Shown piece after piece: positions 1-64,000 of a DNA stretch of 64,000 bases (its first letter is position 1; every line of letters starts with the position of its first letter). This DNA comes from Bacteroidia bacterium. Lineage in GTDB: Bacteria; Bacteroidota; Bacteroidia; B-17B0; Aurantibacillaceae. The position numbers and the translations under genes are program-made. The notes under the pieces are model-generated. The model did not search any database. It saw nothing but the letters and a program-made list of their open reading frames with translations, and had not been told where the DNA came from. The stretch is from the NCBI GenBank assembly GCA_016787785.1, contig JAEUTO010000014.1, forward strand, positions 186,001-250,000, read 5' to 3'.

Positions 1-231
1 GTCTGTATTTCCAAGCACTTTTATAAAGGTTCCGTCAATAAAGTCGGGGTATTTTTTAAAGATCGTCTTTTTTTGTTCGGGCTTTAAAGCAGCGGAAGTT
101 TGGACATTAAATTCCAGCTCCACCTTTGTCTCAACCTTATTTACGTTCTGTCCACCTTTACCACCCGAGCGCGAAGTCTTAAAGCTGATCTCCTTTGTAA
201 GTATAGTATTTACCTGTTCTTCAGTTAACAT
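1..231 (-). CDS. arfB: Peptidyl-tRNA hydrolase ArfB (ribosome rescue), C-terminus cut by window edge
   Basis: ArfB hydrolyses peptidyl-tRNA on ribosomes stalled without a stop codon. The 77 visible codons start at an ATG (229-231, minus strand) and carry the class I release-factor signature GGKGGQNVNKVET, with the catalytic GGQ at residues 26-28. The protein lacks the codon-recognition domains of RF1/RF2 because GGQ lies almost at the N-terminus, which separates ArfB from true release factors. The rest of the gene, including the basic C-terminal tail that enters the mRNA channel, lies outside the window. It is divergent from the amidase gene to its right. Confidence 0.9.
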   Translation of the reverse strand, partial: MLTEEQVNTILTKEISFKTSRSGGKGGQNVNKVETKVELEFNVQTSAALKPEQKKTIFKKYPDFIDGTFIKVLGNTD

Positions 232-345
232 AGTGGTTTTGATAACAATTTGAAAGTACAAATAATTTTTGAGTGAATAATTTTAATTTTATAAACATGA
301 TGCGCAGAATAATGTTACTGATTTAAGATATATGATTAAGGACTA

Positions 346-1650
346 ATGATAAAAATTATGATCACTAAATGTATTCTGTATTGCGTCTTCTGTCTTGCGT
401 CTTTTATCTTTTTAGCGCAAACTCCGGTTCAGCGCTGCAAATACCGCTTTGATAATTATCTAAATTTTAAAGGTTCTTTAAATAACCGCGTCGAATTTCA
501 AAAAGAGGTAATTTTTATTTTAGATAATAAAGGCAAAAAGATCTTCGCCTTTAATGAAAATGAAATTGACGTGGTTGCCAAATATTTTATAAATAACACA
601 TTTGTAGCGCAGGAAAAATTTATAAAATTTAAGGGAACAAAAAGATTCTCTTCAACACAAAGAGACAGTATCTCTAAAAAGATCGTTGATAAAAGGATCA
701 TTGCAAAAAAAGATAATGCCCTGCCGCTTAGCGGTTACCGCATTGCCATTGACCCCGGACATACGGGCACTAATTTGACCGATGCGCAAATAGAACAAAA
801 ATTCCTGTATTTTGTGCAAGATAGTATCAATCATCCTTTGGATACAATTAAATTGTTTGAAAGCGTACTTACATTTAATACCGCACAGTTAGCACAAAAA
901 ATGCTGGAAGAGCAGGGCGCAAAGGTTTTAATGACACGTTCGCAAAGTAATTTTAATTCGTTTAACCTCACTTACACGCAATGGATAGAAAAGCATAAAA
1001 AGAGAGTTTTGGATAGCCTGCAAAGAAAGAAAGTGCATACCAAAGCACAGCATAATAAGTTGATGAAAATGAGCGACAGAGATCTTTTCTGGGAATTTTT
1101 TAGGGATTTTGATCTGAACCATCGTGCAAAACTGATGAATGATTTTGATCCGCATGCCAGTTTGATCATTCATTACAATGTAGACGAAAAGAACGAACCC
1201 TGGAAACAAACCAGTAACCGCAATTTTACCATGGCCTTTATTGGAGGGGCTTTTACGAGCGATAATATTGATAAACCCGAGAACATGATACATTTTTTGC
1301 GCTTGTTATTGACAGATGAATTAAACCAATCAGAAAAATTGGCTTCTTTAACTGTAAGTAATTTTAACAAGAATCTTAATATTCCAATCGCTTCGCAATT
1401 TGACGCCAATTATTTGAAGGATAATTGTTTGTTTACAGCAAGCCCAGGCGTGTTCTCAAGAAACTTAAATCTGTGCCGTTTAATTAATTCGCCGCTGGTA
1501 TATGGTGAAAGCCTTTACCAGGACAATGAAAAAGAGTGTAAGGAGCTGATGAAGATGGAAAGCAATTATAAAGGCATTAAAACAAACGAACGTGTATTGA
1601 AAGTGGCAAAAAGTTATTACGATGCAGTTTTTAAGTTTTTAAAAAACTAG
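346..1650 (+). CDS. N-acetylmuramoyl-L-alanine amidase (Amidase_3 family), exported
   Basis: Probable zinc amidase cutting the MurNAc-L-Ala bond of peptidoglycan in the periplasm. Residues 1-25 form a signal peptide. The catalytic domain begins near residue 130 with YRIAIDPGH (first Zn ligand His). Next come a Glu ligand in FESVLTFN, the His of SLIIHYN, and a C-terminal Glu in VYGES, the usual catalytic position. At 434 residues it is longer than a minimal Amidase_3 domain. The extra parts are an N-terminal beta-rich region of about 100 residues and a charged insertion between the Zn-binding segments. An alternative start is the ATG at 358. The signal-peptide coding region contains a 14-bp tandem duplication (376-403). 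The response-regulator gene follows after 16 bp and may be co-transcribed. Confidence 0.82.
   Translation: MIKIMITKCILYCVFCLASFIFLAQTPVQRCKYRFDNYLNFKGSLNNRVEFQKEVIFILDNKGKKIFAFNENEIDVVAKYFINNTFVAQEKFIKFKGTKRFSSTQRDSISKKIVDKRIIAKKDNALPLSGYRIAIDPGHTGTNLTDAQIEQKFLYFVQDSINHPLDTIKLFESVLTFNTAQLAQKMLEEQGAKVLMTRSQSNFNSFNLTYTQWIEKHKKRVLDSLQRKKVHTKAQHNKLMKMSDRDLFWEFFRDFDLNHRAKLMNDFDPHASLIIHYNVDEKNEPWKQTSNRNFTMAFIGGAFTSDNIDKPENMIHFLRLLLTDELNQSEKLASLTVSNFNKNLNIPIASQFDANYLKDNCLFTASPGVFSRNLNLCRLINSPLVYGESLYQDNEKECKELMKMESNYKGIKTNERVLKVAKSYYDAVFKFLKN
376..403 (+). repeat. 14-bp tandem duplication within the amidase signal-peptide codons
   Basis: CTGTATTGCGTCTT (376-389) is followed directly by CTGTCTTGCGTCTT (390-403), with one mismatch. 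Because 14 is not a multiple of 3, the two copies are read in different frames. Both encode hydrophobic residues of the signal peptide. Confidence 0.7.
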
Positions 1651-1666
1651 TATATTAGAGTCATCA

Positions 1667-2305
1667 ATGGCAGGCAAAGTAAAAATATATTTAGTAGACG
1701 ATCATCAAATGTTAATTGATGGTTTAAAGGCAATTATTTCGAGCGAAAAAGATTTCGAAATAGTTGGTGAATGCACTTTGCCCTTATTGGCCTTTGAACA
1801 AATACAATTGCTAAAACCGGATATAGTTTTAACGGATATTAATATGCCCGAGCTTAGCGGTATTGAATTGGTGCGCAAATTAAAACCCCGTGTTGGCAAT
1901 ACAAAATTTATTGCGTTGAGTATGTTCGGCGAGCGCAGTTATATTAAAGATATGTTGCAGGCAGGTGTTAGTGGTTATATTTTAAAGAATACAGGCCGCG
2001 AAGAGTTGGTAAAAGCAATTAATTTAGTAATGCAGGGCCATGAATTTTTTAGCGAAGAAGTAGAGCAGGTAATTGAATCTAATCCCGTAAACGACGAGAA
2101 AATAAATACCATACATTTAACGGAGCGCGAAGTAGATATTATTGATTGCATTGCTAAGGAAATGACCAACGCTCAAATTGCAGAAACACTTTTTATAAGC
2201 GAACGCACCGTAGAGACTCACCGTAAAAATATCTTCAGAAAAACCGGCATAAAAGGCGTAATCGGCCTGGTTAAGTTCGCGCTGGATAAGGGGTTTATTA
2301 AATGA
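1667..2305 (+). CDS. NarL/LuxR-type response regulator
   Basis: Two-component response regulator. The receiver domain (residues 5-125) has the acidic pair DD at 11-12, the phospho-acceptor Asp57 in VLTDINMPE, and a conserved Lys in YILKNTG. A LuxR/GerE helix-turn-helix follows at about 148-212 (LTEREVDII, then a recognition helix in ISERTVETHRKN). The length of 212 residues is normal for the family. No histidine kinase is adjacent, so it is an orphan here. It lies 16 bp after the amidase gene, suggesting co-transcription, but whether it controls wall turnover is inference only. Confidence 0.92.
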   Translation: MAGKVKIYLVDDHQMLIDGLKAIISSEKDFEIVGECTLPLLAFEQIQLLKPDIVLTDINMPELSGIELVRKLKPRVGNTKFIALSMFGERSYIKDMLQAGVSGYILKNTGREELVKAINLVMQGHEFFSEEVEQVIESNPVNDEKINTIHLTEREVDIIDCIAKEMTNAQIAETLFISERTVETHRKNIFRKTGIKGVIGLVKFALDKGFIK

Positions 2306-2311
2306 TGTAAT

Positions 2312-2365
2312 ACGTAAAAGGTAAGATGGGAAATGGATCACTTTTTACGTCTTCCATTTCACATT
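2312..2365. repeat. Interleaved inverted repeat between convergent genes
   Basis: Two inverted repeats are interleaved in the order a-b-a'-b'. ACGTAAAAG (2312-2320) pairs with CTTTTTACGT (2341-2350), and GATGGGAAATGG (2325-2336) pairs imperfectly with CCATTTCACATT (2354-2365). The segment fills most of the 64-bp gap between the response regulator (+) and queE (-). It may be a repetitive element or a transcription-end structure. No T-run follows. Confidence 0.45.
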
Positions 2366-2369
2366 ATTT

Positions 2370-3023
2370 CTAAGGAATATTCATATACTTATGCGTCTGT
2401 AAACTTATCATCCATTTTGGATTATTTTTTACATATTCAATAATTTGAGGAATCAATTCCTGGTGTTTGCTCCATTCGGGTTGTAAATACAAATAACAAT
2501 CCTTACCAACTTTTGCAGCTTGCTCTTCAGCCCATTTAAAATCATGTTGATTGAACACAATTACTTTTAATTCGTTGGCTTTTTCATAAACTTCAGGCAA
2601 TGGCGCCATTGTTTTTTTCGGACTTAAACAGATCCAGTCCCAGTTGCCGCTTAACTTATAAGCACCGGATGTTTCAATGAATGTTTCAATGTTTTTTGCT
2701 TTAAGTTGAGCAGTTAAAGCATTTAAATTATAGATCAAAGGTTCGCCACCGGTAACAACAACGCTTGGCGCTTTCCATTCTAAAACATTAGTAATTATTT
2801 TTTCTATTGGTGTAAGTGGATGAATATTGGCATCCCAGCTTTCTTTTACATCGCACCAATGGCAACCAACATCGCAGCCGCCAATACGTATAAAATAAGC
2901 TGCTTTGCCGGTATTAAATCCTTCGCCCTGAATGGTGTAAAACTCTTCCATCAAAGGCAATAATTTACCCTCGTTCAAAAGCGCTTCATCGTTAGGTTTT
3001 AGACTATGTAATTTGTAATTCAA
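2370..3023 (-). CDS. queE: 7-carboxy-7-deazaguanine synthase QueE (radical SAM)
   Basis: Radical-SAM enzyme that converts 6-carboxytetrahydropterin to 7-carboxy-7-deazaguanine in queuosine/preQ0 synthesis. The 4Fe-4S ligands are Cys50, Cys54 and Cys57 in GGCDVGCHWCDV. The segment MEEFYTIQGEG just before is typical of QueE, and GGEPL follows downstream. The 217-residue length fits. The start as drawn is TTG; an internal ATG at 2949-2951 would remove 24 residues but keep the whole core. No other queuosine gene is in the window. Transcription is divergent from bshA across a 261-bp gap that holds an inverted-repeat element. Confidence 0.9.
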   Translation of the reverse strand: MNYKLHSLKPNDEALLNEGKLLPLMEEFYTIQGEGFNTGKAAYFIRIGGCDVGCHWCDVKESWDANIHPLTPIEKIITNVLEWKAPSVVVTGGEPLIYNLNALTAQLKAKNIETFIETSGAYKLSGNWDWICLSPKKTMAPLPEVYEKANELKVIVFNQHDFKWAEEQAAKVGKDCYLYLQPEWSKHQELIPQIIEYVKNNPKWMISLQTHKYMNIP

Positions 3024-3053
3024 GATCGTAAAGATAACTACTAATTTTCAATA

Positions 3054-3210
3054 GCCACGAATTTCACCAATTACACTGATTGAAACTTTCTTTTTTCTTT
3101 ATTAGTGTAATTGTTTTCTCTAAGAATAAATTCTTAAAGAAAAATCAAATTCCACCAATCCTAGATTTAGAGTGTTCTTTAAATTTGTGAAATTGGTGTA
3201 ATTAGTTGCC
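3054..3210. repeat. 157-bp inverted-repeat element (AATTTCACC/AATTACAC type)
   Basis: The left end GCCACGAATTTCACCAATTA (from 3054) and right end GAAATTGGTGTAATTAGTTG (from 3189) are imperfect inverted repeats of about 22 bp, with roughly 18 matches. The interior contains a second short palindrome, TAAGAAT-AA-ATTCTTA (3121-3136), and an internal copy of the TTAGTGTAATTG motif near 3102. It occupies most of the queE/bshA gap. There is no coding potential. It resembles a short MITE/REP-like element. Confidence 0.6.
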
Positions 3211-3284
3211 AAAAACATATAGTTTGTTAACATTATTCCAGCCTAATAATTCGTAAATTTATAGCTTAATAAATAGATCTCTTT

Positions 3285-4424
3285 ATGAATATAGGAATGG
3301 TTTGTTTTCCAACCTACGGTGGAAGCGGGGTTGTAGCAACAGAATTAGGTAAGGCTCTGGCCAAAAAAGGCCACAAGGTGCATTTTATGTCTTACAGCCA
3401 GCCTTTTCGTTTAAACCTGTTTGATGAGAATTTATTTTATCACGAATTTAACGTTAACGATTATCCATTATTCGAATACCAACCTTACGAGAGTGTATTG
3501 GCCAGCAAAATTGTAGATGTGGCCATGTACGAACAGTTAGATGTATTACATGTGCATTACGCTATTCCACACGCTTCTGTAGCTTACATGGCGCAGCAGA
3601 TCTTAAAGTCAAAAAAAATAAACTTGCCTTATGTAACTACTTTGCATGGTACGGATATAACTTTAGTGGGGCGAGATCCAGCCTTTGAGCCGGTAATTCG
3701 TTTTTCTTTGAATCATAGTAATGCTATTACATCGGTTTCTGAAAGTTTAAAAAAGGATACTTTAAAAACGTTTAAGATCGATAATAAGATAAACGTTATT
3801 CCTAATTTTATAAATATTAAAGAATACGAAACACCGCATGAACATTGCGTTGCCAGTAAATATGCCCCAAACGGCGAAAAGATACTGGTGCACATTAGTA
3901 ACTTCCGCAAAGTAAAAAGAATAGAAGATGTAGTAAAGATCTTTGAAAAAGTAAAAAATGCACTTCCGGCAAAATTAATTTTAGTAGGTGATGGTCCTGA
4001 AAAGGCTGCCATTGAACAATTGTGCAGGCAACTGAACTTAAGTCACGATGTAATTAATCTTGGTAAAATTGCCGATCCTAAAGAAATTTTGAGTGTAGCA
4101 GACCTTTTTATTTTGCCATCAGAGACCGAGAGTTTTGGTTTGGCAGCCCTGGAGGCCATGGCCATGAAAGTACCTGTAATTAGCACTAACAGCGGCGGTT
4201 TACCGGAAGTTAACATCAACGGCAAAACGGGTTATTTAAGCGATGTTGGCGATGTAGAAGAAATGGCGGCAAATGCTATTAAATTGCTGGGCGATAAAAA
4301 ATTGTTCAACCAATTCAAAGAAAATGCTTTTACACAAGCAAAAAAATTCGATATTGTAAACATATTGCCGCTTTACGAAAAGCTTTACCAACAATTGGTT
4401 TCAAACCAGGCTGTACTCGCTTAA
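3285..4424 (+). CDS. bshA: N-acetyl-alpha-D-glucosaminyl L-malate synthase BshA (bacillithiol pathway)
   Basis: GT-B glycosyltransferase (GT4) that joins UDP-GlcNAc to L-malate, the first step of bacillithiol synthesis in the cytosol. The N-terminus MNIGMVCFPTYGGSGVVATE is characteristic of BshA. The UDP-sugar site is marked by SETESFGLAALEAMA (EX7E motif) and NSGGLPE in the C-terminal Rossmann half. The 379-residue length is normal. Other bsh genes are not in the window. It is followed by apaG after 64 bp. Confidence 0.93.
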   Translation: MNIGMVCFPTYGGSGVVATELGKALAKKGHKVHFMSYSQPFRLNLFDENLFYHEFNVNDYPLFEYQPYESVLASKIVDVAMYEQLDVLHVHYAIPHASVAYMAQQILKSKKINLPYVTTLHGTDITLVGRDPAFEPVIRFSLNHSNAITSVSESLKKDTLKTFKIDNKINVIPNFINIKEYETPHEHCVASKYAPNGEKILVHISNFRKVKRIEDVVKIFEKVKNALPAKLILVGDGPEKAAIEQLCRQLNLSHDVINLGKIADPKEILSVADLFILPSETESFGLAALEAMAMKVPVISTNSGGLPEVNINGKTGYLSDVGDVEEMAANAIKLLGDKKLFNQFKENAFTQAKKFDIVNILPLYEKLYQQLVSNQAVLA

Positions 4425-4488
4425 ATTTGTTAAATTATTAGAAGTCCACAACTTTTATTAAAAAAACGGTTTAATATTGCAATATCAA

Positions 4489-4875
4489 ATGGTAAAGACC
4501 ACCACACATAATATCGAGATCTCTGTAGATGTGAAATACCTGGCAGATCAAAGTGTGCCAAGGGAGAACCATTATTTTTTCATTTACTTTATTACCATTG
4601 AAAATAAAAGCGATTTTTCTGTACAATTATTAAAACGCCATTGGGATATTTTTGACTCTATTGGCGAAAAACGTATGGTAGATGGAGAAGGGGTAATAGG
4701 CGAGACGCCAATTATTGAACCTGGCCAAAAATTTGAATACAACAGTGGTTGTAATTTAATAAGTGAATTGGGTTATATGGAAGGTTTTTATACAATGACC
4801 CGCTTAATAGATGATACCGAATTTAATGTTCAGATCCCGAGATTTGAATTGGTTGTTCCTTCTAAACTAAACTAG
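4489..4875 (+). CDS. apaG: ApaG family protein
   Basis: Small beta-sandwich (fibronectin-III-like) protein of the ApaG family. The biochemical role is unclear; it was linked to Co2+/Mg2+ effects in enterobacteria. Recognisable segments are ENHYFFIYFITIEN, RHWDIFDS, GEGVIGETPIIEPG and EGFYTM. I chose the ATG at 4489, giving 128 residues, over the TTG four codons upstream because it matches the usual length of about 125. The 3' end is 21 bp from a palindromic repeat that separates it from the convergent TPR gene. Confidence 0.9.
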   Translation: MVKTTTHNIEISVDVKYLADQSVPRENHYFFIYFITIENKSDFSVQLLKRHWDIFDSIGEKRMVDGEGVIGETPIIEPGQKFEYNSGCNLISELGYMEGFYTMTRLIDDTEFNVQIPRFELVVPSKLN

Positions 4876-4896
4876 GCAAGTTCCTGCCTAATTTTT

Positions 4897-5035
4897 AACC
4901 ACATAGTACACATAGAAAAGCATATCGCTAACTTCTGAAAAGAAGCACATGGTTTTCTTCGCTAGCGAAGAAAATGCTATGTGTTACTTGTGAAAATATT
5001 GTTTGACCTATAAAAAACTATGTGCCTATGTGGTT
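4897..5035. repeat. 139-bp TIR element with perfect central palindrome (copy A)
   Basis: Terminal inverted repeats are AACCACATAGTACACATAG (4897-4915) and CTATGTGCCTATGTGGTT (5018-5035). At the centre (4953-4974) is a perfect 22-bp palindrome with arm TTTTCTTCGCT, flanked by weaker pairing (CACATGG / GCTATGTG). It lies between the convergent 3' ends of apaG and the TPR gene. A second copy is at 45412-45550, and a longer form with the same ends surrounds the GxxExxY gene at 42442-42905. The T-rich tract TAATTTTT follows the right end both here and in copy B. Confidence 0.85.
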
Positions 5036-5047
5036 TAATTTTTACGA

Positions 5048-6118
5048 TTACTTACAGTATTTATCAATTATTTGTGCAGCGTGTTCGTTGCCTAAGCCAT
5101 CAGCCTTATTAAGATCTTCGCAGGCGCCATATTTGTCTTTAATAGCCATCTTTGTTGCTGCGCGATTATAAAAGGCATCAGCATAATCAAATTTAAGTTT
5201 TAGGGCCATATCGTAATCTTTTAAAGCTTCCTGAAATGCTTTGTTCTCTGATTTTGCAACTGCCCGGTAACAATAACTTACTGGATTCTTACCGTTTAAT
5301 TTAATGGCTTCATCAAAGTCAGCTATAGCGCCTGTATTATCTTTTACATTAATTTTTGCCGCGCCCCTTGCTATTAAAGATTCTTCCTCTCCGGGAATTC
5401 CGTCAATATAAACGTTCCAGTCGGTTACAGCCCCTTTAAAATCCTTCACTTCAAACTTAGATTTTGCCCGGAGTTTGTAAGCGGTATAGTCGGGTTTTTC
5501 GGCTGGCATTTTTTTTATGGCATCGTTCAATTCTTTTATAGCATAGTTGTATTCCTTCATCACAAAGCGTATTTCGCCTTTAAGTACAATTGCTTTAATA
5601 CATTTAGGTTCTAATTCTGTTACCGATTCTAATGCGCCTAAAGCGGTCTTGTAGCTTTTACCTTTGTACATTAGAAGCGCGCGGTAATAAAATAGCTCCC
5701 AGTCATCTATCTTTTCATCTTTGGCAATTTCAACAGCAGTATCAATAGCGCCTTTACTGTCGTTAAACTTATTGTTTAAGTAAAAATTGATCCCTTTTAA
5801 TTTAGAGGTTTCAAAGTTTATGGGTTGTATTGCTTCTGCTTTTTCAAGATCCTTTTCGGCGCCTTTATAATTTTTTTGCTGAATTTTTATATAAGCCAAT
5901 TTGTTGTACGCTTGCCAAAAATCTTTCTTTTCTTTTAGCGCAGTTTTTAAGATAGGTGTTGCCTCATCGTACTTTGCAGAGTCTATTAATTTTACGGCTT
6001 TATTGTATAGCTTTTGGTACTCCGGTACAGTATCAACGGCCACTTCTTGGCAACTCAGCGTGTTTGAGGTTAGCCAGATTAGCATGAAAAACAGCCACTT
6101 ATATGTGTTTTTTACCAC
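5048..6118 (-). CDS. Exported tetratricopeptide-repeat protein
   Basis: A TPR solenoid of 356 residues behind an N-terminal signal peptide (about residues 5-23, ending near LSCQ). At least seven TPR-like helical pairs can be read, for example AYNKLAYIKIQQKNYKGAEK and YCYRAVAKSENKAFQEALK, and it ends in a short helical cap. Such proteins act as periplasmic or outer-membrane scaffolds; no partner can be named. The start codon is GTG. The Cys after the signal does not make a good lipobox. Transcription is divergent from the SPFH gene across about 60 bp. Confidence 0.8.
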   Translation of the reverse strand: MVKNTYKWLFFMLIWLTSNTLSCQEVAVDTVPEYQKLYNKAVKLIDSAKYDEATPILKTALKEKKDFWQAYNKLAYIKIQQKNYKGAEKDLEKAEAIQPINFETSKLKGINFYLNNKFNDSKGAIDTAVEIAKDEKIDDWELFYYRALLMYKGKSYKTALGALESVTELEPKCIKAIVLKGEIRFVMKEYNYAIKELNDAIKKMPAEKPDYTAYKLRAKSKFEVKDFKGAVTDWNVYIDGIPGEEESLIARGAAKINVKDNTGAIADFDEAIKLNGKNPVSYCYRAVAKSENKAFQEALKDYDMALKLKFDYADAFYNRAATKMAIKDKYGACEDLNKADGLGNEHAAQIIDKYCK

Positions 6119-6179
6119 CTTTAAAAACGATTTTGAAACAGGAAAAAAATTTCATACATTTATACAAATATAAATCTTT

Positions 6180-7121
6180 ATGGGTCCAATTGGCTTAATT
6201 ATTATTCTGGTTCTTGTTTTATTAACAGTTCTTTTATCTTTTGTTACTGTACAACAAGGTACTATTGCTATTACTACTATTTTCGGTAAATTCAGCCGCA
6301 TCTTACGTCCGGGTTTAAACCTTAAAATACCTTTTATTGAAAAAGTATTTAAAAAGATCTCTGTGCAAAACCGTAGCTCAGAGCTTGGTTTTCAAGCAGT
6401 TACAATAGATCAGGCAAATGTGAACTTTACCGCTATGTTACTGTATTCTGTAATTAACAGCGATGAAGAAACAATAAAGAATGTTGCTTTTAAGTTTGTT
6501 GATGAGCGCAACTTTATGCAAGCATTAGTTCGTTCGGTAGAAGGATCGGTGCGTGCTTTTGTTGCAACAAAAAAACAATCGGAAGTTTTAATATTAAGAA
6601 GAGATATAGTTGAAGCTGTAAAAGAACAGTTAGATAATACATTAGAGCAATGGGGTTATCATTTGATCGATCTTCAGCTAAACGACATTACTTTTGACGA
6701 AGAGGTTATGCGTTCTATGGCAAAAGTAGTGGCAAGTAACAACTTAAAATCTGCTGCCGAGAATGAAGGTCAGGCACTACTAATTACGCGTACCAAAGCT
6801 GCTGAAGCCGAAGGAAATTTTATTAAGATCTCTGCTCAGGCAGAAAAAGATGCTTCGCAATTAAAAGGTGAAGGTATAGCATTGTTCCGTCAGGAAGTAG
6901 CAAAAGGTATGGCCGGCGCTGCGAGAGAAATGCAGGATGCTAACTTAGATTCTTCACTGATCTTATTTAGTATGTGGACGGAAGCCGTTAAGAACTTTGC
7001 ACAAGACGGAAAAGGAAATGTTATTTTCCTTGATGGTAGTGTAGAGGGTATGCAAAAGACCATGAAAGACATGATGGCTTTAACACAAGTAAATCAAATT
7101 CCAACTAATCAAAAAAAATAA
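6180..7121 (+). CDS. SPFH/stomatin-prohibitin family membrane protein
   Basis: One N-terminal transmembrane helix (residues 3-24) is followed by an SPFH (band 7) domain: VQQGTIAITTIFGKFSRILRP, then LNDITFDEEVMRSMAKVV near its end. A coiled-coil rich in Ala/Glu (AENEGQALLITRTKAAEAEG) and a short C-terminal tail complete it. The 313-residue length fits stomatin/HflC-like proteins, which oligomerise on the inner membrane as microdomain scaffolds, often beside proteases. No NfeD or FtsH partner is adjacent. The M43 protease gene follows after 18 bp. Confidence 0.88.
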   Translation: MGPIGLIIILVLVLLTVLLSFVTVQQGTIAITTIFGKFSRILRPGLNLKIPFIEKVFKKISVQNRSSELGFQAVTIDQANVNFTAMLLYSVINSDEETIKNVAFKFVDERNFMQALVRSVEGSVRAFVATKKQSEVLILRRDIVEAVKEQLDNTLEQWGYHLIDLQLNDITFDEEVMRSMAKVVASNNLKSAAENEGQALLITRTKAAEAEGNFIKISAQAEKDASQLKGEGIALFRQEVAKGMAGAAREMQDANLDSSLILFSMWTEAVKNFAQDGKGNVIFLDGSVEGMQKTMKDMMALTQVNQIPTNQKK

Positions 7122-7139
7122 ACACATAAAATAAATCAA

Positions 7140-9260
7140 ATGAAAAAACAATTATCTAAAATTGCACTCGGTATCGCTCTTCTTTCTGCGGTAACTGGTT
7201 TTTCACAAGAAGGCAAAATTCAGCCATGTAATACTTTTGCAGCAATGGAAGAGTATTTTGTTTCTAATCCCGAAGCAAGAAAGAGTTATGAAGCTCAACA
7301 GGAACAACTTCAGAAATTAGTTGTTGCACAAAGTGCAAATAAATCATCTGCTGCTTTTCAATATACCATCCCGGTAGTATTTCATATTTTACATTTGGGT
7401 GGTTCTGAAAATGTTTCTGATGCAACTTGTATAAACGCTATTAATCAAATGAATTTGGATTATGCTGCTGCAGGCCCCGATGTTAATACTGTTGCCGCTC
7501 CATTCCAGTCATTATACATTAACTCGGATATCAAATTTATGTTAGCGCATAAAGATCCGGCTGGTAACTGTACCTCTGGTATCGAGCATATTTATGATGC
7601 AAGAACTAACTGGTCTCAGTCTAATGTTGGAACAAATTATGCTGGTTTAACATGGGATCCGACAAAATACTTGAACATTTTTGTGGTAAAACAAATTATA
7701 CCAACCGGTACTGTTACAGGCGGGGGTATCATTGTAGGTTACACATACAAACCTGGAACCTGGGGTTCTGGTGCTTTACAGGATGCGATCACTTATAACT
7801 ATCAGTTCCTAACTGGTATGACCAACATTCGTTCATTAAGCCACGAGGCAGGTCACTGGTTAAACTTAACACATACTTTTGGTAATACAAATAACCCGGG
7901 CGTTGTTTGCGGCGATGATGGCGTTTCTGATACACCATGGACAAAAGGAAATTTTAGCGCTTGCCCTTCCAGCTTAACCGGCAACACCTGTTCGGGTGGA
8001 CCGGGATCCAATGTGGAAAATATAATGGACTATTCATCTTGTCCGAAAAACTTTACGCAAGGTCAAACCGCGGTAATGCGTGCTGCCTTAGCGTCGGGTG
8101 TTAGCGGAAGAAATAACTTAAGCACTGGCGCTAACTTAATTGCTACTGATGTTGATGGTGCAGGTATTTGTGCGCCAATTGCAAATTATATTTCTACTAC
8201 TGGTTATACAGTTTGTTCAGGCGGCTCTTTAACAATGAAAGATCTGTCATATAACGGTGTTATTACAACTTACGCCTGGAGTGCTGATAATGGTGCTGTT
8301 ATCGCTAGTCCTGCAGCTTCATTAACTTCAATCACATTCCCAACACAAGGGGTTACAACAATTACATTAAATGTTAGTAACGGACAAGGTAATAGCTCTA
8401 AAGTACGCACAGTAACTGTGTTAAACGGAACGCCATTTATTACCGGTAACTACTACGAAAGTTTTGAAAACCCGGGTGTGCCAATTAATTGGTCGGTAAT
8501 TAATACACAAGGTATTGGCTGGGATCAAACAAATATAGCTGCTAAAGACGGATCTGGTTCATATTTTCTTGATGGAACACAAAGTCAGTTTGGGCAAGTG
8601 GATATATTAGTGATGCCTATTATGGATGTTGTTAATAATCCAAGTAACCTTCTAACTTTCTCTTATGCTTATGCAAGACAAACTTCAACGCATAACGATA
8701 AATTGGTATTACAAGGTTCACTTGATTGTGGTGGAACATGGATAGACGTTGTGAATTTATCTGCTGCTACAATGGCTTCGGGTTCTGGTGGAGTTACTAG
8801 TACGCCATATGCTCCTTCATCGGCATCTGAGTGGAAAGATGTAGATGTTACAACTTATCCATATTGGTTTAACTTTGCTAATTCACCAAGCGCTTTATTC
8901 CGTTTTGTGTTTACTGAAGATGCAACTAACGGAATGGGTAACCGTTTGTTCTTAGACGCGTTAAATTTTCAAAATCCAAATGGTTTAAATGAGTTAACCA
9001 AGAGTTATAACTTAAACATTTTCCCAAATCCATCAAATGGTGAGATCACTGTTAAATTTAATTTAAATGATGCTTCAACTGTTAAAGTAAACGTTGTTGA
9101 CGTTCTAGGGAAAAATGTTTTACCTGTTTCTACTCATAATTTTGGTTCAGGAGAACAAGCTATCTCAATTAATAAAGGAAGCACGCTTGCAAAAGGTATT
9201 TACTTTGTAAATCTTAACGTAAATGGCGCTAAACTTTCTAAAAAATTAGTGATCAACTAA
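7140..9260 (+). CDS. Secreted M43-like zinc metalloprotease with PKD domain and T9SS sorting tail
   Basis: Predicted extracellular pappalysin-family (M43) protease. Signal peptide 1-22. The zinc motif HEAGHWLNLTH is at 235-245, and a Met-turn NIMDYS lies near 295. The usual HExxHxxGxxH glycine is Asn here. A PKD-like domain follows at about 350-430 (TYAWSADNG, TVTVLNG), then a jelly-roll-like region (MAM/CUB-like, about 440-615). The type IX secretion tail is at about 630-706 (NIFPNPSNGEITV ... KKLVIN). The tail implies passage through the T9SS pore with cleavage or anchoring at the surface. A strong terminator follows the gene. Confidence 0.88.
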   Translation: MKKQLSKIALGIALLSAVTGFSQEGKIQPCNTFAAMEEYFVSNPEARKSYEAQQEQLQKLVVAQSANKSSAAFQYTIPVVFHILHLGGSENVSDATCINAINQMNLDYAAAGPDVNTVAAPFQSLYINSDIKFMLAHKDPAGNCTSGIEHIYDARTNWSQSNVGTNYAGLTWDPTKYLNIFVVKQIIPTGTVTGGGIIVGYTYKPGTWGSGALQDAITYNYQFLTGMTNIRSLSHEAGHWLNLTHTFGNTNNPGVVCGDDGVSDTPWTKGNFSACPSSLTGNTCSGGPGSNVENIMDYSSCPKNFTQGQTAVMRAALASGVSGRNNLSTGANLIATDVDGAGICAPIANYISTTGYTVCSGGSLTMKDLSYNGVITTYAWSADNGAVIASPAASLTSITFPTQGVTTITLNVSNGQGNSSKVRTVTVLNGTPFITGNYYESFENPGVPINWSVINTQGIGWDQTNIAAKDGSGSYFLDGTQSQFGQVDILVMPIMDVVNNPSNLLTFSYAYARQTSTHNDKLVLQGSLDCGGTWIDVVNLSAATMASGSGGVTSTPYAPSSASEWKDVDVTTYPYWFNFANSPSALFRFVFTEDATNGMGNRLFLDALNFQNPNGLNELTKSYNLNIFPNPSNGEITVKFNLNDASTVKVNVVDVLGKNVLPVSTHNFGSGEQAISINKGSTLAKGIYFVNLNVNGAKLSKKLVIN

Positions 9261-9281
9261 TCTATATTTTTTTTACAAAGG

Positions 9282-9319
9282 ATCCCCGTTCAGCTTTATG
9301 CCGGACGGGATTTTTTTTT
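9282..9319 (+). terminator. Intrinsic terminator after the M43 protease gene
   Basis: ATCCC-CGT pairs with ACGGGAT across a short loop and is followed by nine T residues (9311-9319). The position, 21 bp after the stop codon, fits Rho-independent termination. Confidence 0.8.
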
Positions 9320-9330
9320 AGTTTTACATT

Positions 9331-11367
9331 GTGGTAAGGGTGTTTACAAATATTCCTTTTTTCAGAATACTTATTCCTTTTGTTCTTGGCATTGTTTTTA
9401 GTTTACAATTTTATCCTCAACCACTAAATTTTTCGTTTTTAATTATTCCAATTGGCGCAGCATTTGCGTTTCGTTATTTTAAAACTCAGTCCATTTTTTT
9501 AAAGCGCGCTTTTCTAATTTGTATTGATGTTTTCTTATTTATGCTGGCCATCAATTTGGTTCATCATGCAGATACCATACGGCAAAAGAATTATTATGGT
9601 AACTATATCCAAACAGATTCTGCCTCTTATCTTTTAGCTACAATAAACGAATTGCCTGTTCATAACGAGAAGTTCATTAAATGCCGCTTAGAGGTAAACG
9701 AGGTTAAAACAGATTCTGGATATATAAAAACAGAAGGTACCATTTTTGGTTATTTTAAACGATCGCCTTCTGATCAAAAATTAAAGGCAGGCGCTACTTT
9801 TATCATAAAAACAAAACTTTTGGCTGTTAACGGTCCGCAAAACCCTTATGAATTCAATTATCAAAACTATTTGTACAACAAACATATTTATCACACCGCT
9901 TTTATTGATAAGGATGCTTATCAGGTCATAGATATCCCTCTTCAGTTAAATCCCGTTTGGTATTTTGGCTTAAAACTAAAAGATCACATTCTTCAGCAAT
10001 TAAAAAATAGTGCGTTAAATGCAGATGCCTATGGGATCTGTGCAGCTCTGTTAACGGGATATGACGATGAAATTGACAAGCAGGTGGTAGAATCTTTCTC
10101 GCATTCCGGTACGCTCCATGTGCTGTCTGTTTCCGGTTTACACACGGGTTTGATCTATTTGGTCTTAAGTTTTTTATTTGATCTTATTGATAAAAAGAAA
10201 AAATACAAGATCCTTAAGTTTTCTTTGATCACTATTTTATTATGGGCCTTTGCGCTCGTTACAGGCTTTTCAGCGCCGGTGTTACGAGCAGTAATAATGT
10301 TTAATTTACTGGGCTTTGGCAAGATATTTTTTCGCAGCAGTCATCATAATCAGGTTAATATCCTTTTAGTTTCTGCATTTATTTTATTGTGCTTCGATCC
10401 TTTTTTTATAACAGACGTAGGTTTCTTATTAAGTTATTTTGCAGTATTTGGTTTGTTATATTTTCAACCAAAATTAGAAGCCAACTGGCAACCCGAAAAT
10501 TATTTTCTAAAAAAATTCTGGCAGGGCACAACGGTGTCTTTCGCTGCTACTATTGCTACGCTACCATTAACTTTATTCTTTTTCAAACAGTTCCCGCTGT
10601 GGTTCTTTATTTGTAATATACTTGTTGTGCCGGCAAGTTTTGTGATCTTATTGCTGGCTGCTTTGGTCGTAGTTAAGATGGGTTTTGTTGCTGTGTTTAT
10701 TAATTACCTTGTTAAAGGCCTCATTTCATTTATTACATTCTTTAATTCAGCAGAGTATGGTTTTATCGACAACATAGATTTTAGTTTTTATGATGCCATC
10801 TTTTTGTCTTTTTTTATCATTATCGTCTCGCTTTCTATTCAAGATCGTTCGTATCGTTTATCAGTTGCCTGCCTTGTACTGCTTATCTGGTGGCAGCTCT
10901 CTACTTTATTTTTATCCTTCAATACAAAAACAGAAGATCTCTTAACAGTATACCACATAAATAAGTACTCTACCATTGGCGTAAAGAATAAACAAACAAC
11001 AACTTTTAATCAGATCGATTCTTCTGATTTTATATACCATGTTAAACCGCATATTACTTCGTTCAACAACACAAGGCTTAGTATAAAGGAGTTTAATTTT
11101 GTGAAAAAGGGAGACCAGCAGATCTTAATTCTTAATAAACCAAACCATTGGCCGGATGCAGCCTTAGCTAAGATCAGCTTATTGGTACTTGCTAATAACT
11201 ACAAGCTAAGAGACAAAGACCTTGAAAATTTCTCAGCCCTTAAAACAATAGTGGTAGATGGTTCAAATAATAATTTTTCTATTAAAAAAACAGAGGAATT
11301 ATGTCGTAAATTTGATATTGAAATAATTAAAACAAAACAGCAGGGAGCCTATACCCTAAATTTATAA
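9331..11367 (+). CDS. comEC: ComEC/Rec2-family membrane protein (DNA uptake channel homologue)
   Basis: Polytopic inner-membrane protein of the ComEC/Rec2 family, which moves single-stranded DNA into the cytoplasm during natural transformation. Order: N-terminal TM helices with DUF4131 (1-190, including the NPYEFNYQNYLYN segment), then the Competence domain with SHSGTLHVLSVSGLH and about eight further helices. A soluble C-terminal region of about 140 residues corresponds to the metallo-beta-lactamase-like domain but has no HxHxDH motif, so it is degenerate or shortened. Start codon GTG at 9331. The stop overlaps the next start (TAATG), so it is probably translationally coupled to the Smr protein. 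Confidence 0.88.
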   Translation: MVRVFTNIPFFRILIPFVLGIVFSLQFYPQPLNFSFLIIPIGAAFAFRYFKTQSIFLKRAFLICIDVFLFMLAINLVHHADTIRQKNYYGNYIQTDSASYLLATINELPVHNEKFIKCRLEVNEVKTDSGYIKTEGTIFGYFKRSPSDQKLKAGATFIIKTKLLAVNGPQNPYEFNYQNYLYNKHIYHTAFIDKDAYQVIDIPLQLNPVWYFGLKLKDHILQQLKNSALNADAYGICAALLTGYDDEIDKQVVESFSHSGTLHVLSVSGLHTGLIYLVLSFLFDLIDKKKKYKILKFSLITILLWAFALVTGFSAPVLRAVIMFNLLGFGKIFFRSSHHNQVNILLVSAFILLCFDPFFITDVGFLLSYFAVFGLLYFQPKLEANWQPENYFLKKFWQGTTVSFAATIATLPLTLFFFKQFPLWFFICNILVVPASFVILLLAALVVVKMGFVAVFINYLVKGLISFITFFNSAEYGFIDNIDFSFYDAIFLSFFIIIVSLSIQDRSYRLSVACLVLLIWWQLSTLFLSFNTKTEDLLTVYHINKYSTIGVKNKQTTTFNQIDSSDFIYHVKPHITSFNNTRLSIKEFNFVKKGDQQILILNKPNHWPDAALAKISLLVLANNYKLRDKDLENFSALKTIVVDGSNNNFSIKKTEELCRKFDIEIIKTKQQGAYTLNL

Positions 11368-12359
11368 TGAAACTCAGAATTGGCGATAAGGTTAGATTTT
11401 TGAATGAGACCGGTGAGGGTGTTGTTTCTCGTATAAAAGACAAACTATCCGTGTTTGTAGAGATGCAGGATGGTTTTGAGATCCCTTATTTAGCCTCTCA
11501 GTTAGTACCCATTCATACTGAACTGATCATTGATAAAGACGCAGACAATATTGAATTGAACCCCGAAGCGCATATAAATGACGCTGTTTATCTGATTATT
11601 GAACCTGATCATGAATTACCAACTTTAATTAATGATTATAAGATCTATTTATTCAACTCCTCTTCATACAATGTGTTATTCTCTTATTCTATAAAAGACG
11701 AAGAGTATTTTCAAACGCTTAAACACGGCGAGTTGGGCGCGTACCAAAAGATCTTATTAAAGCAGGTAAAGATCCAGTTCTTTAAAGAGTATAGCTACCA
11801 TAAAATAGAGTGTTTGTTTTACAAGAACACACATTTTAAAACACAAATGCCTATTGTAGAAATAGTCAATATCAGTCCGAAAACCCTTGCTGAATCTAAG
11901 GTCATTAAGCATGATGAATTTAAATTTCCTGTTTATGGCTTTTTATTAAAGGAAGAATTTGTTATGCAAACCAATGTAGAGCAGGAGCTAAGCCTGATAG
12001 ATATTGCCAAATTAAAAAGTATTAAAGAGTTTAATTCGCGCGCAAAGACCTCTAAATCAAATAAAGAATATCTTAAATCCCTTGAAAAAGAAGTTGATCT
12101 TCATATTACAGAATTAATTGAAAATCCCGAAGGTTTAAGTAATTTTGAGATGCTAAACATACAATTAGAAAGATTTGACAGCGAACTAGACAACGCCATT
12201 TTAAAGAATATGAAAAAAATAGTTTTTATTCATGGCGTTGGCAATGGCAGATTAAAACAGGAAATAATTGAACGCTTAAAAAAAACAAAAGGAGTAACCT
12301 ACCAGGACGGATCTTATAAAGACTATGGCTTTGGTGCGACACAAGTAAATATTTTATAA
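11367..12359 (+). CDS. DUF2027 and Smr domain protein
   Basis: 330 residues. The N-terminal DUF2027 region (about 1-60, RIGDKVRFLNETGEGVV) is followed by a beta-rich middle (60-220), a charged helical linker, and a C-terminal Smr domain (about 245-330). The Smr part has EVDLHI (LDxH-like) and IHGVGNGRLK (HGxG), the residues linked to nicking or RNA cleavage in MutS2/Smr proteins. This architecture is common in Bacteroidota, and its function is not established. It overlaps comEC by one base. Confidence 0.87.
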   Translation: MKLRIGDKVRFLNETGEGVVSRIKDKLSVFVEMQDGFEIPYLASQLVPIHTELIIDKDADNIELNPEAHINDAVYLIIEPDHELPTLINDYKIYLFNSSSYNVLFSYSIKDEEYFQTLKHGELGAYQKILLKQVKIQFFKEYSYHKIECLFYKNTHFKTQMPIVEIVNISPKTLAESKVIKHDEFKFPVYGFLLKEEFVMQTNVEQELSLIDIAKLKSIKEFNSRAKTSKSNKEYLKSLEKEVDLHITELIENPEGLSNFEMLNIQLERFDSELDNAILKNMKKIVFIHGVGNGRLKQEIIERLKKTKGVTYQDGSYKDYGFGATQVNIL

Positions 12360-12391
12360 TCATTTTTAATTTAAAATCTATAATTTCATAT

Positions 12392-13603
12392 ATGATCCCA
12401 TTTTCACCACCCCGCATCGACGATAAAATTTGTAACGAGGTTGTTGCCGTTTTAAAAAGCGGTTGGATAACTACAGGCCCACGCACAAAATTATTCGAAA
12501 AAAAGATAACAGAATACTGTGGTAATAAAAGCACCTTATGCTTAAACTCAGCAACCGCCGGCCTTGAGATCATGCTACGCTGGTTTGGGGTTAAAGAAGG
12601 TGATGAAGTTATTTTACCGGCTTATACTTATTCTGCTACAGCTAATGTGATCATTCACGTTGGGGCAAGACCCGTTTTTGTTGACGTAAATGCAAACGAC
12701 TTTAATATTTCGGTTGCAAATATTGAAAAAGCCATTACCTCCAAAACAAAAGTTATTATGCCGGTAGATTTTGCGGGCTGGCCTTGTGATTATAACGAAA
12801 TGAATGAGCTTGTGATAAAACACAAAGGTAAATTTGTTGCCGGTGATAACGTGAACCAAAAAAAATTAGGAAGAATATTGATCTTGAGTGATTCTGCCCA
12901 TTCTTATGGCGCCACTTACAACGGTAAAAAAACAGGTTCGCTTACAGATGTAAGTGTTTTTTCTTTTCACGCAGTAAAGAACTTAACAACCGCTGAAGGT
13001 GGCGCCGTTGCTTTAAATTTACCAGCACCATTTGATAATGAAGCAGAGTACAAAAAATTATGTGTTTCTACTTTACATGGACAGAATAAAGATGCGCTTG
13101 CAAAAACACAAAAAGGCAACTGGCGTTACGATATAGTTGAAGCTGGTTATAAATGTAACATGACAGATATTTGCGCGGCTATTGGTCTTATTGAACTGGA
13201 GCGTTATGATAACGACACATTGATAAAACGCAAACACATTGTAGACTCTTACAATAGTTTACTTAAAAATGATGCGCGTTTAGAACTTCCGGTTTTTGAA
13301 ACTGATACTAAAACAAGTTGTTATCACATTTATCCGTTAAGAATAAAAAATGCTACCGAAGCGCAGCGTGATGCTATTATGCAGCATATTTTTGATGCGG
13401 ATGTGAGTGTGAACGTACATTTTTTACCTGTGCCGGGTATGAGCTTTTACAAAGGTCTTGGTTATAATGTAAATGATTACAAAACAACGGTAGATATCTC
13501 GAGCCGCGAAATTTCTTTGCCCATATTTTATGACCTTACTGACGAACAAATTAAAACAGTTGTAAACGCTGTTATTAATGGCCTGAATAAAGTACTTATA
13601 TAA
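12392..13603 (+). CDS. DegT/DnrJ/EryC1/StrS-type sugar aminotransferase
   Basis: PLP-dependent aminotransferase acting on a nucleotide-linked keto sugar. The catalytic Lys196 lies in FSFHAVKNLTTAEGG. SDSAHSYGA upstream supplies the PLP-binding Asp/His, and PAYTYSATAN is the usual N-terminal substrate region. The 403-residue length is typical. Its stop overlaps the start of the phosphoglycosyl transferase gene (TAATG), so the two probably build and load an amino sugar onto a lipid carrier, as in PglE/PglC-type glycan pathways. The exact sugar cannot be read from the sequence. Confidence 0.92.
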   Translation: MIPFSPPRIDDKICNEVVAVLKSGWITTGPRTKLFEKKITEYCGNKSTLCLNSATAGLEIMLRWFGVKEGDEVILPAYTYSATANVIIHVGARPVFVDVNANDFNISVANIEKAITSKTKVIMPVDFAGWPCDYNEMNELVIKHKGKFVAGDNVNQKKLGRILILSDSAHSYGATYNGKKTGSLTDVSVFSFHAVKNLTTAEGGAVALNLPAPFDNEAEYKKLCVSTLHGQNKDALAKTQKGNWRYDIVEAGYKCNMTDICAAIGLIELERYDNDTLIKRKHIVDSYNSLLKNDARLELPVFETDTKTSCYHIYPLRIKNATEAQRDAIMQHIFDADVSVNVHFLPVPGMSFYKGLGYNVNDYKTTVDISSREISLPIFYDLTDEQIKTVVNAVINGLNKVLI

Positions 13604-14250
13604 TGGAAGAACTAGTAGCAGAGGCCGCAGGATTTGCTATTGAAGCTATGATACAGTCAAAACCAAAACGCATATTTGATGTTTTTCTTTCCTTAATTGG
13701 TTTAATCATTCTTTTTCCTTTTTTTTTAATTATTGCTTTGTTAATTGTTATCAGTAGTGGCTTGCCAGTATTTTATACTCAGCAACGGGTAGGGCGGGGC
13801 AACGAAGATTTTGGCCTGTTCAAATTTCGTACGATGAAAAAAAATGCTGAGAAAGCTGGCCTTTTAACGGTTGGCGGCCGCGACCCGCGTATTACAACCA
13901 TTGGTTATTATTTACGTAAATATAAATTGGACGAGTTACCACAGCTCTTAAATGTGTTTGTTGGTGATATGAGTTTGGTTGGCCCGCGCCCGGAAGTGCG
14001 CAAGTATGTTGATCTTTATAATGCAGAACAAAAAAAAGTGTTACTTGTTAAACCCGGTATCACCGATCTGGCATCGTTAGAATATTTTAGCGAGAACGAA
14101 TTACTGGCTAAGTCTGCAAACCCTGAGGAAACTTACATTAAAGAAATAATGCCTGCCAAACTGGAACTCAATAAAAAATACATCTCACAAATGAGTTTGG
14201 GCAACGATATTAAAATTATTTTTAGAACGTTGAAAAAGATAGTTTCCTGA
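13603..14250 (+). CDS. Initiating sugar transferase (monotopic phosphoglycosyl transferase)
   Basis: Transfers a sugar-1-phosphate to undecaprenyl phosphate to start glycan assembly at the inner membrane. A re-entrant hydrophobic helix (about residues 28-52) is followed by [18 protein letters not shown], the catalytic Asp-Glu pair in [12 protein letters not shown], and [11 protein letters not shown]. It is the small PglC-like form (215 residues) without the N-terminal CoA-binding domain of WbaP. It is coupled to the upstream aminotransferase by a one-base overlap. The last gene before the cassette-like array. Confidence 0.93.
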
Positions 14251-14258
14251 AATTATTT

Positions 14259-14530
14259 ATCTAACGTTTGGCGGCCTTGCGCTTGCGGTTTATGAAACTT
14301 TGTCTGCCGACCTGTCCCGAGCTTGCTTCGGGAAACGTTAATTTAAAGATGTGTGTTTCTTAGCCTTTTGCAAAATGCAAATTATTTTCGTGCGGTCCCT
14401 GAGCCTGTCGAAGGTAAGCCACCTTAAATTTGCAAAAGCCTTGCAAGCCTTTGCTGAGCCTTTCGACTTCGCTCAAGATAAACTTTAGTCGAAGCATCCG
14501 CCCGCATTGCGCCATGGCTTGCTGTTAGCG
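14259..14530 (-). repeat. attC-like recombination site 1 (long)
   Basis: Read on the minus strand, the site opens with CGCTAAC (14524-14530), 8 bp after the stop of the 133-aa gene, and closes with GTTAGAT (14259-14265), which matches the attC R' core GTTRRRY exactly. Inner arms pair imperfectly: GGCGGCCTTGCGCTTGCGG near the left end against CGCATTGCGCCATGGC near the right. The interior has TTTGCAAA arms (about 14364-14382 and 14426-14440) that also occur in site 2, as does a TGTCTGCCGA segment. It is 272 bp, far longer than classic attC sites, because REP-like hairpins are included. Confidence 0.5.
14316..14332. repeat. REP-like hairpin within attC-like site 1
   Basis: CCCGAGCTTGCTTCGGG forms a near-perfect stem. 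It lies in the part of site 1 that has no counterpart in site 2, as do the GAGCCTGTCGAAGG and GAGCCTTTCGACTTCGCTCA segments at 14401-14475. Confidence 0.6.
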
Positions 14531-14538
14531 GCTGCCGT

Positions 14539-14940
14539 TTAGTTGTCAATGTGAGCCATTACTTTTACAACTTTACCGTAGTCCAAATGTATGATTCGTA
14601 AATGAAATGTGCCGCCAGATGGGTGGTCTGTATATTTTAAACCAATGCAATGCCCTTGTTCAAATGTTTTTTTGTCGAAGAGACTGTCATACGAAAATAT
14701 TTTTAATGGCTCACCTAATAGATCCTTAACTTGCTTTTCTGTCATACCATTTTTTATCTTAGTGAAATTGCGATCTGAAAAGTCGTCTGCATATTGAGTG
14801 TCGTCACCATTTACCAAACAATACAATTCTCCGTTTAGGCCGTCAATTTGAATTCTGTGAAAATTTAAAAGGCAATGAAGTTCTGCAATAATGAAAGGAA
14901 CACAAATGATTTTAATTAAAAATTTCCAACCTTTTGTCAT
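14539..14940 (-). CDS. Small membrane-anchored protein with BamE/SmpA-like motif (cassette cargo 1)
   Basis: 133 residues, no firm family. An N-terminal hydrophobic segment (about residues 8-27) acts as an uncleaved anchor or signal. The C-terminal part has NGMTEKQVKDLLGEPLKIF, which resembles the helix-turn-helix-strand start of SmpA/OmlA/BamE-like folds (usual form GMTxxQVxxLLGxP). No lipobox Cys is present. The gene sits alone between two attC-like sites, with its stop 8 bp before site 1, as in a gene cassette. The role is unknown. Confidence 0.65.
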   Translation of the reverse strand: MTKGWKFLIKIICVPFIIAELHCLLNFHRIQIDGLNGELYCLVNGDDTQYADDFSDRNFTKIKNGMTEKQVKDLLGEPLKIFSYDSLFDKKTFEQGHCIGLKYTDHPSGGTFHLRIIHLDYGKVVKVMAHIDN

Positions 14941-15006
14941 AAATTATTTAACGATTGAACGGTCATAATATTGCGTAGAGATTTCGGATGGTCGTCATAC
15001 GGTTGC

Positions 15007-15179
15007 CGCTAACGTTTTCGCGGCTCGTTTTGTTTGGATTTGAAACAATGTCTACCGAAATATTACTAACAAAGCTAAATGTTTAATGGACATTTGCAAA
15101 GCAAAAATTAAATAATTGTCTACCGCTTTTGCAAATGCCGAAGCCGAATGCCCAAATAGAACAAGCCGTGTGTTATAAC
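15007..15179 (-). repeat. attC-like recombination site 2
   Basis: On the minus strand the site starts with GTTATAAC (15172-15179), 32 bp past the stop of the 217-aa gene, and ends with GTTAGCG (15007-15013). Just inside, ACGGCTTGTT pairs with AACGAGCCG (an L''/L' arrangement). Further inside, GCATTTGCAAAAGC pairs with GCTTTGCAAATG. Length is 173 bp. The R''-L''...L'-R' order and its place after a same-strand gene match an integron cassette. Confidence 0.55.
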
Positions 15180-15211
15180 TTGGCCGCTGTACACAGTTTG
15201 ATTAACGTAGT

Positions 15212-15865
15212 CTAAATTACTTTTTTGCCAGTCACAAATGAATACCTTGCGATTAGTTCTTCTTTTCCTCCTGCGAGAATAATTTCAACTTGGTTACTAG
15301 TGTTTAATTTAATAAGATTAGCAACAAGTGTTTCAACAGTGTCACCCAATGCTTGTAAATTTATTTTGGTAAGATTGCTTAAAGATTTATTTGCGATTAT
15401 GCCGTCCCAATTTTGTGTCGGCAAAACAATTACAGGATTAGTTGGTGAATTGTCTACGTCAAAATGATGTGTTAATCCAGGTCTTTTACCCACATTTTGT
15501 AAACTAAAGTCGTGCGCAAAAGAATTTCTCAATGCATATATCGCATCTATTTCATTGTCGTTTAGATTTGAAAAATACTTTAGAGCTTTAATGATGCCAC
15601 TTTTATTGGCATCAACAACAGGTCCATTTGTTAGTTTGAAACAACCGCCAATTTGGTCTAAAAGCGATAAGTAACCAATGGTCCCTAACCAACTTCCTAA
15701 GTGTCCGAATGAATTGGTAGAATCTTTTGCTCCTGTTTCAACGTTTCTCCCAGTCATTTTTCTAGCGTCTTTTAATGCGCCACAAAACCCTGAAAAGAAA
15801 GTGAATTGAGATGACTGAATATATGAGTTTGTCAAATGAAATGATATTGCGTCTTGGTCTGTCAT
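15212..15865 (-). CDS. Hypothetical protein with Rx4H (HEPN-like) motif (cassette cargo 2)
   Basis: 217 residues with no family I recognise. There is no signal peptide or TM helix, so it is cytosolic. A central helix carries ALRNSFAHDF, with Arg113 and His118 forming an Rx4H motif like the catalytic signature of HEPN RNases. A predicted helix precedes it (NDNEIDAIY), as in HEPN folds. The C-terminal third is Leu/Asn-rich. HEPN assignment is inference from one motif. The gene lies alone in a cassette-like unit between GTTATAAC (15907-15914) and attC-like site 2. Confidence 0.65.
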   Translation of the reverse strand: MTDQDAISFHLTNSYIQSSQFTFFSGFCGALKDARKMTGRNVETGAKDSTNSFGHLGSWLGTIGYLSLLDQIGGCFKLTNGPVVDANKSGIIKALKYFSNLNDNEIDAIYALRNSFAHDFSLQNVGKRPGLTHHFDVDNSPTNPVIVLPTQNWDGIIANKSLSNLTKINLQALGDTVETLVANLIKLNTSNQVEIILAGGKEELIARYSFVTGKKVI

Positions 15866-15906
15866 AATGTTTGTGTTTGTTTTTATTTGGTCTGTCCAGC
15901 GGCTTA

Positions 15907-15914
15907 GTTATAAC
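15907..15914 (-). repeat. Cassette-boundary core site (GTTATAAC)
   Basis: GTTATAAC, inside the palindrome AGTTATAACT, lies 41 bp upstream of the 217-aa gene and is followed on the minus strand by TAAGCCGCTGG. The same 8-mer opens attC-like site 2. It marks the outer edge of the two-cassette array. No full attC or attI partner was seen beyond it. Confidence 0.45.
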
Positions 15915-15937
15915 TACCCTATAGGAGCGATAAAATC

Positions 15938-15976
15938 ACCCCAATCTGGTAAATTTTGCAAGATTGGGGTAGTTTT
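15938..15976. terminator. Bidirectional hairpin between the cassette array and the 212-aa membrane gene
   Basis: ACCCCAATCT (15938-15947) pairs perfectly with AGATTGGGGT (15961-15970). On the plus strand six T residues follow. On the minus strand it sits about 55 bp after the stop of the 16029-16667 gene, followed by GATTTTAT. It probably ends transcription of that minus-strand gene and insulates the array. Confidence 0.65.
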
Positions 15977-16028
15977 TTCATCGTTATCTGCATATTAAAG
16001 ATAACAGTTTTTTTAATAAGGCAAAGTG

Positions 16029-16667
16029 CTAAGCTAAGGCCTTTGCGATCTTCTCTTTCGATTCTTTACTTACAGGGGCATTATTGCGGTTTATCCATTC
16101 GTTAATGGCAACTAAGAATGTGGCTTTATCGTCAATATGAATTAATTTTATTTGAAAGGCCTTTTTATCTTTTTTTACAAAGTAAAAGATCTCATGCCTA
16201 AATTCTATGATCTCGATCTCAGATGCAAAGATCTTTTTTAACCTGCTCTCGGCAAATAATAAATAATTGGCGTAAATACTTATAAAGCAAAGTCCTTTTT
16301 TGTATTTAATAAGTAATACAATAAGCTCGGTTAAGGCAATTATTAAACAAATAACGTATAAATACTTTGCACGGCTACCGGAAGTGTAAAGCATTAACGC
16401 AAAGGTTACAAAAATACTGGCCTTTAAAATGCGCAGGGCAACCAAACTAAATGTAAAGTAAGAAAAACGTTGCACCGGTAAAGCGGCCTTGTAACTTGCA
16501 TTTAAAACTTCGTAGCAGCTTAAAAAAATGTAGGCCAAACCAAAAATGAGTTGGATCTTTAATAACTCAGTCCAGTTAAACCAGCCATAAAAAAAATTAA
16601 ATGCCGATAGTACAACAATGGCAATAAGCAGTAGATTTTTTCCGATGGAGGCAAGAGCTGAATTCAT
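16029..16667 (-). CDS. Hypothetical membrane protein
   Basis: 212 residues. Four hydrophobic helices can be read at about 10-28, 34-52, 78-96 and 100-120, followed by a soluble Lys-rich C-terminal domain of about 85 residues (EIIEFRHEIFYFVKKDKK). I recognise no family. The ATG start is unambiguous. The gene is divergent from the BatA-like gene, and a hairpin terminator lies downstream. Confidence 0.65.
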   Translation of the reverse strand: MNSALASIGKNLLLIAIVVLSAFNFFYGWFNWTELLKIQLIFGLAYIFLSCYEVLNASYKAALPVQRFSYFTFSLVALRILKASIFVTFALMLYTSGSRAKYLYVICLIIALTELIVLLIKYKKGLCFISIYANYLLFAESRLKKIFASEIEIIEFRHEIFYFVKKDKKAFQIKLIHIDDKATFLVAINEWINRNNAPVSKESKEKIAKALA

Positions 16668-16690
16668 TGCGGCAAACTTACGAATTAATT

Positions 16691-16719
16691 AAGTTCAAAG
16701 TTTGGAAAGTTCAAAGTTT
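16691..16719. repeat. Direct repeat in a divergent intergenic region
   Basis: AAGTTCAAAGTTT occurs at 16691-16703 and again at 16707-16719, a 16-bp period. It lies in the 183-bp gap between two divergent genes, so it could be a paired regulator site or a simple degenerate repeat. The rest of the gap shows nothing I can assign. Confidence 0.4.
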
Positions 16720-16850
16720 TTAGAGCTTTGGTCATTAGTCATGTGTCCTGCATCCTTTGTCAATAGAGTAAAACACTCTTTTAAGGTTATTTAAGAAAAA
16801 TCAGGAATTCTACTTTGTAAAACCCCGGCAAATTTGTAACTTTATGCTCT

Positions 16851-18902
16851 ATGATGTTTGTTTATCCCGCATTTTTATGGGCTTTAGCGGCGGTTACAAT
16901 TCCAATTATTATTCATTTATTTAATTTCAGGCGTTACAAAAAGGTTTACTTTACAAATGTCAGATTTTTAAAAGAATTACAACATCAAAGCAAATCCAAA
17001 TCGCGTTTAAGAGAAATACTTGTTCTAATTGCCCGCTGCCTGGCAATTGCCTGTCTTGTTCTGGCCTTTTGCCAGCCTGTACTTTTTGATAAGGATACTG
17101 TTATTACCAACACCGGCGCGAAAGCGGTAAGTATTTACATCGACAACTCCTTTAGTATGGAGAATGTTAATAAACAAGGGCCCTTATTAGAAATTGCCAA
17201 GAACAAAGCGAAAGAGATCATTAAAGCCTTTGGTAATGGCGATAAGTTTCAAATTATTACTAACGATTTTGAAGGCAAACACCAGCGCTTTAACTCTAAA
17301 GAAGATGCTATTAATGTGATTGATGAAGTAAAGATCTCTTCGGCTACCCGATTATACAGCGATGTTTTAAAACGCCAAACAGAATTTTTAGGATCTTCGA
17401 ACCTGGCAGACCAAAAGGTTTATGCCTTAAGCGATGCGCAGGAAACAACCTTTAACTTGAATGAGATACAGAATGATACAACGGTTAAAGTAACTCTGGT
17501 ACCTTTAAAAGCTAACGAAGTAAACAACATTTATATTGATACCTGTTGGTTTGAAACACCTTTGCAGCAAAAAGGATTTATTCAAAAATTACACGCTAAC
17601 ATTGTCAACTACGGCAACACCAACCTCGAGATCGGTTCGGCCAAATTATTTTTAAATAAGCAACAAATTGCCATTAGCTCTTTTTCTGTAGAAGCAAATT
17701 CAAAAAAAGAGATACAATTTACCTTTGAATGCAAGAAAGAAGGCGTTAATTACGGCTCTATAAAAATTGAGGATTTCCCAATTACCTTTGATGACGAATT
17801 GTTCTTTGCTTTTAACTCCAAAGTAAACGTGTCTGTTTGTTTAATAAACGGTAAAGAGCAAACACAGGATAATGCTATTGCTACGCTCTTTAAAACAGAT
17901 AGTTTATTTAAACTAAATTCATTCTCAGAACAAGCTATAGATTTTGGCGCTTTTAAAACCAGCGATGTTGTTATTTTAAACCAACTGGCCGAGCTTAGTA
18001 CCGGCTTAATGGCCGAGGTGACTAAATTCACAAATACCGGTGGGTCGGTAGTTTTTATTCCGGCACAAAATGCTAATATCCCTTCATACAATCAGGCGCT
18101 TACAATGCTGCAAATGCCAAATTTAGTGGCTTTAGACAGTAGTAAATTAAAAGTCGACAAAATTGAGCTGGCTTCTAAATTTTATGCCGGTGTTTTCGAA
18201 AAAATAAGTGATCGTTTGAATTTGCCACTCGTTACTAACCATTACAAGCTTGCCAGAACAAACAGTATGGATTTTGAAACTATTTTAATGCTTCAAAACT
18301 CTGATGCCTTATTTGGGCTAAGCAGGAAGGACAATGCTTTGGTTTACCTGTTCTCGGTACCTTTAAATGAAAAATGTACTAATTTTCCAAAGCACGCATT
18401 ATTCGTGCCAACGTTTTACCAAATATGTTTTAATAGTTTAAAGTCGGTGCCATTATCGTACCAGGCAAGCTCAAACGTTGTTATTAATATTAAGAACGAT
18501 CTGGCCACGGCCGATCAACCACCGCACATAAAACAGGTTGGCGGTTTGTTGGATGTTATTCCGGAATCGAGGGTGTTGAATAATGGTCTGGCACTATATA
18601 CCCAGCGCCAGATAAGTTTGCCGGGCTTTTTTGAAGTACAGCGTAACACTACGTTATTATTGCCTTTAGCCTTTAATTATTCAAGAAAAGAATCAAATTT
18701 AAAGTGCCAAGATGTTGAACAATTAAAGAAGATAATTGATGATAAAGCCTTTAAGAACATACAGTTAATTGAAGACACAAGTGTTGATATAACCGGTCAG
18801 ATCCAGCAGGGGGCAGAGGGTAAAAAACTGTGGAAAATATTTATTATCTTAACCCTGTTGTTTATAGGAATTGAAATAGCTTTACTACGATTTTTAAAAT
18901 AA
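16851..18902 (+). CDS. BatA-domain membrane protein (VWA-like)
   Basis: 683 residues. The N-terminal BatA region (about 1-85) has two TM helices: FVYPAFLWALAAVTIPIIIH and a second in LIARCLAIACLVLAFCQP. A VWA-like Rossmann region follows (VSIYIDNSFSM at about 100, a MIDAS-like DxSxS). A long beta-rich periplasmic part and a C-terminal TM helix (about 660-680) complete it. Related Bacteroidota proteins are found in Bat/aerotolerance-type clusters, but here the gene is not next to other bat genes. The dihydroorotase homologue follows after 6 bp, so the pair is probably one transcript. Confidence 0.82.
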   Translation: MMFVYPAFLWALAAVTIPIIIHLFNFRRYKKVYFTNVRFLKELQHQSKSKSRLREILVLIARCLAIACLVLAFCQPVLFDKDTVITNTGAKAVSIYIDNSFSMENVNKQGPLLEIAKNKAKEIIKAFGNGDKFQIITNDFEGKHQRFNSKEDAINVIDEVKISSATRLYSDVLKRQTEFLGSSNLADQKVYALSDAQETTFNLNEIQNDTTVKVTLVPLKANEVNNIYIDTCWFETPLQQKGFIQKLHANIVNYGNTNLEIGSAKLFLNKQQIAISSFSVEANSKKEIQFTFECKKEGVNYGSIKIEDFPITFDDELFFAFNSKVNVSVCLINGKEQTQDNAIATLFKTDSLFKLNSFSEQAIDFGAFKTSDVVILNQLAELSTGLMAEVTKFTNTGGSVVFIPAQNANIPSYNQALTMLQMPNLVALDSSKLKVDKIELASKFYAGVFEKISDRLNLPLVTNHYKLARTNSMDFETILMLQNSDALFGLSRKDNALVYLFSVPLNEKCTNFPKHALFVPTFYQICFNSLKSVPLSYQASSNVVINIKNDLATADQPPHIKQVGGLLDVIPESRVLNNGLALYTQRQISLPGFFEVQRNTTLLLPLAFNYSRKESNLKCQDVEQLKKIIDDKAFKNIQLIEDTSVDITGQIQQGAEGKKLWKIFIILTLLFIGIEIALLRFLK

Positions 18903-18908
18903 AAGAAG

Positions 18909-20174
18909 ATGAACATATTAATTAAACAAGCACGGATCTTAGCAACCAACTCGCCGTTTTACGATAAAACGGTTGATATTTTAATTGAAGGCGGCGTGAT
19001 TGTTGAAATTAAAAAGAACATTACCCCAAAAGGCACGGTAAAAACTATTGAGGGCAGCGACCTACATGTATCTAACGGTTGGGTGGATATGCAGGCGGTT
19101 TCCTGCGATCCCGGATTTGAACATAAGGAAACGCTTGAAACAGTTATTAAAGGTGCAGCAGCCGGCGGTTTTACGTCTGTTTGCATTCACAGCTACAACA
19201 ACCCGGCACTACATAATAAATCACAGATAGAATACATACTTAATAAAACAGAAAATAAACTGGTAAACGTTTTACCTTTTGGAACCATTACTGTTGACGG
19301 AAAAGGGAAAGACCTGGCCGAAATGCACGACATGAAAAAATCGGGCGCCATTGGTTTTAGCGATTATAAACACGCCATAAAAGATGCAGGCATGGTTATG
19401 CGCGCCTTACAGTATTCAAACAACATTAACTCTTTTATTGTAACACACTGCGATGACGAAAGTATTTCAAACGGTGGACAGATAAACGAAGGAGAAGTAT
19501 CTACAACCCTAGGGTTAAAAGGTATTCCCGTTTTGGCAGAAGAACTTAATCTACAAAGGAACCTTGCTATTTTAGAGTACATTGGTGGCAAATTGCACAT
19601 TCCAACCGTGAGTACAAAAGGCAGTGTAGAGATGATTAAGAAAGCAAAAGCCGCTGGTTTAAATGTTAGCTGTGGCGTTGCTGCAGTAAATTTATACTTA
19701 GACGATACAACTTTAACCGAATTTGATACTAACTACAAAGTAAATCCGCCACTGCGTTCTAAAAAAGATGTGCAGGCTTTAAGGAATGGCGTTACAGGTG
19801 GCGTGATAGATGTAATTGTAAGCGACCATTTCCCTCAGGATATAGAAAGTAAAGACCTGGAATTTGACCTTGCCGATTTTGGAATGATCAACCTTCAAAC
19901 GGCCTTTTCATGCGCTATGGAAGCGCTAAAAGATAAGAGTATCGATTCTATTGTTAGAGCAATGTCTGACAATGCATATAAGATCTTAGAAATAAAAACA
20001 CCTATAATTGCAGAAGGTAACGATGCGAACCTAACGGTTTTCTCGCTTACTGAAAGTACTACTTTAACTGAAAAAACAAATTTTTCAAAGTCAAAGAACT
20101 CGCCCTTCTTTGGAAAATCGCTGGCGGGTAGGGTTGTAGGCATAGTTAATGGTAGCAAGTCTTTCTTTAACTAA
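18909..20174 (+). CDS. Dihydroorotase-like protein, predicted catalytically inactive
   Basis: Amidohydrolase-superfamily protein with the full length of type I dihydroorotase (421 residues) and clear family landmarks: DPGFEHKETLETVIKGAAAGGFT, VTHCDDES, NPPLRSKKDV and SDHFPQ. The key metal-binding HxH after the first strand is replaced: the segment reads GWVDMQAVSCDPG, so residues 62 and 64 are Gln and Val. The later His of the usual HxxHxST segment is Pro (HIPTVST). It therefore resembles the non-catalytic PyrC-like subunits known to support aspartate transcarbamoylase in some bacteria. A catalytic pyrC is expected elsewhere in the genome. A structural or regulatory role is inference. Confidence 0.85.
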   Translation: MNILIKQARILATNSPFYDKTVDILIEGGVIVEIKKNITPKGTVKTIEGSDLHVSNGWVDMQAVSCDPGFEHKETLETVIKGAAAGGFTSVCIHSYNNPALHNKSQIEYILNKTENKLVNVLPFGTITVDGKGKDLAEMHDMKKSGAIGFSDYKHAIKDAGMVMRALQYSNNINSFIVTHCDDESISNGGQINEGEVSTTLGLKGIPVLAEELNLQRNLAILEYIGGKLHIPTVSTKGSVEMIKKAKAAGLNVSCGVAAVNLYLDDTTLTEFDTNYKVNPPLRSKKDVQALRNGVTGGVIDVIVSDHFPQDIESKDLEFDLADFGMINLQTAFSCAMEALKDKSIDSIVRAMSDNAYKILEIKTPIIAEGNDANLTVFSLTESTTLTEKTNFSKSKNSPFFGKSLAGRVVGIVNGSKSFFN

Positions 20175-20201
20175 TAGTATTTCTTTTTTGGAAATTAAAC
20201 A

Positions 20202-21800
20202 ATGAAAAAGCATTTATTCATAATAGCATTTTTATTTTATTGTTTAAATTTTGTTTCCCAAAATAAAACAAAAGATTCTATCTTGCTGGTATTAAAAGGA
20301 AAAATGCATGATACAACGCGTTGCAATCTTTTAAATGATCTTATCGAACTAGAAGAGAATGATTCTATCTGGCAAATTTATTCTGGCTTAGTAATACAAA
20401 TAGCTGAAAAGAACCTTCCATCCAATGATTTGACCCCGCAGGAAAGAAACAATTTTTCGATCCACCTGGCAGCAAATTTAAACAGTTTGGGTAGCTATGC
20501 TAATCAAACAGGCGATATCGATGGCGCGCTTGTAAAATTTAATAAAGCTTTAAAAATATACGAAACACACGCTAACAAAAAGGGGCTTGCCAGCACGTAT
20601 AACAATATTGGTTCGGCCTACCACTATCAAGGCGATATGAACCGTGCAATTACTTATTTTACTAAAAGTTTAAAAATAAGCGAAGAACTAGGCAATAAAG
20701 AAGGCGAAGCGCATTCGTTGCATAACATAGGTGTTATGTATGAAGGACAAGGTAACCTGCCAAAAGCATTAGAGCATTTTCATAAAAGTTATAAAATTTG
20801 GGAACAAACAGATAAAAAAACCGGACTCGCCTCTGATCTTAATAGTATTGCCAACGTTTACCTTACTCAGCGAGAGTACCCAAAAGCTTTGAGTTATTTT
20901 CTTAAAAGTTTAAAACTATACACCCAAAAAAATAATAAAAACGGAATGGGTACTGTACTATTAAACATAGGAAGTGTTTATAAATACAAAGGGAAATTTG
21001 CAAATGCCCGATATTACTATTTAAAAGGGTTAAAGATATTTGAAGCTTCAAACAACACAATGGGTGTGGGTAGAGCATTTAACTATATTGGCGCAACTTA
21101 TAAAAATAAAGATGAGTTACCCATTTCGTTGCAGTATTATGAAAAAGCATTAAAAATATTTACCGATGCCGGCTCAAAAGTTGGTATAGCAACCGTTCGC
21201 GCAAACATTGGCAAAGTAAATTTTGAACAAAAAAATTATGCTAGCGCGCGGCAATATGGTATAGAAGCATACCGACTCGACAAAGAAATTGGTAATTTGG
21301 AATTACTATCGCAGTCATCAAAACTTCTTTACGATGTTTACAAAGCAGAAAATAACATGGCGAATGCCTTAGAAATGCATGAGAAGTATATCTTTTACAG
21401 AGACAGTCTTTTAAACATGCGTGATAGGAACGAAAGTATAAAAGCGGAATATCAATTTGAATACGAAAAGAAAATCACTGCCGATAGCGTAAAAACAGTT
21501 GAGGAAAAGAAAGTTATAGCCGCACAATTTAAACAAGAAAAAACCCAACGTTATGCTTTGTATGGTGGCTTAACAATGATCGCCTTGTTTGCGCTATTCA
21601 TGGTTAACCGTTTCAGGATCATCCGCAATCAAAAACAATTGATAGAATTAAAAGAGAAAGAAACTCAAAAACAAAAGAATTTAGTGGAAGAAAAGCAAAA
21701 AGAGATCCTGGCCAGTATTCGCTATGCCAAAAGGATCCAGGAGTCGCTATTACCATCCGAAAAATATATTGACCGGAATTTTAAGGAATTAAAGAAGTAG
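20202..21800 (+). CDS. TPR protein with TM helix and coiled coil, ending before a SpoIIE domain
   Basis: 532 residues: signal peptide (1-20), seven to eight TPR units (about 80-390; TYNNIGSAYHYQGDMNRA, SLHNIGVMYEGQGNLPKA and others), one TM helix (about 448-466, YALYGGLTMIALFALFMVN), then a coiled coil (KQLIELKEKETQKQK). The C-terminus EILASIRYAKRIQESLLPSE is the linker that in many Bacteroidota proteins leads into a SpoIIE/PP2C phosphatase. Here the protein stops about 16 residues later with no phosphatase, and the next gene is on the other strand. It looks like a sensor half acting through a partner, or a shortened form. Confidence 0.8.
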   Translation: MKKHLFIIAFLFYCLNFVSQNKTKDSILLVLKGKMHDTTRCNLLNDLIELEENDSIWQIYSGLVIQIAEKNLPSNDLTPQERNNFSIHLAANLNSLGSYANQTGDIDGALVKFNKALKIYETHANKKGLASTYNNIGSAYHYQGDMNRAITYFTKSLKISEELGNKEGEAHSLHNIGVMYEGQGNLPKALEHFHKSYKIWEQTDKKTGLASDLNSIANVYLTQREYPKALSYFLKSLKLYTQKNNKNGMGTVLLNIGSVYKYKGKFANARYYYLKGLKIFEASNNTMGVGRAFNYIGATYKNKDELPISLQYYEKALKIFTDAGSKVGIATVRANIGKVNFEQKNYASARQYGIEAYRLDKEIGNLELLSQSSKLLYDVYKAENNMANALEMHEKYIFYRDSLLNMRDRNESIKAEYQFEYEKKITADSVKTVEEKKVIAAQFKQEKTQRYALYGGLTMIALFALFMVNRFRIIRNQKQLIELKEKETQKQKNLVEEKQKEILASIRYAKRIQESLLPSEKYIDRNFKELKK

Positions 21801-21802
21801 AA

Positions 21803-22207
21803 TTATTTTTTTAAGATCTCTAATTTATAATGCACGTTCATATCAAATTCATTTTCGGTATGATTATTTTTAATGAATTGATACAGGTTTAAACATTTTA
21901 TTTTAAGGGCATTGTATTTTTCTTCGTCATTATTTTGTGCATGCAAACTCAATTTTTCAAACAACAGGTCGGCCAGTATCTTCAGCTGATCAAGGGTTAG
22001 GGCAGGGTTATTAAAAACTTCTTTTTCAAAGTCTTCAGCACGTAAACGTTCAACCTTATCTATTTCAAGAGAAGTAAACTTTAAAGCAGCGTTATGCATT
22101 TCTTTTTCAAATTCCTCCCAATTCAATTGTTTTTTGAAGCCCAATATAACAGCCATAACCTTTCCAAATTCTTCAAGCTGCCTTAGTATGTAATCTTTTC
22201 TAAGCAT
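21803..22207 (-). CDS. Hypothetical small helical protein
   Basis: 134 residues, predicted almost fully alpha-helical and rich in Glu/Lys/Leu, with no signal peptide. It begins MLRKDYILRQLEEFGKVMA, a start seen in small uncharacterised DUF6483-like proteins; I hold that match weakly. It overlaps the end of coaE by 8 bp on the same strand, so it is translated from the same message. Its 3' end meets the TPR gene with a 2-bp gap. Confidence 0.7.
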   Translation of the reverse strand: MLRKDYILRQLEEFGKVMAVILGFKKQLNWEEFEKEMHNAALKFTSLEIDKVERLRAEDFEKEVFNNPALTLDQLKILADLLFEKLSLHAQNNDEEKYNALKIKCLNLYQFIKNNHTENEFDMNVHYKLEILKK

Positions 22208-22778
22208 TTTTATATTTCTCGTACACCGATAATGCTTGTGTAATTAAAAATTCTTCTTCGTTATTGTATATCACAACATCAGATCTGGTAATTTTTTCTT
22301 CCTGTGGTAATTGTGCTTTCATTTTACGCATAACTTCTTCTTCAGTTAGGCTATCGCGCTCCATTACGCGTTTAATACGTAAGTCATCATTTGCAGCAAC
22401 TAAAACTATTTTATCTACTTGTGCTTCTAATTTCGCTTCAAATAATAAAGCTGTTTCTTTAATAATTAATTTTCCTTTATTCTGCTCTTTAAACAATTTA
22501 AATCTTTCAATAACTGCCGGATGAATAATGGCATTTAGTTGATGCAATAAATTAGTATCAGAAAATATCTTAGAGCTAATGTACTTTTTGTCAATTTCTT
22601 CAACAGACACGTAAGCCTCTTTTCCCAAAAGTTTTATTACCTGCGTTTTAATGGTATTATCAAAATAGATCTCACGGGCAACGTCATCGCTATAAAAAAC
22701 GGCACAGCCCATTAACTCAAACAGCGCCGCTACTGTACTTTTTCCACTGCCTATGCCACCGGTTAAACCTATTACCAT
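22200..22778 (-). CDS. coaE: Dephospho-CoA kinase CoaE
   Basis: Catalyses the last step of CoA synthesis, ATP-dependent phosphorylation of the 3'-OH of dephospho-CoA. P-loop GLTGGIGSGKSTV at residues 4-16, FYSDDVAREI (Asp of the substrate site), IHPAV, and the lid region RVMERDSLTEEEV. The 192-residue length is normal. It is the fourth gene of a minus-strand run: DUF1573, yajC, ybbR-like, coaE, 134-aa protein. Confidence 0.95.
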   Translation of the reverse strand: MVIGLTGGIGSGKSTVAALFELMGCAVFYSDDVAREIYFDNTIKTQVIKLLGKEAYVSVEEIDKKYISSKIFSDTNLLHQLNAIIHPAVIERFKLFKEQNKGKLIIKETALLFEAKLEAQVDKIVLVAANDDLRIKRVMERDSLTEEEVMRKMKAQLPQEEKITRSDVVIYNNEEEFLITQALSVYEKYKNA

Positions 22779-22779
22779 T

Positions 22780-23736
22780 TTATTTAATAATTAAAATTTC
22801 TACTTCTTTTGGTTCGATCCCTAAAATATTAACGCCCGGCGGTAAAGCGCTTAAAAAAACATTACACTTATTGTTAGAATTTATTTTCCCCGGGTCTATA
22901 CTAACTTTAAGTAAAGAGGTATCTGCTATGCTAAAGGCATTTTGTATACTGGTAAATTTCACATTAGCCTTAGCGGGAAAAATATTTATTTGTTTGTAGT
23001 TTTCATTGCTAATTGCAGAAATTGGTAATGTAATAGTATGTTCAATTAATTTATCTACTTCAATATAAATTTCAACCTCGCCGTCTGATGTACTAATAGA
23101 TGCGTTGGGCTTTATAATTACAAGATCGCCCGTATAGCTTTTGTTTAAGCTAACCAAATTTAATGGTTGCGAATAAACAGTGTCTATTTTATTAATATCC
23201 GCCGTATCGCCCCATATTGTTATGTAAGCCGGGGTTATAACAGGTTGCCTGGAACCATAACCCTGCAAACACTTTAAATACAACGGTACTTTTACAGGAA
23301 CTTTTTTCTGATGTCCGTTCTTCTCAGAAAAATAAAGTGTATCCGGACTAATATGTTTTATTTGTGTCTCAAATTTAAAACTGCTTTTAAAGTTAATAGT
23401 GCCGCTGCTCAAAATATAATTTTGTTGTTTGTTAACCGATTTTAAGTCGTTAAAATCAATTTCAACAGGTTTAAACGGTTTACTTGCCAGCACCAAAAAT
23501 AATTTTAAGCCAGATGCTTTAATATCTATTGAAAGTTGGTTTGGTATTTGCGTTAAAGGCTTTTTGTTTTGTGGTAAGTTTTTAAATATTACCGGCACGG
23601 TTACCGTGTAAGTATAAACAGTATTTAAAGCCTGCAATATCCAAAGTAAGGTTGCTATACCAACGCAAATAAAAAAAGCCGTGGCTTTGCCAGGCTTTAA
23701 TTTTTTATTTGAATATGCAGTGTTTGAATTATTCAA
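22780..23736 (-). CDS. YbbR-domain protein
   Basis: 318 residues. One N-terminal TM helix (about residues 20-38) anchors a periplasmic or extracytoplasmic part made of YbbR-like beta-domains (for example ISPDTLYFSE and KVPVKVPLYLKC). In Firmicutes a YbbR protein activates diadenylate cyclase; in Bacteroidota the role is not settled. The start as drawn is TTG, since no earlier ATG is available. The gap to coaE is 1 bp and to yajC 10 bp, so it is certainly in the same operon. Confidence 0.82.
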   Translation of the reverse strand: MNNSNTAYSNKKLKPGKATAFFICVGIATLLWILQALNTVYTYTVTVPVIFKNLPQNKKPLTQIPNQLSIDIKASGLKLFLVLASKPFKPVEIDFNDLKSVNKQQNYILSSGTINFKSSFKFETQIKHISPDTLYFSEKNGHQKKVPVKVPLYLKCLQGYGSRQPVITPAYITIWGDTADINKIDTVYSQPLNLVSLNKSYTGDLVIIKPNASISTSDGEVEIYIEVDKLIEHTITLPISAISNENYKQINIFPAKANVKFTSIQNAFSIADTSLLKVSIDPGKINSNNKCNVFLSALPPGVNILGIEPKEVEILIIK

Positions 23737-23746
23737 ACGTACTAAA

Positions 23747-24067
23747 TTATGGCTGGTTTAAAGTTGCAGTAGCATCTTGCGAAACAGCATTTTTCGAAAT
23801 TCTCATTTTACTGCCGTCTTCAACTTCCATTATAATTGTTCCGTCTTCTTTTATGTCGGCAATTTTTCCATAAATGCCACCAATGGTTAATATTTTATCT
23901 CCTTTTTTTAAAGCCTCAATATATTTTTTTTGATCTTTTGCTTTTTTCATTTGAGGGCGGATCATAAAGAAGTAGAAAACAACAATTATTGCTACTAATG
24001 GTAAAAATTGCATTATGGGATTTTGACCCGGAGTAGGTGCGCCCATTAAAATTACTAATTGGTTCAT
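23747..24067 (-). CDS. yajC: Preprotein translocase subunit YajC
   Basis: Accessory subunit of the SecDF-YajC complex. One TM helix (about 20-38, FLPLVAIIVVFYFFMIRPQM) followed by the typical small cytosolic domain KKGDKILTIGGIYGKIADI. The 106-residue length is typical. In Bacteroidota it commonly sits between a DUF1573 gene and ybbR/coaE, exactly as here. Confidence 0.95.
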   Translation of the reverse strand: MNQLVILMGAPTPGQNPIMQFLPLVAIIVVFYFFMIRPQMKKAKDQKKYIEALKKGDKILTIGGIYGKIADIKEDGTIIMEVEDGSKMRISKNAVSQDATATLNQP

Positions 24068-24129
24068 GTTTTGTTTTTTGTTTTATGATGAAAGCGATCT
24101 TAGATCGGCCTCACCGGTTTATTTTTAAT

Positions 24130-24582
24130 TTACTTTGCAGTTTCTGCTACTATTATTTCTGTTTTTATTCTTAAGATCCGTGTTGCCGGCTCGCAGTTGG
24201 TTATAATGGTTATTGTTTTATCCTGTATACCACTTTTGCCTTCGCTGCTAAAAACAACATTAATTTTATTCTCTTCACCGGCTCTAATAGGTTCTTTTGG
24301 CCAATGAGGCACTGTGCAACCACAACTTCCACTAGCGCCGCTTATAATTAAATTCTTTGAGCCCGTATTTTTAAAAGTAAAGGCGTGACTAACTATTTCG
24401 CCTTGTGTAATTTTTCCAAAATCAAATTCTTCTTCTTCAAATTTAATTTCAGGCAGGTCCGAATTGCTTTTGCCGTCAGCACTAGAAGTATTATTTACAA
24501 TGTCCGAATTAATTGTGCCATCGTCTTTAGAGTTACAGGCACAAAGTGAAATTATAAAAGCAGCTATCAGTATTCTTTTCAT
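24130..24582 (-). CDS. DUF1573 lipoprotein
   Basis: Start placed at the ATG at 24580-24582, because the protein then opens with a lipoprotein signal (KRILIAAFIISLCACNS; modified Cys near residue 17). A longer frame adds eight unlikely residues. The DUF1573 domain (about 45-145) is an Ig/MSP-like beta sandwich with FDFGKITQGEIVSHAFTFKN and the Cys pair SGSCGCTVPHWP. It is common in Bacteroidota envelopes, of unknown function, and usually lies before yajC. Only 62 bp separate it from yajC, so it is the likely first gene of the operon. Confidence 0.85.
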   Translation of the reverse strand: MKRILIAAFIISLCACNSKDDGTINSDIVNNTSSADGKSNSDLPEIKFEEEEFDFGKITQGEIVSHAFTFKNTGSKNLIISGASGSCGCTVPHWPKEPIRAGEENKINVVFSSEGKSGIQDKTITIITNCEPATRILRIKTEIIVAETAK

Positions 24583-24622
24583 AACAGGAGGCAAATATAA
24601 GCACATTAAAGAGGTTTTAAAA

Positions 24623-24655
24623 CAAAAAAAATCCCAATTGCTTGGGATTTTTTTT
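24623..24655 (-). terminator. Intrinsic terminator after the DUF6089 gene
   Basis: ATCCCAA-TTGC-TTGGGAT (24631-24648) is flanked by A-run and T-run on both sides, so it works in either direction. It lies 14 bp past the stop of the minus-strand barrel gene and separates it from the DUF1573 operon. Confidence 0.85.
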
Positions 24656-24669
24656 AAATAGTGTTTGGC

Positions 24670-25584
24670 TTAGAATTTAGCCCTGATCTTCCTCATTTTT
24701 CTTTTCTTCCCTTTTCCGAAGAAACCATGTCTGGCACGGTAAAAACTACTTTTTCCTCTGATAACATAACTGTAGCTTAAGCTCATGGTCATGTATGCAT
24801 CTTTGTGAGTTTTATCTCCTCTTTTCTGTCCCCAGCCATGTGAATTATATGCTCCCGGATTATCAGATATACCTTGTGCTCCTAATTCAGTAGTTCTTAA
24901 AATTAACCCCTGCGTATAAGCATCGCTTGGTGCAACGTCTGGATAATTTCCACTAATATCGTCTAAATAATCTGTAAAGGTTTTTCTGTAATTCATTTCA
25001 AAACCAATGCGGTGTTTTTTATCCAATGTAAAATAAAAGCCTAAGCCCATTGGAATATTTAACCCAATTTTTTTGTACTGAACGCCTTCTGAAGCATAAG
25101 GTTGCATTTTTACATACTCACCTTTGTAAAGACTTTTCGGATTTGTATAATATCCACCAACTCCGGCAAAAGCATAAGCTCTAAAGCCGTTACGGTAACG
25201 GTAAGTGTTTCCAAGGTCATTGTTCTCGTAAAAGAACCATTCGCCGGTAAACGCAAGGTCAAAAATATCGTTCCTGAAATTAAAATTCCTGTATTTACGG
25301 CCCGGATTAGTTGATAATTTATCATCACCTTCTATTCTCAGATAATCAAACGCTAATTTTAAAGAAAGCTTTGGTCTCCACTTATATCTCACAAAAGCAC
25401 CGCCATTCCAACGGGTTTTAGCCAGTTTCATATCCGCTACAAAATCTCTGCGTGTTTTTTCGTTACCACCAATATCACCAAGATAATTAGTTGCACCAAT
25501 AGATCCGCCGTAATCCCACAGCCACTGCGACTTTAAAGTAAAAGTAGAAGAAATAATAAATAGAAATAATATAAGTTTTTTCAT
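24670..25584 (-). CDS. DUF6089/PorG-like outer-membrane barrel protein
   Basis: 304 residues from the ATG at 25584; a TTG four codons upstream is less likely. Signal peptide 1-19. The mature part is an alternating beta-barrel with GGSIGATNYLGDIGG near the N-terminus, the hallmark of the DUF6089 family that includes the T9SS component PorG. The C-terminal tail is unusually basic (Lys/Arg-rich from YRARHGFFGKGKK). Whether this copy is the T9SS PorG or a paralogue cannot be decided without alignment. It forms a single-gene unit with its own terminator. Confidence 0.75.
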   Translation of the reverse strand: MKKLILFLFIISSTFTLKSQWLWDYGGSIGATNYLGDIGGNEKTRRDFVADMKLAKTRWNGGAFVRYKWRPKLSLKLAFDYLRIEGDDKLSTNPGRKYRNFNFRNDIFDLAFTGEWFFYENNDLGNTYRYRNGFRAYAFAGVGGYYTNPKSLYKGEYVKMQPYASEGVQYKKIGLNIPMGLGFYFTLDKKHRIGFEMNYRKTFTDYLDDISGNYPDVAPSDAYTQGLILRTTELGAQGISDNPGAYNSHGWGQKRGDKTHKDAYMTMSLSYSYVIRGKSSFYRARHGFFGKGKKRKMRKIRAKF

Positions 25585-25725
25585 GTATCGATCCAAAGTT
25601 CTAAAATACCATCCAAATATAGTAAAAATTCTTTAAAATATGCAACATTTAATGTACGAATAACTTTGTTGTGGGGTTTTGGTTTAAAAACATAATTTTA
25701 TGCCAAAATTTAGCAATAACCCGCC

Positions 25726-26676
25726 ATGAAAAATAACCGGATATGTGAACTGTTTAAAATAGAAAAACCTATTATCCAGGCAGGTATGATCTGGTGTAGC
25801 GGTTGGGAACTGGCCAGCGCTGTGAGCAACGCCGGTGGGCTGGGTCTTATTGGCTCTGGTAGCATGTATCCCGATATTTTAAGGGATCAGATCCAAAAAT
25901 GTAAGAAAGCAACAAACAAACCTTTTGGGGTAAATGTGCCGCTTTTATACCCCAATATTGAAGACCATATTAGAATTATTATTGAAGAAGGTGTTAAAAT
26001 TGTTTTTACCAGCGCCGGTAACCCAAAAACATGGACAAAACACCTTAAAGACCATGGTATTACTGTTGTGCACGTTGTAAGCGCAGTTAAATTTGCATTA
26101 AAATGTCAGGAGGCAGGGGTTGATGCCATAGTAGCAGAGGGTTTTGAGGCAGGTGGCCATAATGGTAGGGAAGAAACGACCACTTTGGTTCTAATTCCGC
26201 AGATCCGAAAAGCAGTTACTTTACCTTTAATAGCGGCTGGTGGTATTGGCTCAGGACGTCAAATGGCCGCCGCTTTTGCCCTTGGTGCAGAAGGGGTTCA
26301 GGTTGGCAGTCGCTTTGTGGCTACACCTGAGAGTAGTGCGCACCAGAATTTTAAAGAAGCAGTAATTAATACGAATGAAGGGGATACCGTGTTAACTTTA
26401 AAACAATTAACCCCCGTTAGACTAATAAGAAATAAATTCTTTGAAGAAGTTGAAGCAGCCGAAAAAGCTGGTAAATCTAAAGAAGACCTTGAAAAATTAT
26501 TAGGTAGAGGCAGAGCTAAAAAGGGCATGTTTGAAGGCGATCTTAACGACGGCGAATTAGAGATAGGCCAAGTGAGTTCGGCTATAAAAGATATAAAGCC
26601 CGCCGGGCAAATTGTTGATGAAATGATGAGCGATTTTAAAGCCACCATTGAGGCCATGAAATCTTTAGCTTTATAA
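25726..26676 (+). CDS. Nitronate monooxygenase / FabK-like flavoprotein
   Basis: FMN-dependent TIM-barrel enzyme of the 2-nitropropane dioxygenase family. Landmarks are KPIIQAGMIW at the N-terminus, DAIVAEGFEAGGHNG (FMN-binding and catalytic His region) and IAAGGIGSGRQMAAAFALGA. Members either oxidise nitronates or, in the FabK branch, reduce enoyl-ACP. The 316-residue size fits both, and I cannot tell them apart by eye. It stands alone, with the M16 operon starting 54 bp downstream. Confidence 0.85.
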   Translation: MKNNRICELFKIEKPIIQAGMIWCSGWELASAVSNAGGLGLIGSGSMYPDILRDQIQKCKKATNKPFGVNVPLLYPNIEDHIRIIIEEGVKIVFTSAGNPKTWTKHLKDHGITVVHVVSAVKFALKCQEAGVDAIVAEGFEAGGHNGREETTTLVLIPQIRKAVTLPLIAAGGIGSGRQMAAAFALGAEGVQVGSRFVATPESSAHQNFKEAVINTNEGDTVLTLKQLTPVRLIRNKFFEEVEAAEKAGKSKEDLEKLLGRGRAKKGMFEGDLNDGELEIGQVSSAIKDIKPAGQIVDEMMSDFKATIEAMKSLAL

Positions 26677-26730
26677 TTTTTTTAGAAGTAATTTTGATAT
26701 TTAACAGATAAACACTGATCTTAAGAGGGT

Positions 26731-27972
26731 ATGATTGAGTTTGAAAAGTTTACATTAGAAAATAATTTACGGGTTATAGTTCATAAAGATAATAGCACGC
26801 CTTTGGCCTGCTTAAATATTTTATATGATGTTGGCGCAAGAGATGAGGATGAGAACAAAACAGGGTTTGCGCATTTGTTCGAACATTTAATGTTTGGCGG
26901 AAGTGTAAATATTCCAAGTTTTGACGAGCCTTTGCAAATGGTTGGCGGCGAAAATAACGCTTTTACCACAAACGATCTTACCAATTATTATTGCACTGTT
27001 CCTGCAGAAAATATTGAAACTATGTTTTGGCTGGAAAGTGATCGTATGCTGAGTTTAGCCTTTACTGATAAAAGTTTGGAAGTGCAACGTAATGTTGTTA
27101 TTGAAGAATTTAAACAGCGCTATTTAAATCAACCATACGGTGATGTTTGGTTAATATTGCGCCCGCTGGTTTACGAAAAACATCCGTACAAGTGGGCTAC
27201 AATCGGTAAAGAGATCTCGCATATTGAAAATGCAACGATGGACGATGTGAGAGGCTTCTTTAAAAAACATTACACACCAAGTAACGCCATTATGGTTGTT
27301 GCCGGCAATGTAGATGTTGACCAGGTAAAACAACTTGCTAAAAAATGGTTCGAACCAATTCCTGCATCGCCAAAACCGGTAAGGAATTTACCCGTTGAGC
27401 CAAAACAAACAAAACCAAAACGTTTAACTGTTGAAAGGGATGTGCCTGCAAGCTCTATTTACAAAGTATATCATATGTGTGCGCGGGTTGACGAAGAATA
27501 CCACACGGTAGATATAATTTCTGATATTTTAAGCAGAGGCAATTCTTCGCGCTTGTACAAAACGTTGATCAAAGAAAAACAATTGTTTAACGACATTAAT
27601 GCTTACGTAATGGGCGATCTTGACAAAGGCGTTTTTGTAATAAGCGGCAAAATTCCGGATAATGTAAAAATGGAAGATGCCGAACAAGCCATTATTGATG
27701 AAGTTGAAAAATTAAAAACAGAATTGGTTGGCGAAATTGAGTTACAAAAATGTAAAAATAAGGTAGAATCGAGTTTAACGTTTAGTGAGACAGACATCTT
27801 GACAAAAGCCACCAATCTTGCTATATCTGAGCTTTTAGGAAATGCCGAATTGATCAATGAAGAAATAACACGCTATAGCAAAGTTACTGCTGAAAAAATT
27901 AAAGAACAGGCCAACATAATTATTAACGAAAATAATTGCACCACTTTATACTATTTAGCTAAGAAGAAATGA
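26731..27972 (+). CDS. M16 zinc peptidase, catalytic subunit
   Basis: M16B-type peptidase of 413 residues. The inverted zinc motif HLFEH is at 48-52, and the third ligand Glu is in NVVIEEFKQR (Glu125/126). The C-terminal half has the second M16 fold. There is no signal peptide, so it is cytosolic as written. It works with a non-catalytic M16 partner, and a homologue lacking HxxEH is encoded at 30796-32076 in the same operon. Its last codons overlap the HD-CoaD fusion gene by 4 bp (ATGA). Confidence 0.92.
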   Translation: MIEFEKFTLENNLRVIVHKDNSTPLACLNILYDVGARDEDENKTGFAHLFEHLMFGGSVNIPSFDEPLQMVGGENNAFTTNDLTNYYCTVPAENIETMFWLESDRMLSLAFTDKSLEVQRNVVIEEFKQRYLNQPYGDVWLILRPLVYEKHPYKWATIGKEISHIENATMDDVRGFFKKHYTPSNAIMVVAGNVDVDQVKQLAKKWFEPIPASPKPVRNLPVEPKQTKPKRLTVERDVPASSIYKVYHMCARVDEEYHTVDIISDILSRGNSSRLYKTLIKEKQLFNDINAYVMGDLDKGVFVISGKIPDNVKMEDAEQAIIDEVEKLKTELVGEIELQKCKNKVESSLTFSETDILTKATNLAISELLGNAELINEEITRYSKVTAEKIKEQANIIINENNCTTLYYLAKKK

Positions 27973-28922
27973 TAGACCTAAACTATATTTCAAACCGCTT
28001 GCAAAAACTGGGTCTTTCCGATTCGGTTCTCAAAAGGTATGAAGAGCAACAGCGCTTTTATCATACAACTACACATTTATTGGATGTTGTGCAGCAACTT
28101 TCAAAATTACAGGATTTTGATGAAGAGTTATTTTTAGCAGCAGTATATCATGATGCTGTTTATGATCCACAGGTATTTGATAACGAGGAAAAATCAGCCA
28201 AATTATTTTTACAAGAAGCAAAAAACACAAAACTTACACAGGCACAAAAAGATTCCATTTATCAAATGATAATGGATACCATAACGCACACGCCATCAAA
28301 CGACAAGTCTCAGGCGTTAATTAAGGCCGATCTTAATATTTTAGAACAGCCACTTGAAAAATTAATTGAATACGAACATCAGATCTTTAAAGAATATCAG
28401 TTTGTTGATTATAAAACTTATAAGCCCAGGAGAATAGAAGTTTTAAAAAAGTTAAACGTTAATGGAAAATTAAATGCTTTAATTGATTACGTAACCCATC
28501 GTAAACCATTAATTGGTCTGTTTTGCGGAAGTTTTAATCCTTTTCATAAAGGGCATTATAATGTTTTACAAAAAGCCGAACGTATTTTTGATAAAGTAAT
28601 TATTTCTTTTGGAAAGAATCCTGATAAAAAAGACAGGACCTGGGATATTCCCAATTCCATCAAGAACCGCCAACTTACAGAATATTCGGGCTTGCTTACT
28701 GATCATGTAGAATCTTATGGCTACGATGTAATTGTGGTGCGTGGTTTACGTAACTCAACCGATTTTCAATACGAGCAAAATCAATACCGCTATATTCAGG
28801 AATTAATGCCTCAAATAAAGATCATTAATATTTTCTGCGATAAGGAATTTGAGCACATTAGCTCTTCAGGTATTAGAACTTTAGAAAAATATAACAAACA
28901 TCAATCGTATTTATTGGATTAA
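27969..28922 (+). CDS. coaD: HD-domain and phosphopantetheine adenylyltransferase (CoaD-like) fusion
   Basis: 317 residues, two domains. Residues 1-175 resemble predicted HD phosphohydrolases: YHTTTHLLDVV (His32, His36), AAVYHDAVYD (His61-Asp62) and KADLNIL (Asp121) give the metal-binding set. Residues 180-317 are a CoaD-type nucleotidyltransferase: GLFCGSFNPFHKGHYNV with the HxGH signature at 193-196, VVRGLRNSTDFQYEQ, and ISSSGIR. The second domain matches stand-alone CoaD in length. The fusion suggests synthesis and turnover of a CoA-pathway nucleotide in one chain, but the HD substrate is unknown. It overlaps the upstream M16 gene and lies 3 bp before the next. Confidence 0.85.
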   Translation: MIDLNYISNRLQKLGLSDSVLKRYEEQQRFYHTTTHLLDVVQQLSKLQDFDEELFLAAVYHDAVYDPQVFDNEEKSAKLFLQEAKNTKLTQAQKDSIYQMIMDTITHTPSNDKSQALIKADLNILEQPLEKLIEYEHQIFKEYQFVDYKTYKPRRIEVLKKLNVNGKLNALIDYVTHRKPLIGLFCGSFNPFHKGHYNVLQKAERIFDKVIISFGKNPDKKDRTWDIPNSIKNRQLTEYSGLLTDHVESYGYDVIVVRGLRNSTDFQYEQNQYRYIQELMPQIKIINIFCDKEFEHISSSGIRTLEKYNKHQSYLLD

Positions 28923-28925
28923 CAG

Positions 28926-30794
28926 ATGTTGGTTTTAGAAAAAAATTTCAATAAACTTTTCTGGTCACTCTGTTCTGTTATTTTTATAATTATTTCACTT
29001 CGTGCTTTTCTAATTCCTTTCAGTCACGATGAGGCTGCTACTTTTTTCTTTTATGTTCAAAGCGATAATTATTTGCCATACAGCGCTCATGTTTACACAA
29101 ACAACCACGTATTAAATAGTGCGCTTACAAATCTCTGTTATCATATTTTTGGCTCTCATCGTTTTGTGCTAAGAATTCCCAATCTTTTTGCATTTTTAGT
29201 AATGTGTTATGGCATTTACAGGCTTTTCAGGCATTTAAAAACAATGCCCTCTAAATTAATTTTGATCGCTTTCTTTTTACTCACGTTTAATTTCCTGGAT
29301 TTCTTCGAAGTTTGCCGGGGCTACGGCTTATCATTTGGCTTTATGACCTTAGGACTTTCTTATTTACTTGACTATTTTTTAAAGAAAGATCTCAGTTATG
29401 TTTTGTTATTCTCTGTTTGCTGGCAACTGGCATTAGCCGCTAATTTAATTTTGGTAGTAGTATTAACTATTTTAGTTTTTTATGTACTTGTCTTTCAAAT
29501 TAAAAATAAGTTGTTTTTTAACTTAAAAAATATTGTTTTACAATTGGTAAACCTAGCGTTGCTTATTTTCTGGATCAAATTCTCGTTCTTTTATAAGGAG
29601 CAAGGTATGTTGGATTATGGCGTTGGTAATAACTACTGGAGCGTTACCTTTAAAACCCTTATTTTATTTTTATTTGGCACAGATCAGTTGTGGATCCAAA
29701 TTGTAAGCGCCATAGCTATTACATTTGTAACAGTTCTTGCACTAATTTTCTTTTTACATAAACCGTTTTCTATTTTCAATATTTTTTCATCTACTTTATT
29801 TTTTTCGGTTGTTTTTATTACTTGTGTGCTCGCATTTTATTTACAAAAGATAGTGTTGAACGTTAATTTTCCAGAAGACAGAACAGGGCTTTTCTTTTAT
29901 TTATTATTTGGTTTAAGTTTTGCATTTTTAGTTGATCAACTTGGAAAAACGCCCGCAAATATCGTAGCTGCCAGTATACTATTAGCATCCTGTTTTCATT
30001 TTATTACAACTATAAATTTTAAAGATTTTACATCGTTATATTACCATACTATGCCTAAAGCATTATTTGACAAATTAACAGATGAATACAAGAAAACCAA
30101 CCAGATCTTCACCGTGGGCGGGCACCGCGTTCGTGAATTGAATTATGCTTTTTTAAATTACCGCGGCGGTGCTGTTTTAAATCATATGGATGAGTCGGAG
30201 CAAATGACCATGAACTGTGATTATTATTACGCCATGAAAAGAGAAAAACCTTATTACGATCAATTCTACGAAGAAATTGGTGAAGATAAAACATGGGATC
30301 GGGTGCTTTTAAAACGCAAAGAAAAAATTGAAAAAAATGAAATAGTTTCAATTGCCGATAATCCAACCAGTTATAGCGGCAATAAAGAATATTTTGAGTT
30401 CCTGCGTTTTGGTGATAAATTAATAAACTCAGGTAATTGCCTGGAAGCGGAAGTGAGTGTGAGTTTTAAAAAAATGCCAAGGCCTTTTAATGGCCAACTT
30501 GTTTTTAGTATGGAGAACGAAAAAAAGGAGCAAGTTTACTTTAAACGCGTACCTTTAAACTGGTTAGCAGATGACCTGAGCGGCGAAACAAAATATTTTA
30601 AACTCACAACAGGCCTTACACCTAAAAAAGGATTTAGTGCTGTTGTATTTATTTGGAACATTGATAAACAGGAAGTAGAATTTAAATTAAACTATCTTAA
30701 AATACATGAACTAAGTGGTAAAGGTGTTAATTTTGCTGTTCCGGCAACCTTCTATCCTTTAATCGAATCAATTACAAAAACACCCCTTTTATAA
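28926..30794 (+). CDS. Polytopic membrane protein, ArnT/GT39-like
   Basis: 622 residues with about nine to ten TM helices in the first 360. The first loop carries PFSHDEAATFFFY with the acidic residues typical of GT-C/ArnT (PMT) transferases, followed by NNHVLNSALTNLCYHIFGSH and LRIPNLFAF, a pattern shared with dolichyl/polyprenyl-phosphate sugar transferases. A C-terminal soluble domain of about 200 residues is beta-rich. A lipid-linked sugar transferase is the best guess; donor and acceptor are unknown. It is embedded between the CoaD fusion and the inactive M16 subunit with 1-3 bp gaps. Confidence 0.7.
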   Translation: MLVLEKNFNKLFWSLCSVIFIIISLRAFLIPFSHDEAATFFFYVQSDNYLPYSAHVYTNNHVLNSALTNLCYHIFGSHRFVLRIPNLFAFLVMCYGIYRLFRHLKTMPSKLILIAFFLLTFNFLDFFEVCRGYGLSFGFMTLGLSYLLDYFLKKDLSYVLLFSVCWQLALAANLILVVVLTILVFYVLVFQIKNKLFFNLKNIVLQLVNLALLIFWIKFSFFYKEQGMLDYGVGNNYWSVTFKTLILFLFGTDQLWIQIVSAIAITFVTVLALIFFLHKPFSIFNIFSSTLFFSVVFITCVLAFYLQKIVLNVNFPEDRTGLFFYLLFGLSFAFLVDQLGKTPANIVAASILLASCFHFITTINFKDFTSLYYHTMPKALFDKLTDEYKKTNQIFTVGGHRVRELNYAFLNYRGGAVLNHMDESEQMTMNCDYYYAMKREKPYYDQFYEEIGEDKTWDRVLLKRKEKIEKNEIVSIADNPTSYSGNKEYFEFLRFGDKLINSGNCLEAEVSVSFKKMPRPFNGQLVFSMENEKKEQVYFKRVPLNWLADDLSGETKYFKLTTGLTPKKGFSAVVFIWNIDKQEVEFKLNYLKIHELSGKGVNFAVPATFYPLIESITKTPLL

Positions 30795-30795
30795 T

Positions 30796-32076
30796 ATGCT
30801 AAACAGACTAGAAACCCCGCCGTTTAAAACAATCGATAAGATCGACATCATTAAAGCAAAAAAAGAAAAACTCAATAACGGAATTGATTTCTTTTCTATT
30901 AATGCCGGTAGCCAGGAAATAACAAAAATAGAATTTGTTTTTAAAGCCGGTATGTATTATCAGCCTGCAGCATTGATCGCTTCAACGGCAAATACGCTGA
31001 TAGAAAGTGGCACAAAGTCATACACTGCCAATCAAATTAGTGATGGTATTGATTTTTTTGGTTCTTTTTTAGAGCTGGAAGTAGGGCAGGACTTTGCAAT
31101 TGTAACGTTATATTCTTTGAACAAATACCTCGATAAGAGTCTAAAATTTGTTGAGGAGATACTAAAATATCCGAGCTTTCCTGCAGATGAATTTAAGATC
31201 CATTTAGCGAATAAAAAACAAAAGCATTTGATCAACTCACAAAAAGTGGATATAATAGCGCGAAGAGAATTTTCTGAATTGCTATTCGGTAAAAAACATC
31301 CTTACGGTGTGCAGGTAAAGGATAACGATTTTGAAAGAATTAATTTAGAGGAGATCAAAACATTCTTTAATGATCACTATCACGCCGGTAACTGCACTAT
31401 CATCGCTTCCGGACATCTGCCAAACGACATAATAAGTACGTTAAATACTTTTTTTGGAAATGATAGTTGGGGTAATGCAACAACGGTTAAAACAAGTACC
31501 GTTGCTCTTGAAACTACCAAACAACAAAAACACTTTATTGAAAGGCCCGACGCTATTCAATCTGCCGTTAAGGTTGGCAGACTATTGTTCAATAAAACCC
31601 ATCCTGATTATTTTAAATTCCAGGTATTGAATACTATTTTAGGCGGTTACTTTGGTTCGCGTTTAATGGCAAATATTCGTGAGGATAAAGGCTATACTTA
31701 CGGCATTGGCAGCGGACTGGCTTCGTTTGTAAATGGTGGATATTTTGCCATCTCTACCGAAGTTGGCGCTGATGTTACAAAACAAACACTGGAAGAGATC
31801 TACAAAGAAATAGCGCTTTTACGTAAAGATCTTGTTAAAGACAATGAGTTGGAAACAGTTAGAAATTACATTCTCGGTCATTTTTTAAGAAGTGTCGATG
31901 GACCTTTTTCTTTAGCAGACAAATTTAAAGGCATTTGGGAATTTGGCTTGGATTACTCCTATTTTGACAACTATTTTAAGGCAGTAAAAACAGTAACGCC
32001 AGCAGAATTGCGCGACCTGGCGAACAAATACCTTAACGAAGAAGACCTTATTGAGTGTGTTGTAGGTAAAATGTAA
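30796..32076 (+). CDS. M16 peptidase homologue, non-catalytic subunit
   Basis: 426 residues, M16 fold. At the place of HxxEH the sequence reads STANTLIESG, so the zinc site is absent. The substrate-binding Arg/Tyr region is kept near residue 290 (FGSRLMANIREDKGYTYGIG). This matches the division of labour in heterodimeric M16B peptidases, where one subunit carries zinc and the other the R/Y pair. The catalytic partner is at 26731-27972 in the same transcript, with two unrelated genes between. Confidence 0.9.
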   Translation: MLNRLETPPFKTIDKIDIIKAKKEKLNNGIDFFSINAGSQEITKIEFVFKAGMYYQPAALIASTANTLIESGTKSYTANQISDGIDFFGSFLELEVGQDFAIVTLYSLNKYLDKSLKFVEEILKYPSFPADEFKIHLANKKQKHLINSQKVDIIARREFSELLFGKKHPYGVQVKDNDFERINLEEIKTFFNDHYHAGNCTIIASGHLPNDIISTLNTFFGNDSWGNATTVKTSTVALETTKQQKHFIERPDAIQSAVKVGRLLFNKTHPDYFKFQVLNTILGGYFGSRLMANIREDKGYTYGIGSGLASFVNGGYFAISTEVGADVTKQTLEEIYKEIALLRKDLVKDNELETVRNYILGHFLRSVDGPFSLADKFKGIWEFGLDYSYFDNYFKAVKTVTPAELRDLANKYLNEEDLIECVVGKM

Positions 32077-32117
32077 TCAATTGGCCCAAACCGCTATTAA
32101 ACTTAATTTTTTATTCT

Positions 32118-32125
32118 TATTTTTG
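32118..32125 (+). promoter_or_regulatory. Candidate -7 promoter box (TATTTTTG) for pdhB
   Basis: TATTTTTG fits the Bacteroidota -7 consensus TAnnTTTG and lies 20 bp before the pdhB ATG. No convincing -33 TTTG was seen at the expected distance. Confidence 0.4.
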
Positions 32126-32145
32126 AACCTATTACAATTAAAGCT

Positions 32146-33129
32146 ATGAGAGTTATTGAATTTAGAGAAGCCTTAAGAGAAGCCATGTCGGAAGAAATGC
32201 GCCGTGACGAAAAGATATTTTTAATGGGTGAAGAAGTTGCCGAGTATAATGGTGCTTATAAAGTTAGTAAGGGTATGTTAGCTGAATTTGGCGAGAAACG
32301 TGTTATTGATACACCAATTGCCGAACTTGGTTTTGCAGGTATTGCCGTTGGTGCGGCCTCTAACGGATTACGCCCAATTGTTGAATTTATGACCTTTAAT
32401 TTTAGCCTTGTGGCTATTGATCAAATAATAAATAGCGCTGCAAAAATGTATAGCATGAGCGGCGGCCAATATAATGTACCCATTGTTTTTCGCGGACCAA
32501 CTGCAAGCGCGGGCATGTTAAGTTCTCAGCACTCACAAGCCTTTGAAAATTGGTTTGCAAATTGCCCGGGTTTAAAGGTTGTGGTGCCAAGCAACCCATA
32601 CGATGCAAAAGGCTTATTAAAAAGTGCTATTCGCGATAACGATCCTGTAATTTTTATGGAGAGCGAACAAATGTATGGCGATAAAGCAGAAGTTCCTGAG
32701 GAGGAATATACCATTCCTATCGGACTAGCCGACATCAAACGCCAGGGCACGGATGTAACCATTGTTTCATTTGGGAAAATAATAAAAGTAGCTTATGCTG
32801 CAGCAAAGGAATTAGAAGCTGAAGGGATAAGTGTTGAAATAGTTGATCTTAGAACAGTAAGACCAATTGATTATGAAACCGTAATTACTTCGGTTAAAAA
32901 AACCAACCGTTTGGTTATTGTTGAAGAAGCCTGGCCACTGGCAAGCATCTCTTCAGAAATTGCTTTTAAAGTACAAAAAGACGCATTTGATCATTTAGAT
33001 GCACCAATTTTAAGAATTACTACAGCAGATACTCCTTTACCTTATGCGCCAACTTTAATTGAGGCAAGTTTACCAAGCGTTGCAAAAGTTATTAAAGCGG
33101 TTAAGGAAGTTATGTACGTTAATAAATAA
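32146..33129 (+). CDS. pdhB: Pyruvate dehydrogenase E1 component, beta subunit
   Basis: Beta subunit of the thiamine-diphosphate E1 heterotetramer converting pyruvate to acetyl groups on E2. Recognised by VFRGPTASAGMLSSQHSQ, FMESEQMYGDKAEVPEE and ADTPLPYAP. The 327-residue length is exact for the family. The alpha and E2 genes are not adjacent. It is first in a tight four-gene run with miaE, a GT4 enzyme and a P460-like lipoprotein (gaps of 6, 3 and -4 bp). A branched-chain E1 beta is the main alternative but less likely. Confidence 0.92.
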   Translation: MRVIEFREALREAMSEEMRRDEKIFLMGEEVAEYNGAYKVSKGMLAEFGEKRVIDTPIAELGFAGIAVGAASNGLRPIVEFMTFNFSLVAIDQIINSAAKMYSMSGGQYNVPIVFRGPTASAGMLSSQHSQAFENWFANCPGLKVVVPSNPYDAKGLLKSAIRDNDPVIFMESEQMYGDKAEVPEEEYTIPIGLADIKRQGTDVTIVSFGKIIKVAYAAAKELEAEGISVEIVDLRTVRPIDYETVITSVKKTNRLVIVEEAWPLASISSEIAFKVQKDAFDHLDAPILRITTADTPLPYAPTLIEASLPSVAKVIKAVKEVMYVNK

Positions 33130-33135
33130 AATACC

Positions 33136-33720
33136 ATGCAATACCGTTTGCCTGTAGTTAAACCCTCAAACCCAAAATGGATAGAGACGGTAATGGCAAA
33201 TTTCTCTTTCTTTTTACAAGATCATGCCGGCTGCGAGCGTAAAGCTTCGGCTTCTGCAATGAGCCTTGTTGCTAAATATCCAAACAGGGTAGAGATCATT
33301 CCTGAATTAATTGATACAGCTTTAGAAGAAATGGAACACTTCAGGGATGTGTACAAACTTTTACAGGCACAAGGATTGCAATTACAACATGAGATAACAG
33401 AAGATCTTTATGTAAAAGAACTTTTAAAACTTTGCAGAACCGGGCGGGACGAACATTTTATGGATCGTTTGCTTTTGGTCTCCGTTATTGAGAATAGGGC
33501 AGCAGAGCGTTTTAAATTGATCTACGAACATTTGCCCGAAGGCGAATTAAAAAAATTCTACCACCAATTATGGGCCAGTGAAGCAAAGCACGGAGATCTG
33601 TTCGTGAAAATGGCCTTAAACTATTTTGATGAAGAATCCGTATATAAGAGACTACACGAATTAAATAATGCCGAAGGCGAAATATTAGATGCCATGCCTA
33701 TTACAGGCAAGCTTCACTGA
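33136..33720 (+). CDS. miaE: tRNA-(ms2io6A)-hydroxylase MiaE
   Basis: Ferritin-like di-iron monooxygenase that hydroxylates the isopentenyl group of ms2i6A37 in tRNA. 194 residues, all helical. The metal ligands are in DHAGCERKASAS (first Glu), ALEEMEHFRDVY (ExxH), SVIENRAAERF, and WASEAKHGDLF (ExxH). It lies 6 bp after pdhB. Confidence 0.92.
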   Translation: MQYRLPVVKPSNPKWIETVMANFSFFLQDHAGCERKASASAMSLVAKYPNRVEIIPELIDTALEEMEHFRDVYKLLQAQGLQLQHEITEDLYVKELLKLCRTGRDEHFMDRLLLVSVIENRAAERFKLIYEHLPEGELKKFYHQLWASEAKHGDLFVKMALNYFDEESVYKRLHELNNAEGEILDAMPITGKLH

Positions 33721-33723
33721 TAC

Positions 33724-34860
33724 ATGCGAATAGCTTTAATCACAGACGGGATTTGGCCTTATGTTTTGGGCGGTATGCAAAAGCATTCGTATTACCTCTG
33801 TAAATATTTAGCACAAAAAAAAGTTCAGGTAGATCTGTATCATTTTAACCAAAGTACTTACGACATCTCCAAACTTGAATTTTTTACTGATGAAGAAAAA
33901 CAATTCATTACATCAATAGTTGTTGATTTTCCAAAAAATTCAACTCTGCCCGGACATTACATCCGTAATTCATACGCACATTCAAAATTAATTTTTGAAG
34001 CGCTGAAAGACAAACTGCATAACTATAATTTCATTTATACCAAAGGTTTTACCGGTTGGTATTTAATAGAACAAAAAAATGCCGGCAAAATAAAATGTTG
34101 TAAAATTGGGGTGAAGTTTCATGGTTACGAGATGTTTCAGAAAGCACCAGATCTTAAAACCAAACTGCAACATATATCTTTATTAAGAAAACCTGTTAAA
34201 GAGATCTCTCAAAAAGCAGATGTTGTTTTTTCTTATGGTGGAAAGATCACAGACATCATTAAGCGTATTGGCGTAGATCCAACACATATAATTGAACTGC
34301 CTTCGGGCGTTGAAGCACAAACAATCTCTAAAGAAATTAGAACAACCGGGGATACTCTAAAATTTTTATTCCTTGGTCGTTACGAACGAAGAAAAGGTAT
34401 TGAAGAACTAAATTCTGCTATAGAACTGCTTAATGAAAAAAGAAAAATAGAATTTCATTTTGTAGGACCAATTCCGGCTGATAAACAATTACAAAACAAA
34501 ATTGTTATCTATCACGGCGAAGTGCGCGATAAAGTAAAACTCACCGAATTGATAAAAACCTGTGATGTTTTACTTTGCCCGAGTTGGAGCGAAGGAATGC
34601 CTAATGTTATATTGGAAGCAATGGCAAATGGTTTAACAGTAATGGCTACAGATGTTGGTGCGGTAAACGTTTTGGTAGATAATAGAACCGGTTATTTAAT
34701 TAGTGATTCAAGTCCTGAAACAATTAAAAATACTTTAACCACCATTATTAATACTACAAACAAAGAAATAGATCTCAAAAAACAAAACGCTTTAACTTCT
34801 GTTAAAGAAAATTTTGTTTGGGAAATTTTAATTGAACGATTATTAAAAAACATTTTATGA
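33724..34860 (+). CDS. Family 4 glycosyltransferase
   Basis: GT-B glycosyltransferase, 378 residues. N-terminal GIWPYVLGGMQKHSYYL is the usual donor-side glycine-rich loop, and LFLGRYERRKGIEEL starts the C-terminal Rossmann half. The EX7E motif is SEGMPNVILEAMANG. Substrate unknown. It is the third gene of the pdhB run, overlapping the next gene by 4 bp (ATGA), so co-expression is sure but the functional link to pdhB/miaE is not evident. Confidence 0.88.
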   Translation: MRIALITDGIWPYVLGGMQKHSYYLCKYLAQKKVQVDLYHFNQSTYDISKLEFFTDEEKQFITSIVVDFPKNSTLPGHYIRNSYAHSKLIFEALKDKLHNYNFIYTKGFTGWYLIEQKNAGKIKCCKIGVKFHGYEMFQKAPDLKTKLQHISLLRKPVKEISQKADVVFSYGGKITDIIKRIGVDPTHIIELPSGVEAQTISKEIRTTGDTLKFLFLGRYERRKGIEELNSAIELLNEKRKIEFHFVGPIPADKQLQNKIVIYHGEVRDKVKLTELIKTCDVLLCPSWSEGMPNVILEAMANGLTVMATDVGAVNVLVDNRTGYLISDSSPETIKNTLTTIINTTNKEIDLKKQNALTSVKENFVWEILIERLLKNIL

Positions 34861-35336
34861 AATATTTAACTCTATTCACACTAGTTGTTGTTATTTTAAT
34901 TTCCTGCACCAAAAAGGTTGGAAAAAACCCTGAATTAGCTTACTCTGATCGTGCAATTTTGGATAGTATTAACGCTTCTGGATTTACGTATTATAAGAAT
35001 GATCCAAATACCTTTCTTCCCGGCACAAACGGCCCACACGGCCCATATAAATTACGTTTCAATAAGATTGGCTATAATGCTTTAACCGATAACGGCAAAT
35101 TACCTGCAGGTATGTCAATGCCAAATGGCTCTTTAATTGTAAAAGATATTTACGATGGAAATAATAATATTACATATTATGCCTTTATGTATAAACGATC
35201 TGGAAGTTGGATCTGGGGCGAAATAAAACCAAATAAAGAAGTATTATATAGCGTTTATAAAAATCCTTCAACTTGCATCAATTGTCATTCTCAAACGGGT
35301 CATCGGGATCTTGTAACAACGTTCTATTTTCATTGA
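34857..35336 (+). CDS. Cytochrome P460-like haem lipoprotein
   Basis: 159 residues. Lipoprotein signal with lipobox LISC (Cys17). The C-terminus has CINCHSQTGH, a CxxCH c-type haem site, and GSWIWGEI upstream resembles the core of cytochrome P460-type domains. It is anchored in the periplasmic or outer membrane. P460 relatives detoxify NO or hydroxylamine, but the extra haem-crosslink Lys cannot be judged by eye. Start overlaps the GT4 stop. Confidence 0.72.
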   Translation: MKYLTLFTLVVVILISCTKKVGKNPELAYSDRAILDSINASGFTYYKNDPNTFLPGTNGPHGPYKLRFNKIGYNALTDNGKLPAGMSMPNGSLIVKDIYDGNNNITYYAFMYKRSGSWIWGEIKPNKEVLYSVYKNPSTCINCHSQTGHRDLVTTFYFH

Positions 35337-35338
35337 TG

Positions 35339-36382
35339 TTAATCAACCCAATCGGCAATAAACAAATTGGTATCTCTTGTACCACCATTTGTTCTGTTAG
35401 AAGAAAAAATTAATTTTTTACCGTTTGGCGAGAACATTGGAAAAGCGTTAAAGATACTTTGATCAGTAATTTGTTCTAAGCCGGTTCCATCTTCATTTAC
35501 CATAAATAATTGAAAGTCGTAACCTTTTTTACTATGATGGTTACTTGAAAAGATTATTTTCTTTCCACCCGGGTGATAGAATGGCGCCCAGTTGGCTTTG
35601 CCTAAATGTGTTATCTGTTTAAGATCGCTGCCATCTACATTGCAGGTATATAGTTCCATTGCAGTTGGTGCAACCAGCCCTTGCGCTAAGAGTTCTTTGT
35701 ATTCTTTTACATCAGCTTCTTCGGTTGGACGGGATGATCTGAAAACTAATTTCTTTCCATCCGGCGAAAAAAATGCGCCACCATCATAACCCAAGCCAAA
35801 TGTGATCTGTTTCTGGTTCTTCCCGTCAATATCCATGGTCCATAGTTCAAGGTCACCACTTCTGTCGCTGGTAAACACAATTTTATCTCCTTTAGGCGAA
35901 ACTGTTGCCTCTGCATCATAACCTTTTGAGTCGGTTAACTGTTTGGTGATGTTACCCTTCAGATCGGCAATATAAATATCAAAAGAACTGTAAACGGCCC
36001 ATAAATATTTTCCTTTTATTTCGGGCACCGGCGGGCAATCGTCTCCACCTTTGTGCGTTGAGGCATATAAAATATGTTTACCATCCTTTAAAAAATAACT
36101 ACATGTGGTGCGGCCTTTGCCGCTGCTTACCATAGTTGGTTTATAGGTAGAATCCTTTGCTGCTTTATCAATATCTAAATTAAATATCTGGTCGCATTTT
36201 AAACCCCACTTTGCATTATTACTTTGAAATGATGCGTATTTGCCATCAAAGCTAAAATAAGCCTCTGCATTATCGCCTCCATGGGTTAACATCTTTAAAT
36301 TCTTTAAATGTTTTTCATTTTGCGAAAAAGTGTTGTATGCTATACTCAATAGGCAAGATAGAAGTGTGATCGTAATTTTCAT
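35339..36382 (-). CDS. Exported TolB-like beta-propeller (PD40 repeats)
   Basis: 347 residues, signal peptide 1-20, then five or six PD40/WD40-like blades: AEATVSPKGDKIVFTSDRSG, GAFFSPDGKKLVFRSSRP, FYHPGGKKIIFSSNHH and FPMFSPNGKKLIFSSNRTN. Such TolB-like propellers are periplasmic or lipid-anchored and often bind protein partners; many Bacteroidota carry several. No peptidase domain is attached. It is convergent with the P460-like gene (2-bp gap). Confidence 0.85.
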   Translation of the reverse strand: MKITITLLSCLLSIAYNTFSQNEKHLKNLKMLTHGGDNAEAYFSFDGKYASFQSNNAKWGLKCDQIFNLDIDKAAKDSTYKPTMVSSGKGRTTCSYFLKDGKHILYASTHKGGDDCPPVPEIKGKYLWAVYSSFDIYIADLKGNITKQLTDSKGYDAEATVSPKGDKIVFTSDRSGDLELWTMDIDGKNQKQITFGLGYDGGAFFSPDGKKLVFRSSRPTEEADVKEYKELLAQGLVAPTAMELYTCNVDGSDLKQITHLGKANWAPFYHPGGKKIIFSSNHHSKKGYDFQLFMVNEDGTGLEQITDQSIFNAFPMFSPNGKKLIFSSNRTNGGTRDTNLFIADWVD

Positions 36383-36433
36383 AAAATAGAATGTCGTTAA
36401 AAACCGTTAAAGTACAACTTTAAGTGCAAAAAT

Positions 36434-36472
36434 AATAGTTACATTTATAAACTATTGTAAAAATAAACTATT
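36434..36472. promoter_or_regulatory. Candidate MarR operator upstream of the efflux operon
   Basis: AATAGTT (36434-36440) and AACTATT (36450-36456) form an inverted repeat with a 9-bp spacer, and TAAACTATT repeats at 36448-36456 and 36464-36472. It ends 8 bp before the marR start codon, where an autoregulatory site is expected. Confidence 0.5.
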
Positions 36473-36479
36473 AACAAAA

Positions 36480-36986
36480 ATGTCGCTAAAAAAAGAAATA
36501 AATATTCCTATAGGCACCAAAGCGCTTATACTCTCAAAATTCTATTTTGGAGTATTAAGTAAAAGCCTTGAGAATATTGATGCAGAGAGATATTTCTCAA
36601 TTCTGTATTTTTTGAATGATAATAACGGTTGCACGCAGCAGTGCATTTGCAACAACCTGGCTGTAGATAAAACGGCCATGGTAAAAGTAATAGATTACCT
36701 TATAAAAGCCGATTTGGTGGAACGGGACATTAATCCAAATGACAGACGCGAACACTTTATTAAGCTCACTAAAAAAGGTCAAAAACAAACAGAGGAAGTA
36801 GTAAAGGCATTTTCTGCAATAGATAAAGAAATGTTCACCAATGTTTCTAAAGATGACCAGGAAACCTTTACCAGAGTGCTTTCGCAATTATCTTCTAATT
36901 TAAAGAACCTTCCTTCAAATGACTTGTTCTTTAATTACAAAAAAACTGCCCGAAAGAAAAGACTAACCACTATTAAAGCACATTAA
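36480..36986 (+). CDS. MarR-family transcriptional regulator
   Basis: 168 residues, winged-helix domain at about 35-145 with the wing segment DRREHFIKLTKKGQKQ and recognition helix VDKTAMVKVIDYL. Directly upstream of an RND efflux operon with a 1-bp gap to the adaptor gene, so it probably represses or otherwise controls that operon. A basic tail (KKTARKKRLTTIKAH) extends the C-terminus. A paired repeat in front of its start is a possible operator. Confidence 0.9.
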   Translation: MSLKKEINIPIGTKALILSKFYFGVLSKSLENIDAERYFSILYFLNDNNGCTQQCICNNLAVDKTAMVKVIDYLIKADLVERDINPNDRREHFIKLTKKGQKQTEEVVKAFSAIDKEMFTNVSKDDQETFTRVLSQLSSNLKNLPSNDLFFNYKKTARKKRLTTIKAH

Positions 36987-36987
36987 A

Positions 36988-38058
36988 ATGAAAAAGATAC
37001 CCGCCTGGATAATTATAGTTATAGTAATTGCGCTTTTAATTGGCTCTAAATTTCTTTTCTTCTCTAAGAAAGAGGAGAAGATGGGTCCTGCAGGCAAAAG
37101 CAAGAACAGTATGCCCATTGCAGTAAACTATTATGTTGTAGAGCCTGTTGGTTTAAGTAACGATATATTTACAACCGGAAAAATTGGAGCCTTAAATCAA
37201 ATAGAGATCATGCCCGAAGTAAGTGGGAAGGTTACGGCTATTTATTTTAAAGAAGGAGAAACAGTAACGAAGGGCTCTGCCTTAATAAAGTTAAATGATG
37301 CCGATCTGCAGGCACAGTTATTAAAATCAAAAACCCAGTCAAAATTATCAGAACAAAAATTAGATCGTCTTAAAAAATTAATTGCCGTAAACGGCATCAG
37401 CCAGGAAGAACTCGACATACAGGAGAACGAATTGAATGCGTTTAAGGCCGACCAGGCTTTTATTACAGCCCAACTGGCAAAAACAAATATTACTGCGCCT
37501 TTTACAGGTGTTATTGGCTTAAAGAATATAAGTGAAGGTTCTTTTGTGAATTCAAATACAGCAATTGCTTCGCTGATACAGGTTACACCTTTATATGTAG
37601 AATTTTCTGTACCTGAAAAATATATTTCACTCTTTAAAAAAGGATTATCTATTAAGTTTGCTAGTGATAATGTAGATGGCGCTAAATCATATTCTGCAAC
37701 CATTTATGCTATAGAACCGCGCATTGATGAAACCACTAAAACTATTAAAGCCCGTGCCATGTATAACGGTAACGTTACTTTTTACCCGGGAAGTTTTGTA
37801 AAAGTATTTGTTAATCTTACCGAAACAAAAAACACGCTAATGGTGCCAACACAAGCTGTAATTCCAACCTTAAAAGGGCAAAAAGTTATTGTTAGCAGAA
37901 ACGGAATTGCAACAGATGTTTTTGTAACTATTGGTGTACGTACTGATGAGAAGATACAGGTATTGGAAGGATTGAACATGGGTGATACAGTTGTAACCAC
38001 CGGACTTTTGTCTATTAGAAAAGACTCAAAATTAAAACTATTAAAAGCAGGTAACTAA
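36988..38058 (+). CDS. RND efflux periplasmic adaptor (MFP)
   Basis: Membrane-fusion protein linking the RND pump to the outer-membrane channel. N-terminal TM/signal anchor (5-26), barrel-sandwich lipoyl halves (EVSGKVTAIYFKEGETVTKG and ITAPFTGVIGLKNISEGSFV), alpha-hairpin between them, and C-terminal beta-barrel/membrane-proximal domain. 356 residues. Second gene of the marR-MFP-RND-TolC operon. Confidence 0.93.
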   Translation: MKKIPAWIIIVIVIALLIGSKFLFFSKKEEKMGPAGKSKNSMPIAVNYYVVEPVGLSNDIFTTGKIGALNQIEIMPEVSGKVTAIYFKEGETVTKGSALIKLNDADLQAQLLKSKTQSKLSEQKLDRLKKLIAVNGISQEELDIQENELNAFKADQAFITAQLAKTNITAPFTGVIGLKNISEGSFVNSNTAIASLIQVTPLYVEFSVPEKYISLFKKGLSIKFASDNVDGAKSYSATIYAIEPRIDETTKTIKARAMYNGNVTFYPGSFVKVFVNLTETKNTLMVPTQAVIPTLKGQKVIVSRNGIATDVFVTIGVRTDEKIQVLEGLNMGDTVVTTGLLSIRKDSKLKLLKAGN

Positions 38059-38060
38059 AT

Positions 38061-41000
38061 ATGGATCTGGCATCACTAAGTGTAAGACGTCCTGTATTGG
38101 CAATAGTAATGTCTATTATTATTGTACTGTTTGGCGCCATAGGTTTTAATTATCTGGGTATTCGCGAATATCCTTCGGTTGATCCGCCTGTAATTACAGT
38201 GCGCACCAGCTACACAGGTGCAAATGCTGATGTTATTCAATCTCAAATTACCGAACCACTGGAAAAAGCAATTAACGGAGTGGATGGCATACGGTCTATT
38301 TCAGCATCTTCTAACCAGGGTTCAAGTGTTATTACTATCGAATTTAACCTGAGTTCTAATTTAGAAGCGGCCGCTAACGATGTGCGCGATAAAGTTTCGC
38401 AGGCTGTAAAACAATTACCACAGGATATTGATGCACCACCTGTTGTGTCTAAAGCGGATGCAAATTCCGATGCCATTATTTCAATGACGATTTTGAGTGA
38501 TACGCGTTCTTTATTGGATGTGAGCGATTATGCCGAGAATGTTATTGCGCAAAATCTGCAAACTATTTCTGGTGTGAGTTCTATTCAGATCTGGGGACAA
38601 CGTAAATATTCAATGCGCATTCGTTTAAAACCCGATCAATTAGCCGCATACAAATTAACACCTTTAGATGTTAAGCAAGCTTTAGATCGTGAGAACGTTA
38701 ATTTACCGTCCGGAAAAATTGAAGGTAACAAAACAGAATTAACAGTTAATACTATTGGCAGATTATCTACTGTTGCTGAATTTGAGAACATGATCTTAAA
38801 AGAAGATGCTAATAGCATTGTGCGTTTAAAAGATGTTGCCAAAGTAGAATTAGGTGCCGAGAACGAGGAGACGATCCTCAAAGAATCGGGCACACCCATG
38901 ATAGGCCTCGGATTAGTGCCACAACCGGGTGCAAATTATATTGACATTGCTGATGAATTTTATAAACGCTATGATCTTATAAAAAAAGAACTTCCAAAAG
39001 ATTACACTACAAATATTGCTTTAGATAATACACGTTTCATTAAAAAATCGATCGTTGAAGTAGGTGAGACCCTCGCTATTGCTTTAGTGTTAGTTATTTT
39101 GATCATCTTTTTATTTTTCAGGGATTGGCTAATAGCCTTCCGTCCTTTAATAGATATACCGGTATCATTAATAGGTGCCTTTTTTATTATGTACTTAATG
39201 GATTACTCAATTAACGTACTAACGCTTTTGGCCATCGTGCTTGCAACGGGTTTGGTTGTGGATGATGGAATTGTAGTAACAGAAAATATCTTTAAAAAGA
39301 TAGAAAAAGGTTTGTCGCCAAAACAGGCTGCTATTGAAGGTACAAGAGAAATTACAACGGCTGTTATTATTACCTCACTTACATTAGCGGCAGTATTTAT
39401 GCCCGTAATTTTCTTAGAAGGCTTTGTAGGACGTTTGTTTAGGGAGTTTGGAGTTGTTATTGCTGGCGCGGTATTGATCTCAGCATTCGTTTCACTTACG
39501 TTAACGCCGATGCTAAATGCCAAATTAGTAAGGAAAGATCCAACCAAAAAAAGTAAATTTTATTTGTGGTCTGAAAAATATTTTGTTGCCTTAGATGTTT
39601 GGTTTAAGAACAGCATTACCAACTTTTTACAAAAGAGATGGTGGGCACTTGTTATACTTGTTGTGTCGGGTGCGGCTATTTATATTTTTGGTTCGCAGCT
39701 TCCTTCAGAGCTTTCGCCACTTGAAGACCGCAATTGGCTTAGGTTAACCGTTAGTGCGCCTGAAGGAACATCTTTTGAATCAACAGATGACCTGATGGAT
39801 AAACTTTCTACTTTTATTGGTGACTCTGTTCCTGAAAAAAGAGTTTGTTTAACGGTAACGGCTCCGGGCTTTGCAGGTTCTGGTGCTGTAAACACAGGTT
39901 TTGTGCGGTTGGCTTTAAGCCCGGCAGGCGAACGTAAACGCACTCAAGGTGAAATTGCTGCTTACATTACTAAGAACATTTCGCAATTCCCGGAAGGCAA
40001 AGTGTTTGTGATCCAAGAACAGTCTATCTCTTCGGGTGGCGGACCAAAAGGAACATTACCGGTGCAGTTCGTACTTCAAACAAATGATTTTAATAAACTT
40101 CGCGATAAATTACCCAAGTTCTTAGAACTGGCTAATAAGAACCCGACTTTTCAGGGCGTTGATGCGAATTTAAAGTTTAATAAACCAGAACTGGTAATTG
40201 AAATTCTTCGCGATAAAGCAAAAACACTTGGTGTATCAATTGCAGATGTGGCTCAAACAATACAACTTGCGTTAAGTGGCCAGCGTTTTGGTTATTACAT
40301 TAAAGGTGATAAACAATACCAGGTATTAGGACAGGTAAACCGAGAGAACAGAGATGATCCAAGCGATATCAAAGAATTGTATGTAAGAAATAGTAAAGGT
40401 GAAATGATCCAATTGGATAATATCATCAATATCGAAGAACAAAGTAGTCCGCCGCAGTATTACCACTATAACCGTTACCAGTCTGCCACAGTTTCTGCAG
40501 GGTTGGCTCCCGGTAAAACAATTGGCGATGGTATTGACGCCATGAATCAAATTGCGGCGCAGGTGTTGGATGATAGTTTTAATACGGCTTTAACCGGGCC
40601 TTCGAGGGATTTTTCTGAGAGTTCTTCTAATATTATTTTTGCCTTTATACTGGCTTTGGTGCTGATCTATTTATTGCTTGCCGCTCAATTCGAAAGTTTT
40701 GTTGAACCTTTGATAATTATGTTTACTGTGCCAATGGCACTTTCTGGCGCTTTATTCTCACTCTGGTATTTTAACCAAACCTTAAATATTTTCAGTCAAA
40801 TTGGTATGATCATGCTTATTGGTTTGGTAACCAAGAATGGTATTTTGATCATCGAATTCACCAATCAACTTCGTAAAAAAGGGTTAAACGTAAAAGATGC
40901 TTTAATAGAGGCATCCACAGCGCGTTTACGCCCAATCTTAATGACAAGTTTAGCAACAGTATTGGGCGCCTTGCCAATTGCCATGGCACTAGGTGCCGGC

Positions 41001-41135
41001 TCTAAAAGCAGGATGGGTATGGGAATTGTAATCATTGGTGGTTTATTGTTATCAATGGTATTGACACTTTTTGTTATACCTGCCATGTATTCGTATTTAG
41101 TAAAAGATAAAAAGATAGATGATGAAATTGTTTAA
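38061..41135 (+). CDS. RND multidrug efflux permease (AcrB/HAE1 type)
   Basis: Inner-membrane proton-driven exporter of 1024 residues with the duplicated RND architecture of 12 TM helices. Landmarks: RRPVLAIVMSIIIVLFGAIG at TM1, VVDDGIVVTENI in TM4 with the proton-relay Asp pair, and the second-half TM segment AQFESFVEPLIIMFTVPMAL. HAE1-type pumps usually expel hydrophobic or amphiphilic compounds. The gap to the adaptor is 2 bp and it overlaps the TolC gene by 17 bp. Confidence 0.95.
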   Translation: MDLASLSVRRPVLAIVMSIIIVLFGAIGFNYLGIREYPSVDPPVITVRTSYTGANADVIQSQITEPLEKAINGVDGIRSISASSNQGSSVITIEFNLSSNLEAAANDVRDKVSQAVKQLPQDIDAPPVVSKADANSDAIISMTILSDTRSLLDVSDYAENVIAQNLQTISGVSSIQIWGQRKYSMRIRLKPDQLAAYKLTPLDVKQALDRENVNLPSGKIEGNKTELTVNTIGRLSTVAEFENMILKEDANSIVRLKDVAKVELGAENEETILKESGTPMIGLGLVPQPGANYIDIADEFYKRYDLIKKELPKDYTTNIALDNTRFIKKSIVEVGETLAIALVLVILIIFLFFRDWLIAFRPLIDIPVSLIGAFFIMYLMDYSINVLTLLAIVLATGLVVDDGIVVTENIFKKIEKGLSPKQAAIEGTREITTAVIITSLTLAAVFMPVIFLEGFVGRLFREFGVVIAGAVLISAFVSLTLTPMLNAKLVRKDPTKKSKFYLWSEKYFVALDVWFKNSITNFLQKRWWALVILVVSGAAIYIFGSQLPSELSPLEDRNWLRLTVSAPEGTSFESTDDLMDKLSTFIGDSVPEKRVCLTVTAPGFAGSGAVNTGFVRLALSPAGERKRTQGEIAAYITKNISQFPEGKVFVIQEQSISSGGGPKGTLPVQFVLQTNDFNKLRDKLPKFLELANKNPTFQGVDANLKFNKPELVIEILRDKAKTLGVSIADVAQTIQLALSGQRFGYYIKGDKQYQVLGQVNRENRDDPSDIKELYVRNSKGEMIQLDNIINIEEQSSPPQYYHYNRYQSATVSAGLAPGKTIGDGIDAMNQIAAQVLDDSFNTALTGPSRDFSESSSNIIFAFILALVLIYLLLAAQFESFVEPLIIMFTVPMALSGALFSLWYFNQTLNIFSQIGMIMLIGLVTKNGILIIEFTNQLRKKGLNVKDALIEASTARLRPILMTSLATVLGALPIAMALGAGSKSRMGMGIVIIGGLLLSMVLTLFVIPAMYSYLVKDKKIDDEIV

Positions 41136-42423
41136 ATATTTTTTTATTGTTTTTGGTTTTTGTAACTGTATAGTTGCACAAGATCTTTTAACGGTTAACG
41201 ATGCCATTAAGATTGGTCTTGAAAAGAATTATTCGGTTTTGATCGTAAAGAACAATCAGGAAATTGCAAAAGCGCAAAATAACTTTGGTAATGCAGGTAT
41301 GTCGCCAACCGTTAGTTTAAATGCGGGTTTAAATGCAGCTAGTCTAAATTCGCATCAGGAATTTAATACCGGCGTGGTGCAGGATAGAACAGGGGCTAAA
41401 ACAAATAATATTGCTGCTTCGGTTAATGCCAATTGGATGATCTTTGACGGTTTAAGAATGTTTGCTGTTAAAAAAAGATTAGAATTGAATGAAGGCCTTT
41501 CTGCCATACAGTTAAAACAACAAATGGAAAATACGGTTTACGATATTATTGTAAGCTATTATAATATTGTAAGGACAGTTGAATTGATAAAAGCAGCAAA
41601 ACAAAACTTAAGTATTTACGAAGAAAGAAAAAAGCTGGCCAAAATCAAATTAGAGATAGGTTCTGATTCTAAAGTGGATCTTTTACCGTCGCAATCGGAT
41701 GAAAACAAGGCAAAGAGTACAATCATACAATTAGAGTTACAATTACTAAATGCTAAAGTTGCGCTGAATAATTTACTGAATAAGCCGGTTGATACGGATT
41801 TTAAGACAAGCGATTCTATTGTTATAAATTTTAACCCCACAATAGATGAATTAAAAAAAGAAACAGCAACAGCCAACAGTTCTATACTTATTTCAAAGCA
41901 GAATGAGCTAATATTTAAACAAAGCGTTAAAGAGGCGCGTGCAGCCAATCTACCGATGGTTCAAGTGAATGGCGCTTATAATTTTACACGTAACCAGAGT
42001 CAGGCCGGGATCATTTTTTTAAGTCAGCAAGCAGGTTTAAACGGTGGCATTACAGCAAGCTGGTTAATATTTAATGGCAATAAAAATAACCGCCTGGTGA
42101 AAGAAAGAAACATTCTGGCATTGAATCAAAAATATTTTACCGAGCAAACACAACAGGTTATAGATGGCGTTGTTTATATAAATTACAAATCCTACTTATT
42201 GAACAAACAAATTGTTGCGCTGGAACTTCAAAATTTAAAAGATTCGAAAGAAGTGCTGGATGTTTCTTTAGAAAGATATAAAATTGGTAAGGCAAATTTG
42301 CTGGAGACAATAGAAACGCAAAAGAATTTAGAAGATGCACAAACGCGTTACATAAATGCTTTATATTCTATAAAAATTGCTGAAACAGAATTATTAAGAG
42401 CGAATGGAAGCCTTGTGAAGTAG
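41119..42423 (+). CDS. TolC-family outer-membrane efflux channel
   Basis: 434 residues with signal peptide 1-21 (MMKLFKYFFIVFGFCNCIVA) and the repeated OEP helical domains (LTVNDAIKIGLEKNYSV and the mirrored C-terminal LEDAQTRYINALYSIKIAE). It completes the tripartite pump. Starts are ATG-ATG; the first is at 41119, inside the pump gene's end, and the second is 3 bp later. The 3' end lies 18 bp from the left inverted repeat of the GxxExxY element. Confidence 0.93.
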   Translation: MMKLFKYFFIVFGFCNCIVAQDLLTVNDAIKIGLEKNYSVLIVKNNQEIAKAQNNFGNAGMSPTVSLNAGLNAASLNSHQEFNTGVVQDRTGAKTNNIAASVNANWMIFDGLRMFAVKKRLELNEGLSAIQLKQQMENTVYDIIVSYYNIVRTVELIKAAKQNLSIYEERKKLAKIKLEIGSDSKVDLLPSQSDENKAKSTIIQLELQLLNAKVALNNLLNKPVDTDFKTSDSIVINFNPTIDELKKETATANSSILISKQNELIFKQSVKEARAANLPMVQVNGAYNFTRNQSQAGIIFLSQQAGLNGGITASWLIFNGNKNNRLVKERNILALNQKYFTEQTQQVIDGVVYINYKSYLLNKQIVALELQNLKDSKEVLDVSLERYKIGKANLLETIETQKNLEDAQTRYINALYSIKIAETELLRANGSLVK

Positions 42424-42441
42424 TTGTCAGTGTATTTTTTT

Positions 42442-42905
42442 AAACACATAGACTCATAGAGTTTCGGGTAGTTTTCTAAAATATTCGTTAGCCATTGTTT
42501 TTTGACCTTCAGCAAAAATATTCTTACAATTAAAATTTATTAGAACTCCTTTTGGCGCTTTTAAAAAGTTCATATAGGTTAAAAGCTGCGCTTCAAACAC
42601 TGAGTGTATTTCGTGTGTAGCTTTTAATTCTGCAACTAAGCAATTTTCTATAAATAGATCACATCTTAGATCAATATCAATAAGTTCTGTTTTATATTAA
42701 AACAGGTATTTTCAACTCTGTGGAAAAATTTATTTTTCTATGCTTCAACTCTTCCTTCATGCATTGATGATAAACATTCTCTAATAAGCCACTGCCAATT
42801 GTTTTATGAACTTCAATTGCAGCACCAATAACCTCATATGTAAGCTCGTCAAGAAATTTTTTTGTAATTGGCCTTTCCATAATTATAACTATGTGCCTAT
42901 GTGTT
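42442..42905 (-). mobile_element. GxxExxY element with terminal inverted repeats (copy C)
   Basis: AAACACATAGACTCATAG (42442-42459) and CTATGTGCCTATGTGTT (42889-42905) are inverted repeats of the same sequence as the ends of the short elements at 4897-5035 and 45412-45550. The right repeat is 8 bp upstream of the GxxExxY start codon, and the gene's stop codon lies inside the left repeat. The gene therefore fills the unit exactly. It lies between convergent genes, like the short copies. Confidence 0.6.
42454..42880 (-). pseudogene. GxxExxY protein gene, frameshifted (PD-(D/E)XK-like nuclease fold)
   Basis: The first 62 codons (42880 to 42692) encode the signature GSGLLENVYHQCMKEEL with GLLENVY = GxxExxY. 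The frame then stops at 42692-42694 right after KIPVL. One base shift at about 42692-42700 restores a frame reading YKTELIDIDLRCDLFIEN, then VAELKATHEIHSVFEAQLL, and ending LPETL with a stop at 42454. The restored part carries the Asp...ExK residues of a PD-(D/E)XK core. A single extra T/A in the TATATTAAAA run explains the break. It is either a recent pseudogene, programmed frameshifting, or a sequencing error. Family function is unknown. Confidence 0.85.
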
Positions 42906-42910
42906 AAAAA

Positions 42911-43618
42911 TTATCGGCTAAACCGCATCTGGAAAACGCCCCAGAAAGCTTCTTTAAAGATCTTTGTACTCATTTTGCTCACGCCTTCAACCCGGTCAAC
43001 AAAAGTAATTGGTACTTCAACAATTTTAAAACCCTTTTTATAAGCACGGTATTTCATTTCTATCTGGAAGGCATATCCCATAAACTTGATCTTATCAAGC
43101 TCTATAGCTTCTAAAACTTTTCTTTTATAGCATTTAAATCCGGCAGTAGTATCCTTAACATTGAACCAGAGGATCATTCTTACATACACAGAAGCGAAGT
43201 AAGATAAAAGAATACGCTTCATATCCCAATTACTTACGTTGCCGCCTTTTACATAACGCGATCCAACAGCAACATCTGCGCCGTTTTCACAGGCTGCTAA
43301 TAAACGCTCAAGGTCTTTTGGATTATGACTAAAATCGCAATCCATTTCAAAAATATAATCATAATTGCGGGCCAAAGCCCATTTAAAACCATGAATGTAG
43401 GCAGTGCCTAATCCCAGTTTTCCTTTACGTTCTTCAATATGTAATTTATTTGTAAATTCTTTTTGAAGTTCTTTTACCTTACTTGCAGTGCCATCGGGCG
43501 AACCATCATCAACAATTAGTAATTCAAAATCACGCGCTAATGAAAAAACAGCTCGCACCATTTTATCAATGTTCTCAATTTCGTTGTATGTAGGTATTAT
43601 TACTAAATTCTTGCCCAT
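42911..43618 (-). CDS. Polyprenol-phosphate mannose synthase-like GT2 enzyme
   Basis: Start set at the ATG 43616-43618, because the protein then opens GKNLVIIPTYNEIENIDKM, the normal start of Dpm1-type enzymes; the longer frame adds 14 residues. GT-A fold with DDGSPDGTASKV, the metal-binding DxD in FEMDCDFSHNP, and DTTAGFKCYKR. The length of about 235 residues is the soluble form without C-terminal TM helices. It transfers a hexose from GDP/UDP-sugar to polyprenyl phosphate, feeding GT-C enzymes such as the ArnT-like protein at 28926-30794 (inference). Confidence 0.88.
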   Translation of the reverse strand: MGKNLVIIPTYNEIENIDKMVRAVFSLARDFELLIVDDGSPDGTASKVKELQKEFTNKLHIEERKGKLGLGTAYIHGFKWALARNYDYIFEMDCDFSHNPKDLERLLAACENGADVAVGSRYVKGGNVSNWDMKRILLSYFASVYVRMILWFNVKDTTAGFKCYKRKVLEAIELDKIKFMGYAFQIEMKYRAYKKGFKIVEVPITFVDRVEGVSKMSTKIFKEAFWGVFQMRFSR

Positions 43619-43701
43619 TAACGCCTCTAATATAACTATAATGCTTTTAAATAGTAACAAAAAAAGTCCGATTATATTGTTCTTTTAAATAATTTTACCA
43701 A

Positions 43702-44826
43702 TTGCGGGCTTTAAAATTTAAATATTTGAACTTTATACGAACACATACAAAACAACTGCTGGTTTTGCTGGTTCTCATGAGTTCAGCTAAATTCAGCTTC
43801 GCGCAAACAGATTCTCTTAATCCTAAAAAAAGGTACAAGATCTCAGGCTTCCCTGTTTTATTTTATACGCCAGAAACCCGTTTTGGTTTTGGCGCGGCGG
43901 GTATTTGTACGTTTAATTTTAAAAAAGATAGTCTCCGTGCGCCTGCATCAAGTTTTAATTTGGGTTTTGCGTACACACAAAATAACCAGGTTTTATGTTA
44001 TTTACCTTACACCTTGTTTTTTAAGAATCGTACGTACCAGTTATATGGCGAAGTTGGCTACAATAGATACACCTATAATTTTTACGGTGTTGGTAATGAT
44101 CAACCAAAAGAGTATGTGGAAAAATATGGCGTAGAGTTTCCTCGCTTAAGAATTACGGCTTTAAAAAAGATCACAAAACATTTTTATCTGGGGCCACGCT
44201 ACGCCTTTGATAATTTTAGTTTGTTTAACCTGGATACAGCAGGACAATTAATAAAAAAAGATATTCCGGGTTCCAAAGGGGGCTACGTTTCTGGTTTTGG
44301 TATTGTTACTGTTTATGATACACGCGATTATGTTTTTTATCCATCAAAAGGTTTTTATGGCGAGTTGGTTGTATATCGCGATGATAAGATCACAGGTAGC
44401 TCATTCAAATATACCCGAATTGCATTGGATGTAACAAAATATTTCGGCTACAGAGAAAATATCCTGGCAGTTAATCTATATTCCATTTATTCAGATTCCG
44501 ACCTTCCATTTTTTCAAATGGGAAATTTAGGTGGCATGAAAAAAATGCGTGGTTTTTATGAAGGCAGATATAGGGATAATAATCTTTTGGTTTTGCAGGC
44601 AGAATACAGGAGACATCTTTTTTGGCTCCTGGGTTTCACCATTTTTGCAGATGCCGGGCAGGTTGCTAAACGTTATGATGCTTTTAATGATAAGAATTGG
44701 CGTTACACCTATGGTTGCGGCTTACGCTTAACAATGGATAAGGTGCAAAAGATAAATTTACGCGTGGATATTGGTATCGGCGACAATAAGGTACTGCCGT
44801 ATTTTACAATTGCCGAGGCTTTTTAA
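43702..44826 (+). CDS. BamA/TamA-type outer-membrane barrel (no POTRA visible)
   Basis: 374 residues. Hydrophobic signal at about residues 16-34 ending in FSFAQT. The start is TTG, at 43702 or more likely 43726, since no suitable ATG exists. The mature part matches the C-terminal 16-strand barrel of Omp85 proteins (surface antigen domain): FPVLFYTPETRFGFGAAG, VYDTRDYVFYPSKGFYGEL, GGMKKMRGFYEGRYRDNN (the RGF/Y-like lid-lock motif) and the C-terminal Phe. POTRA domains are missing, which is known for short Bacteroidota members. Role in assembly or secretion is unknown. Confidence 0.82.
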   Translation: MRALKFKYLNFIRTHTKQLLVLLVLMSSAKFSFAQTDSLNPKKRYKISGFPVLFYTPETRFGFGAAGICTFNFKKDSLRAPASSFNLGFAYTQNNQVLCYLPYTLFFKNRTYQLYGEVGYNRYTYNFYGVGNDQPKEYVEKYGVEFPRLRITALKKITKHFYLGPRYAFDNFSLFNLDTAGQLIKKDIPGSKGGYVSGFGIVTVYDTRDYVFYPSKGFYGELVVYRDDKITGSSFKYTRIALDVTKYFGYRENILAVNLYSIYSDSDLPFFQMGNLGGMKKMRGFYEGRYRDNNLLVLQAEYRRHLFWLLGFTIFADAGQVAKRYDAFNDKNWRYTYGCGLRLTMDKVQKINLRVDIGIGDNKVLPYFTIAEAF

Positions 44827-44944
44827 GAACCATTGACCGTTTAAAGCCCTTCATTTTGGTCAAAATAGCCGCTTTTTTATGCCTTTTGTTGTAAATAGTG
44901 TAAAAACATTTTGCAACATGCCATTTTATTAATTGGCTTTATCC

Positions 44945-44952
44945 TAATTTTG
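44945..44952 (+). promoter_or_regulatory. Candidate -7 promoter box (TAATTTTG) abutting the Nudix gene
   Basis: TAATTTTG matches TAnnTTTG and ends only 5 bp before the GTG start at 44958. If used, transcription would start at about the start codon, giving a leaderless message. No clear -33 element. Confidence 0.4.
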
Positions 44953-44957
44953 CATTA

Positions 44958-45398
44958 GTGAAAAAATTTAATGTAAGGGTATATGGCATTTTAATGCAAA
45001 ACAACACCGTTCTGGTGTCTGACGAATACATTAAAGGCAATAAGATCACTAAATTCCCGGGTGGTGGCCTAGAATTTGGAGAAGGTACTAAAGATTGCCT
45101 TATTCGCGAGTTTAAGGAGGAACTGGACCTGGATATAGAGATAGTGGACCACTTTTACACTACCGATTTCTTTGTTGCTTCGGCATTTCATACCAATAGC
45201 CAGGTAATTAGCATCTACTATACTGTAAAAGCAAAAAGTAAAGCCAATTTTAAGGTTAGTTTAACGGAACACAATTACGATAAAAAAGAAGGCGCACAGG
45301 CTTTACGCTGGTTAGATATAAAACAATTAAAAGATTCTGATCTTACTTTGATCATTGATAAAAGGGTGGGCGAAATGCTTATTAAAAAATTCGGATGA
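44958..45398 (+). CDS. Nudix hydrolase
   Basis: 146 residues. Perfect Nudix box geometry: Gly36, Glu42, Arg50-Glu51 and Glu54-Glu55 in GGGLEFGEGTKDCLIREFKE. Asp replaces the last conserved Gly. The family hydrolyses nucleoside diphosphates linked to another group; the substrate cannot be told. Start is GTG. It is followed after 13 bp by palindromic repeat copy B. Confidence 0.9.
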   Translation: MKKFNVRVYGILMQNNTVLVSDEYIKGNKITKFPGGGLEFGEGTKDCLIREFKEELDLDIEIVDHFYTTDFFVASAFHTNSQVISIYYTVKAKSKANFKVSLTEHNYDKKEGAQALRWLDIKQLKDSDLTLIIDKRVGEMLIKKFG

Positions 45399-45411
45399 CA
45401 CGACTTTTTTT

Positions 45412-45550
45412 ACCAACTAGAAACATAGGAAAAAGATATTACTAACTGCTAAAAAGAGACACATAAATTTTCATCGCTAGCGATGAAAATACTATGTTTT
45501 GCTATTTGGATCTTAGAAATACTTTAAAAAAGACTCTGTGCCTATGTGTT
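45412..45550. repeat. 139-bp TIR element with perfect central palindrome (copy B)
   Basis: Aligns end to end with copy A (4897-5035). Left end ACCAACTAGAAACATAGG, right end GACTCTGTGCCTATGTGTT, and a shared internal segment CTAACT-CT-AAAA-GA. The centre (45467-45490) is a perfect 24-bp palindrome with arm ATTTTCATCGCT. Copy A has TTCGC where B has ATCGC, yet both arms match in each copy, so the change is compensated. It lies between the convergent Nudix and pbpC genes. Confidence 0.85.
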
Positions 45551-45566
45551 TTAATTTTTTTGGTTG

Positions 45567-47942
45567 TTATTTATCAATAACTTCAAATTTACATTGCACA
45601 GACTCACCATTTGTATCGGTTAACTCTAAAACGTGCGTACCTTTTTCCGGTAAGATAGAAAGCTGGTGGAATTTTTGTGTGCTGCCTACATAAGCGCCAT
45701 CCAAATGCCAGAAGATAGTAACAATTGCATTTTTATGCGTTGCTTTAAAGATACATTTACTGCGTGCGCCACTTTGGTCAATAGGCACGTAAATTTTAAA
45801 TCCTTCTCTCGGGTAAATAATATCCATTTGATGAAGACTTATATCATTAGCGCATGCAGGTAAATATTCAGGCAAAGGTCTGTAAAACAAACTATGTTGC
45901 TTAAAAAAATATTCCTGTGTAGGCGAAACAACAAACCAGGGCACATGTTTCATTTTATCAACAGGGTAACAATTACTGTTTACACGAAACTGTTCAGTTT
46001 CATCTAAATGAATTAATTTATGGTAAGGACATTGTTTTGTTTTGTTACAGCCTTTTTGATAATACTTTACTTCAACATCTTTGCAAACTTCAGAAGCTTT
46101 AAAACCGCTTTGTTTACATACATTTATTTTTTCTACATCGCTTGTTGGTTTATTGAACCATGTTTTATGAGGAAGTATATTAAATATTGAAAAGAGTAAC
46201 GGTGCGGCCGCAGCAGTACCGGTTAACTCCGGCCTACCTTCTCCATCAGCATTACCAACCCAAACAGCCACGGTATATTTAGAATTTAACCCAACTGCCC
46301 ATGCATCCCTAAAACCAAAACTGGTACCGGTCTTCCAGGCAATTCTATTTTTTGAAAGAAATTGCATCCAGCCAACATAATCCTGCGGACGCAACAATTC
46401 CGTCATAGCATTAAATGTGTACCAAATGCTGGAAGCGCTTAAAAGATCATCGCTTTGCGTGGCGACTTTATTTTCGATCACTTCACTTTTTAAATAAGTA
46501 AGCGGATGGTAGCTATCTGCAGCATATTTGTTTTTTGTATTTGAATAATGTATCAATGCCCTTCCCATTGATGAATAAGCACCTGCTATATCCCACAAGG
46601 TTGCTTCACCACCTCCTAAAATTAAAGAGAGGCCATAGTGTGTTGTTGGTTTGGTAAATGTTTTAAAACCCAATTGTTTTAACCTGGCATGAAATTTTGC
46701 AGTGCTATATTCCTGTAACATTTTTACAGCGGGTACATTCAATGAGCGCGCTATGGCTTTATTAGCGGGCACCAGGCCATCATAGGTTAAATTAAAATTC
46801 TTTGGGCCATAAGAGCCAATTTGCGTGGGCACATCTTCTAACAAACTTGCAGGCAAAATTTTGTCTTCACTTAGCATAAAAGCGTACAAAAAAGGTTTTA
46901 AGATACTTCCTGTACTTCGGGGCGAATTAACAATATCAACATAATTTTCATGCTCATTTTTTAATGAAGAACTGTTGCCAATATAAGCTAACACTTTTCC
47001 TGTTTCGGTTTCAGATACAATAGCACAGGCATTATTTATTTGATTGGACGAAAGGTTCTGTACACGTTTATTTAATAATTCACCAACCTGTAATTGCAGG
47101 TTTTTATTAAGCGTAGAATAAATTATTTTTGAACCGCCTTGTTCTGCAATAAACCGCCCAAGCAAATGAGGCGCAAGCTGTGGAATAGGGTAGGGCTTTA
47201 AGGGCAAAGGTTCTTCTATCGATAATTTGTAAGTTGACAGATCTATGATATTTTTGTCGGCCAACTTCTTTAATAAGCGGTTACGTTTTTTTATGAGTGC
47301 GTCATGATTTTTGCCTGGATAAATTAAAGAAGGCGAGTTGGGAAGTACTGCAAGTAAAGCACTTTCGGCCCAGCTTAATTTTTCGGGACTTCGGCCATAG
47401 TAACGCCATGATGCTGCCGACAGACCAACCACATTACTTCCAAAAGGCGCATTACTGCAATAGATATTTAAAATGGATGATTTTTTATACGAAAGCTCTA
47501 TTCTAACAGCCAGTAATATTTCAACTATCTTTTGATAATAGTTCCGCTTTTGATTGTGACGCATCATCCGTGCAATTTGCATGGTAATTGTGCTGCCACC
47601 GCTTTTTATTTTACCCGCACCAACATTGCGCCTGATTGATTTTGCAATTGAGAAAGGGTTAAAACCCGGATGATAATTAAAATACTCATCCTCAAAAATA
47701 GTAATGCAGAGTTTAAATTTTTGTGGCACAGAATCACTTTGAGGAAAACGCCATTGACCATCTGCAGCAATCTGCGCCGCTAAGAGTTCGTTGTTCTCAT
47801 CCAGCAAAACTGTACTGCAAGAATTATTAAATAGTTTCGTTGGCAACCAGCACCAGTAAATAACAGCTACAATAAATAAAATGATAAATTTTATTTTATG
47901 TCTGCTAAAAAACGTAAGTATTTTGGCTTTAACAAATAACAA
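45567..47942 (-). CDS. pbpC: Penicillin-binding protein 1C
   Basis: Bifunctional class A PBP of 791 residues. N-terminal TM anchor (18-35). GT51 glycosyltransferase domain with EDEYFNYHPGFNPFSIAK and GGSTITMQIARM. Transpeptidase with SPRSTGSILKPFLYAF (SxxK), SLNVPA (SxN) and WKTGTSFGFRDAW (KTG). Then the C-terminal BiPBP_C domain (about 700-791). PbpC is often encoded directly after alpha-2-macroglobulin; here that gene (56840-62506) is on the same strand but 8.9 kb away. The only usable start is TTG at 47942. Confidence 0.93.
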   Translation of the reverse strand: MLFVKAKILTFFSRHKIKFIILFIVAVIYWCWLPTKLFNNSCSTVLLDENNELLAAQIAADGQWRFPQSDSVPQKFKLCITIFEDEYFNYHPGFNPFSIAKSIRRNVGAGKIKSGGSTITMQIARMMRHNQKRNYYQKIVEILLAVRIELSYKKSSILNIYCSNAPFGSNVVGLSAASWRYYGRSPEKLSWAESALLAVLPNSPSLIYPGKNHDALIKKRNRLLKKLADKNIIDLSTYKLSIEEPLPLKPYPIPQLAPHLLGRFIAEQGGSKIIYSTLNKNLQLQVGELLNKRVQNLSSNQINNACAIVSETETGKVLAYIGNSSSLKNEHENYVDIVNSPRSTGSILKPFLYAFMLSEDKILPASLLEDVPTQIGSYGPKNFNLTYDGLVPANKAIARSLNVPAVKMLQEYSTAKFHARLKQLGFKTFTKPTTHYGLSLILGGGEATLWDIAGAYSSMGRALIHYSNTKNKYAADSYHPLTYLKSEVIENKVATQSDDLLSASSIWYTFNAMTELLRPQDYVGWMQFLSKNRIAWKTGTSFGFRDAWAVGLNSKYTVAVWVGNADGEGRPELTGTAAAAPLLFSIFNILPHKTWFNKPTSDVEKINVCKQSGFKASEVCKDVEVKYYQKGCNKTKQCPYHKLIHLDETEQFRVNSNCYPVDKMKHVPWFVVSPTQEYFFKQHSLFYRPLPEYLPACANDISLHQMDIIYPREGFKIYVPIDQSGARSKCIFKATHKNAIVTIFWHLDGAYVGSTQKFHQLSILPEKGTHVLELTDTNGESVQCKFEVIDK

Positions 47943-48042
47943 TCAGCAATTAACTTAGGCTTTAAAATTAAGCAATTATGCGCCTGCTTAGTATAGTTTT
48001 AAACTAAAGTGTACAAAATGTTCTTTTATTCAATTTCTTTAT

Positions 48043-48050
48043 TAAATTTG
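48043..48050 (+). promoter_or_regulatory. Candidate -7 promoter box (TAAATTTG)
   Basis: TAAATTTG matches TAnnTTTG and lies 24 bp before the ATG of the T9SS cargo gene, giving a short leader. No clear -33 box was found. Confidence 0.45.
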
Positions 48051-48074
48051 TTTTAAACTTTAAAAATTAACCCC

Positions 48075-49304
48075 ATGAGAAAAATTTTACTTTCTATTTT
48101 ATCGTTAATGTCGTTAACCACTTTTTCACAGTGGCAATCAACACCACTTTTTTTTGAAGGACAGGATTGTATTTCTGCTTTTGGAAAAGTTTTTACATCA
48201 CAGGTAAATTTTAATAACCTGCATGTATCTGCCGATGAGGGCGCGACCTTTAATACATCAAATACCGGTTTAACTGCCGGCGTTCGTTTGGGCGTTGTAA
48301 ATGGCGGAACGTTATATTGCTTTGGTGGAAATAGTATTTATCAATCAACAACCGGTAATAATTGGACAGTGATGTCGGCCGCTACTGCAACAAATGATGT
48401 ATTTAAAGCTATGGCGGTAGTTAACGGAACTGTTTTGGCACTAACAAACCCTATTAGTGGTGTTAGCTCTAAGATCTTTAGATTAAGTGGATCCAATTGG
48501 GTATTGCATTCAAGCTCCGCCTCTTTGTTATATACTACAATAGATAATTTAAATGGTACACTCTTTGCTGGAACAACAGCTACCTGCGTTTTAAAATCAA
48601 CAGACGGAGGTCTAACGTTTACAAATGCATCAACAGGAATTACACCCTTAACCAACTTTTTTGATAAATACATTGTAGCTTTTGGCGCAACGAGTTCTGC
48701 TATTTTTTGCAGCACATTGGGTGGCAGGGTTTTCAAATCAACAGATGCCGGAGCAACATGGTCAAATGTTTATACGATTGGTAACGGTTCAAGTACAATT
48801 GGTATTAGCGATTTTTATGTTACTACCAATAATGCAATTTTTATGGCCGGCGATTCAGGTGTTGTTTGTAGTGTTGCCAATGGCGTAAGCGGATCCTGGG
48901 TAAAATACAATACAGGTCTTGCTACCGTTAGTGGAAACTATCAAACCATTAAACTTACGTCTACCGCCAATTATTTGATAGTAACAGACAGAGACGGAAA
49001 AGTAATGCGCAGGCCATTAAGCGAATTGCCTTTAGGTATTAACGAAAATGAAGGTAAAAATATAACAAGCACTGTTTATCCAAACCCTGCAACAGATGTT
49101 GTAACAATAGAAGCGAGCGATCTTTTGTTTGAGAAAAATTGTGAAGTGAAAGTAACGGATATACTCGGGCGCGAAGTAACAAGCTATAAAATGGCAGAAG
49201 GAAAAACTATTATCAGTCTTCAAAACTACAATAAAGGTGTTTACACCTACCAGGTATTTAAGAATACGAGTGTAGTAAGTAAAGGAAAATTAATTGTAAA
49301 CTAG
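48075..49304 (+). CDS. Secreted BNR/propeller-like protein with T9SS sorting tail
   Basis: 409 residues. Signal peptide 1-18 (MRKILLSILSLMSLTTFS). Propeller-like repeats with Asp-box motifs such as KSTDGGLTFTNAS and KSTDAGATWSN, resembling sialidase/Ycf48-type blades but with no catalytic residues evident. C-terminal type A sorting domain from about 330 (VYPNPATDVVTIEAS ... KGKLIVN). Predicted to be delivered to the surface by T9SS. Function unknown. It has its own promoter box and terminator. Confidence 0.82.
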   Translation: MRKILLSILSLMSLTTFSQWQSTPLFFEGQDCISAFGKVFTSQVNFNNLHVSADEGATFNTSNTGLTAGVRLGVVNGGTLYCFGGNSIYQSTTGNNWTVMSAATATNDVFKAMAVVNGTVLALTNPISGVSSKIFRLSGSNWVLHSSSASLLYTTIDNLNGTLFAGTTATCVLKSTDGGLTFTNASTGITPLTNFFDKYIVAFGATSSAIFCSTLGGRVFKSTDAGATWSNVYTIGNGSSTIGISDFYVTTNNAIFMAGDSGVVCSVANGVSGSWVKYNTGLATVSGNYQTIKLTSTANYLIVTDRDGKVMRRPLSELPLGINENEGKNITSTVYPNPATDVVTIEASDLLFEKNCEVKVTDILGREVTSYKMAEGKTIISLQNYNKGVYTYQVFKNTSVVSKGKLIVN

Positions 49305-49314
49305 TACAAATCAC

Positions 49315-49342
49315 AAGCCCCTTGATTACAAGGGGCTTTTTT
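49315..49342 (+). terminator. Intrinsic terminator after the T9SS cargo gene
   Basis: AAGCCCCTTG pairs perfectly with CAAGGGGCTT across ATTA and is followed by TTTTTATT, 10 bp after the stop. Confidence 0.9.
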
Positions 49343-49355
49343 ATTACCATAAAAT

Positions 49356-50405
49356 ATGTTTGAGTTCCTGAAAAAATTATTTGGCGGCGAGAAAAAAGAA
49401 GAGCAGGGTGGCTATATTCCACAAGAATATGTTATTCCCAAAAAAACAACTCCAACTGAGGAGGTTAAAAAAGAAACTTCTTTTGAAGACCCAATTGTAG
49501 TAACATTTGCGGAATCGGACAATGTTGATCTTTTTGACGAAACCTTTGCTAAAGTTGATGGAATTAAAAAAGTCGATAAAAAAAATAAGTATTCAATAGC
49601 AGAGGAATGGGAACTTTTTGAAGAGAGTGGAAAGTGGGGTTTTAAAGATGAGAACGGCGATAAAATAATTGCAGCAAAATTTGACGACGCCGGTGACTTT
49701 ATAAATGAACGTGCCATTGTATCCGTAAAAGGTAAAAAAGGAATAATTGATACCACAGGAAACTATATTCTTGAGCCAACCTATGAATATATTGACGATG
49801 AAAAAGAAGGTTATTTTAAATTGGAAACCCACAACAGGGTAGGTTTTGCAAATAGAGATGGAAAAGTTGTTATCCCTTTACAATACTTAGATTCCGGTGA
49901 AGTTTCTGAAGGGCTTGTGTGGGTTGAAAAAGAAGATGCTTTGGTTGGTTTTGTTGATATGCAAGGAAAAAAAGTGATTGATTTTGTATTTGATTATTGT
50001 GGTGACTTTTCGGAGGGTTTAGCCTCAGCTACCCGCTATGCTCAAGAAGAAGGGCAAAAAGACACGCATGGATATATCGACAAAAAGGGCAATTTTATAA
50101 TTAAAATGGATTATGATGAGGCCGGTGATTTTAAAGAAGGATTTGCACCTGTTTGCATTGATAGCAAATTTACCTTTATAGATAAAAAAGGTACGTTAGT
50201 TGGTGAACCTAAATATAGTAGCGCTGGAAATTTTGTGCTTGGCCTGTCCTGTGTTCAGTCGGAAGATGGCGGCAAATGGGGTTATGCAGATAAAACCGGG
50301 AAGCTTGTAATTCCCTACCAGTTTGACAGCACTTCTGATCTTATGGAAGAAGATGAACTTATTGATCACCTATCGGGGCTAAAACAAAAGTTCTCAATAA
50401 AATAA
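49356..50405 (+). CDS. WG-repeat protein
   Basis: 349 residues, cytosolic (no signal peptide). A low-complexity Lys/Glu-rich N-terminal 60 residues precede about six WG/KWG repeats: GKWGFKDENGDKIIAAKFDD, GRVGFANRDGKVVIPLQY-type units (here NRVGFANRDGKVVIPLQY), VGFVDMQGKKVIDFVFD, HGYIDKKGNFIIKMDYDE, and GKWGYADKTGKLVIPYQFD. Such repeats form beta-solenoids or propellers of unknown role. It begins 13 bp after a terminator. Confidence 0.88.
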   Translation: MFEFLKKLFGGEKKEEQGGYIPQEYVIPKKTTPTEEVKKETSFEDPIVVTFAESDNVDLFDETFAKVDGIKKVDKKNKYSIAEEWELFEESGKWGFKDENGDKIIAAKFDDAGDFINERAIVSVKGKKGIIDTTGNYILEPTYEYIDDEKEGYFKLETHNRVGFANRDGKVVIPLQYLDSGEVSEGLVWVEKEDALVGFVDMQGKKVIDFVFDYCGDFSEGLASATRYAQEEGQKDTHGYIDKKGNFIIKMDYDEAGDFKEGFAPVCIDSKFTFIDKKGTLVGEPKYSSAGNFVLGLSCVQSEDGGKWGYADKTGKLVIPYQFDSTSDLMEEDELIDHLSGLKQKFSIK

Positions 50406-50467
50406 TCTGTCTAATTGCAACTTTTTTGTTTTTAGTCCGTAATCATAGTTGAGCAAAACCTTTTACG

Positions 50468-50959
50468 ATGGCAACGAAACAACAACAGTACCAATTAACT
50501 GTTAAGTGGACAGGTAATACAGGCGCCGGTACCGCCAGTAAAGATTCATACGAAAGAAGTCATGAAGTTTCGGTAAAAGGTAAGCAGAAGATAAAATGCT
50601 CATCCGACTCCAGCTATAAAGGAGATAAAACAAAGAACAATCCTGAAGATCTATTATTAGCCTCACTCTCGGCCTGCCACATGTTGTGGTTCTTACACTT
50701 TTGCGCTTTGGAAGGAGTAGTGGTGGTAGATTATGTTGATAATGCCGAGGGTAAAATGATACAAACTACAAATGGCGCAGGCTATTTTACGGAAGTAGTA
50801 TTAAACCCAATTGTAATAGTGCAAAATGCTTCAATGATAAATAAAGCTCATGAATTGCATAAAAAAGCATCTGATTTTTGCTTTATAGCTAACTCCGTAA
50901 AATTTCCTGTTTACCAGCGACCCATAACATTAGAATTAAAGGCGGGTGCAGCTGCTTAA
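50468..50959 (+). CDS. OsmC-family peroxiredoxin-like protein
   Basis: 163 residues. OsmC/Ohr fold with the two catalytic Cys positions: LASLSACHMLWFLHFC (first Cys) and HKKASDFCFIANSV (second). Reduces organic hydroperoxides using thiols, possibly bacillithiol-linked given bshA in this genome (inference). The length is longer than OsmC by a short N-terminal stretch. Confidence 0.9.
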   Translation: MATKQQQYQLTVKWTGNTGAGTASKDSYERSHEVSVKGKQKIKCSSDSSYKGDKTKNNPEDLLLASLSACHMLWFLHFCALEGVVVVDYVDNAEGKMIQTTNGAGYFTEVVLNPIVIVQNASMINKAHELHKKASDFCFIANSVKFPVYQRPITLELKAGAAA

Positions 50960-50962
50960 AAC

Positions 50963-51595
50963 TTATTTTATTCTTAGCTGGGTTAAACCCCCGCCATTGT
51001 CAACACAATAATCGCCCGACCATTTTTTTCGATTTGAATCATCAGGCCTGAATTTTTGTACACTATAGGTCCATTGCATTTTTAATCTTTTGCCATTCGC
51101 CTTTTTAATTTTTAAGGTATAATAATGATGTCTCATAAACAATGGATGCCCACCAAGTACTGAAAGACCATGCCAATAAGGAAAGAAGGCTAATCTGGAA
51201 GTAAAAGTTACCTTATCCGCTTCATCAAAGTAAGTCTTACAATTATAATTGCAAGTTTGCTCTAATGAATCTGTTATTGCCAAAGCAAATTCGTTTTCGT
51301 TTTGATCAGATAAAATAACAGAATTATTCTTTTTAGTTAATTTAATTATAACCGGTTTTTTTGAGGGGCTATACAAATCGAATTTATCATTGGTTGTTAC
51401 CTTGTGCTCACTTGTATCTGAAATAATAAAGAGATCGAGGTTACCTGTATTGCTTTTTTCTTTGTAATTATTGCCTCCGGCAAAGCTTACATTTATTTTT
51501 TGAATTGACAGCTTTTCTTTATATGTTTTACAACCAAAACCTATTAGAAAAAGTAGTATGGCTAATAGATTTTTCTTATATAAGATGCGTTTCAT
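50963..51595 (-). CDS. Hypothetical lipoprotein
   Basis: About 210 residues from the ATG at 51595. The longer frame would run into the upstream GNAT gene and lacks a sensible start. Lipoprotein signal KRILYKKNLLAILLFLIGFG-Cys. The mature part is beta-rich with a Trp/Tyr-rich C-terminus (FFPYWHGLSVLGGHPLF, KKWSGDYC). I recognise no family. Convergent with osmC (3-bp gap). Confidence 0.65.
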   Translation of the reverse strand: MKRILYKKNLLAILLFLIGFGCKTYKEKLSIQKINVSFAGGNNYKEKSNTGNLDLFIISDTSEHKVTTNDKFDLYSPSKKPVIIKLTKKNNSVILSDQNENEFALAITDSLEQTCNYNCKTYFDEADKVTFTSRLAFFPYWHGLSVLGGHPLFMRHHYYTLKIKKANGKRLKMQWTYSVQKFRPDDSNRKKWSGDYCVDNGGGLTQLRIK

Positions 51596-51642
51596 AAACA
51601 TATAAATGGAAGTAAAAATCAGAACATAAGAATCTGATTTAT

Positions 51643-52182
51643 TTAAAGTTTTTCCCAATCAACACGGCTTAATTTAAACCAATCGCTTTCGTCACCATCG
51701 TAATCAAATTTTTCAATAAAATTAAAGCCAAGTTTTTTTAATACTTTATTTGAATTCAAGTTCCTGCTATCGGTCATTGCGTAGATCTCTTTCAGATCCA
51801 TTTTATTAAAACCGTGCTCTATACAAGCCTTTGCGGCTTCTGTGGCGTAACCTTTTCCCCAATATTTTTGCGCAAATCTATAACCAAGGTCATAAATATG
51901 AATGTGTTTATTTATAGTTTCTGTAAAGTATTTTAAGCCACACCAGCCAATAAATGTGTTTGTTTCTTTTTCTATTACAGCCCAGCGACCGATACCATTT
52001 TCTAAGTATTGTTTTCTAATAAAAGTAATTACATCTCTAATTTGTTGCTTACTTTTAACCGGTTGGTTACCTAAAAACCTGTGTACTTCCGGGTCGCAAT
52101 CCATTTCAAAAAAAGCATTTTCATCTTCCGGAATTATCTCCCGCAGAATAAGGCGCTCTGTTTCTAAAGATGGTTGCGTCAT
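51643..52182 (-). CDS. GNAT acetyltransferase (RimJ/RimL type)
   Basis: 179 residues from the ATG at 52180-52182, which has AGGA 6 bp upstream. A TTG six codons earlier is also open. Acetyltransf_3 signature: TERLILREIIPEDENAFFEM, IGRWAVIEKETNTFIGWCGL, and the acetyl-CoA loop QKYWGKGYATEAAKACIEHG. N-acetylates a protein or small-molecule amine; substrate unknown. Confidence 0.9.
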   Translation of the reverse strand: MTQPSLETERLILREIIPEDENAFFEMDCDPEVHRFLGNQPVKSKQQIRDVITFIRKQYLENGIGRWAVIEKETNTFIGWCGLKYFTETINKHIHIYDLGYRFAQKYWGKGYATEAAKACIEHGFNKMDLKEIYAMTDSRNLNSNKVLKKLGFNFIEKFDYDGDESDWFKLSRVDWEKL

Positions 52183-52217
52183 AAGTTCCTGAAAATGCAA
52201 TAAGAAATTTCTAAAAT

Positions 52218-53027
52218 TTAGTTTACCTTAAAATTAAAAGGCGCCCTGAAACTTGATGTAACAGTTTTACCTTTGTACTTCGCGGGAATCCAGGTAGGCA
52301 TTAAAGAAACAACACGTAATGCTTCTGCATTACATTCTTCACAGTCTTTCATTCCAATGTAAACAATTGGTTTTTCTATCTTTCCGGTTTTACTAACGGT
52401 AAATATTACCCACACTTTTCCGCTTATTCCATTCTCTCTGGCTTGCACGGGATATTGCATACGATTATTTATAAAATTACGCATCTCTTTAAATCCACCT
52501 CCCGGAAATTCAGGCATGGTCATCTCAGTACCTTGTCTGTATATAGTATCTTTTCCAATTGCATAATAAGAAAGCACTATTTCGTTCTTAACATTGTATT
52601 TAATGTAATCATAACTTCCTATCAACTCACAGGTTTCAACAGCTTCTTTAAAAGCGTAATTTGTCTTATCAGCTATCTTATTATCGGAAGATTTATACAA
52701 CGTGTCAGACTTAGAGCACTGTTCACGAAAAAGGACTAAACCCTCTTTACTACCCATACCTGCTGCAGTATAAAGATCCATGCAAGATCCTTTTTTATCA
52801 TTTAACTGATGCCTGCAGGCAGCCCTGTTCAAATAAGCCTCTTCAGTTTCTTTTAAGTTTAGAGACAGAGTATATAAAGAATCGGCAGCTCTGTATCTTT
52901 TTTTACCAAAGGCTTTTTTTGCTTCATTGTTTAATTCTAAAGCTTTACCGGCCTGAGCAAATAATGCAGTCTCACATCCAAAGGATAAAAGGAATAAATA
53001 AATGAGTTTCACACTAAACTGTTTCAT
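52218..53027 (-). CDS. TPR plus TonB C-terminal domain protein
   Basis: About 269 residues from the ATG at 53025-53027. Signal peptide 1-24 (FAQAG), TPR-like helices (about 25-110: ALELNNEAKKAFGKKRYRA, AYLNRAACRHQ), then a TonB_C domain (about 180-269: MPEFPGGGFKEMRNFINNRM, ENGISGKVWVIFTVSKTGKI). In Bacteroidota such proteins carry TonB_C without the TM anchor and are often extra energy-coupling or sensing parts; partner unknown. Confidence 0.85.
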   Translation of the reverse strand: MKQFSVKLIYLFLLSFGCETALFAQAGKALELNNEAKKAFGKKRYRAADSLYTLSLNLKETEEAYLNRAACRHQLNDKKGSCMDLYTAAGMGSKEGLVLFREQCSKSDTLYKSSDNKIADKTNYAFKEAVETCELIGSYDYIKYNVKNEIVLSYYAIGKDTIYRQGTEMTMPEFPGGGFKEMRNFINNRMQYPVQARENGISGKVWVIFTVSKTGKIEKPIVYIGMKDCEECNAEALRVVSLMPTWIPAKYKGKTVTSSFRAPFNFKVN

Positions 53028-53067
53028 AAAAAAATCGTAAGCTAAATATACAATTTTTTTTGAAAAT

Positions 53068-54042
53068 TTATTCCACTGCCACATTTTTTGATTTCCCTTT
53101 ATTGGGAATTAATTTAATAAGTGTCCTTGCAATTAATGGCACAAAGCCTATGAATAAAGCTGCTGCTAAAATGTTAAATAGTACATGTGAATTTGCAATA
53201 TGCCTTGCCAACGAAGAATCACCAGAAACTAAATTAACGAGTGCAATAAAGGGTTGTATTAAAATTAATGCTATAACGGCCGTAACTATGCTAAAAAATA
53301 AATGAAAAACCCCGGCCCGCAACGCAGCCCTTGATCTTCCGATCGTTGCAAATAAAGTGTCTGTGCAGGTTCCTATCTCAGCACCAAGCATTACTCCGAC
53401 AGAAGCGGCCAAGGTTATTAAACCCTGATTGGCGAACGAAATTACAATACCAATTGTTGCAGAGGAAGATTGAATTATTACTGTTGCTATGGCGCCAACG
53501 GTTGCTCCTTTAAATGGGTTTTCAATTTTTGACATGAGCGCTTCAAAAGCAGCAAGTTTTTTTAATGGCTCTACCGAGTGACCAATGTAATACAATCCAA
53601 AAAATATTAGGCCAAAGCCCAAAATACTTTTCCCAATATCTCTATACTTCTGGTTTTTACCGGCCATAATAAAAATAAGACCAATAACCAGAGGTACTGC
53701 GGCAAACTCGCCAATATCAAAGGCAATAAGCTGACTACTTAGCGTTGTGCCAATGTTAGAGCCTACAATAATTCCGTAAGATTGCTTAGACGTCATAATA
53801 CCGGCATTAACCATTGCTATTATCATAATAATGACTGCGGAAGAAGAATCGAGAACTGCCGTGACGATGGTACCGGTTAAAACTCCTATAAAAATATTAT
53901 CGGATGACTTACCAAGTATTTGCTTCACTTTATCAGAAGCCATGGCTTTCAATCCATCCGACATGTTTGATACGCCATATAAGAACAAGACCAAACCTAC
54001 AATGCAGTTTAAAATAAGTAAAAGCCAGTCTTTATTTTCCAA
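53068..54042 (-). CDS. Na/Pi-cotransporter family protein
   Basis: 324 residues, about eight TM helices arranged as two inverted Na_Pi_cotrans repeats: VTAVLDSSSAVIIMIIAMVN in the first and ATVIIQSSSATIGIVISFAN in the second, each with the QSSS/DSSS ion-binding motif. The usual first-repeat Gln is Asp here. No C-terminal PhoU domain is fused. Start is TTG at 54042; no earlier ATG exists. Predicted sodium-driven phosphate import or related anion transport. Confidence 0.88.
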   Translation of the reverse strand: MENKDWLLLILNCIVGLVLFLYGVSNMSDGLKAMASDKVKQILGKSSDNIFIGVLTGTIVTAVLDSSSAVIIMIIAMVNAGIMTSKQSYGIIVGSNIGTTLSSQLIAFDIGEFAAVPLVIGLIFIMAGKNQKYRDIGKSILGFGLIFFGLYYIGHSVEPLKKLAAFEALMSKIENPFKGATVGAIATVIIQSSSATIGIVISFANQGLITLAASVGVMLGAEIGTCTDTLFATIGRSRAALRAGVFHLFFSIVTAVIALILIQPFIALVNLVSGDSSLARHIANSHVLFNILAAALFIGFVPLIARTLIKLIPNKGKSKNVAVE

Positions 54043-54191
54043 TACTATAAATTACAAGATGTTTTTAATAAGCACATCATATAATATATAACAACAAGAT
54101 AACGTGCAGATTGTTTGAAAAATTCAATAAAATTAATTTGAAGGCAAAAGACGATTCTCGTGTATTATCTACAATGTAATTTTCAAAAGCA

Positions 54192-54830
54192 TCAGCAGCA
54201 CTCAATTACAGTTACAACTTTTTTATCTTTATCAGAATAGCCCAGGTAATAATGATTTTCTAGGTTTAAAGTATAATTCAACAATCTTCTGCCTTTAGTT
54301 TTCATATCTAAAAACAGCTCATAATTGGTAAATTGTTCTTTTGTAGCTACTGCAAGATAATCCTCTTTTGAAAGATCGTTAAGGTTTACAAGGCCTTTAC
54401 CAATTACATCTCCAGCTTTAGTTATAATATAATCAATCATGTCCTTATCACTTTTAATTGTGGCAAGATCATATTCATTTATAAGTTCTTTAGTTGCAAA
54501 AATATGCTCGTAAACAACTTTACCATCCTTGGTTTTAACACGCAACGTTGTTTTTGTTTCGCTAATTTTACCTTTACCTACAATAACTGTAAATGTATCT
54601 TCAATACTATCGTTCGAGAACTTCTCGATGCGCACCGACTCGTGATCCCTATCAAGACTGGTATTTGCATAATTGAACACCGCATCAGGATCTACATTAT
54701 CTGCAACCGGCAAAGAGGTTGCAGTAGTATCACTAACAGGCATTTGCTCAGCAGGTGGAGTAGAATTGTTGCAGCCTGTTAGAAGAGCACCTGTAATAAG
54801 AATTGAAACTATTTTGTTTATCGTTTTCAT
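54192..54830 (-). CDS. Hypothetical lipoprotein
   Basis: About 212 residues from the ATG at 54828-54830. Lipoprotein signal with lipobox LLTGC, then a Thr/Pro/Asp-rich linker and a folded region of about 150 residues with no recognisable family. It ends in VVTVIECC, with two terminal Cys. It lies close behind the DUF3830 gene on the same strand (10 bp between stop and start), so it is probably one transcript. Confidence 0.68.
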   Translation of the reverse strand: MKTINKIVSILITGALLTGCNNSTPPAEQMPVSDTTATSLPVADNVDPDAVFNYANTSLDRDHESVRIEKFSNDSIEDTFTVIVGKGKISETKTTLRVKTKDGKVVYEHIFATKELINEYDLATIKSDKDMIDYIITKAGDVIGKGLVNLNDLSKEDYLAVATKEQFTNYELFLDMKTKGRRLLNYTLNLENHYYLGYSDKDKKVVTVIECC

Positions 54831-54840
54831 TTTTGCGAAT

Positions 54841-55254
54841 TTAAAGATCTTCAAACTTTATTTCCTGAGTTCCGTTCCTCCAGATACTTTCTCCAAGTGA
54901 CTTCAACAAGTCTATATCTTCATCAAACACTTTTGCGAAAATATTACAAGCATCCAAACCTTTACCATCACCGTAATAAATACCCATGCAATTACTGGTT
55001 TTTGCTCTGGCTGGTTTTAACGGACCATACACCACCTCACCAGGAACGGTAAAAACAGAGGCGTTTTCCTGAATAATATCGAGTGGGGGAGCATCGTCGA
55101 TCCAGATCTCTTGTCCTGATACTCTTGCATGCATAAAAGTTCTGCTAAAGGGTAACAATTTTGAAAAGGCGTTTGATGTTACAGACGCAACATCTGAATA
55201 ATATTTAAAACGAATAATTGTATTATTACCGGTAATAAGTTTAAACCCCTGCAT
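54841..55254 (-). CDS. DUF3830 family protein (cyclophilin-like fold)
   Basis: 137 residues. The segments NAFSKLLPFSRTFMHARVSG, QEIWIDD, ENASVFTVPGEVVYGP and KTSNCMGIYYGDGKGLD match the DUF3830 pattern, a cyclophilin-like beta-barrel. Cytosolic, no signal. Reaction unknown; members often accompany amidohydrolases or decarboxylases, and an amidohydrolase gene (55676-56818) lies just upstream on the same strand. The gap to the upstream 126-aa gene is 1 bp. Confidence 0.82.
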   Translation of the reverse strand: MQGFKLITGNNTIIRFKYYSDVASVTSNAFSKLLPFSRTFMHARVSGQEIWIDDAPPLDIIQENASVFTVPGEVVYGPLKPARAKTSNCMGIYYGDGKGLDACNIFAKVFDEDIDLLKSLGESIWRNGTQEIKFEDL

Positions 55255-55255
55255 C

Positions 55256-55636
55256 TTAGATATCCTGTGCTATAAAAGTTACTGTTATAGTAATATTTTC
55301 ATTTTTACCACACTTTAATTTCTCAATACTTGCATCGTACCAATAAGGAACAGAGAATTTTAAGTTATAGGTACCAGCCTCTAAACGATCGGTGTAAACG
55401 CCTTTTTCATCCATCTCGGGAAAAATAGTTTCGCCGTTCACATCCATTTTAACGTGACTTTTAACCGGTTGTTTGGTTGGCCCAATAAATTTAATAGTAA
55501 GATTTTCTGCACTTTTACCGCCCGAATTTAATTCGCGCGTGATCATTACTTTGCTTTTTTTGGCAGGCGACTTTGTTTGTGCCTGCAAACTAAAAGAAGC
55601 TATTGCGAGAAAGGTGAAGAGGAGGAGGTTTTTCAT
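55256..55636 (-). CDS. Small exported beta-sandwich protein
   Basis: 126 residues. Signal peptide 1-19 (MKNLLLFTFLAIASFSLQA). The mature part reads as a single carboxypeptidase-regulatory-like or transthyretin-like domain (RLEAGTYNLKFSVPYWYD). No catalytic residues evident. Tightly coupled to the DUF3830 gene. Confidence 0.7.
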   Translation of the reverse strand: MKNLLLFTFLAIASFSLQAQTKSPAKKSKVMITRELNSGGKSAENLTIKFIGPTKQPVKSHVKMDVNGETIFPEMDEKGVYTDRLEAGTYNLKFSVPYWYDASIEKLKCGKNENITITVTFIAQDI

Positions 55637-55675
55637 TTTTTCATTTTTTTTATATACACGAATTGCAAATCCGCG

Positions 55676-56818
55676 CTAAGTTGTAATTTCAATTCCAAAC
55701 TTCCAAACCTTTTTTTGGTTATAGATGTCCTCAATTCTTAAACAGGGTTTCCCATCAATCAATGTGAAGTTAGCAATGCTGTTTGGTGCAAGGTTGTTAA
55801 ATTCTTTTAGTTTAAAGGCATTATAGATATTAGAACTGCCAGCTTTTAAAATGTCAATGTTTGAAAGGCCGCATTTTGAAAGCAAAATAAATTCATCGTA
55901 AAATTGTGTGGTGAAATTCATTCCAAAATTTTGAGCATCCGTTCCGGCTAAAATTGGAACGCCTGCCTTATATGCTTTTTTAACTTCATTAAATACTTCT
56001 TCAAGACTTAATTGATTTTTTAATTCTGTACTGTCTGAATTGTCTTTTAATTTTTGAATAACGGATAAGGTAGGGATAATAAAAATTTTCTTTTCCTTCA
56101 TTACATCGAGTTGTTCTTTGGAAACCAGGGGAGCTTTTAAATACCATGTATGCGCTAAACCGTCAACACCTAATTCAACTAATTGTAGGGCATCTGCCAA
56201 ATGAGAAATATGAACAACTGTTAGTTTTTTATGTTTATGCGTTTCGGTAATAATTTCTGCCAATTGAACTTTCGACATTAAAGCCATTGTATGTTCCTGT
56301 GAGATCTTTATATAATCAGCATTTTGAGCAATACGTTCTCTTACAAATTTAACCGGTGTGATGCTATCTTCAATAACCGGTATCTTTACTTTATACTCTG
56401 TACCATGTCCACCAGGAATAGTGGCACCAACATTTGAAGAATAATAATGGGCGTAATACAGTGAATCGTTATACTTTCGCAAATTATTTGCCCGCCGATC
56501 CAGAGTAAACATATCCATCATGGCAAAAATGCCAACGTTTAGTGCCTCTTTTAAATTATTAACGTTGGCAATGTGTACGTGGGCATTAATAAAAGGGGGT
56601 AAAATAGTTTTACCTGTACCCTCGATTTCTCTAGCGCCTTTATACTTAATAGGTTGTTTACTTATTGAAATAATAACAGAGTCCTTAAACGTAAAATAAA
56701 CATCTTTATGCAATTGGCTTCCATCAAAAACATCTACGTGAGAAATGGTTGTATAGTTTTGCGCAATCCCTGTAAAAGCAGCTAATACGCCAGCTATTTT
56801 TAAAACTAATCTCTTCAT
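55676..56818 (-). CDS. Exported metal-dependent amidohydrolase
   Basis: 380 residues from the ATG at 56816-56818; an ATG six codons upstream is also possible. Signal peptide (MKRLVLKIAGVLAAFTGIAQ). TIM-barrel amidohydrolase with the metal HxH in INAHVHIANV, a later His in TVVHISHLADAL, and the catalytic Asp in LAGTDAQNFGMNF. Related imidazolonepropionase-like or prolidase-like enzymes hydrolyse peptides or cyclic amides; substrate unknown. Starts 21 bp after the alpha-2-macroglobulin stop and is probably co-transcribed with it. Confidence 0.85.
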   Translation of the reverse strand: MKRLVLKIAGVLAAFTGIAQNYTTISHVDVFDGSQLHKDVYFTFKDSVIISISKQPIKYKGAREIEGTGKTILPPFINAHVHIANVNNLKEALNVGIFAMMDMFTLDRRANNLRKYNDSLYYAHYYSSNVGATIPGGHGTEYKVKIPVIEDSITPVKFVRERIAQNADYIKISQEHTMALMSKVQLAEIITETHKHKKLTVVHISHLADALQLVELGVDGLAHTWYLKAPLVSKEQLDVMKEKKIFIIPTLSVIQKLKDNSDSTELKNQLSLEEVFNEVKKAYKAGVPILAGTDAQNFGMNFTTQFYDEFILLSKCGLSNIDILKAGSSNIYNAFKLKEFNNLAPNSIANFTLIDGKPCLRIEDIYNQKKVWKFGIEITT

Positions 56819-56839
56819 TTTCACCTGATAATTCATTAA

Positions 56840-59800
56840 TTATTTCCCAGCAACTCCATCGCTCTTCTGTTTCACAACTTTTATCCACATGCCTTTGGTG
56901 CGCGCGTAAATGCTATTATCGTACATGGCTTCAATATTTACAGTTGGTAAATAATATTTGCCTTCGTAGCTGGCATTCATCATCACGTTAAAGGTTTTGC
57001 TTTCATTAGTACCCAGATCAAAGTAGGTCAATACCTTATCATCTTTAATATCCTGGTAGGTGTAAGGTGAGTTCTTTAACACCGCTTCGTTCTCATCCAT
57101 ACGTGCGTTGTGAATTTCCCAACCTGATGGTACATAATTGATCAAAGCAATATTTTTTATTTCGCCCATCATACCTAAATTTTTAACGTTAACGCTCATC
57201 ATAAAGTTGGTGCCCTGTACTAATTCTTCAGGACTAATAATATTACCGCTCATGTCCTTATACGTTATACTAGCGCTAATATTTTCGTTCTCTTCTTTCT
57301 CTTCACCAATTGGCGGTTTGCCACGGTTAATTAAGCGTACGTATAAATTGCCCTTACCATTATTAACGATACTAAAATTACCCGGTCCGTTATTTTTAAA
57401 GTCAATTGGTATTTGTGCAATGGTTGCTTTGCCTTTTAAATTAATGGCTTTGCCATTTACTGTAACTTCTGCCTGCATAGCAGATGAACCGCCGAATTTT
57501 TTAATGAAGCTACTTACAGCAACCAAACCAAAAGCAGTTGTTTGCGTGCTTAACCAATTCTTAGAACCTAAAGCATCAGACACCTTTTTCAATTGTGTAA
57601 AGGCCTGTTGTTTTTTATTCATCAATGAAAGTACATCTAAAATAATTGCTTGGTCACGGTCAGATGAACCGTAGGTGTAATAATTTATACGGTAAACCGG
57701 CACATCAGAAGTTGCTTTAGAAATTAATTTTTCTGCTTCATCGGTTTGTCCAATTTGTGCATAGGCACCAGCCAACAACCAGCGCGCCTGATTAGAAAGA
57801 GCAGGGTATTCACGCAAACGGTTCATTGCGCTTAATACAGGTTGGTTAGCTAATGCCAAAACATATAAACGGTAAGCCTGTGGCTCATCATTATTAAAAT
57901 ATTTGTTCTTGTTCATTTCAAAATTTTGTGCAACCGAGGTTTGGTATTTGGCCCATGCAGCTTTAAAGCCACTTGGTAAATCGTAACCTTTTTTCTCGGC
58001 CATTACCATAAAATGTCCACCGTAGGTTGATCCCCAGTCATCCGGTGTAGTTAACCCTTGCCAATAAGAAAGTCCACCACCATTGATCTGGAACTTACGG
58101 ATCTCGCTAATGCCATGTTTAATGTTGGTCTCAATTTCTGTTTTGCGTTCAGGCGATAATTCCATGATGTCGCTTAAATATAATTGCGCAAAGGTTTGTG
58201 AAGTGGTTTGTTCTATACAACCATGCGGGTAAGTAATTAAATATTTTAAACGTTCATCTAAATTTATTGGTGGAATAGTGGAAACCTCCAACACGCCGGT
58301 ATTAGTGCCCGGCAAGCCAAGTGGATTAAAGGTTTCTTTAATGCTCTTGCCAGCATCTACCCAAAGATCTTTAATATCGGTCTGATACGGATTTGGATTT
58401 CTTACATCCAGCTCCATTTCGTAAACAGCGGTGTGTCCGCCACCGGTTGCTGTAATTTTTGCTTTCGCAATACCTGTTTGATTCTTCACTTTAATATCAA
58501 ACACAACCAATTGCTCATCGTTCTTACCAACGTTAACCGATTTAGAATTTTTGCCAACGGTTTGTAGTAAACCGTTAACTTCTACTTTTACGGTAGTATT
58601 GCCGATATTATTATCGCCACCAAAAACAGAAACAGGCAATTTTACCTCTTCGGTAACGCTTAATACACGCGGCAAAGTGCCTAATACCATTAACGGTGCT
58701 TTTACAGGTGTGGTTTGCTCGGCCATACCGTAAGAACCTTTGGCGCCGGCAATTACCATGGTGCGAACTGAGCCAACATACATTGGCATTTTAAAAGTAA
58801 TCGTGCGTTTCTCGCCTTTATTTAAATGAAAAGGACCAAAAAATCTAACCATGGGTTTAAAACGGTTTGCTTTTGCGCCATCGTCGCCAACATCGCTACC
58901 ATCACCACCAATACTTAAAATACGTTCGAGTTCTGCACCAAATGCACCAATCACGTTATCATACACATCCCATGTTTTAACACCCAATGCTTCTTTAGCA
59001 TAAAAAGTTGAGTGAGGGTTTGGCGTTTTAAAACGGGTAATATCCAATAAGCCTTCATCAACAACCGCTAAAGTAAATGCCATTTCTTTGCCATTATCTT
59101 CGCCAACAGTAATGCTTAAATTTTGTTCTGGCACAATTGTTTTAGGCATAGTGATGTTCGGTTTTAAATGTGTTTCAGGATCATCAATACTTATAGGGAC
59201 TACACCATATAAACGAATCGGTAGATCATTCGTTCTTGCATGTGGTTGCATTAAAGAAACGTGAACATAAACATTCGGCGCCATTTCCGGCGTTACTTTA
59301 AATTTAAAATAAGTGCTTCCTTTTTCCGTTTCTAACCAATGCGCTTCTAAAACGCGACTGCCATTTTCAATAGAAACCAATGCGCGGCCGTTTTGCGGCG
59401 AAGGAATAGTAATAGTAACCTCTTCACCGGTTTTATATTTTGCTTTATCAGTTGTAAAACTTAGCATGTTAGATACGATCTTGTTATCGCTGCCGCCATC
59501 GCGGTCCATCCAGTTACTCCAGTCAAAATAAACAACCTGTGAGGTGGAGTGTCCGCCATCCAGATCAATCACACGCACCAAATAACGGCCCCATTCGTTC
59601 TGTTTAATTTTAACCTTAATTTTTGCAGAACCATTTTTAGAAGAAAAAGTTTCTTGTTGAATGCTCCGGTGATAATCATCAGAAGCATAATTCGCTAATT
59701 CATCGCGGTACTGATCCCACCACCAACGCCATTCCAGTTTATATAATTCAAATTTTAAATTGCCGCGCGAAACAGGATTACCCAAAGCGTCAACCGTTGC

Positions 59801-62506
59801 CACATCAATAAAATGTTCTTTATCGGTGTAAAGTATACCTGAATTTTTTTCGCCCTCCGGCATTTTAATACCGGTATAATAGGCGTAAGGCGAATAATCA
59901 ACCGTAAAACGATCTACACTAAAAGCCCCGCCTTGCTCAAACACTTGTGTATTAAAGTTGGCTTTTAAAAGTCCGGGAGCATTTTTACCAAGATCCAATT
60001 TTAAAGGGAAGTTGGCATTTCCGCTTTCATCTACCTTACCGTCAAAAATAGTTATTTGTTGTGCTTCAAAACGAATGGTTTGGTCATCAAAATTATGTTC
60101 AGGATATTTTGCAAATTCTGTTTTAGCTGAACTTAAAGATACATTGATGTTAGCCGCCAGGCCACGGGCCATGGCACCGGTTAACCAATTGGTATGCAGC
60201 TTAACAATATTGTCTTTTGTACCAATTAATAATTTATTATCGCCAACATTTATTTCAATTTTTAAACGGTTTGGCATAATTGCTTCTACACGCACGCCTT
60301 TGCTAAAGTGCATAGAACCAATTTTTACATCCACATTCCATAAACCCGTTGGTGCATTTTTATCGGTAGCGCAAGAGAAATTATAAAAACCATCAACACC
60401 TTTGCTGCTAATAATACGTTTGTATAATTGACCCTGCGGATTCATTAATTCAAATTGTACCGGATGGTTGGCAGGAATAGAGCCTAGTTTATCTTCCAAA
60501 ATAAAATTAAGGAATAACGAATCGCCCGGACGCCAAACGCCGCGCTCGCCGTAAATAAAGCCTTTTACGCCTTTTTTAATGGCATCGCCCGAAACATCGT
60601 ACATGCTTAAAGAAAGCGTTGAACCATCATCTAATTTTAGATAAGCACGTTGTTTGTCTTTTTTAGCTACAAGGAAATATGGTTTTTGTCCCGGCGAAAT
60701 AAACGCCTGGCCATCTGAGTTTGTTTTTGAAGTAATGATGAGTTGTTTTTGATAATCGTAAAGCTCTATTTCAACACCACTCATTGGTTTTGTAGACACA
60801 AGATCATTTACAACAGCAAACAGACTACCATCATTTCCTTTTTTTAATGTGAGACCAAGATCTGAAGCTAAAATGCTCCTTGATACACTACGGCCGTATT
60901 GTCTGTAATACGCGGCTTTACAAGGGTTATCGCGATTACTCCAACTGTATTCGTCGCTTTCATCGCCATCGCCGCCGTAATCACCTTCGTATTCATAATC
61001 GTAATTGTTAGAGTATTCATCGTAATAGTATCCAAAATAAGAAATGTTGTCTTCATCTTCCGGTGCTTTAATTTCTTCCATTTCAAATTTCTCGTCACCC
61101 CCGTTTCCGATACAAGGAAAAGTAGAGTAGGCTTTTTTGAAACTTAAATACACTTTATAAATAGCTCCAGGTTCAGATTTAATAAGGCTTCCGAGATCTA
61201 AAGAGAATTTTTTCCATACACTGTAGTCGGCAGGATTAGTGATACCAAGATTGATGCGTTTTTCAATTATTTTTTTACCAACCTGTGCAATATTTCCGTT
61301 ACCATCAATATCATTAGTTTGTAAAAATTGTAAAACGTTGTTTTCGTAAATTTTGATGATCTTAACGTCAACCGCACGTAGATTAACGGTTTCAAAAGGC
61401 ATAGACAAATTATTTGAAGAAGGTAAAATATTACCCGTACCCGAAAATTTAACAGCAGGTTTTACTTCTGCAAAAACAATATTGTGTTCTGAAGCTTCTT
61501 TTAAATACTGGCCTTTGGTGTCTTTAACGCCTTCGATCTTTAAAACGTAAGAACCGCTTTTTGCCTGGGCCGGGTAAATTAATACCTGGTTATTATTAAC
61601 AATGTATTTTGTTTCGGTTAAATTGGCAATGGTAATAAGGCCTTCCAGTGATTGGTTCTGATCGATAGGATTCGAAAAATTGACCAATACATAAGGATCG
61701 GCTTCGGCCGAAATAACTCGGGTATTTAAAAGTACCAGCTCACCTTTTGCTGGTATATCGTAGGTTTGTTTAGTTGTGTAAGTAACATCAAGTGCTTTAG
61801 CATCGCAATTAAGCGTTAATTTGCCGCTGCTGCTGCCCGGGCGCTCGATACTGTCAATTAAAAATTTATGTAGGGTTCCTTTTTCATTATGTACCCATTT
61901 AATGTTCAGGTTTTTGCTATCCAGTTTTGCATCTAGTGTTTTTTCAACAAGGCCGCCATCTGCAAAATCGGCAGTAGAAATATTTCCTGTTAAGCTATAC
62001 ATATCTACGTCGTTAGAGTGGTAGCTCTTTAGATCGTTTACCTGTAATTGCGCCGACTGTTTAATGGCCTGAAACTGGAATTCAAAATCTTCCAGTTCCT
62101 TTTTCACTTCCATTAATTTACTAAGATGAAAGGTTGCTTTATAGATCTGGCCGGGCTGTAAGCGGCCCGTAGGTTTAAATTCCATGGTTTGTCCGTCTTT
62201 CCAAACGGCTTCACCCTCAATTTTTGGATCAAAAGAAAAGTAACTTTCTTTTAAAGGTGCGTTTAATTGTGTTGTGCTTGCAAACTCGCTGCTCAACTTA
62301 ATTTTAATGGTTGAGCCGGTTGAAATATAGCCGGTGGTGAAAGCACTGATATAGCTTGCAAACTCAGGGTTTATTTTGTTAGCAATACCCGCATTCTTAT
62401 TGCTGCCGGTAAGATTTTTAAAAATATCGCGGTTATTGTAGATCAATACTACACCCGCAGTCATGGCCACACCAATAGCCATGTATTTAATTTTGTTTAA
62501 CAACAT
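56840..62506 (-). CDS. Bacterial alpha-2-macroglobulin with thioester
   Basis: 1888-residue envelope protease trap. N-terminal TM anchor (about 8-26), not a lipobox, so it is inserted in the inner membrane. Successive MG domains follow (SLSSAKTEF, HPVQFELMNPQGQ in MG2/MG3-type segments), then the bait/alpha-2-macroglobulin domain (FFGPFHLNKGEKRTITFKMP). The thioester motif GCIEQ has its Cys at about residue 1430 in a helical TED domain, and a C-terminal MG-type domain follows. Residues about 476-525 are a Tyr/Asp/Glu-rich insert. Family role: traps invading proteases, often with PBP1C. Confidence 0.93.
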   Translation of the reverse strand: MLLNKIKYMAIGVAMTAGVVLIYNNRDIFKNLTGSNKNAGIANKINPEFASYISAFTTGYISTGSTIKIKLSSEFASTTQLNAPLKESYFSFDPKIEGEAVWKDGQTMEFKPTGRLQPGQIYKATFHLSKLMEVKKELEDFEFQFQAIKQSAQLQVNDLKSYHSNDVDMYSLTGNISTADFADGGLVEKTLDAKLDSKNLNIKWVHNEKGTLHKFLIDSIERPGSSSGKLTLNCDAKALDVTYTTKQTYDIPAKGELVLLNTRVISAEADPYVLVNFSNPIDQNQSLEGLITIANLTETKYIVNNNQVLIYPAQAKSGSYVLKIEGVKDTKGQYLKEASEHNIVFAEVKPAVKFSGTGNILPSSNNLSMPFETVNLRAVDVKIIKIYENNVLQFLQTNDIDGNGNIAQVGKKIIEKRINLGITNPADYSVWKKFSLDLGSLIKSEPGAIYKVYLSFKKAYSTFPCIGNGGDEKFEMEEIKAPEDEDNISYFGYYYDEYSNNYDYEYEGDYGGDGDESDEYSWSNRDNPCKAAYYRQYGRSVSRSILASDLGLTLKKGNDGSLFAVVNDLVSTKPMSGVEIELYDYQKQLIITSKTNSDGQAFISPGQKPYFLVAKKDKQRAYLKLDDGSTLSLSMYDVSGDAIKKGVKGFIYGERGVWRPGDSLFLNFILEDKLGSIPANHPVQFELMNPQGQLYKRIISSKGVDGFYNFSCATDKNAPTGLWNVDVKIGSMHFSKGVRVEAIMPNRLKIEINVGDNKLLIGTKDNIVKLHTNWLTGAMARGLAANINVSLSSAKTEFAKYPEHNFDDQTIRFEAQQITIFDGKVDESGNANFPLKLDLGKNAPGLLKANFNTQVFEQGGAFSVDRFTVDYSPYAYYTGIKMPEGEKNSGILYTDKEHFIDVATVDALGNPVSRGNLKFELYKLEWRWWWDQYRDELANYASDDYHRSIQQETFSSKNGSAKIKVKIKQNEWGRYLVRVIDLDGGHSTSQVVYFDWSNWMDRDGGSDNKIVSNMLSFTTDKAKYKTGEEVTITIPSPQNGRALVSIENGSRVLEAHWLETEKGSTYFKFKVTPEMAPNVYVHVSLMQPHARTNDLPIRLYGVVPISIDDPETHLKPNITMPKTIVPEQNLSITVGEDNGKEMAFTLAVVDEGLLDITRFKTPNPHSTFYAKEALGVKTWDVYDNVIGAFGAELERILSIGGDGSDVGDDGAKANRFKPMVRFFGPFHLNKGEKRTITFKMPMYVGSVRTMVIAGAKGSYGMAEQTTPVKAPLMVLGTLPRVLSVTEEVKLPVSVFGGDNNIGNTTVKVEVNGLLQTVGKNSKSVNVGKNDEQLVVFDIKVKNQTGIAKAKITATGGGHTAVYEMELDVRNPNPYQTDIKDLWVDAGKSIKETFNPLGLPGTNTGVLEVSTIPPINLDERLKYLITYPHGCIEQTTSQTFAQLYLSDIMELSPERKTEIETNIKHGISEIRKFQINGGGLSYWQGLTTPDDWGSTYGGHFMVMAEKKGYDLPSGFKAAWAKYQTSVAQNFEMNKNKYFNNDEPQAYRLYVLALANQPVLSAMNRLREYPALSNQARWLLAGAYAQIGQTDEAEKLISKATSDVPVYRINYYTYGSSDRDQAIILDVLSLMNKKQQAFTQLKKVSDALGSKNWLSTQTTAFGLVAVSSFIKKFGGSSAMQAEVTVNGKAINLKGKATIAQIPIDFKNNGPGNFSIVNNGKGNLYVRLINRGKPPIGEEKEENENISASITYKDMSGNIISPEELVQGTNFMMSVNVKNLGMMGEIKNIALINYVPSGWEIHNARMDENEAVLKNSPYTYQDIKDDKVLTYFDLGTNESKTFNVMMNASYEGKYYLPTVNIEAMYDNSIYARTKGMWIKVVKQKSDGVAGK

Positions 62507-62612
62507 AGTTTAAATTTTGTGAGACTAAAAATAAGATTTTTACTTAAAGTAACACTTTAAATGAAGAAAGAAATGTAAGAAATTGTTAACCTTAAAAAGG
62601 ATTTAGGAGCCC

Positions 62613-63635
62613 TTAATTCTTAATAATCAAAGGATGAGTGCTTTTATGCTCTTTATTACTGATGACGATCGAATAAACACCACTTTTTAGTTGCGAAGTG
62701 GATAATTCGAAGGTATTTTGTCCGCTATAAAATGAAACATTCTTATTACTTTGAATAACTTTTCCTAATACATCAATTATATTGATCTCAAATGCCTGAC
62801 CATTTTCAATGTAAAAACTCAAAAAAACTTTATCATTGGCCGGATTAGGGTAAACAGAAACCCCTTTTAGTAAAGCATGTTCGTTTAATCCCCCGCTAAA
62901 ATAATAATATGTGCAAGAATTAGTAAAATTTGTCCACATAGAAGAGTTATAGGTACAACTTTGGTATTGCTGACTGGATTTGTTTTTCTTACAGGCTAAA
63001 CCCAGCTCCCATTTGTGATAACAACCTGGTTGATAGTTGAAAAAAACACTCATAAAACCATTATAATATCGGTATAAAAAATGGTAAGTAGATCCAATAC
63101 TTTCTACAAACTCAAAATACTCGAATGAAGGATTTGAATTATTTTGATGTTTTCTGTAATAAAAGTGTTTTCTCGGGCCACACAATTCAGTTTTAGTGAT
63201 AATGGAGTCAACCCGATAATAACCACTCGCTGAAGGATTGTTAGGGAAATTCATTAACGTAGAATCATTAACATTTAAACTAAAATCATAAAGTACAAAT
63301 TCAGGTGCTGCCAATGTTTCTTTAAAAAAAACTTTTTTTGCCACCGAATCTTCCCTAATATACCCCACAAGCATCTTGTTTGAGTAATTTATAAATGCCG
63401 GTACACTCAATTCATATAGCTTCTTATATAAATAGCTTCCTATTGTAACGGTATCTATAGCAGCAATGGAGCTGTTAGTGATAAACATATTTTGCATTTG
63501 AGCGCTTTTAACGCCGTAAATAATACCAAAGTGCTGCCAGGTGGTGGTATCTTTTATAAGCATTTTGTTATAGGTTTGAGCTTGCGAACTCATGCAAAAA
63601 ATGCTAACAAAAAAAATAATAATTGCCTTTTTCAT
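62613..63635 (-). CDS. Exported protein with T9SS sorting tail
   Basis: 340 residues from the ATG at 63633-63635. Signal peptide (MKKAIIIFFVSIFCMSSQAQ). A central region of about 220 residues with no known domain, Tyr/Asn-rich, with Cys-Cys pairs late (CTYNSSMW, SCTYYY). The C-terminal sorting domain begins at about 266 (VSVYPNPANDKVFLSFYI ... HPLIIKN). T9SS-exported surface protein of unknown role. Transcribed towards the alpha-2-macroglobulin gene from a separate promoter region. Confidence 0.8.
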   Translation of the reverse strand: MKKAIIIFFVSIFCMSSQAQTYNKMLIKDTTTWQHFGIIYGVKSAQMQNMFITNSSIAAIDTVTIGSYLYKKLYELSVPAFINYSNKMLVGYIREDSVAKKVFFKETLAAPEFVLYDFSLNVNDSTLMNFPNNPSASGYYRVDSIITKTELCGPRKHFYYRKHQNNSNPSFEYFEFVESIGSTYHFLYRYYNGFMSVFFNYQPGCYHKWELGLACKKNKSSQQYQSCTYNSSMWTNFTNSCTYYYFSGGLNEHALLKGVSVYPNPANDKVFLSFYIENGQAFEINIIDVLGKVIQSNKNVSFYSGQNTFELSTSQLKSGVYSIVISNKEHKSTHPLIIKN

Positions 63636-63753
63636 AAAATTAAAGATACAAAAAATAAGCAAAAACTACCAGAACTTTTGCTTAAAGCAATACAAATATT
63701 TAAATCTATAAATTGTAGCAAGATGTGATTGATCTTTAAATTACCTTTATGCT

Positions 63754-64000
63754 ATGAACGACAATTTAAACCCGGATGGTGAGAACCTAAATACGACGGA
63801 TAAGGAGATAGAACGTGCTTTGCGGCCCATTGCCTTTGAAGATTTTAGCGGACAGGAATCTGTGGTTGATAATTTACGTGTATTCGTTGCTGCCGCTAAA
63901 CAGCGTAACGAAGCGCTGGATCATGTATTGTTACACGGACCTCCGGGTTTAGGAAAAACTACTTTGGCACATATTATCTCAAACGATCTTGGTGTGAATT
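63754..64000 (+). CDS. ruvB: Holliday junction helicase RuvB, N-terminal part (cut by window edge)
   Basis: ATP-driven motor of RuvABC branch migration. The 82 visible codons start at ATG 63754 and read [19 protein letters not shown], typical of RuvB, then the Walker [13 protein letters not shown]. The remainder of the AAA+ domain and the wHTH lie past the window. Divergent from the T9SS cargo gene. Confidence 0.95.

Follow-up and report, generated by a model that had tools for sequence, protein, structure and literature searches.

Among described systems, REP/RAYT pairs (REPtrons) and TIRtrons come closest to the locus analysed here. As presented in PMC3733652, they consist of a small gene that has palindromes or terminal inverted repeats (TIRs) on its flanks, accompanied by gene-less dispersed copies, and their repeats vary between lineages; each of these traits recurs at this locus. 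A further parallel is offered by the intervening sequences (IVS) of 23S rRNA that carry an S23 open reading frame (ORF). According to PMC4990558, rRNA IVS with S23 have terminal inverted repeats and are excised by RNase III, and in the Coxiella IVS tandem GACAGAT heptamers adjoin the S23 ORF. The small decaying ORF, the terminal inverted repeats and the tandem heptamers beside the ORF are features that such IVS (again PMC4990558) share with the present locus. Insertion sequences and MITEs (IS/MITE) likewise combine a TIR-bounded gene copy with short gene-less copies and with empty sites in relatives, as is the case here.

The gene at this locus belongs to the GxxExxY family (PF13366 / TIGR04256), for which we know of no role. 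In open-licence PMC text, GxxExxY is named in two papers, one of them PMC8934634, and PF13366 in one, PMC9756366. Among the papers listed from that text, none describes arms that flank GxxExxY genes.

The window unit and its recurrence across genomes

The window is the whole stretch of DNA analysed, 64,000 nucleotides (G000:C6:186001-250000) of a 4.6-Mb genome. Its relevant features are the following.

42442..42905, minus strand: GxxExxY pseudogene unit between inverted heptamer arrays (from arms, frame and orthologous-site comparison)
42445..42459, plus strand: left arm, CACATAG-A-CTCATAG, two 7-mer units with spacer 1
42889..42903, minus strand: right arm, reading inward CACATAG-G-CACATAG, two 7-mer units with spacer 1
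42454..42880, minus strand: GxxExxY coding frame (PF13366 / TIGR04256), frameshift near 42,697; family as in the intact sister
4897..5035, no strand: short palindromic relative that has the same arms but no gene, its inner units adjoining a central hairpin
4900-4906 and 4909-4915 (spacer 2), 5018-5024 and 5026-5032 (spacer 1): 7-mer units of the 4897..5035 element
4953..4974, no strand: central palindrome of the 4897..5035 element
45412..45550, no strand: another such short relative, palindromic and with a degenerate left arm

The unit is 464 bp long and intergenic, with an ORF on either side, and GxxExxY is the sole notable frame between its arms. These inverted arms (42438-42459 and 42889-42910) are 22 nt long and 86% complementary. 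An initial sequence-only reading had described the frame as tightly bracketed by inverted repeats, and it is: the stop codon (42454-42456) lies inside the left arm, and 8 bp separate the right arm from the ATG (42878-42880, minus strand). One correction concerns the gene: frame and family are present, but the frame is broken at about 42,697, and the window copy is thus a pseudogene, for which the HMMER match is split in two pieces of 55 bits each. The arm pattern CTATGTGNCTATGTGKTT (up to three mismatches) occurs four times in the 64-kb window, against 0.21 expected, and none of 100 shuffles contained four or more matches. Both short elements in the window are 139 bp long and gene-less, and they end as the unit does, again as first described, with the left arm of the 45412-45550 element degenerate. 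Gene and arms almost certainly constitute one unit.

PF13366 was found in at least 76 of the 100 genomes searched, own genome included, with weak matches under-sampled. In the own genome and its relatives, 67 of 92 GxxExxY loci (two from the former, 90 from the latter) exceeded the 99th percentile of shuffles, compared with 71 of 908 mismatched-locus pairs. The cross-phylum sample, comprising the best 80 of at least 579 loci less two skipped at contig ends, gave 57 of 78 above threshold; mismatched pairs gave 133 of 763, because CACAGAG-like words are common to many loci. When the two samples are pooled, 126 of 170 GxxExxY genes (125 of 169 distinct loci, L226 being a duplicate of L108) lie between significant inverted repeats, whereas only 5 of 152 neighbouring control ORFs do (Fisher p 9e-44), and the translations of the two strongest of those five, read by eye, identify one as an S23 gene and the other as a further GxxExxY. 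The other 44 of the 170 have no arm above threshold. The proposal of an element built around GxxExxY, which was to fall if these genes were flanked no more often than other genes, has survived this comparison. A chance coincidence of gene and repeats might be entertained from the window by itself, which offers three cases only; it is contradicted both by the control ORFs and by the cross-phylum loci, and its probability is negligible.

Gene-less copies and the occupancy of sites

The array CTATGTGNCTATGTG (up to one mismatch) has 62 matches in the whole genome, 39 of them exact, and the reversed-pattern control has none. These include the arms of 27 short gene-less palindromic elements of 116-187 bp (25 detected as pairs, and the window's two added by hand) and of two CACATAG-armed GxxExxY units, namely the window copy and an intact copy of 461 bp on C12. 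The third GxxExxY gene of the genome has the arm word TACGAAT instead. Eight further matches have no partner at up to two mismatches; with up to four allowed, three of them (L006, L008, L048) acquire a partner 103-121 bp away, L046 has a doubtful one at 480 bp, and four have none. CACATAG array pairs less than 900 bp apart in this genome enclose either no gene or GxxExxY, and with partner checks extended to four mismatches no CACATAG pair is seen around any other gene.

The short elements resemble one another in layout, the unit recurring about 45-50 nt inside most ends, beside the central palindrome. They tend to lie close behind stop codons, which bears on a possible terminator role, with 11 of the 27 between convergent genes, 15 between tandem genes, none between divergent genes and one in another setting; the gene pairs of the window, for comparison, are 8 convergent, 37 tandem and 7 divergent. 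For gene-bearing units, the orientation of neighbours was uninformative. At G000:C6:354391-354578, a CTTAGTG array occurs about 40 bp past a CACATAG short element, possibly through nested or adjacent insertions, and a similar CTTAGTG/CACATAG arrangement is found near G018:C1:346434-346623.

Dispersal of gene-less palindromes is not confined to this genome. Eight genomes were picked for GxxExxY with CACAGAG-type arms, which makes them examples rather than a survey, and searched for CACAGAG-1-CACAGAG-2-CACAGAG (up to two mismatches). The array has 90 matches in a deltaproteobacterium (G100), 74 in an acidobacterium (G103), 26 in G068, 19 in G105, 13 in G101 and 4 in G071. In G102 there are two, inverted and 437 bp apart, which are probably the gene's own arms, and in G104, whose arms use other spacers, there are none; the reversed control has no match in any of the eight. 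Gene-less palindromes carrying the same array as a GxxExxY gene are thus multicopy in several genomes. At locus L208, in the genome with 90 matches, the gene has on either side what can be read as a whole palindrome, as in a REPtron. Among 100 relatives, the CACAGAG array (up to one mismatch) is present in 11 and its reversed control in none; 10 of these 11 genomes and 66 of the 89 others have some GxxExxY gene, a difference that is not significant (p 0.29).

The site of the window unit was compared in 15 congeners, of which 12 retain both flanks (G001, G013 and G014 lack the left flank and were dropped). Empty sites in relatives, which the sequence-only reading had proposed to look for, are present: in seven congeners (G006, G010, G011, G016, G017, G031 and G035) the flanks are separated by 4-82 bp without arms. 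G034 has the same unit at the orthologous site, including the degenerate arm, with a frameshift at a different point of the frame. G018, G021 and G022 have other sequence there. In G020 (L286), the site, 42424-42909 in the window, is occupied by a short element of another word, with GCCACTAATTTCAC ends; the presence of a different-word element at this position amounts to repeated use of one site. By regional identity, G034 is less close to G000 than are G018 and G020, which implies that the insertion took place in a common ancestor and that the unit was later lost or replaced. At the site of the 45412 element, compared in five congeners, G018 is occupied, G011 and G037 have an empty site, G020 has other sequence, and G006 retains an arm-to-arm remnant of about 50 bp. 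Neither a target-site duplication (flank direct repeats 5.93, against 5.89 for mismatched pairs) nor exact element ends could be defined from the 27 short elements, whose ends are approximate. From these site comparisons, it is very probable that the unit has moved.

It may be asked whether GxxExxY is instead a resident regulator or defence nuclease, for which the arrays serve as operator or self-recognition sites and the short palindromes are other targets. Purifying selection on the gene (three clades give pN/pS values of 0.23-0.26, their synonymous sites being almost saturated), which also counts in favour of the mobile unit, would suit such a host gene, and the covariation of protein and array described below would suit a regulator and its operator. 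Its arrays, however, are two-sided, inverted and matched in their spacers, the whole unit is missing from the orthologous site in seven congeners, and the two orthologous copies are frameshifted differently. A host gene of this kind is improbable, and a mobile unit is the reading followed here.

Anatomy of the arms and what may read them

The arms were first taken for one fixed TIR. That description does not hold: they consist of repeats of a 7-mer that is often CRCNRAK-like, arrayed with a fixed polarity, and the word changes with the protein. The motif C[AG][CT]NNA[GT] is found 573 times in the outer-to-inner direction and 62 times reversed at 123 loci; at 13 of these loci fewer than two such units are present, and of the 13 some use other words such as CATATAAG and others perhaps score by chance. 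A motif-free search for repeated words (score at least 9) found inverted words at 89 of 170 loci, direct ones at 30 and shuffled ones at 2, and the excess in direct order, which counts against the mobile-unit reading, perhaps means that some sides are whole palindromes.

Spacer lengths between the units tend to match in the two arms, for example 1,2,3 with CACTAAG, 2,4,2 with CACAAAG and 3,4,3 with CACAGAG. Both arms contain a run at 101 loci; at 50% of these the two arms agree in their complete spacer list (6% when permuted, with a maximum of 15%), and at 83% they agree in the first spacer (36% permuted). In sequence, the spacers are 47% identical between arms, compared with 31% permuted; unit identity is 91%, partly by construction. 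Units differ by 0.55 mismatches within an element and by 1.5 between elements whose proteins are 50-85% identical. At 91 loci, units that would pair with one another across the arms show 0.598 mismatches, not significantly fewer than the 0.615 of non-partners (Wilcoxon p 0.21, permutation p 0.14). Units of the same arm show 0.623, a marginal difference from partners (Wilcoxon p 0.049). Hairpin-coupled evolution of the arms is thus unsupported by the first comparison and marginal in the second. The low divergence within elements and the weak effect of pairing indicate that each element keeps nearly one word, largely irrespective of pairing. The very small gap between partners and non-partners suggests that a protein recognises the units one by one, with no need of selection on a hairpin. 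The arms are probably recognised in this way rather than maintained as a hairpin, judging from sequence comparison.

These data bear directly on a model in which the unit acts as RNA, its transcript forming a long arm-to-arm hairpin that RNase III cuts in the manner of 23S IVS, with the protein acting on RNA or dispensable. The marginal closeness of partners over same-arm units would allow some arm-to-arm coupling, and the central hairpins of the short elements pair despite differing in sequence: a stem of at least 9 (one mismatch allowed) is present in 25 of 27, against 53 of 540 shuffles, and 18 different inner stems are found. S23 genes, known from rRNA IVS, also have similar arms here. Yet selection on a hairpin should couple partner units, which are not significantly closer than non-partners, Rfam has no match in the window between 41000 and 46500, and seven short exact 23S motifs are all absent from the GxxExxY loci in which they were sought. 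The RNA model is accordingly considered unlikely, and reading by a protein is preferred. The unit as an insertion in 23S rRNA was a separate candidate, rejected because those motifs are absent from the loci and the window copy is intergenic.

The S23 genes themselves lie between inverted repeats above threshold at 21 of 31 loci, compared with 18 of 300 mismatched pairs. Repeated words scoring at least 9 are inverted at 13 of the 31, direct at 6 and shuffled at none, often with a period of 7 to 9. At the S23/four-helix-bundle loci L053, L054 and L145-L173, tandem arm words of 7-9 nt such as GTTTCAG, GAAAGTT and TATTGAG can be recognised.

Word and protein change together. Over 97 loci with at least three units and a clean protein (duplicate dropped), and for pairs more than 25% apart, protein distance and unit distance correlate with a rho of 0.49 (p 0.001; the largest of 999 permutations is 0.15). 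Divergent paralogues within one genome have a median unit distance of 0.33 (12 pairs), whereas the nearest protein of another genome has 0.09 (n=22; p 0.0002). In the 40 genomes of the genus, the array is present in 14 of 18 with a window-clade gene and 5 of 22 without (p 0.001), clade membership having been read by hand among the matches listed; a second word, CTTAGTGNCTTAGTG, is present in 15 of the 40. Arrays without a gene of the matching clade, among the matches listed, include 22 CACATAG arrays in G020 and 16 in G019, and G035 has 23 CACAGAG arrays while its sole listed PF13366 match is of the CACATAG clade. The arrays in these three genomes may be orphan non-autonomous copies or may reflect mobilisation in trans.

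Such covariation would also follow if gene and arms merely travel together. It may be that MITE- or REP-like arrays and palindromes are moved by an unrelated transposase or recombinase, with GxxExxY carried along as cargo, such as a nuclease for defence or addiction. Several genomes have arrays without a matching gene among the matches listed, and the GxxExxY genes that lack arms above threshold would also be compatible with a passenger. Against this, the CACATAG pairs in the own genome hold no cargo other than GxxExxY, the word follows the GxxExxY clade even for paralogues in one genome, and the association of gene and arms recurs over many phyla. Cargo status has a low probability. The earlier suggestion that GxxExxY is the enzyme of an element, with the short copies as its non-autonomous relatives, is borne out as regards gene-less relatives with the same arms; that the protein catalyses the movement is inferred from covariation.

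The protein, a possible mechanism and known systems

The intact sister copy matches TIGR04256 with 124 bits (cut-off 35) and PF13366 with 120 bits (cut-off 22), and PDDEXK_3 is the sole Pfam match of the two GxxExxY proteins of the own genome that were scanned. In 37 sequences the GPGLLExxY motif, D, ExK and Q are invariant (D73, E83, K85, Q97) and Y101 is nearly so. D...ExK...QxxxY is the signature of RecB and Cas4. A search of the PDB by sequence gave no match for GxxExxY. An AlphaFold model of L183, which is not the window copy, has a pLDDT of 96.5, and its best PDB match is 4ic1 (SSO0001; Foldseek E 6e-4, Z 9.8, rmsd 2.9, 99 aligned), which we take to be a Cas4-like nuclease. Lambda exonuclease is also among the best matches (by Foldseek), followed by Hjc (Z 6.9) and by 2okf, labelled as an fdxN element excision controlling factor (Z 5.5); values of Z below 8, according to the tool, may reflect only a common arrangement. 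GxxExxY is accordingly modelled as a Cas4-like PD-(D/E)XK nuclease with invariant catalytic residues. PMC4679880 notes that TAACTGA heptamer repeats are distributed similarly to XisH/XisI, and the presence of 2okf in the fold list stands alongside that lead.

A mechanism can be outlined on this basis. GxxExxY, probably oligomeric, would bind each 7-mer of both arrays, draw the ends of the element together, and cut or nick at the arms. Host repair would then join the element, once freed or exposed, to a break at another place, which would leave no target-site duplication, and inserted elements would persist mostly behind stop codons. The short palindromes would be non-autonomous copies mobilised in trans, and GxxExxY genes at fixed sites would decay later. 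As a reading of the sequences, the double role of GxxExxY as array-reading protein and mobility enzyme is given roughly even odds or slightly better. A REP/RAYT-like mobile system, composed of an enzyme gene and dispersed palindromes but run by a Cas4-like PD-(D/E)XK nuclease, is favoured by a small measure.

A broader and more tentative proposal, which we hold to be somewhat short of an even chance, is that GxxExxY proteins are the mobility nucleases of an element class, not described before, that spans several phyla, with ends written in a spacer code of 7-mers read by the protein. Nuclease and word would coevolve, the REP-like palindromes would be non-autonomous members, and S23 elements, those of 23S rRNA included, would form a parallel branch. 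If true, this would provide a function for a large orphan nuclease family spread across phyla, add a further enzyme class to those of bacterial mobile elements, explain palindromes of the CACAGAG/CACATAG type, and, through the S23 parallel, make the spread of rRNA intervening sequences testable. The paired series of proteins and 7-mers would also be a natural data set on DNA reading by a minimal PD-(D/E)XK protein.

Cas4, Hjc, lambda exonuclease, XisH and Rpn/transposase_31 share with GxxExxY the PD-(D/E)XK fold and the D...ExK...QxxxY signature. To our knowledge, none of these small families is bracketed by heptamer arrays. The 23S rRNA IVS differ in that S23 is another protein family and that the window unit is intergenic. 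Of the two comparisons drawn in the sequence-only reading, IS/MITE and REP/RAYT, the second fits better; the first is weakened by the lack of a DDE or Y1 transposase, by the lack of a target-site duplication signal at the approximately placed ends, and by arms that consist of several spaced units. REP/RAYT differs in turn, its enzyme being an HUH Y1 transposase, where the present one has a Cas4-like PD-(D/E)XK fold, and its repeat a GTAG-tagged stem-loop, where the present one is a 7-mer array with a spacer programme. Defining features of REP/RAYT, IS and IVS, namely an HUH Y1 transposase, a DDE transposase and a position within 23S rRNA, were looked for and are absent here. The unit nonetheless appears to work like a REPtron.
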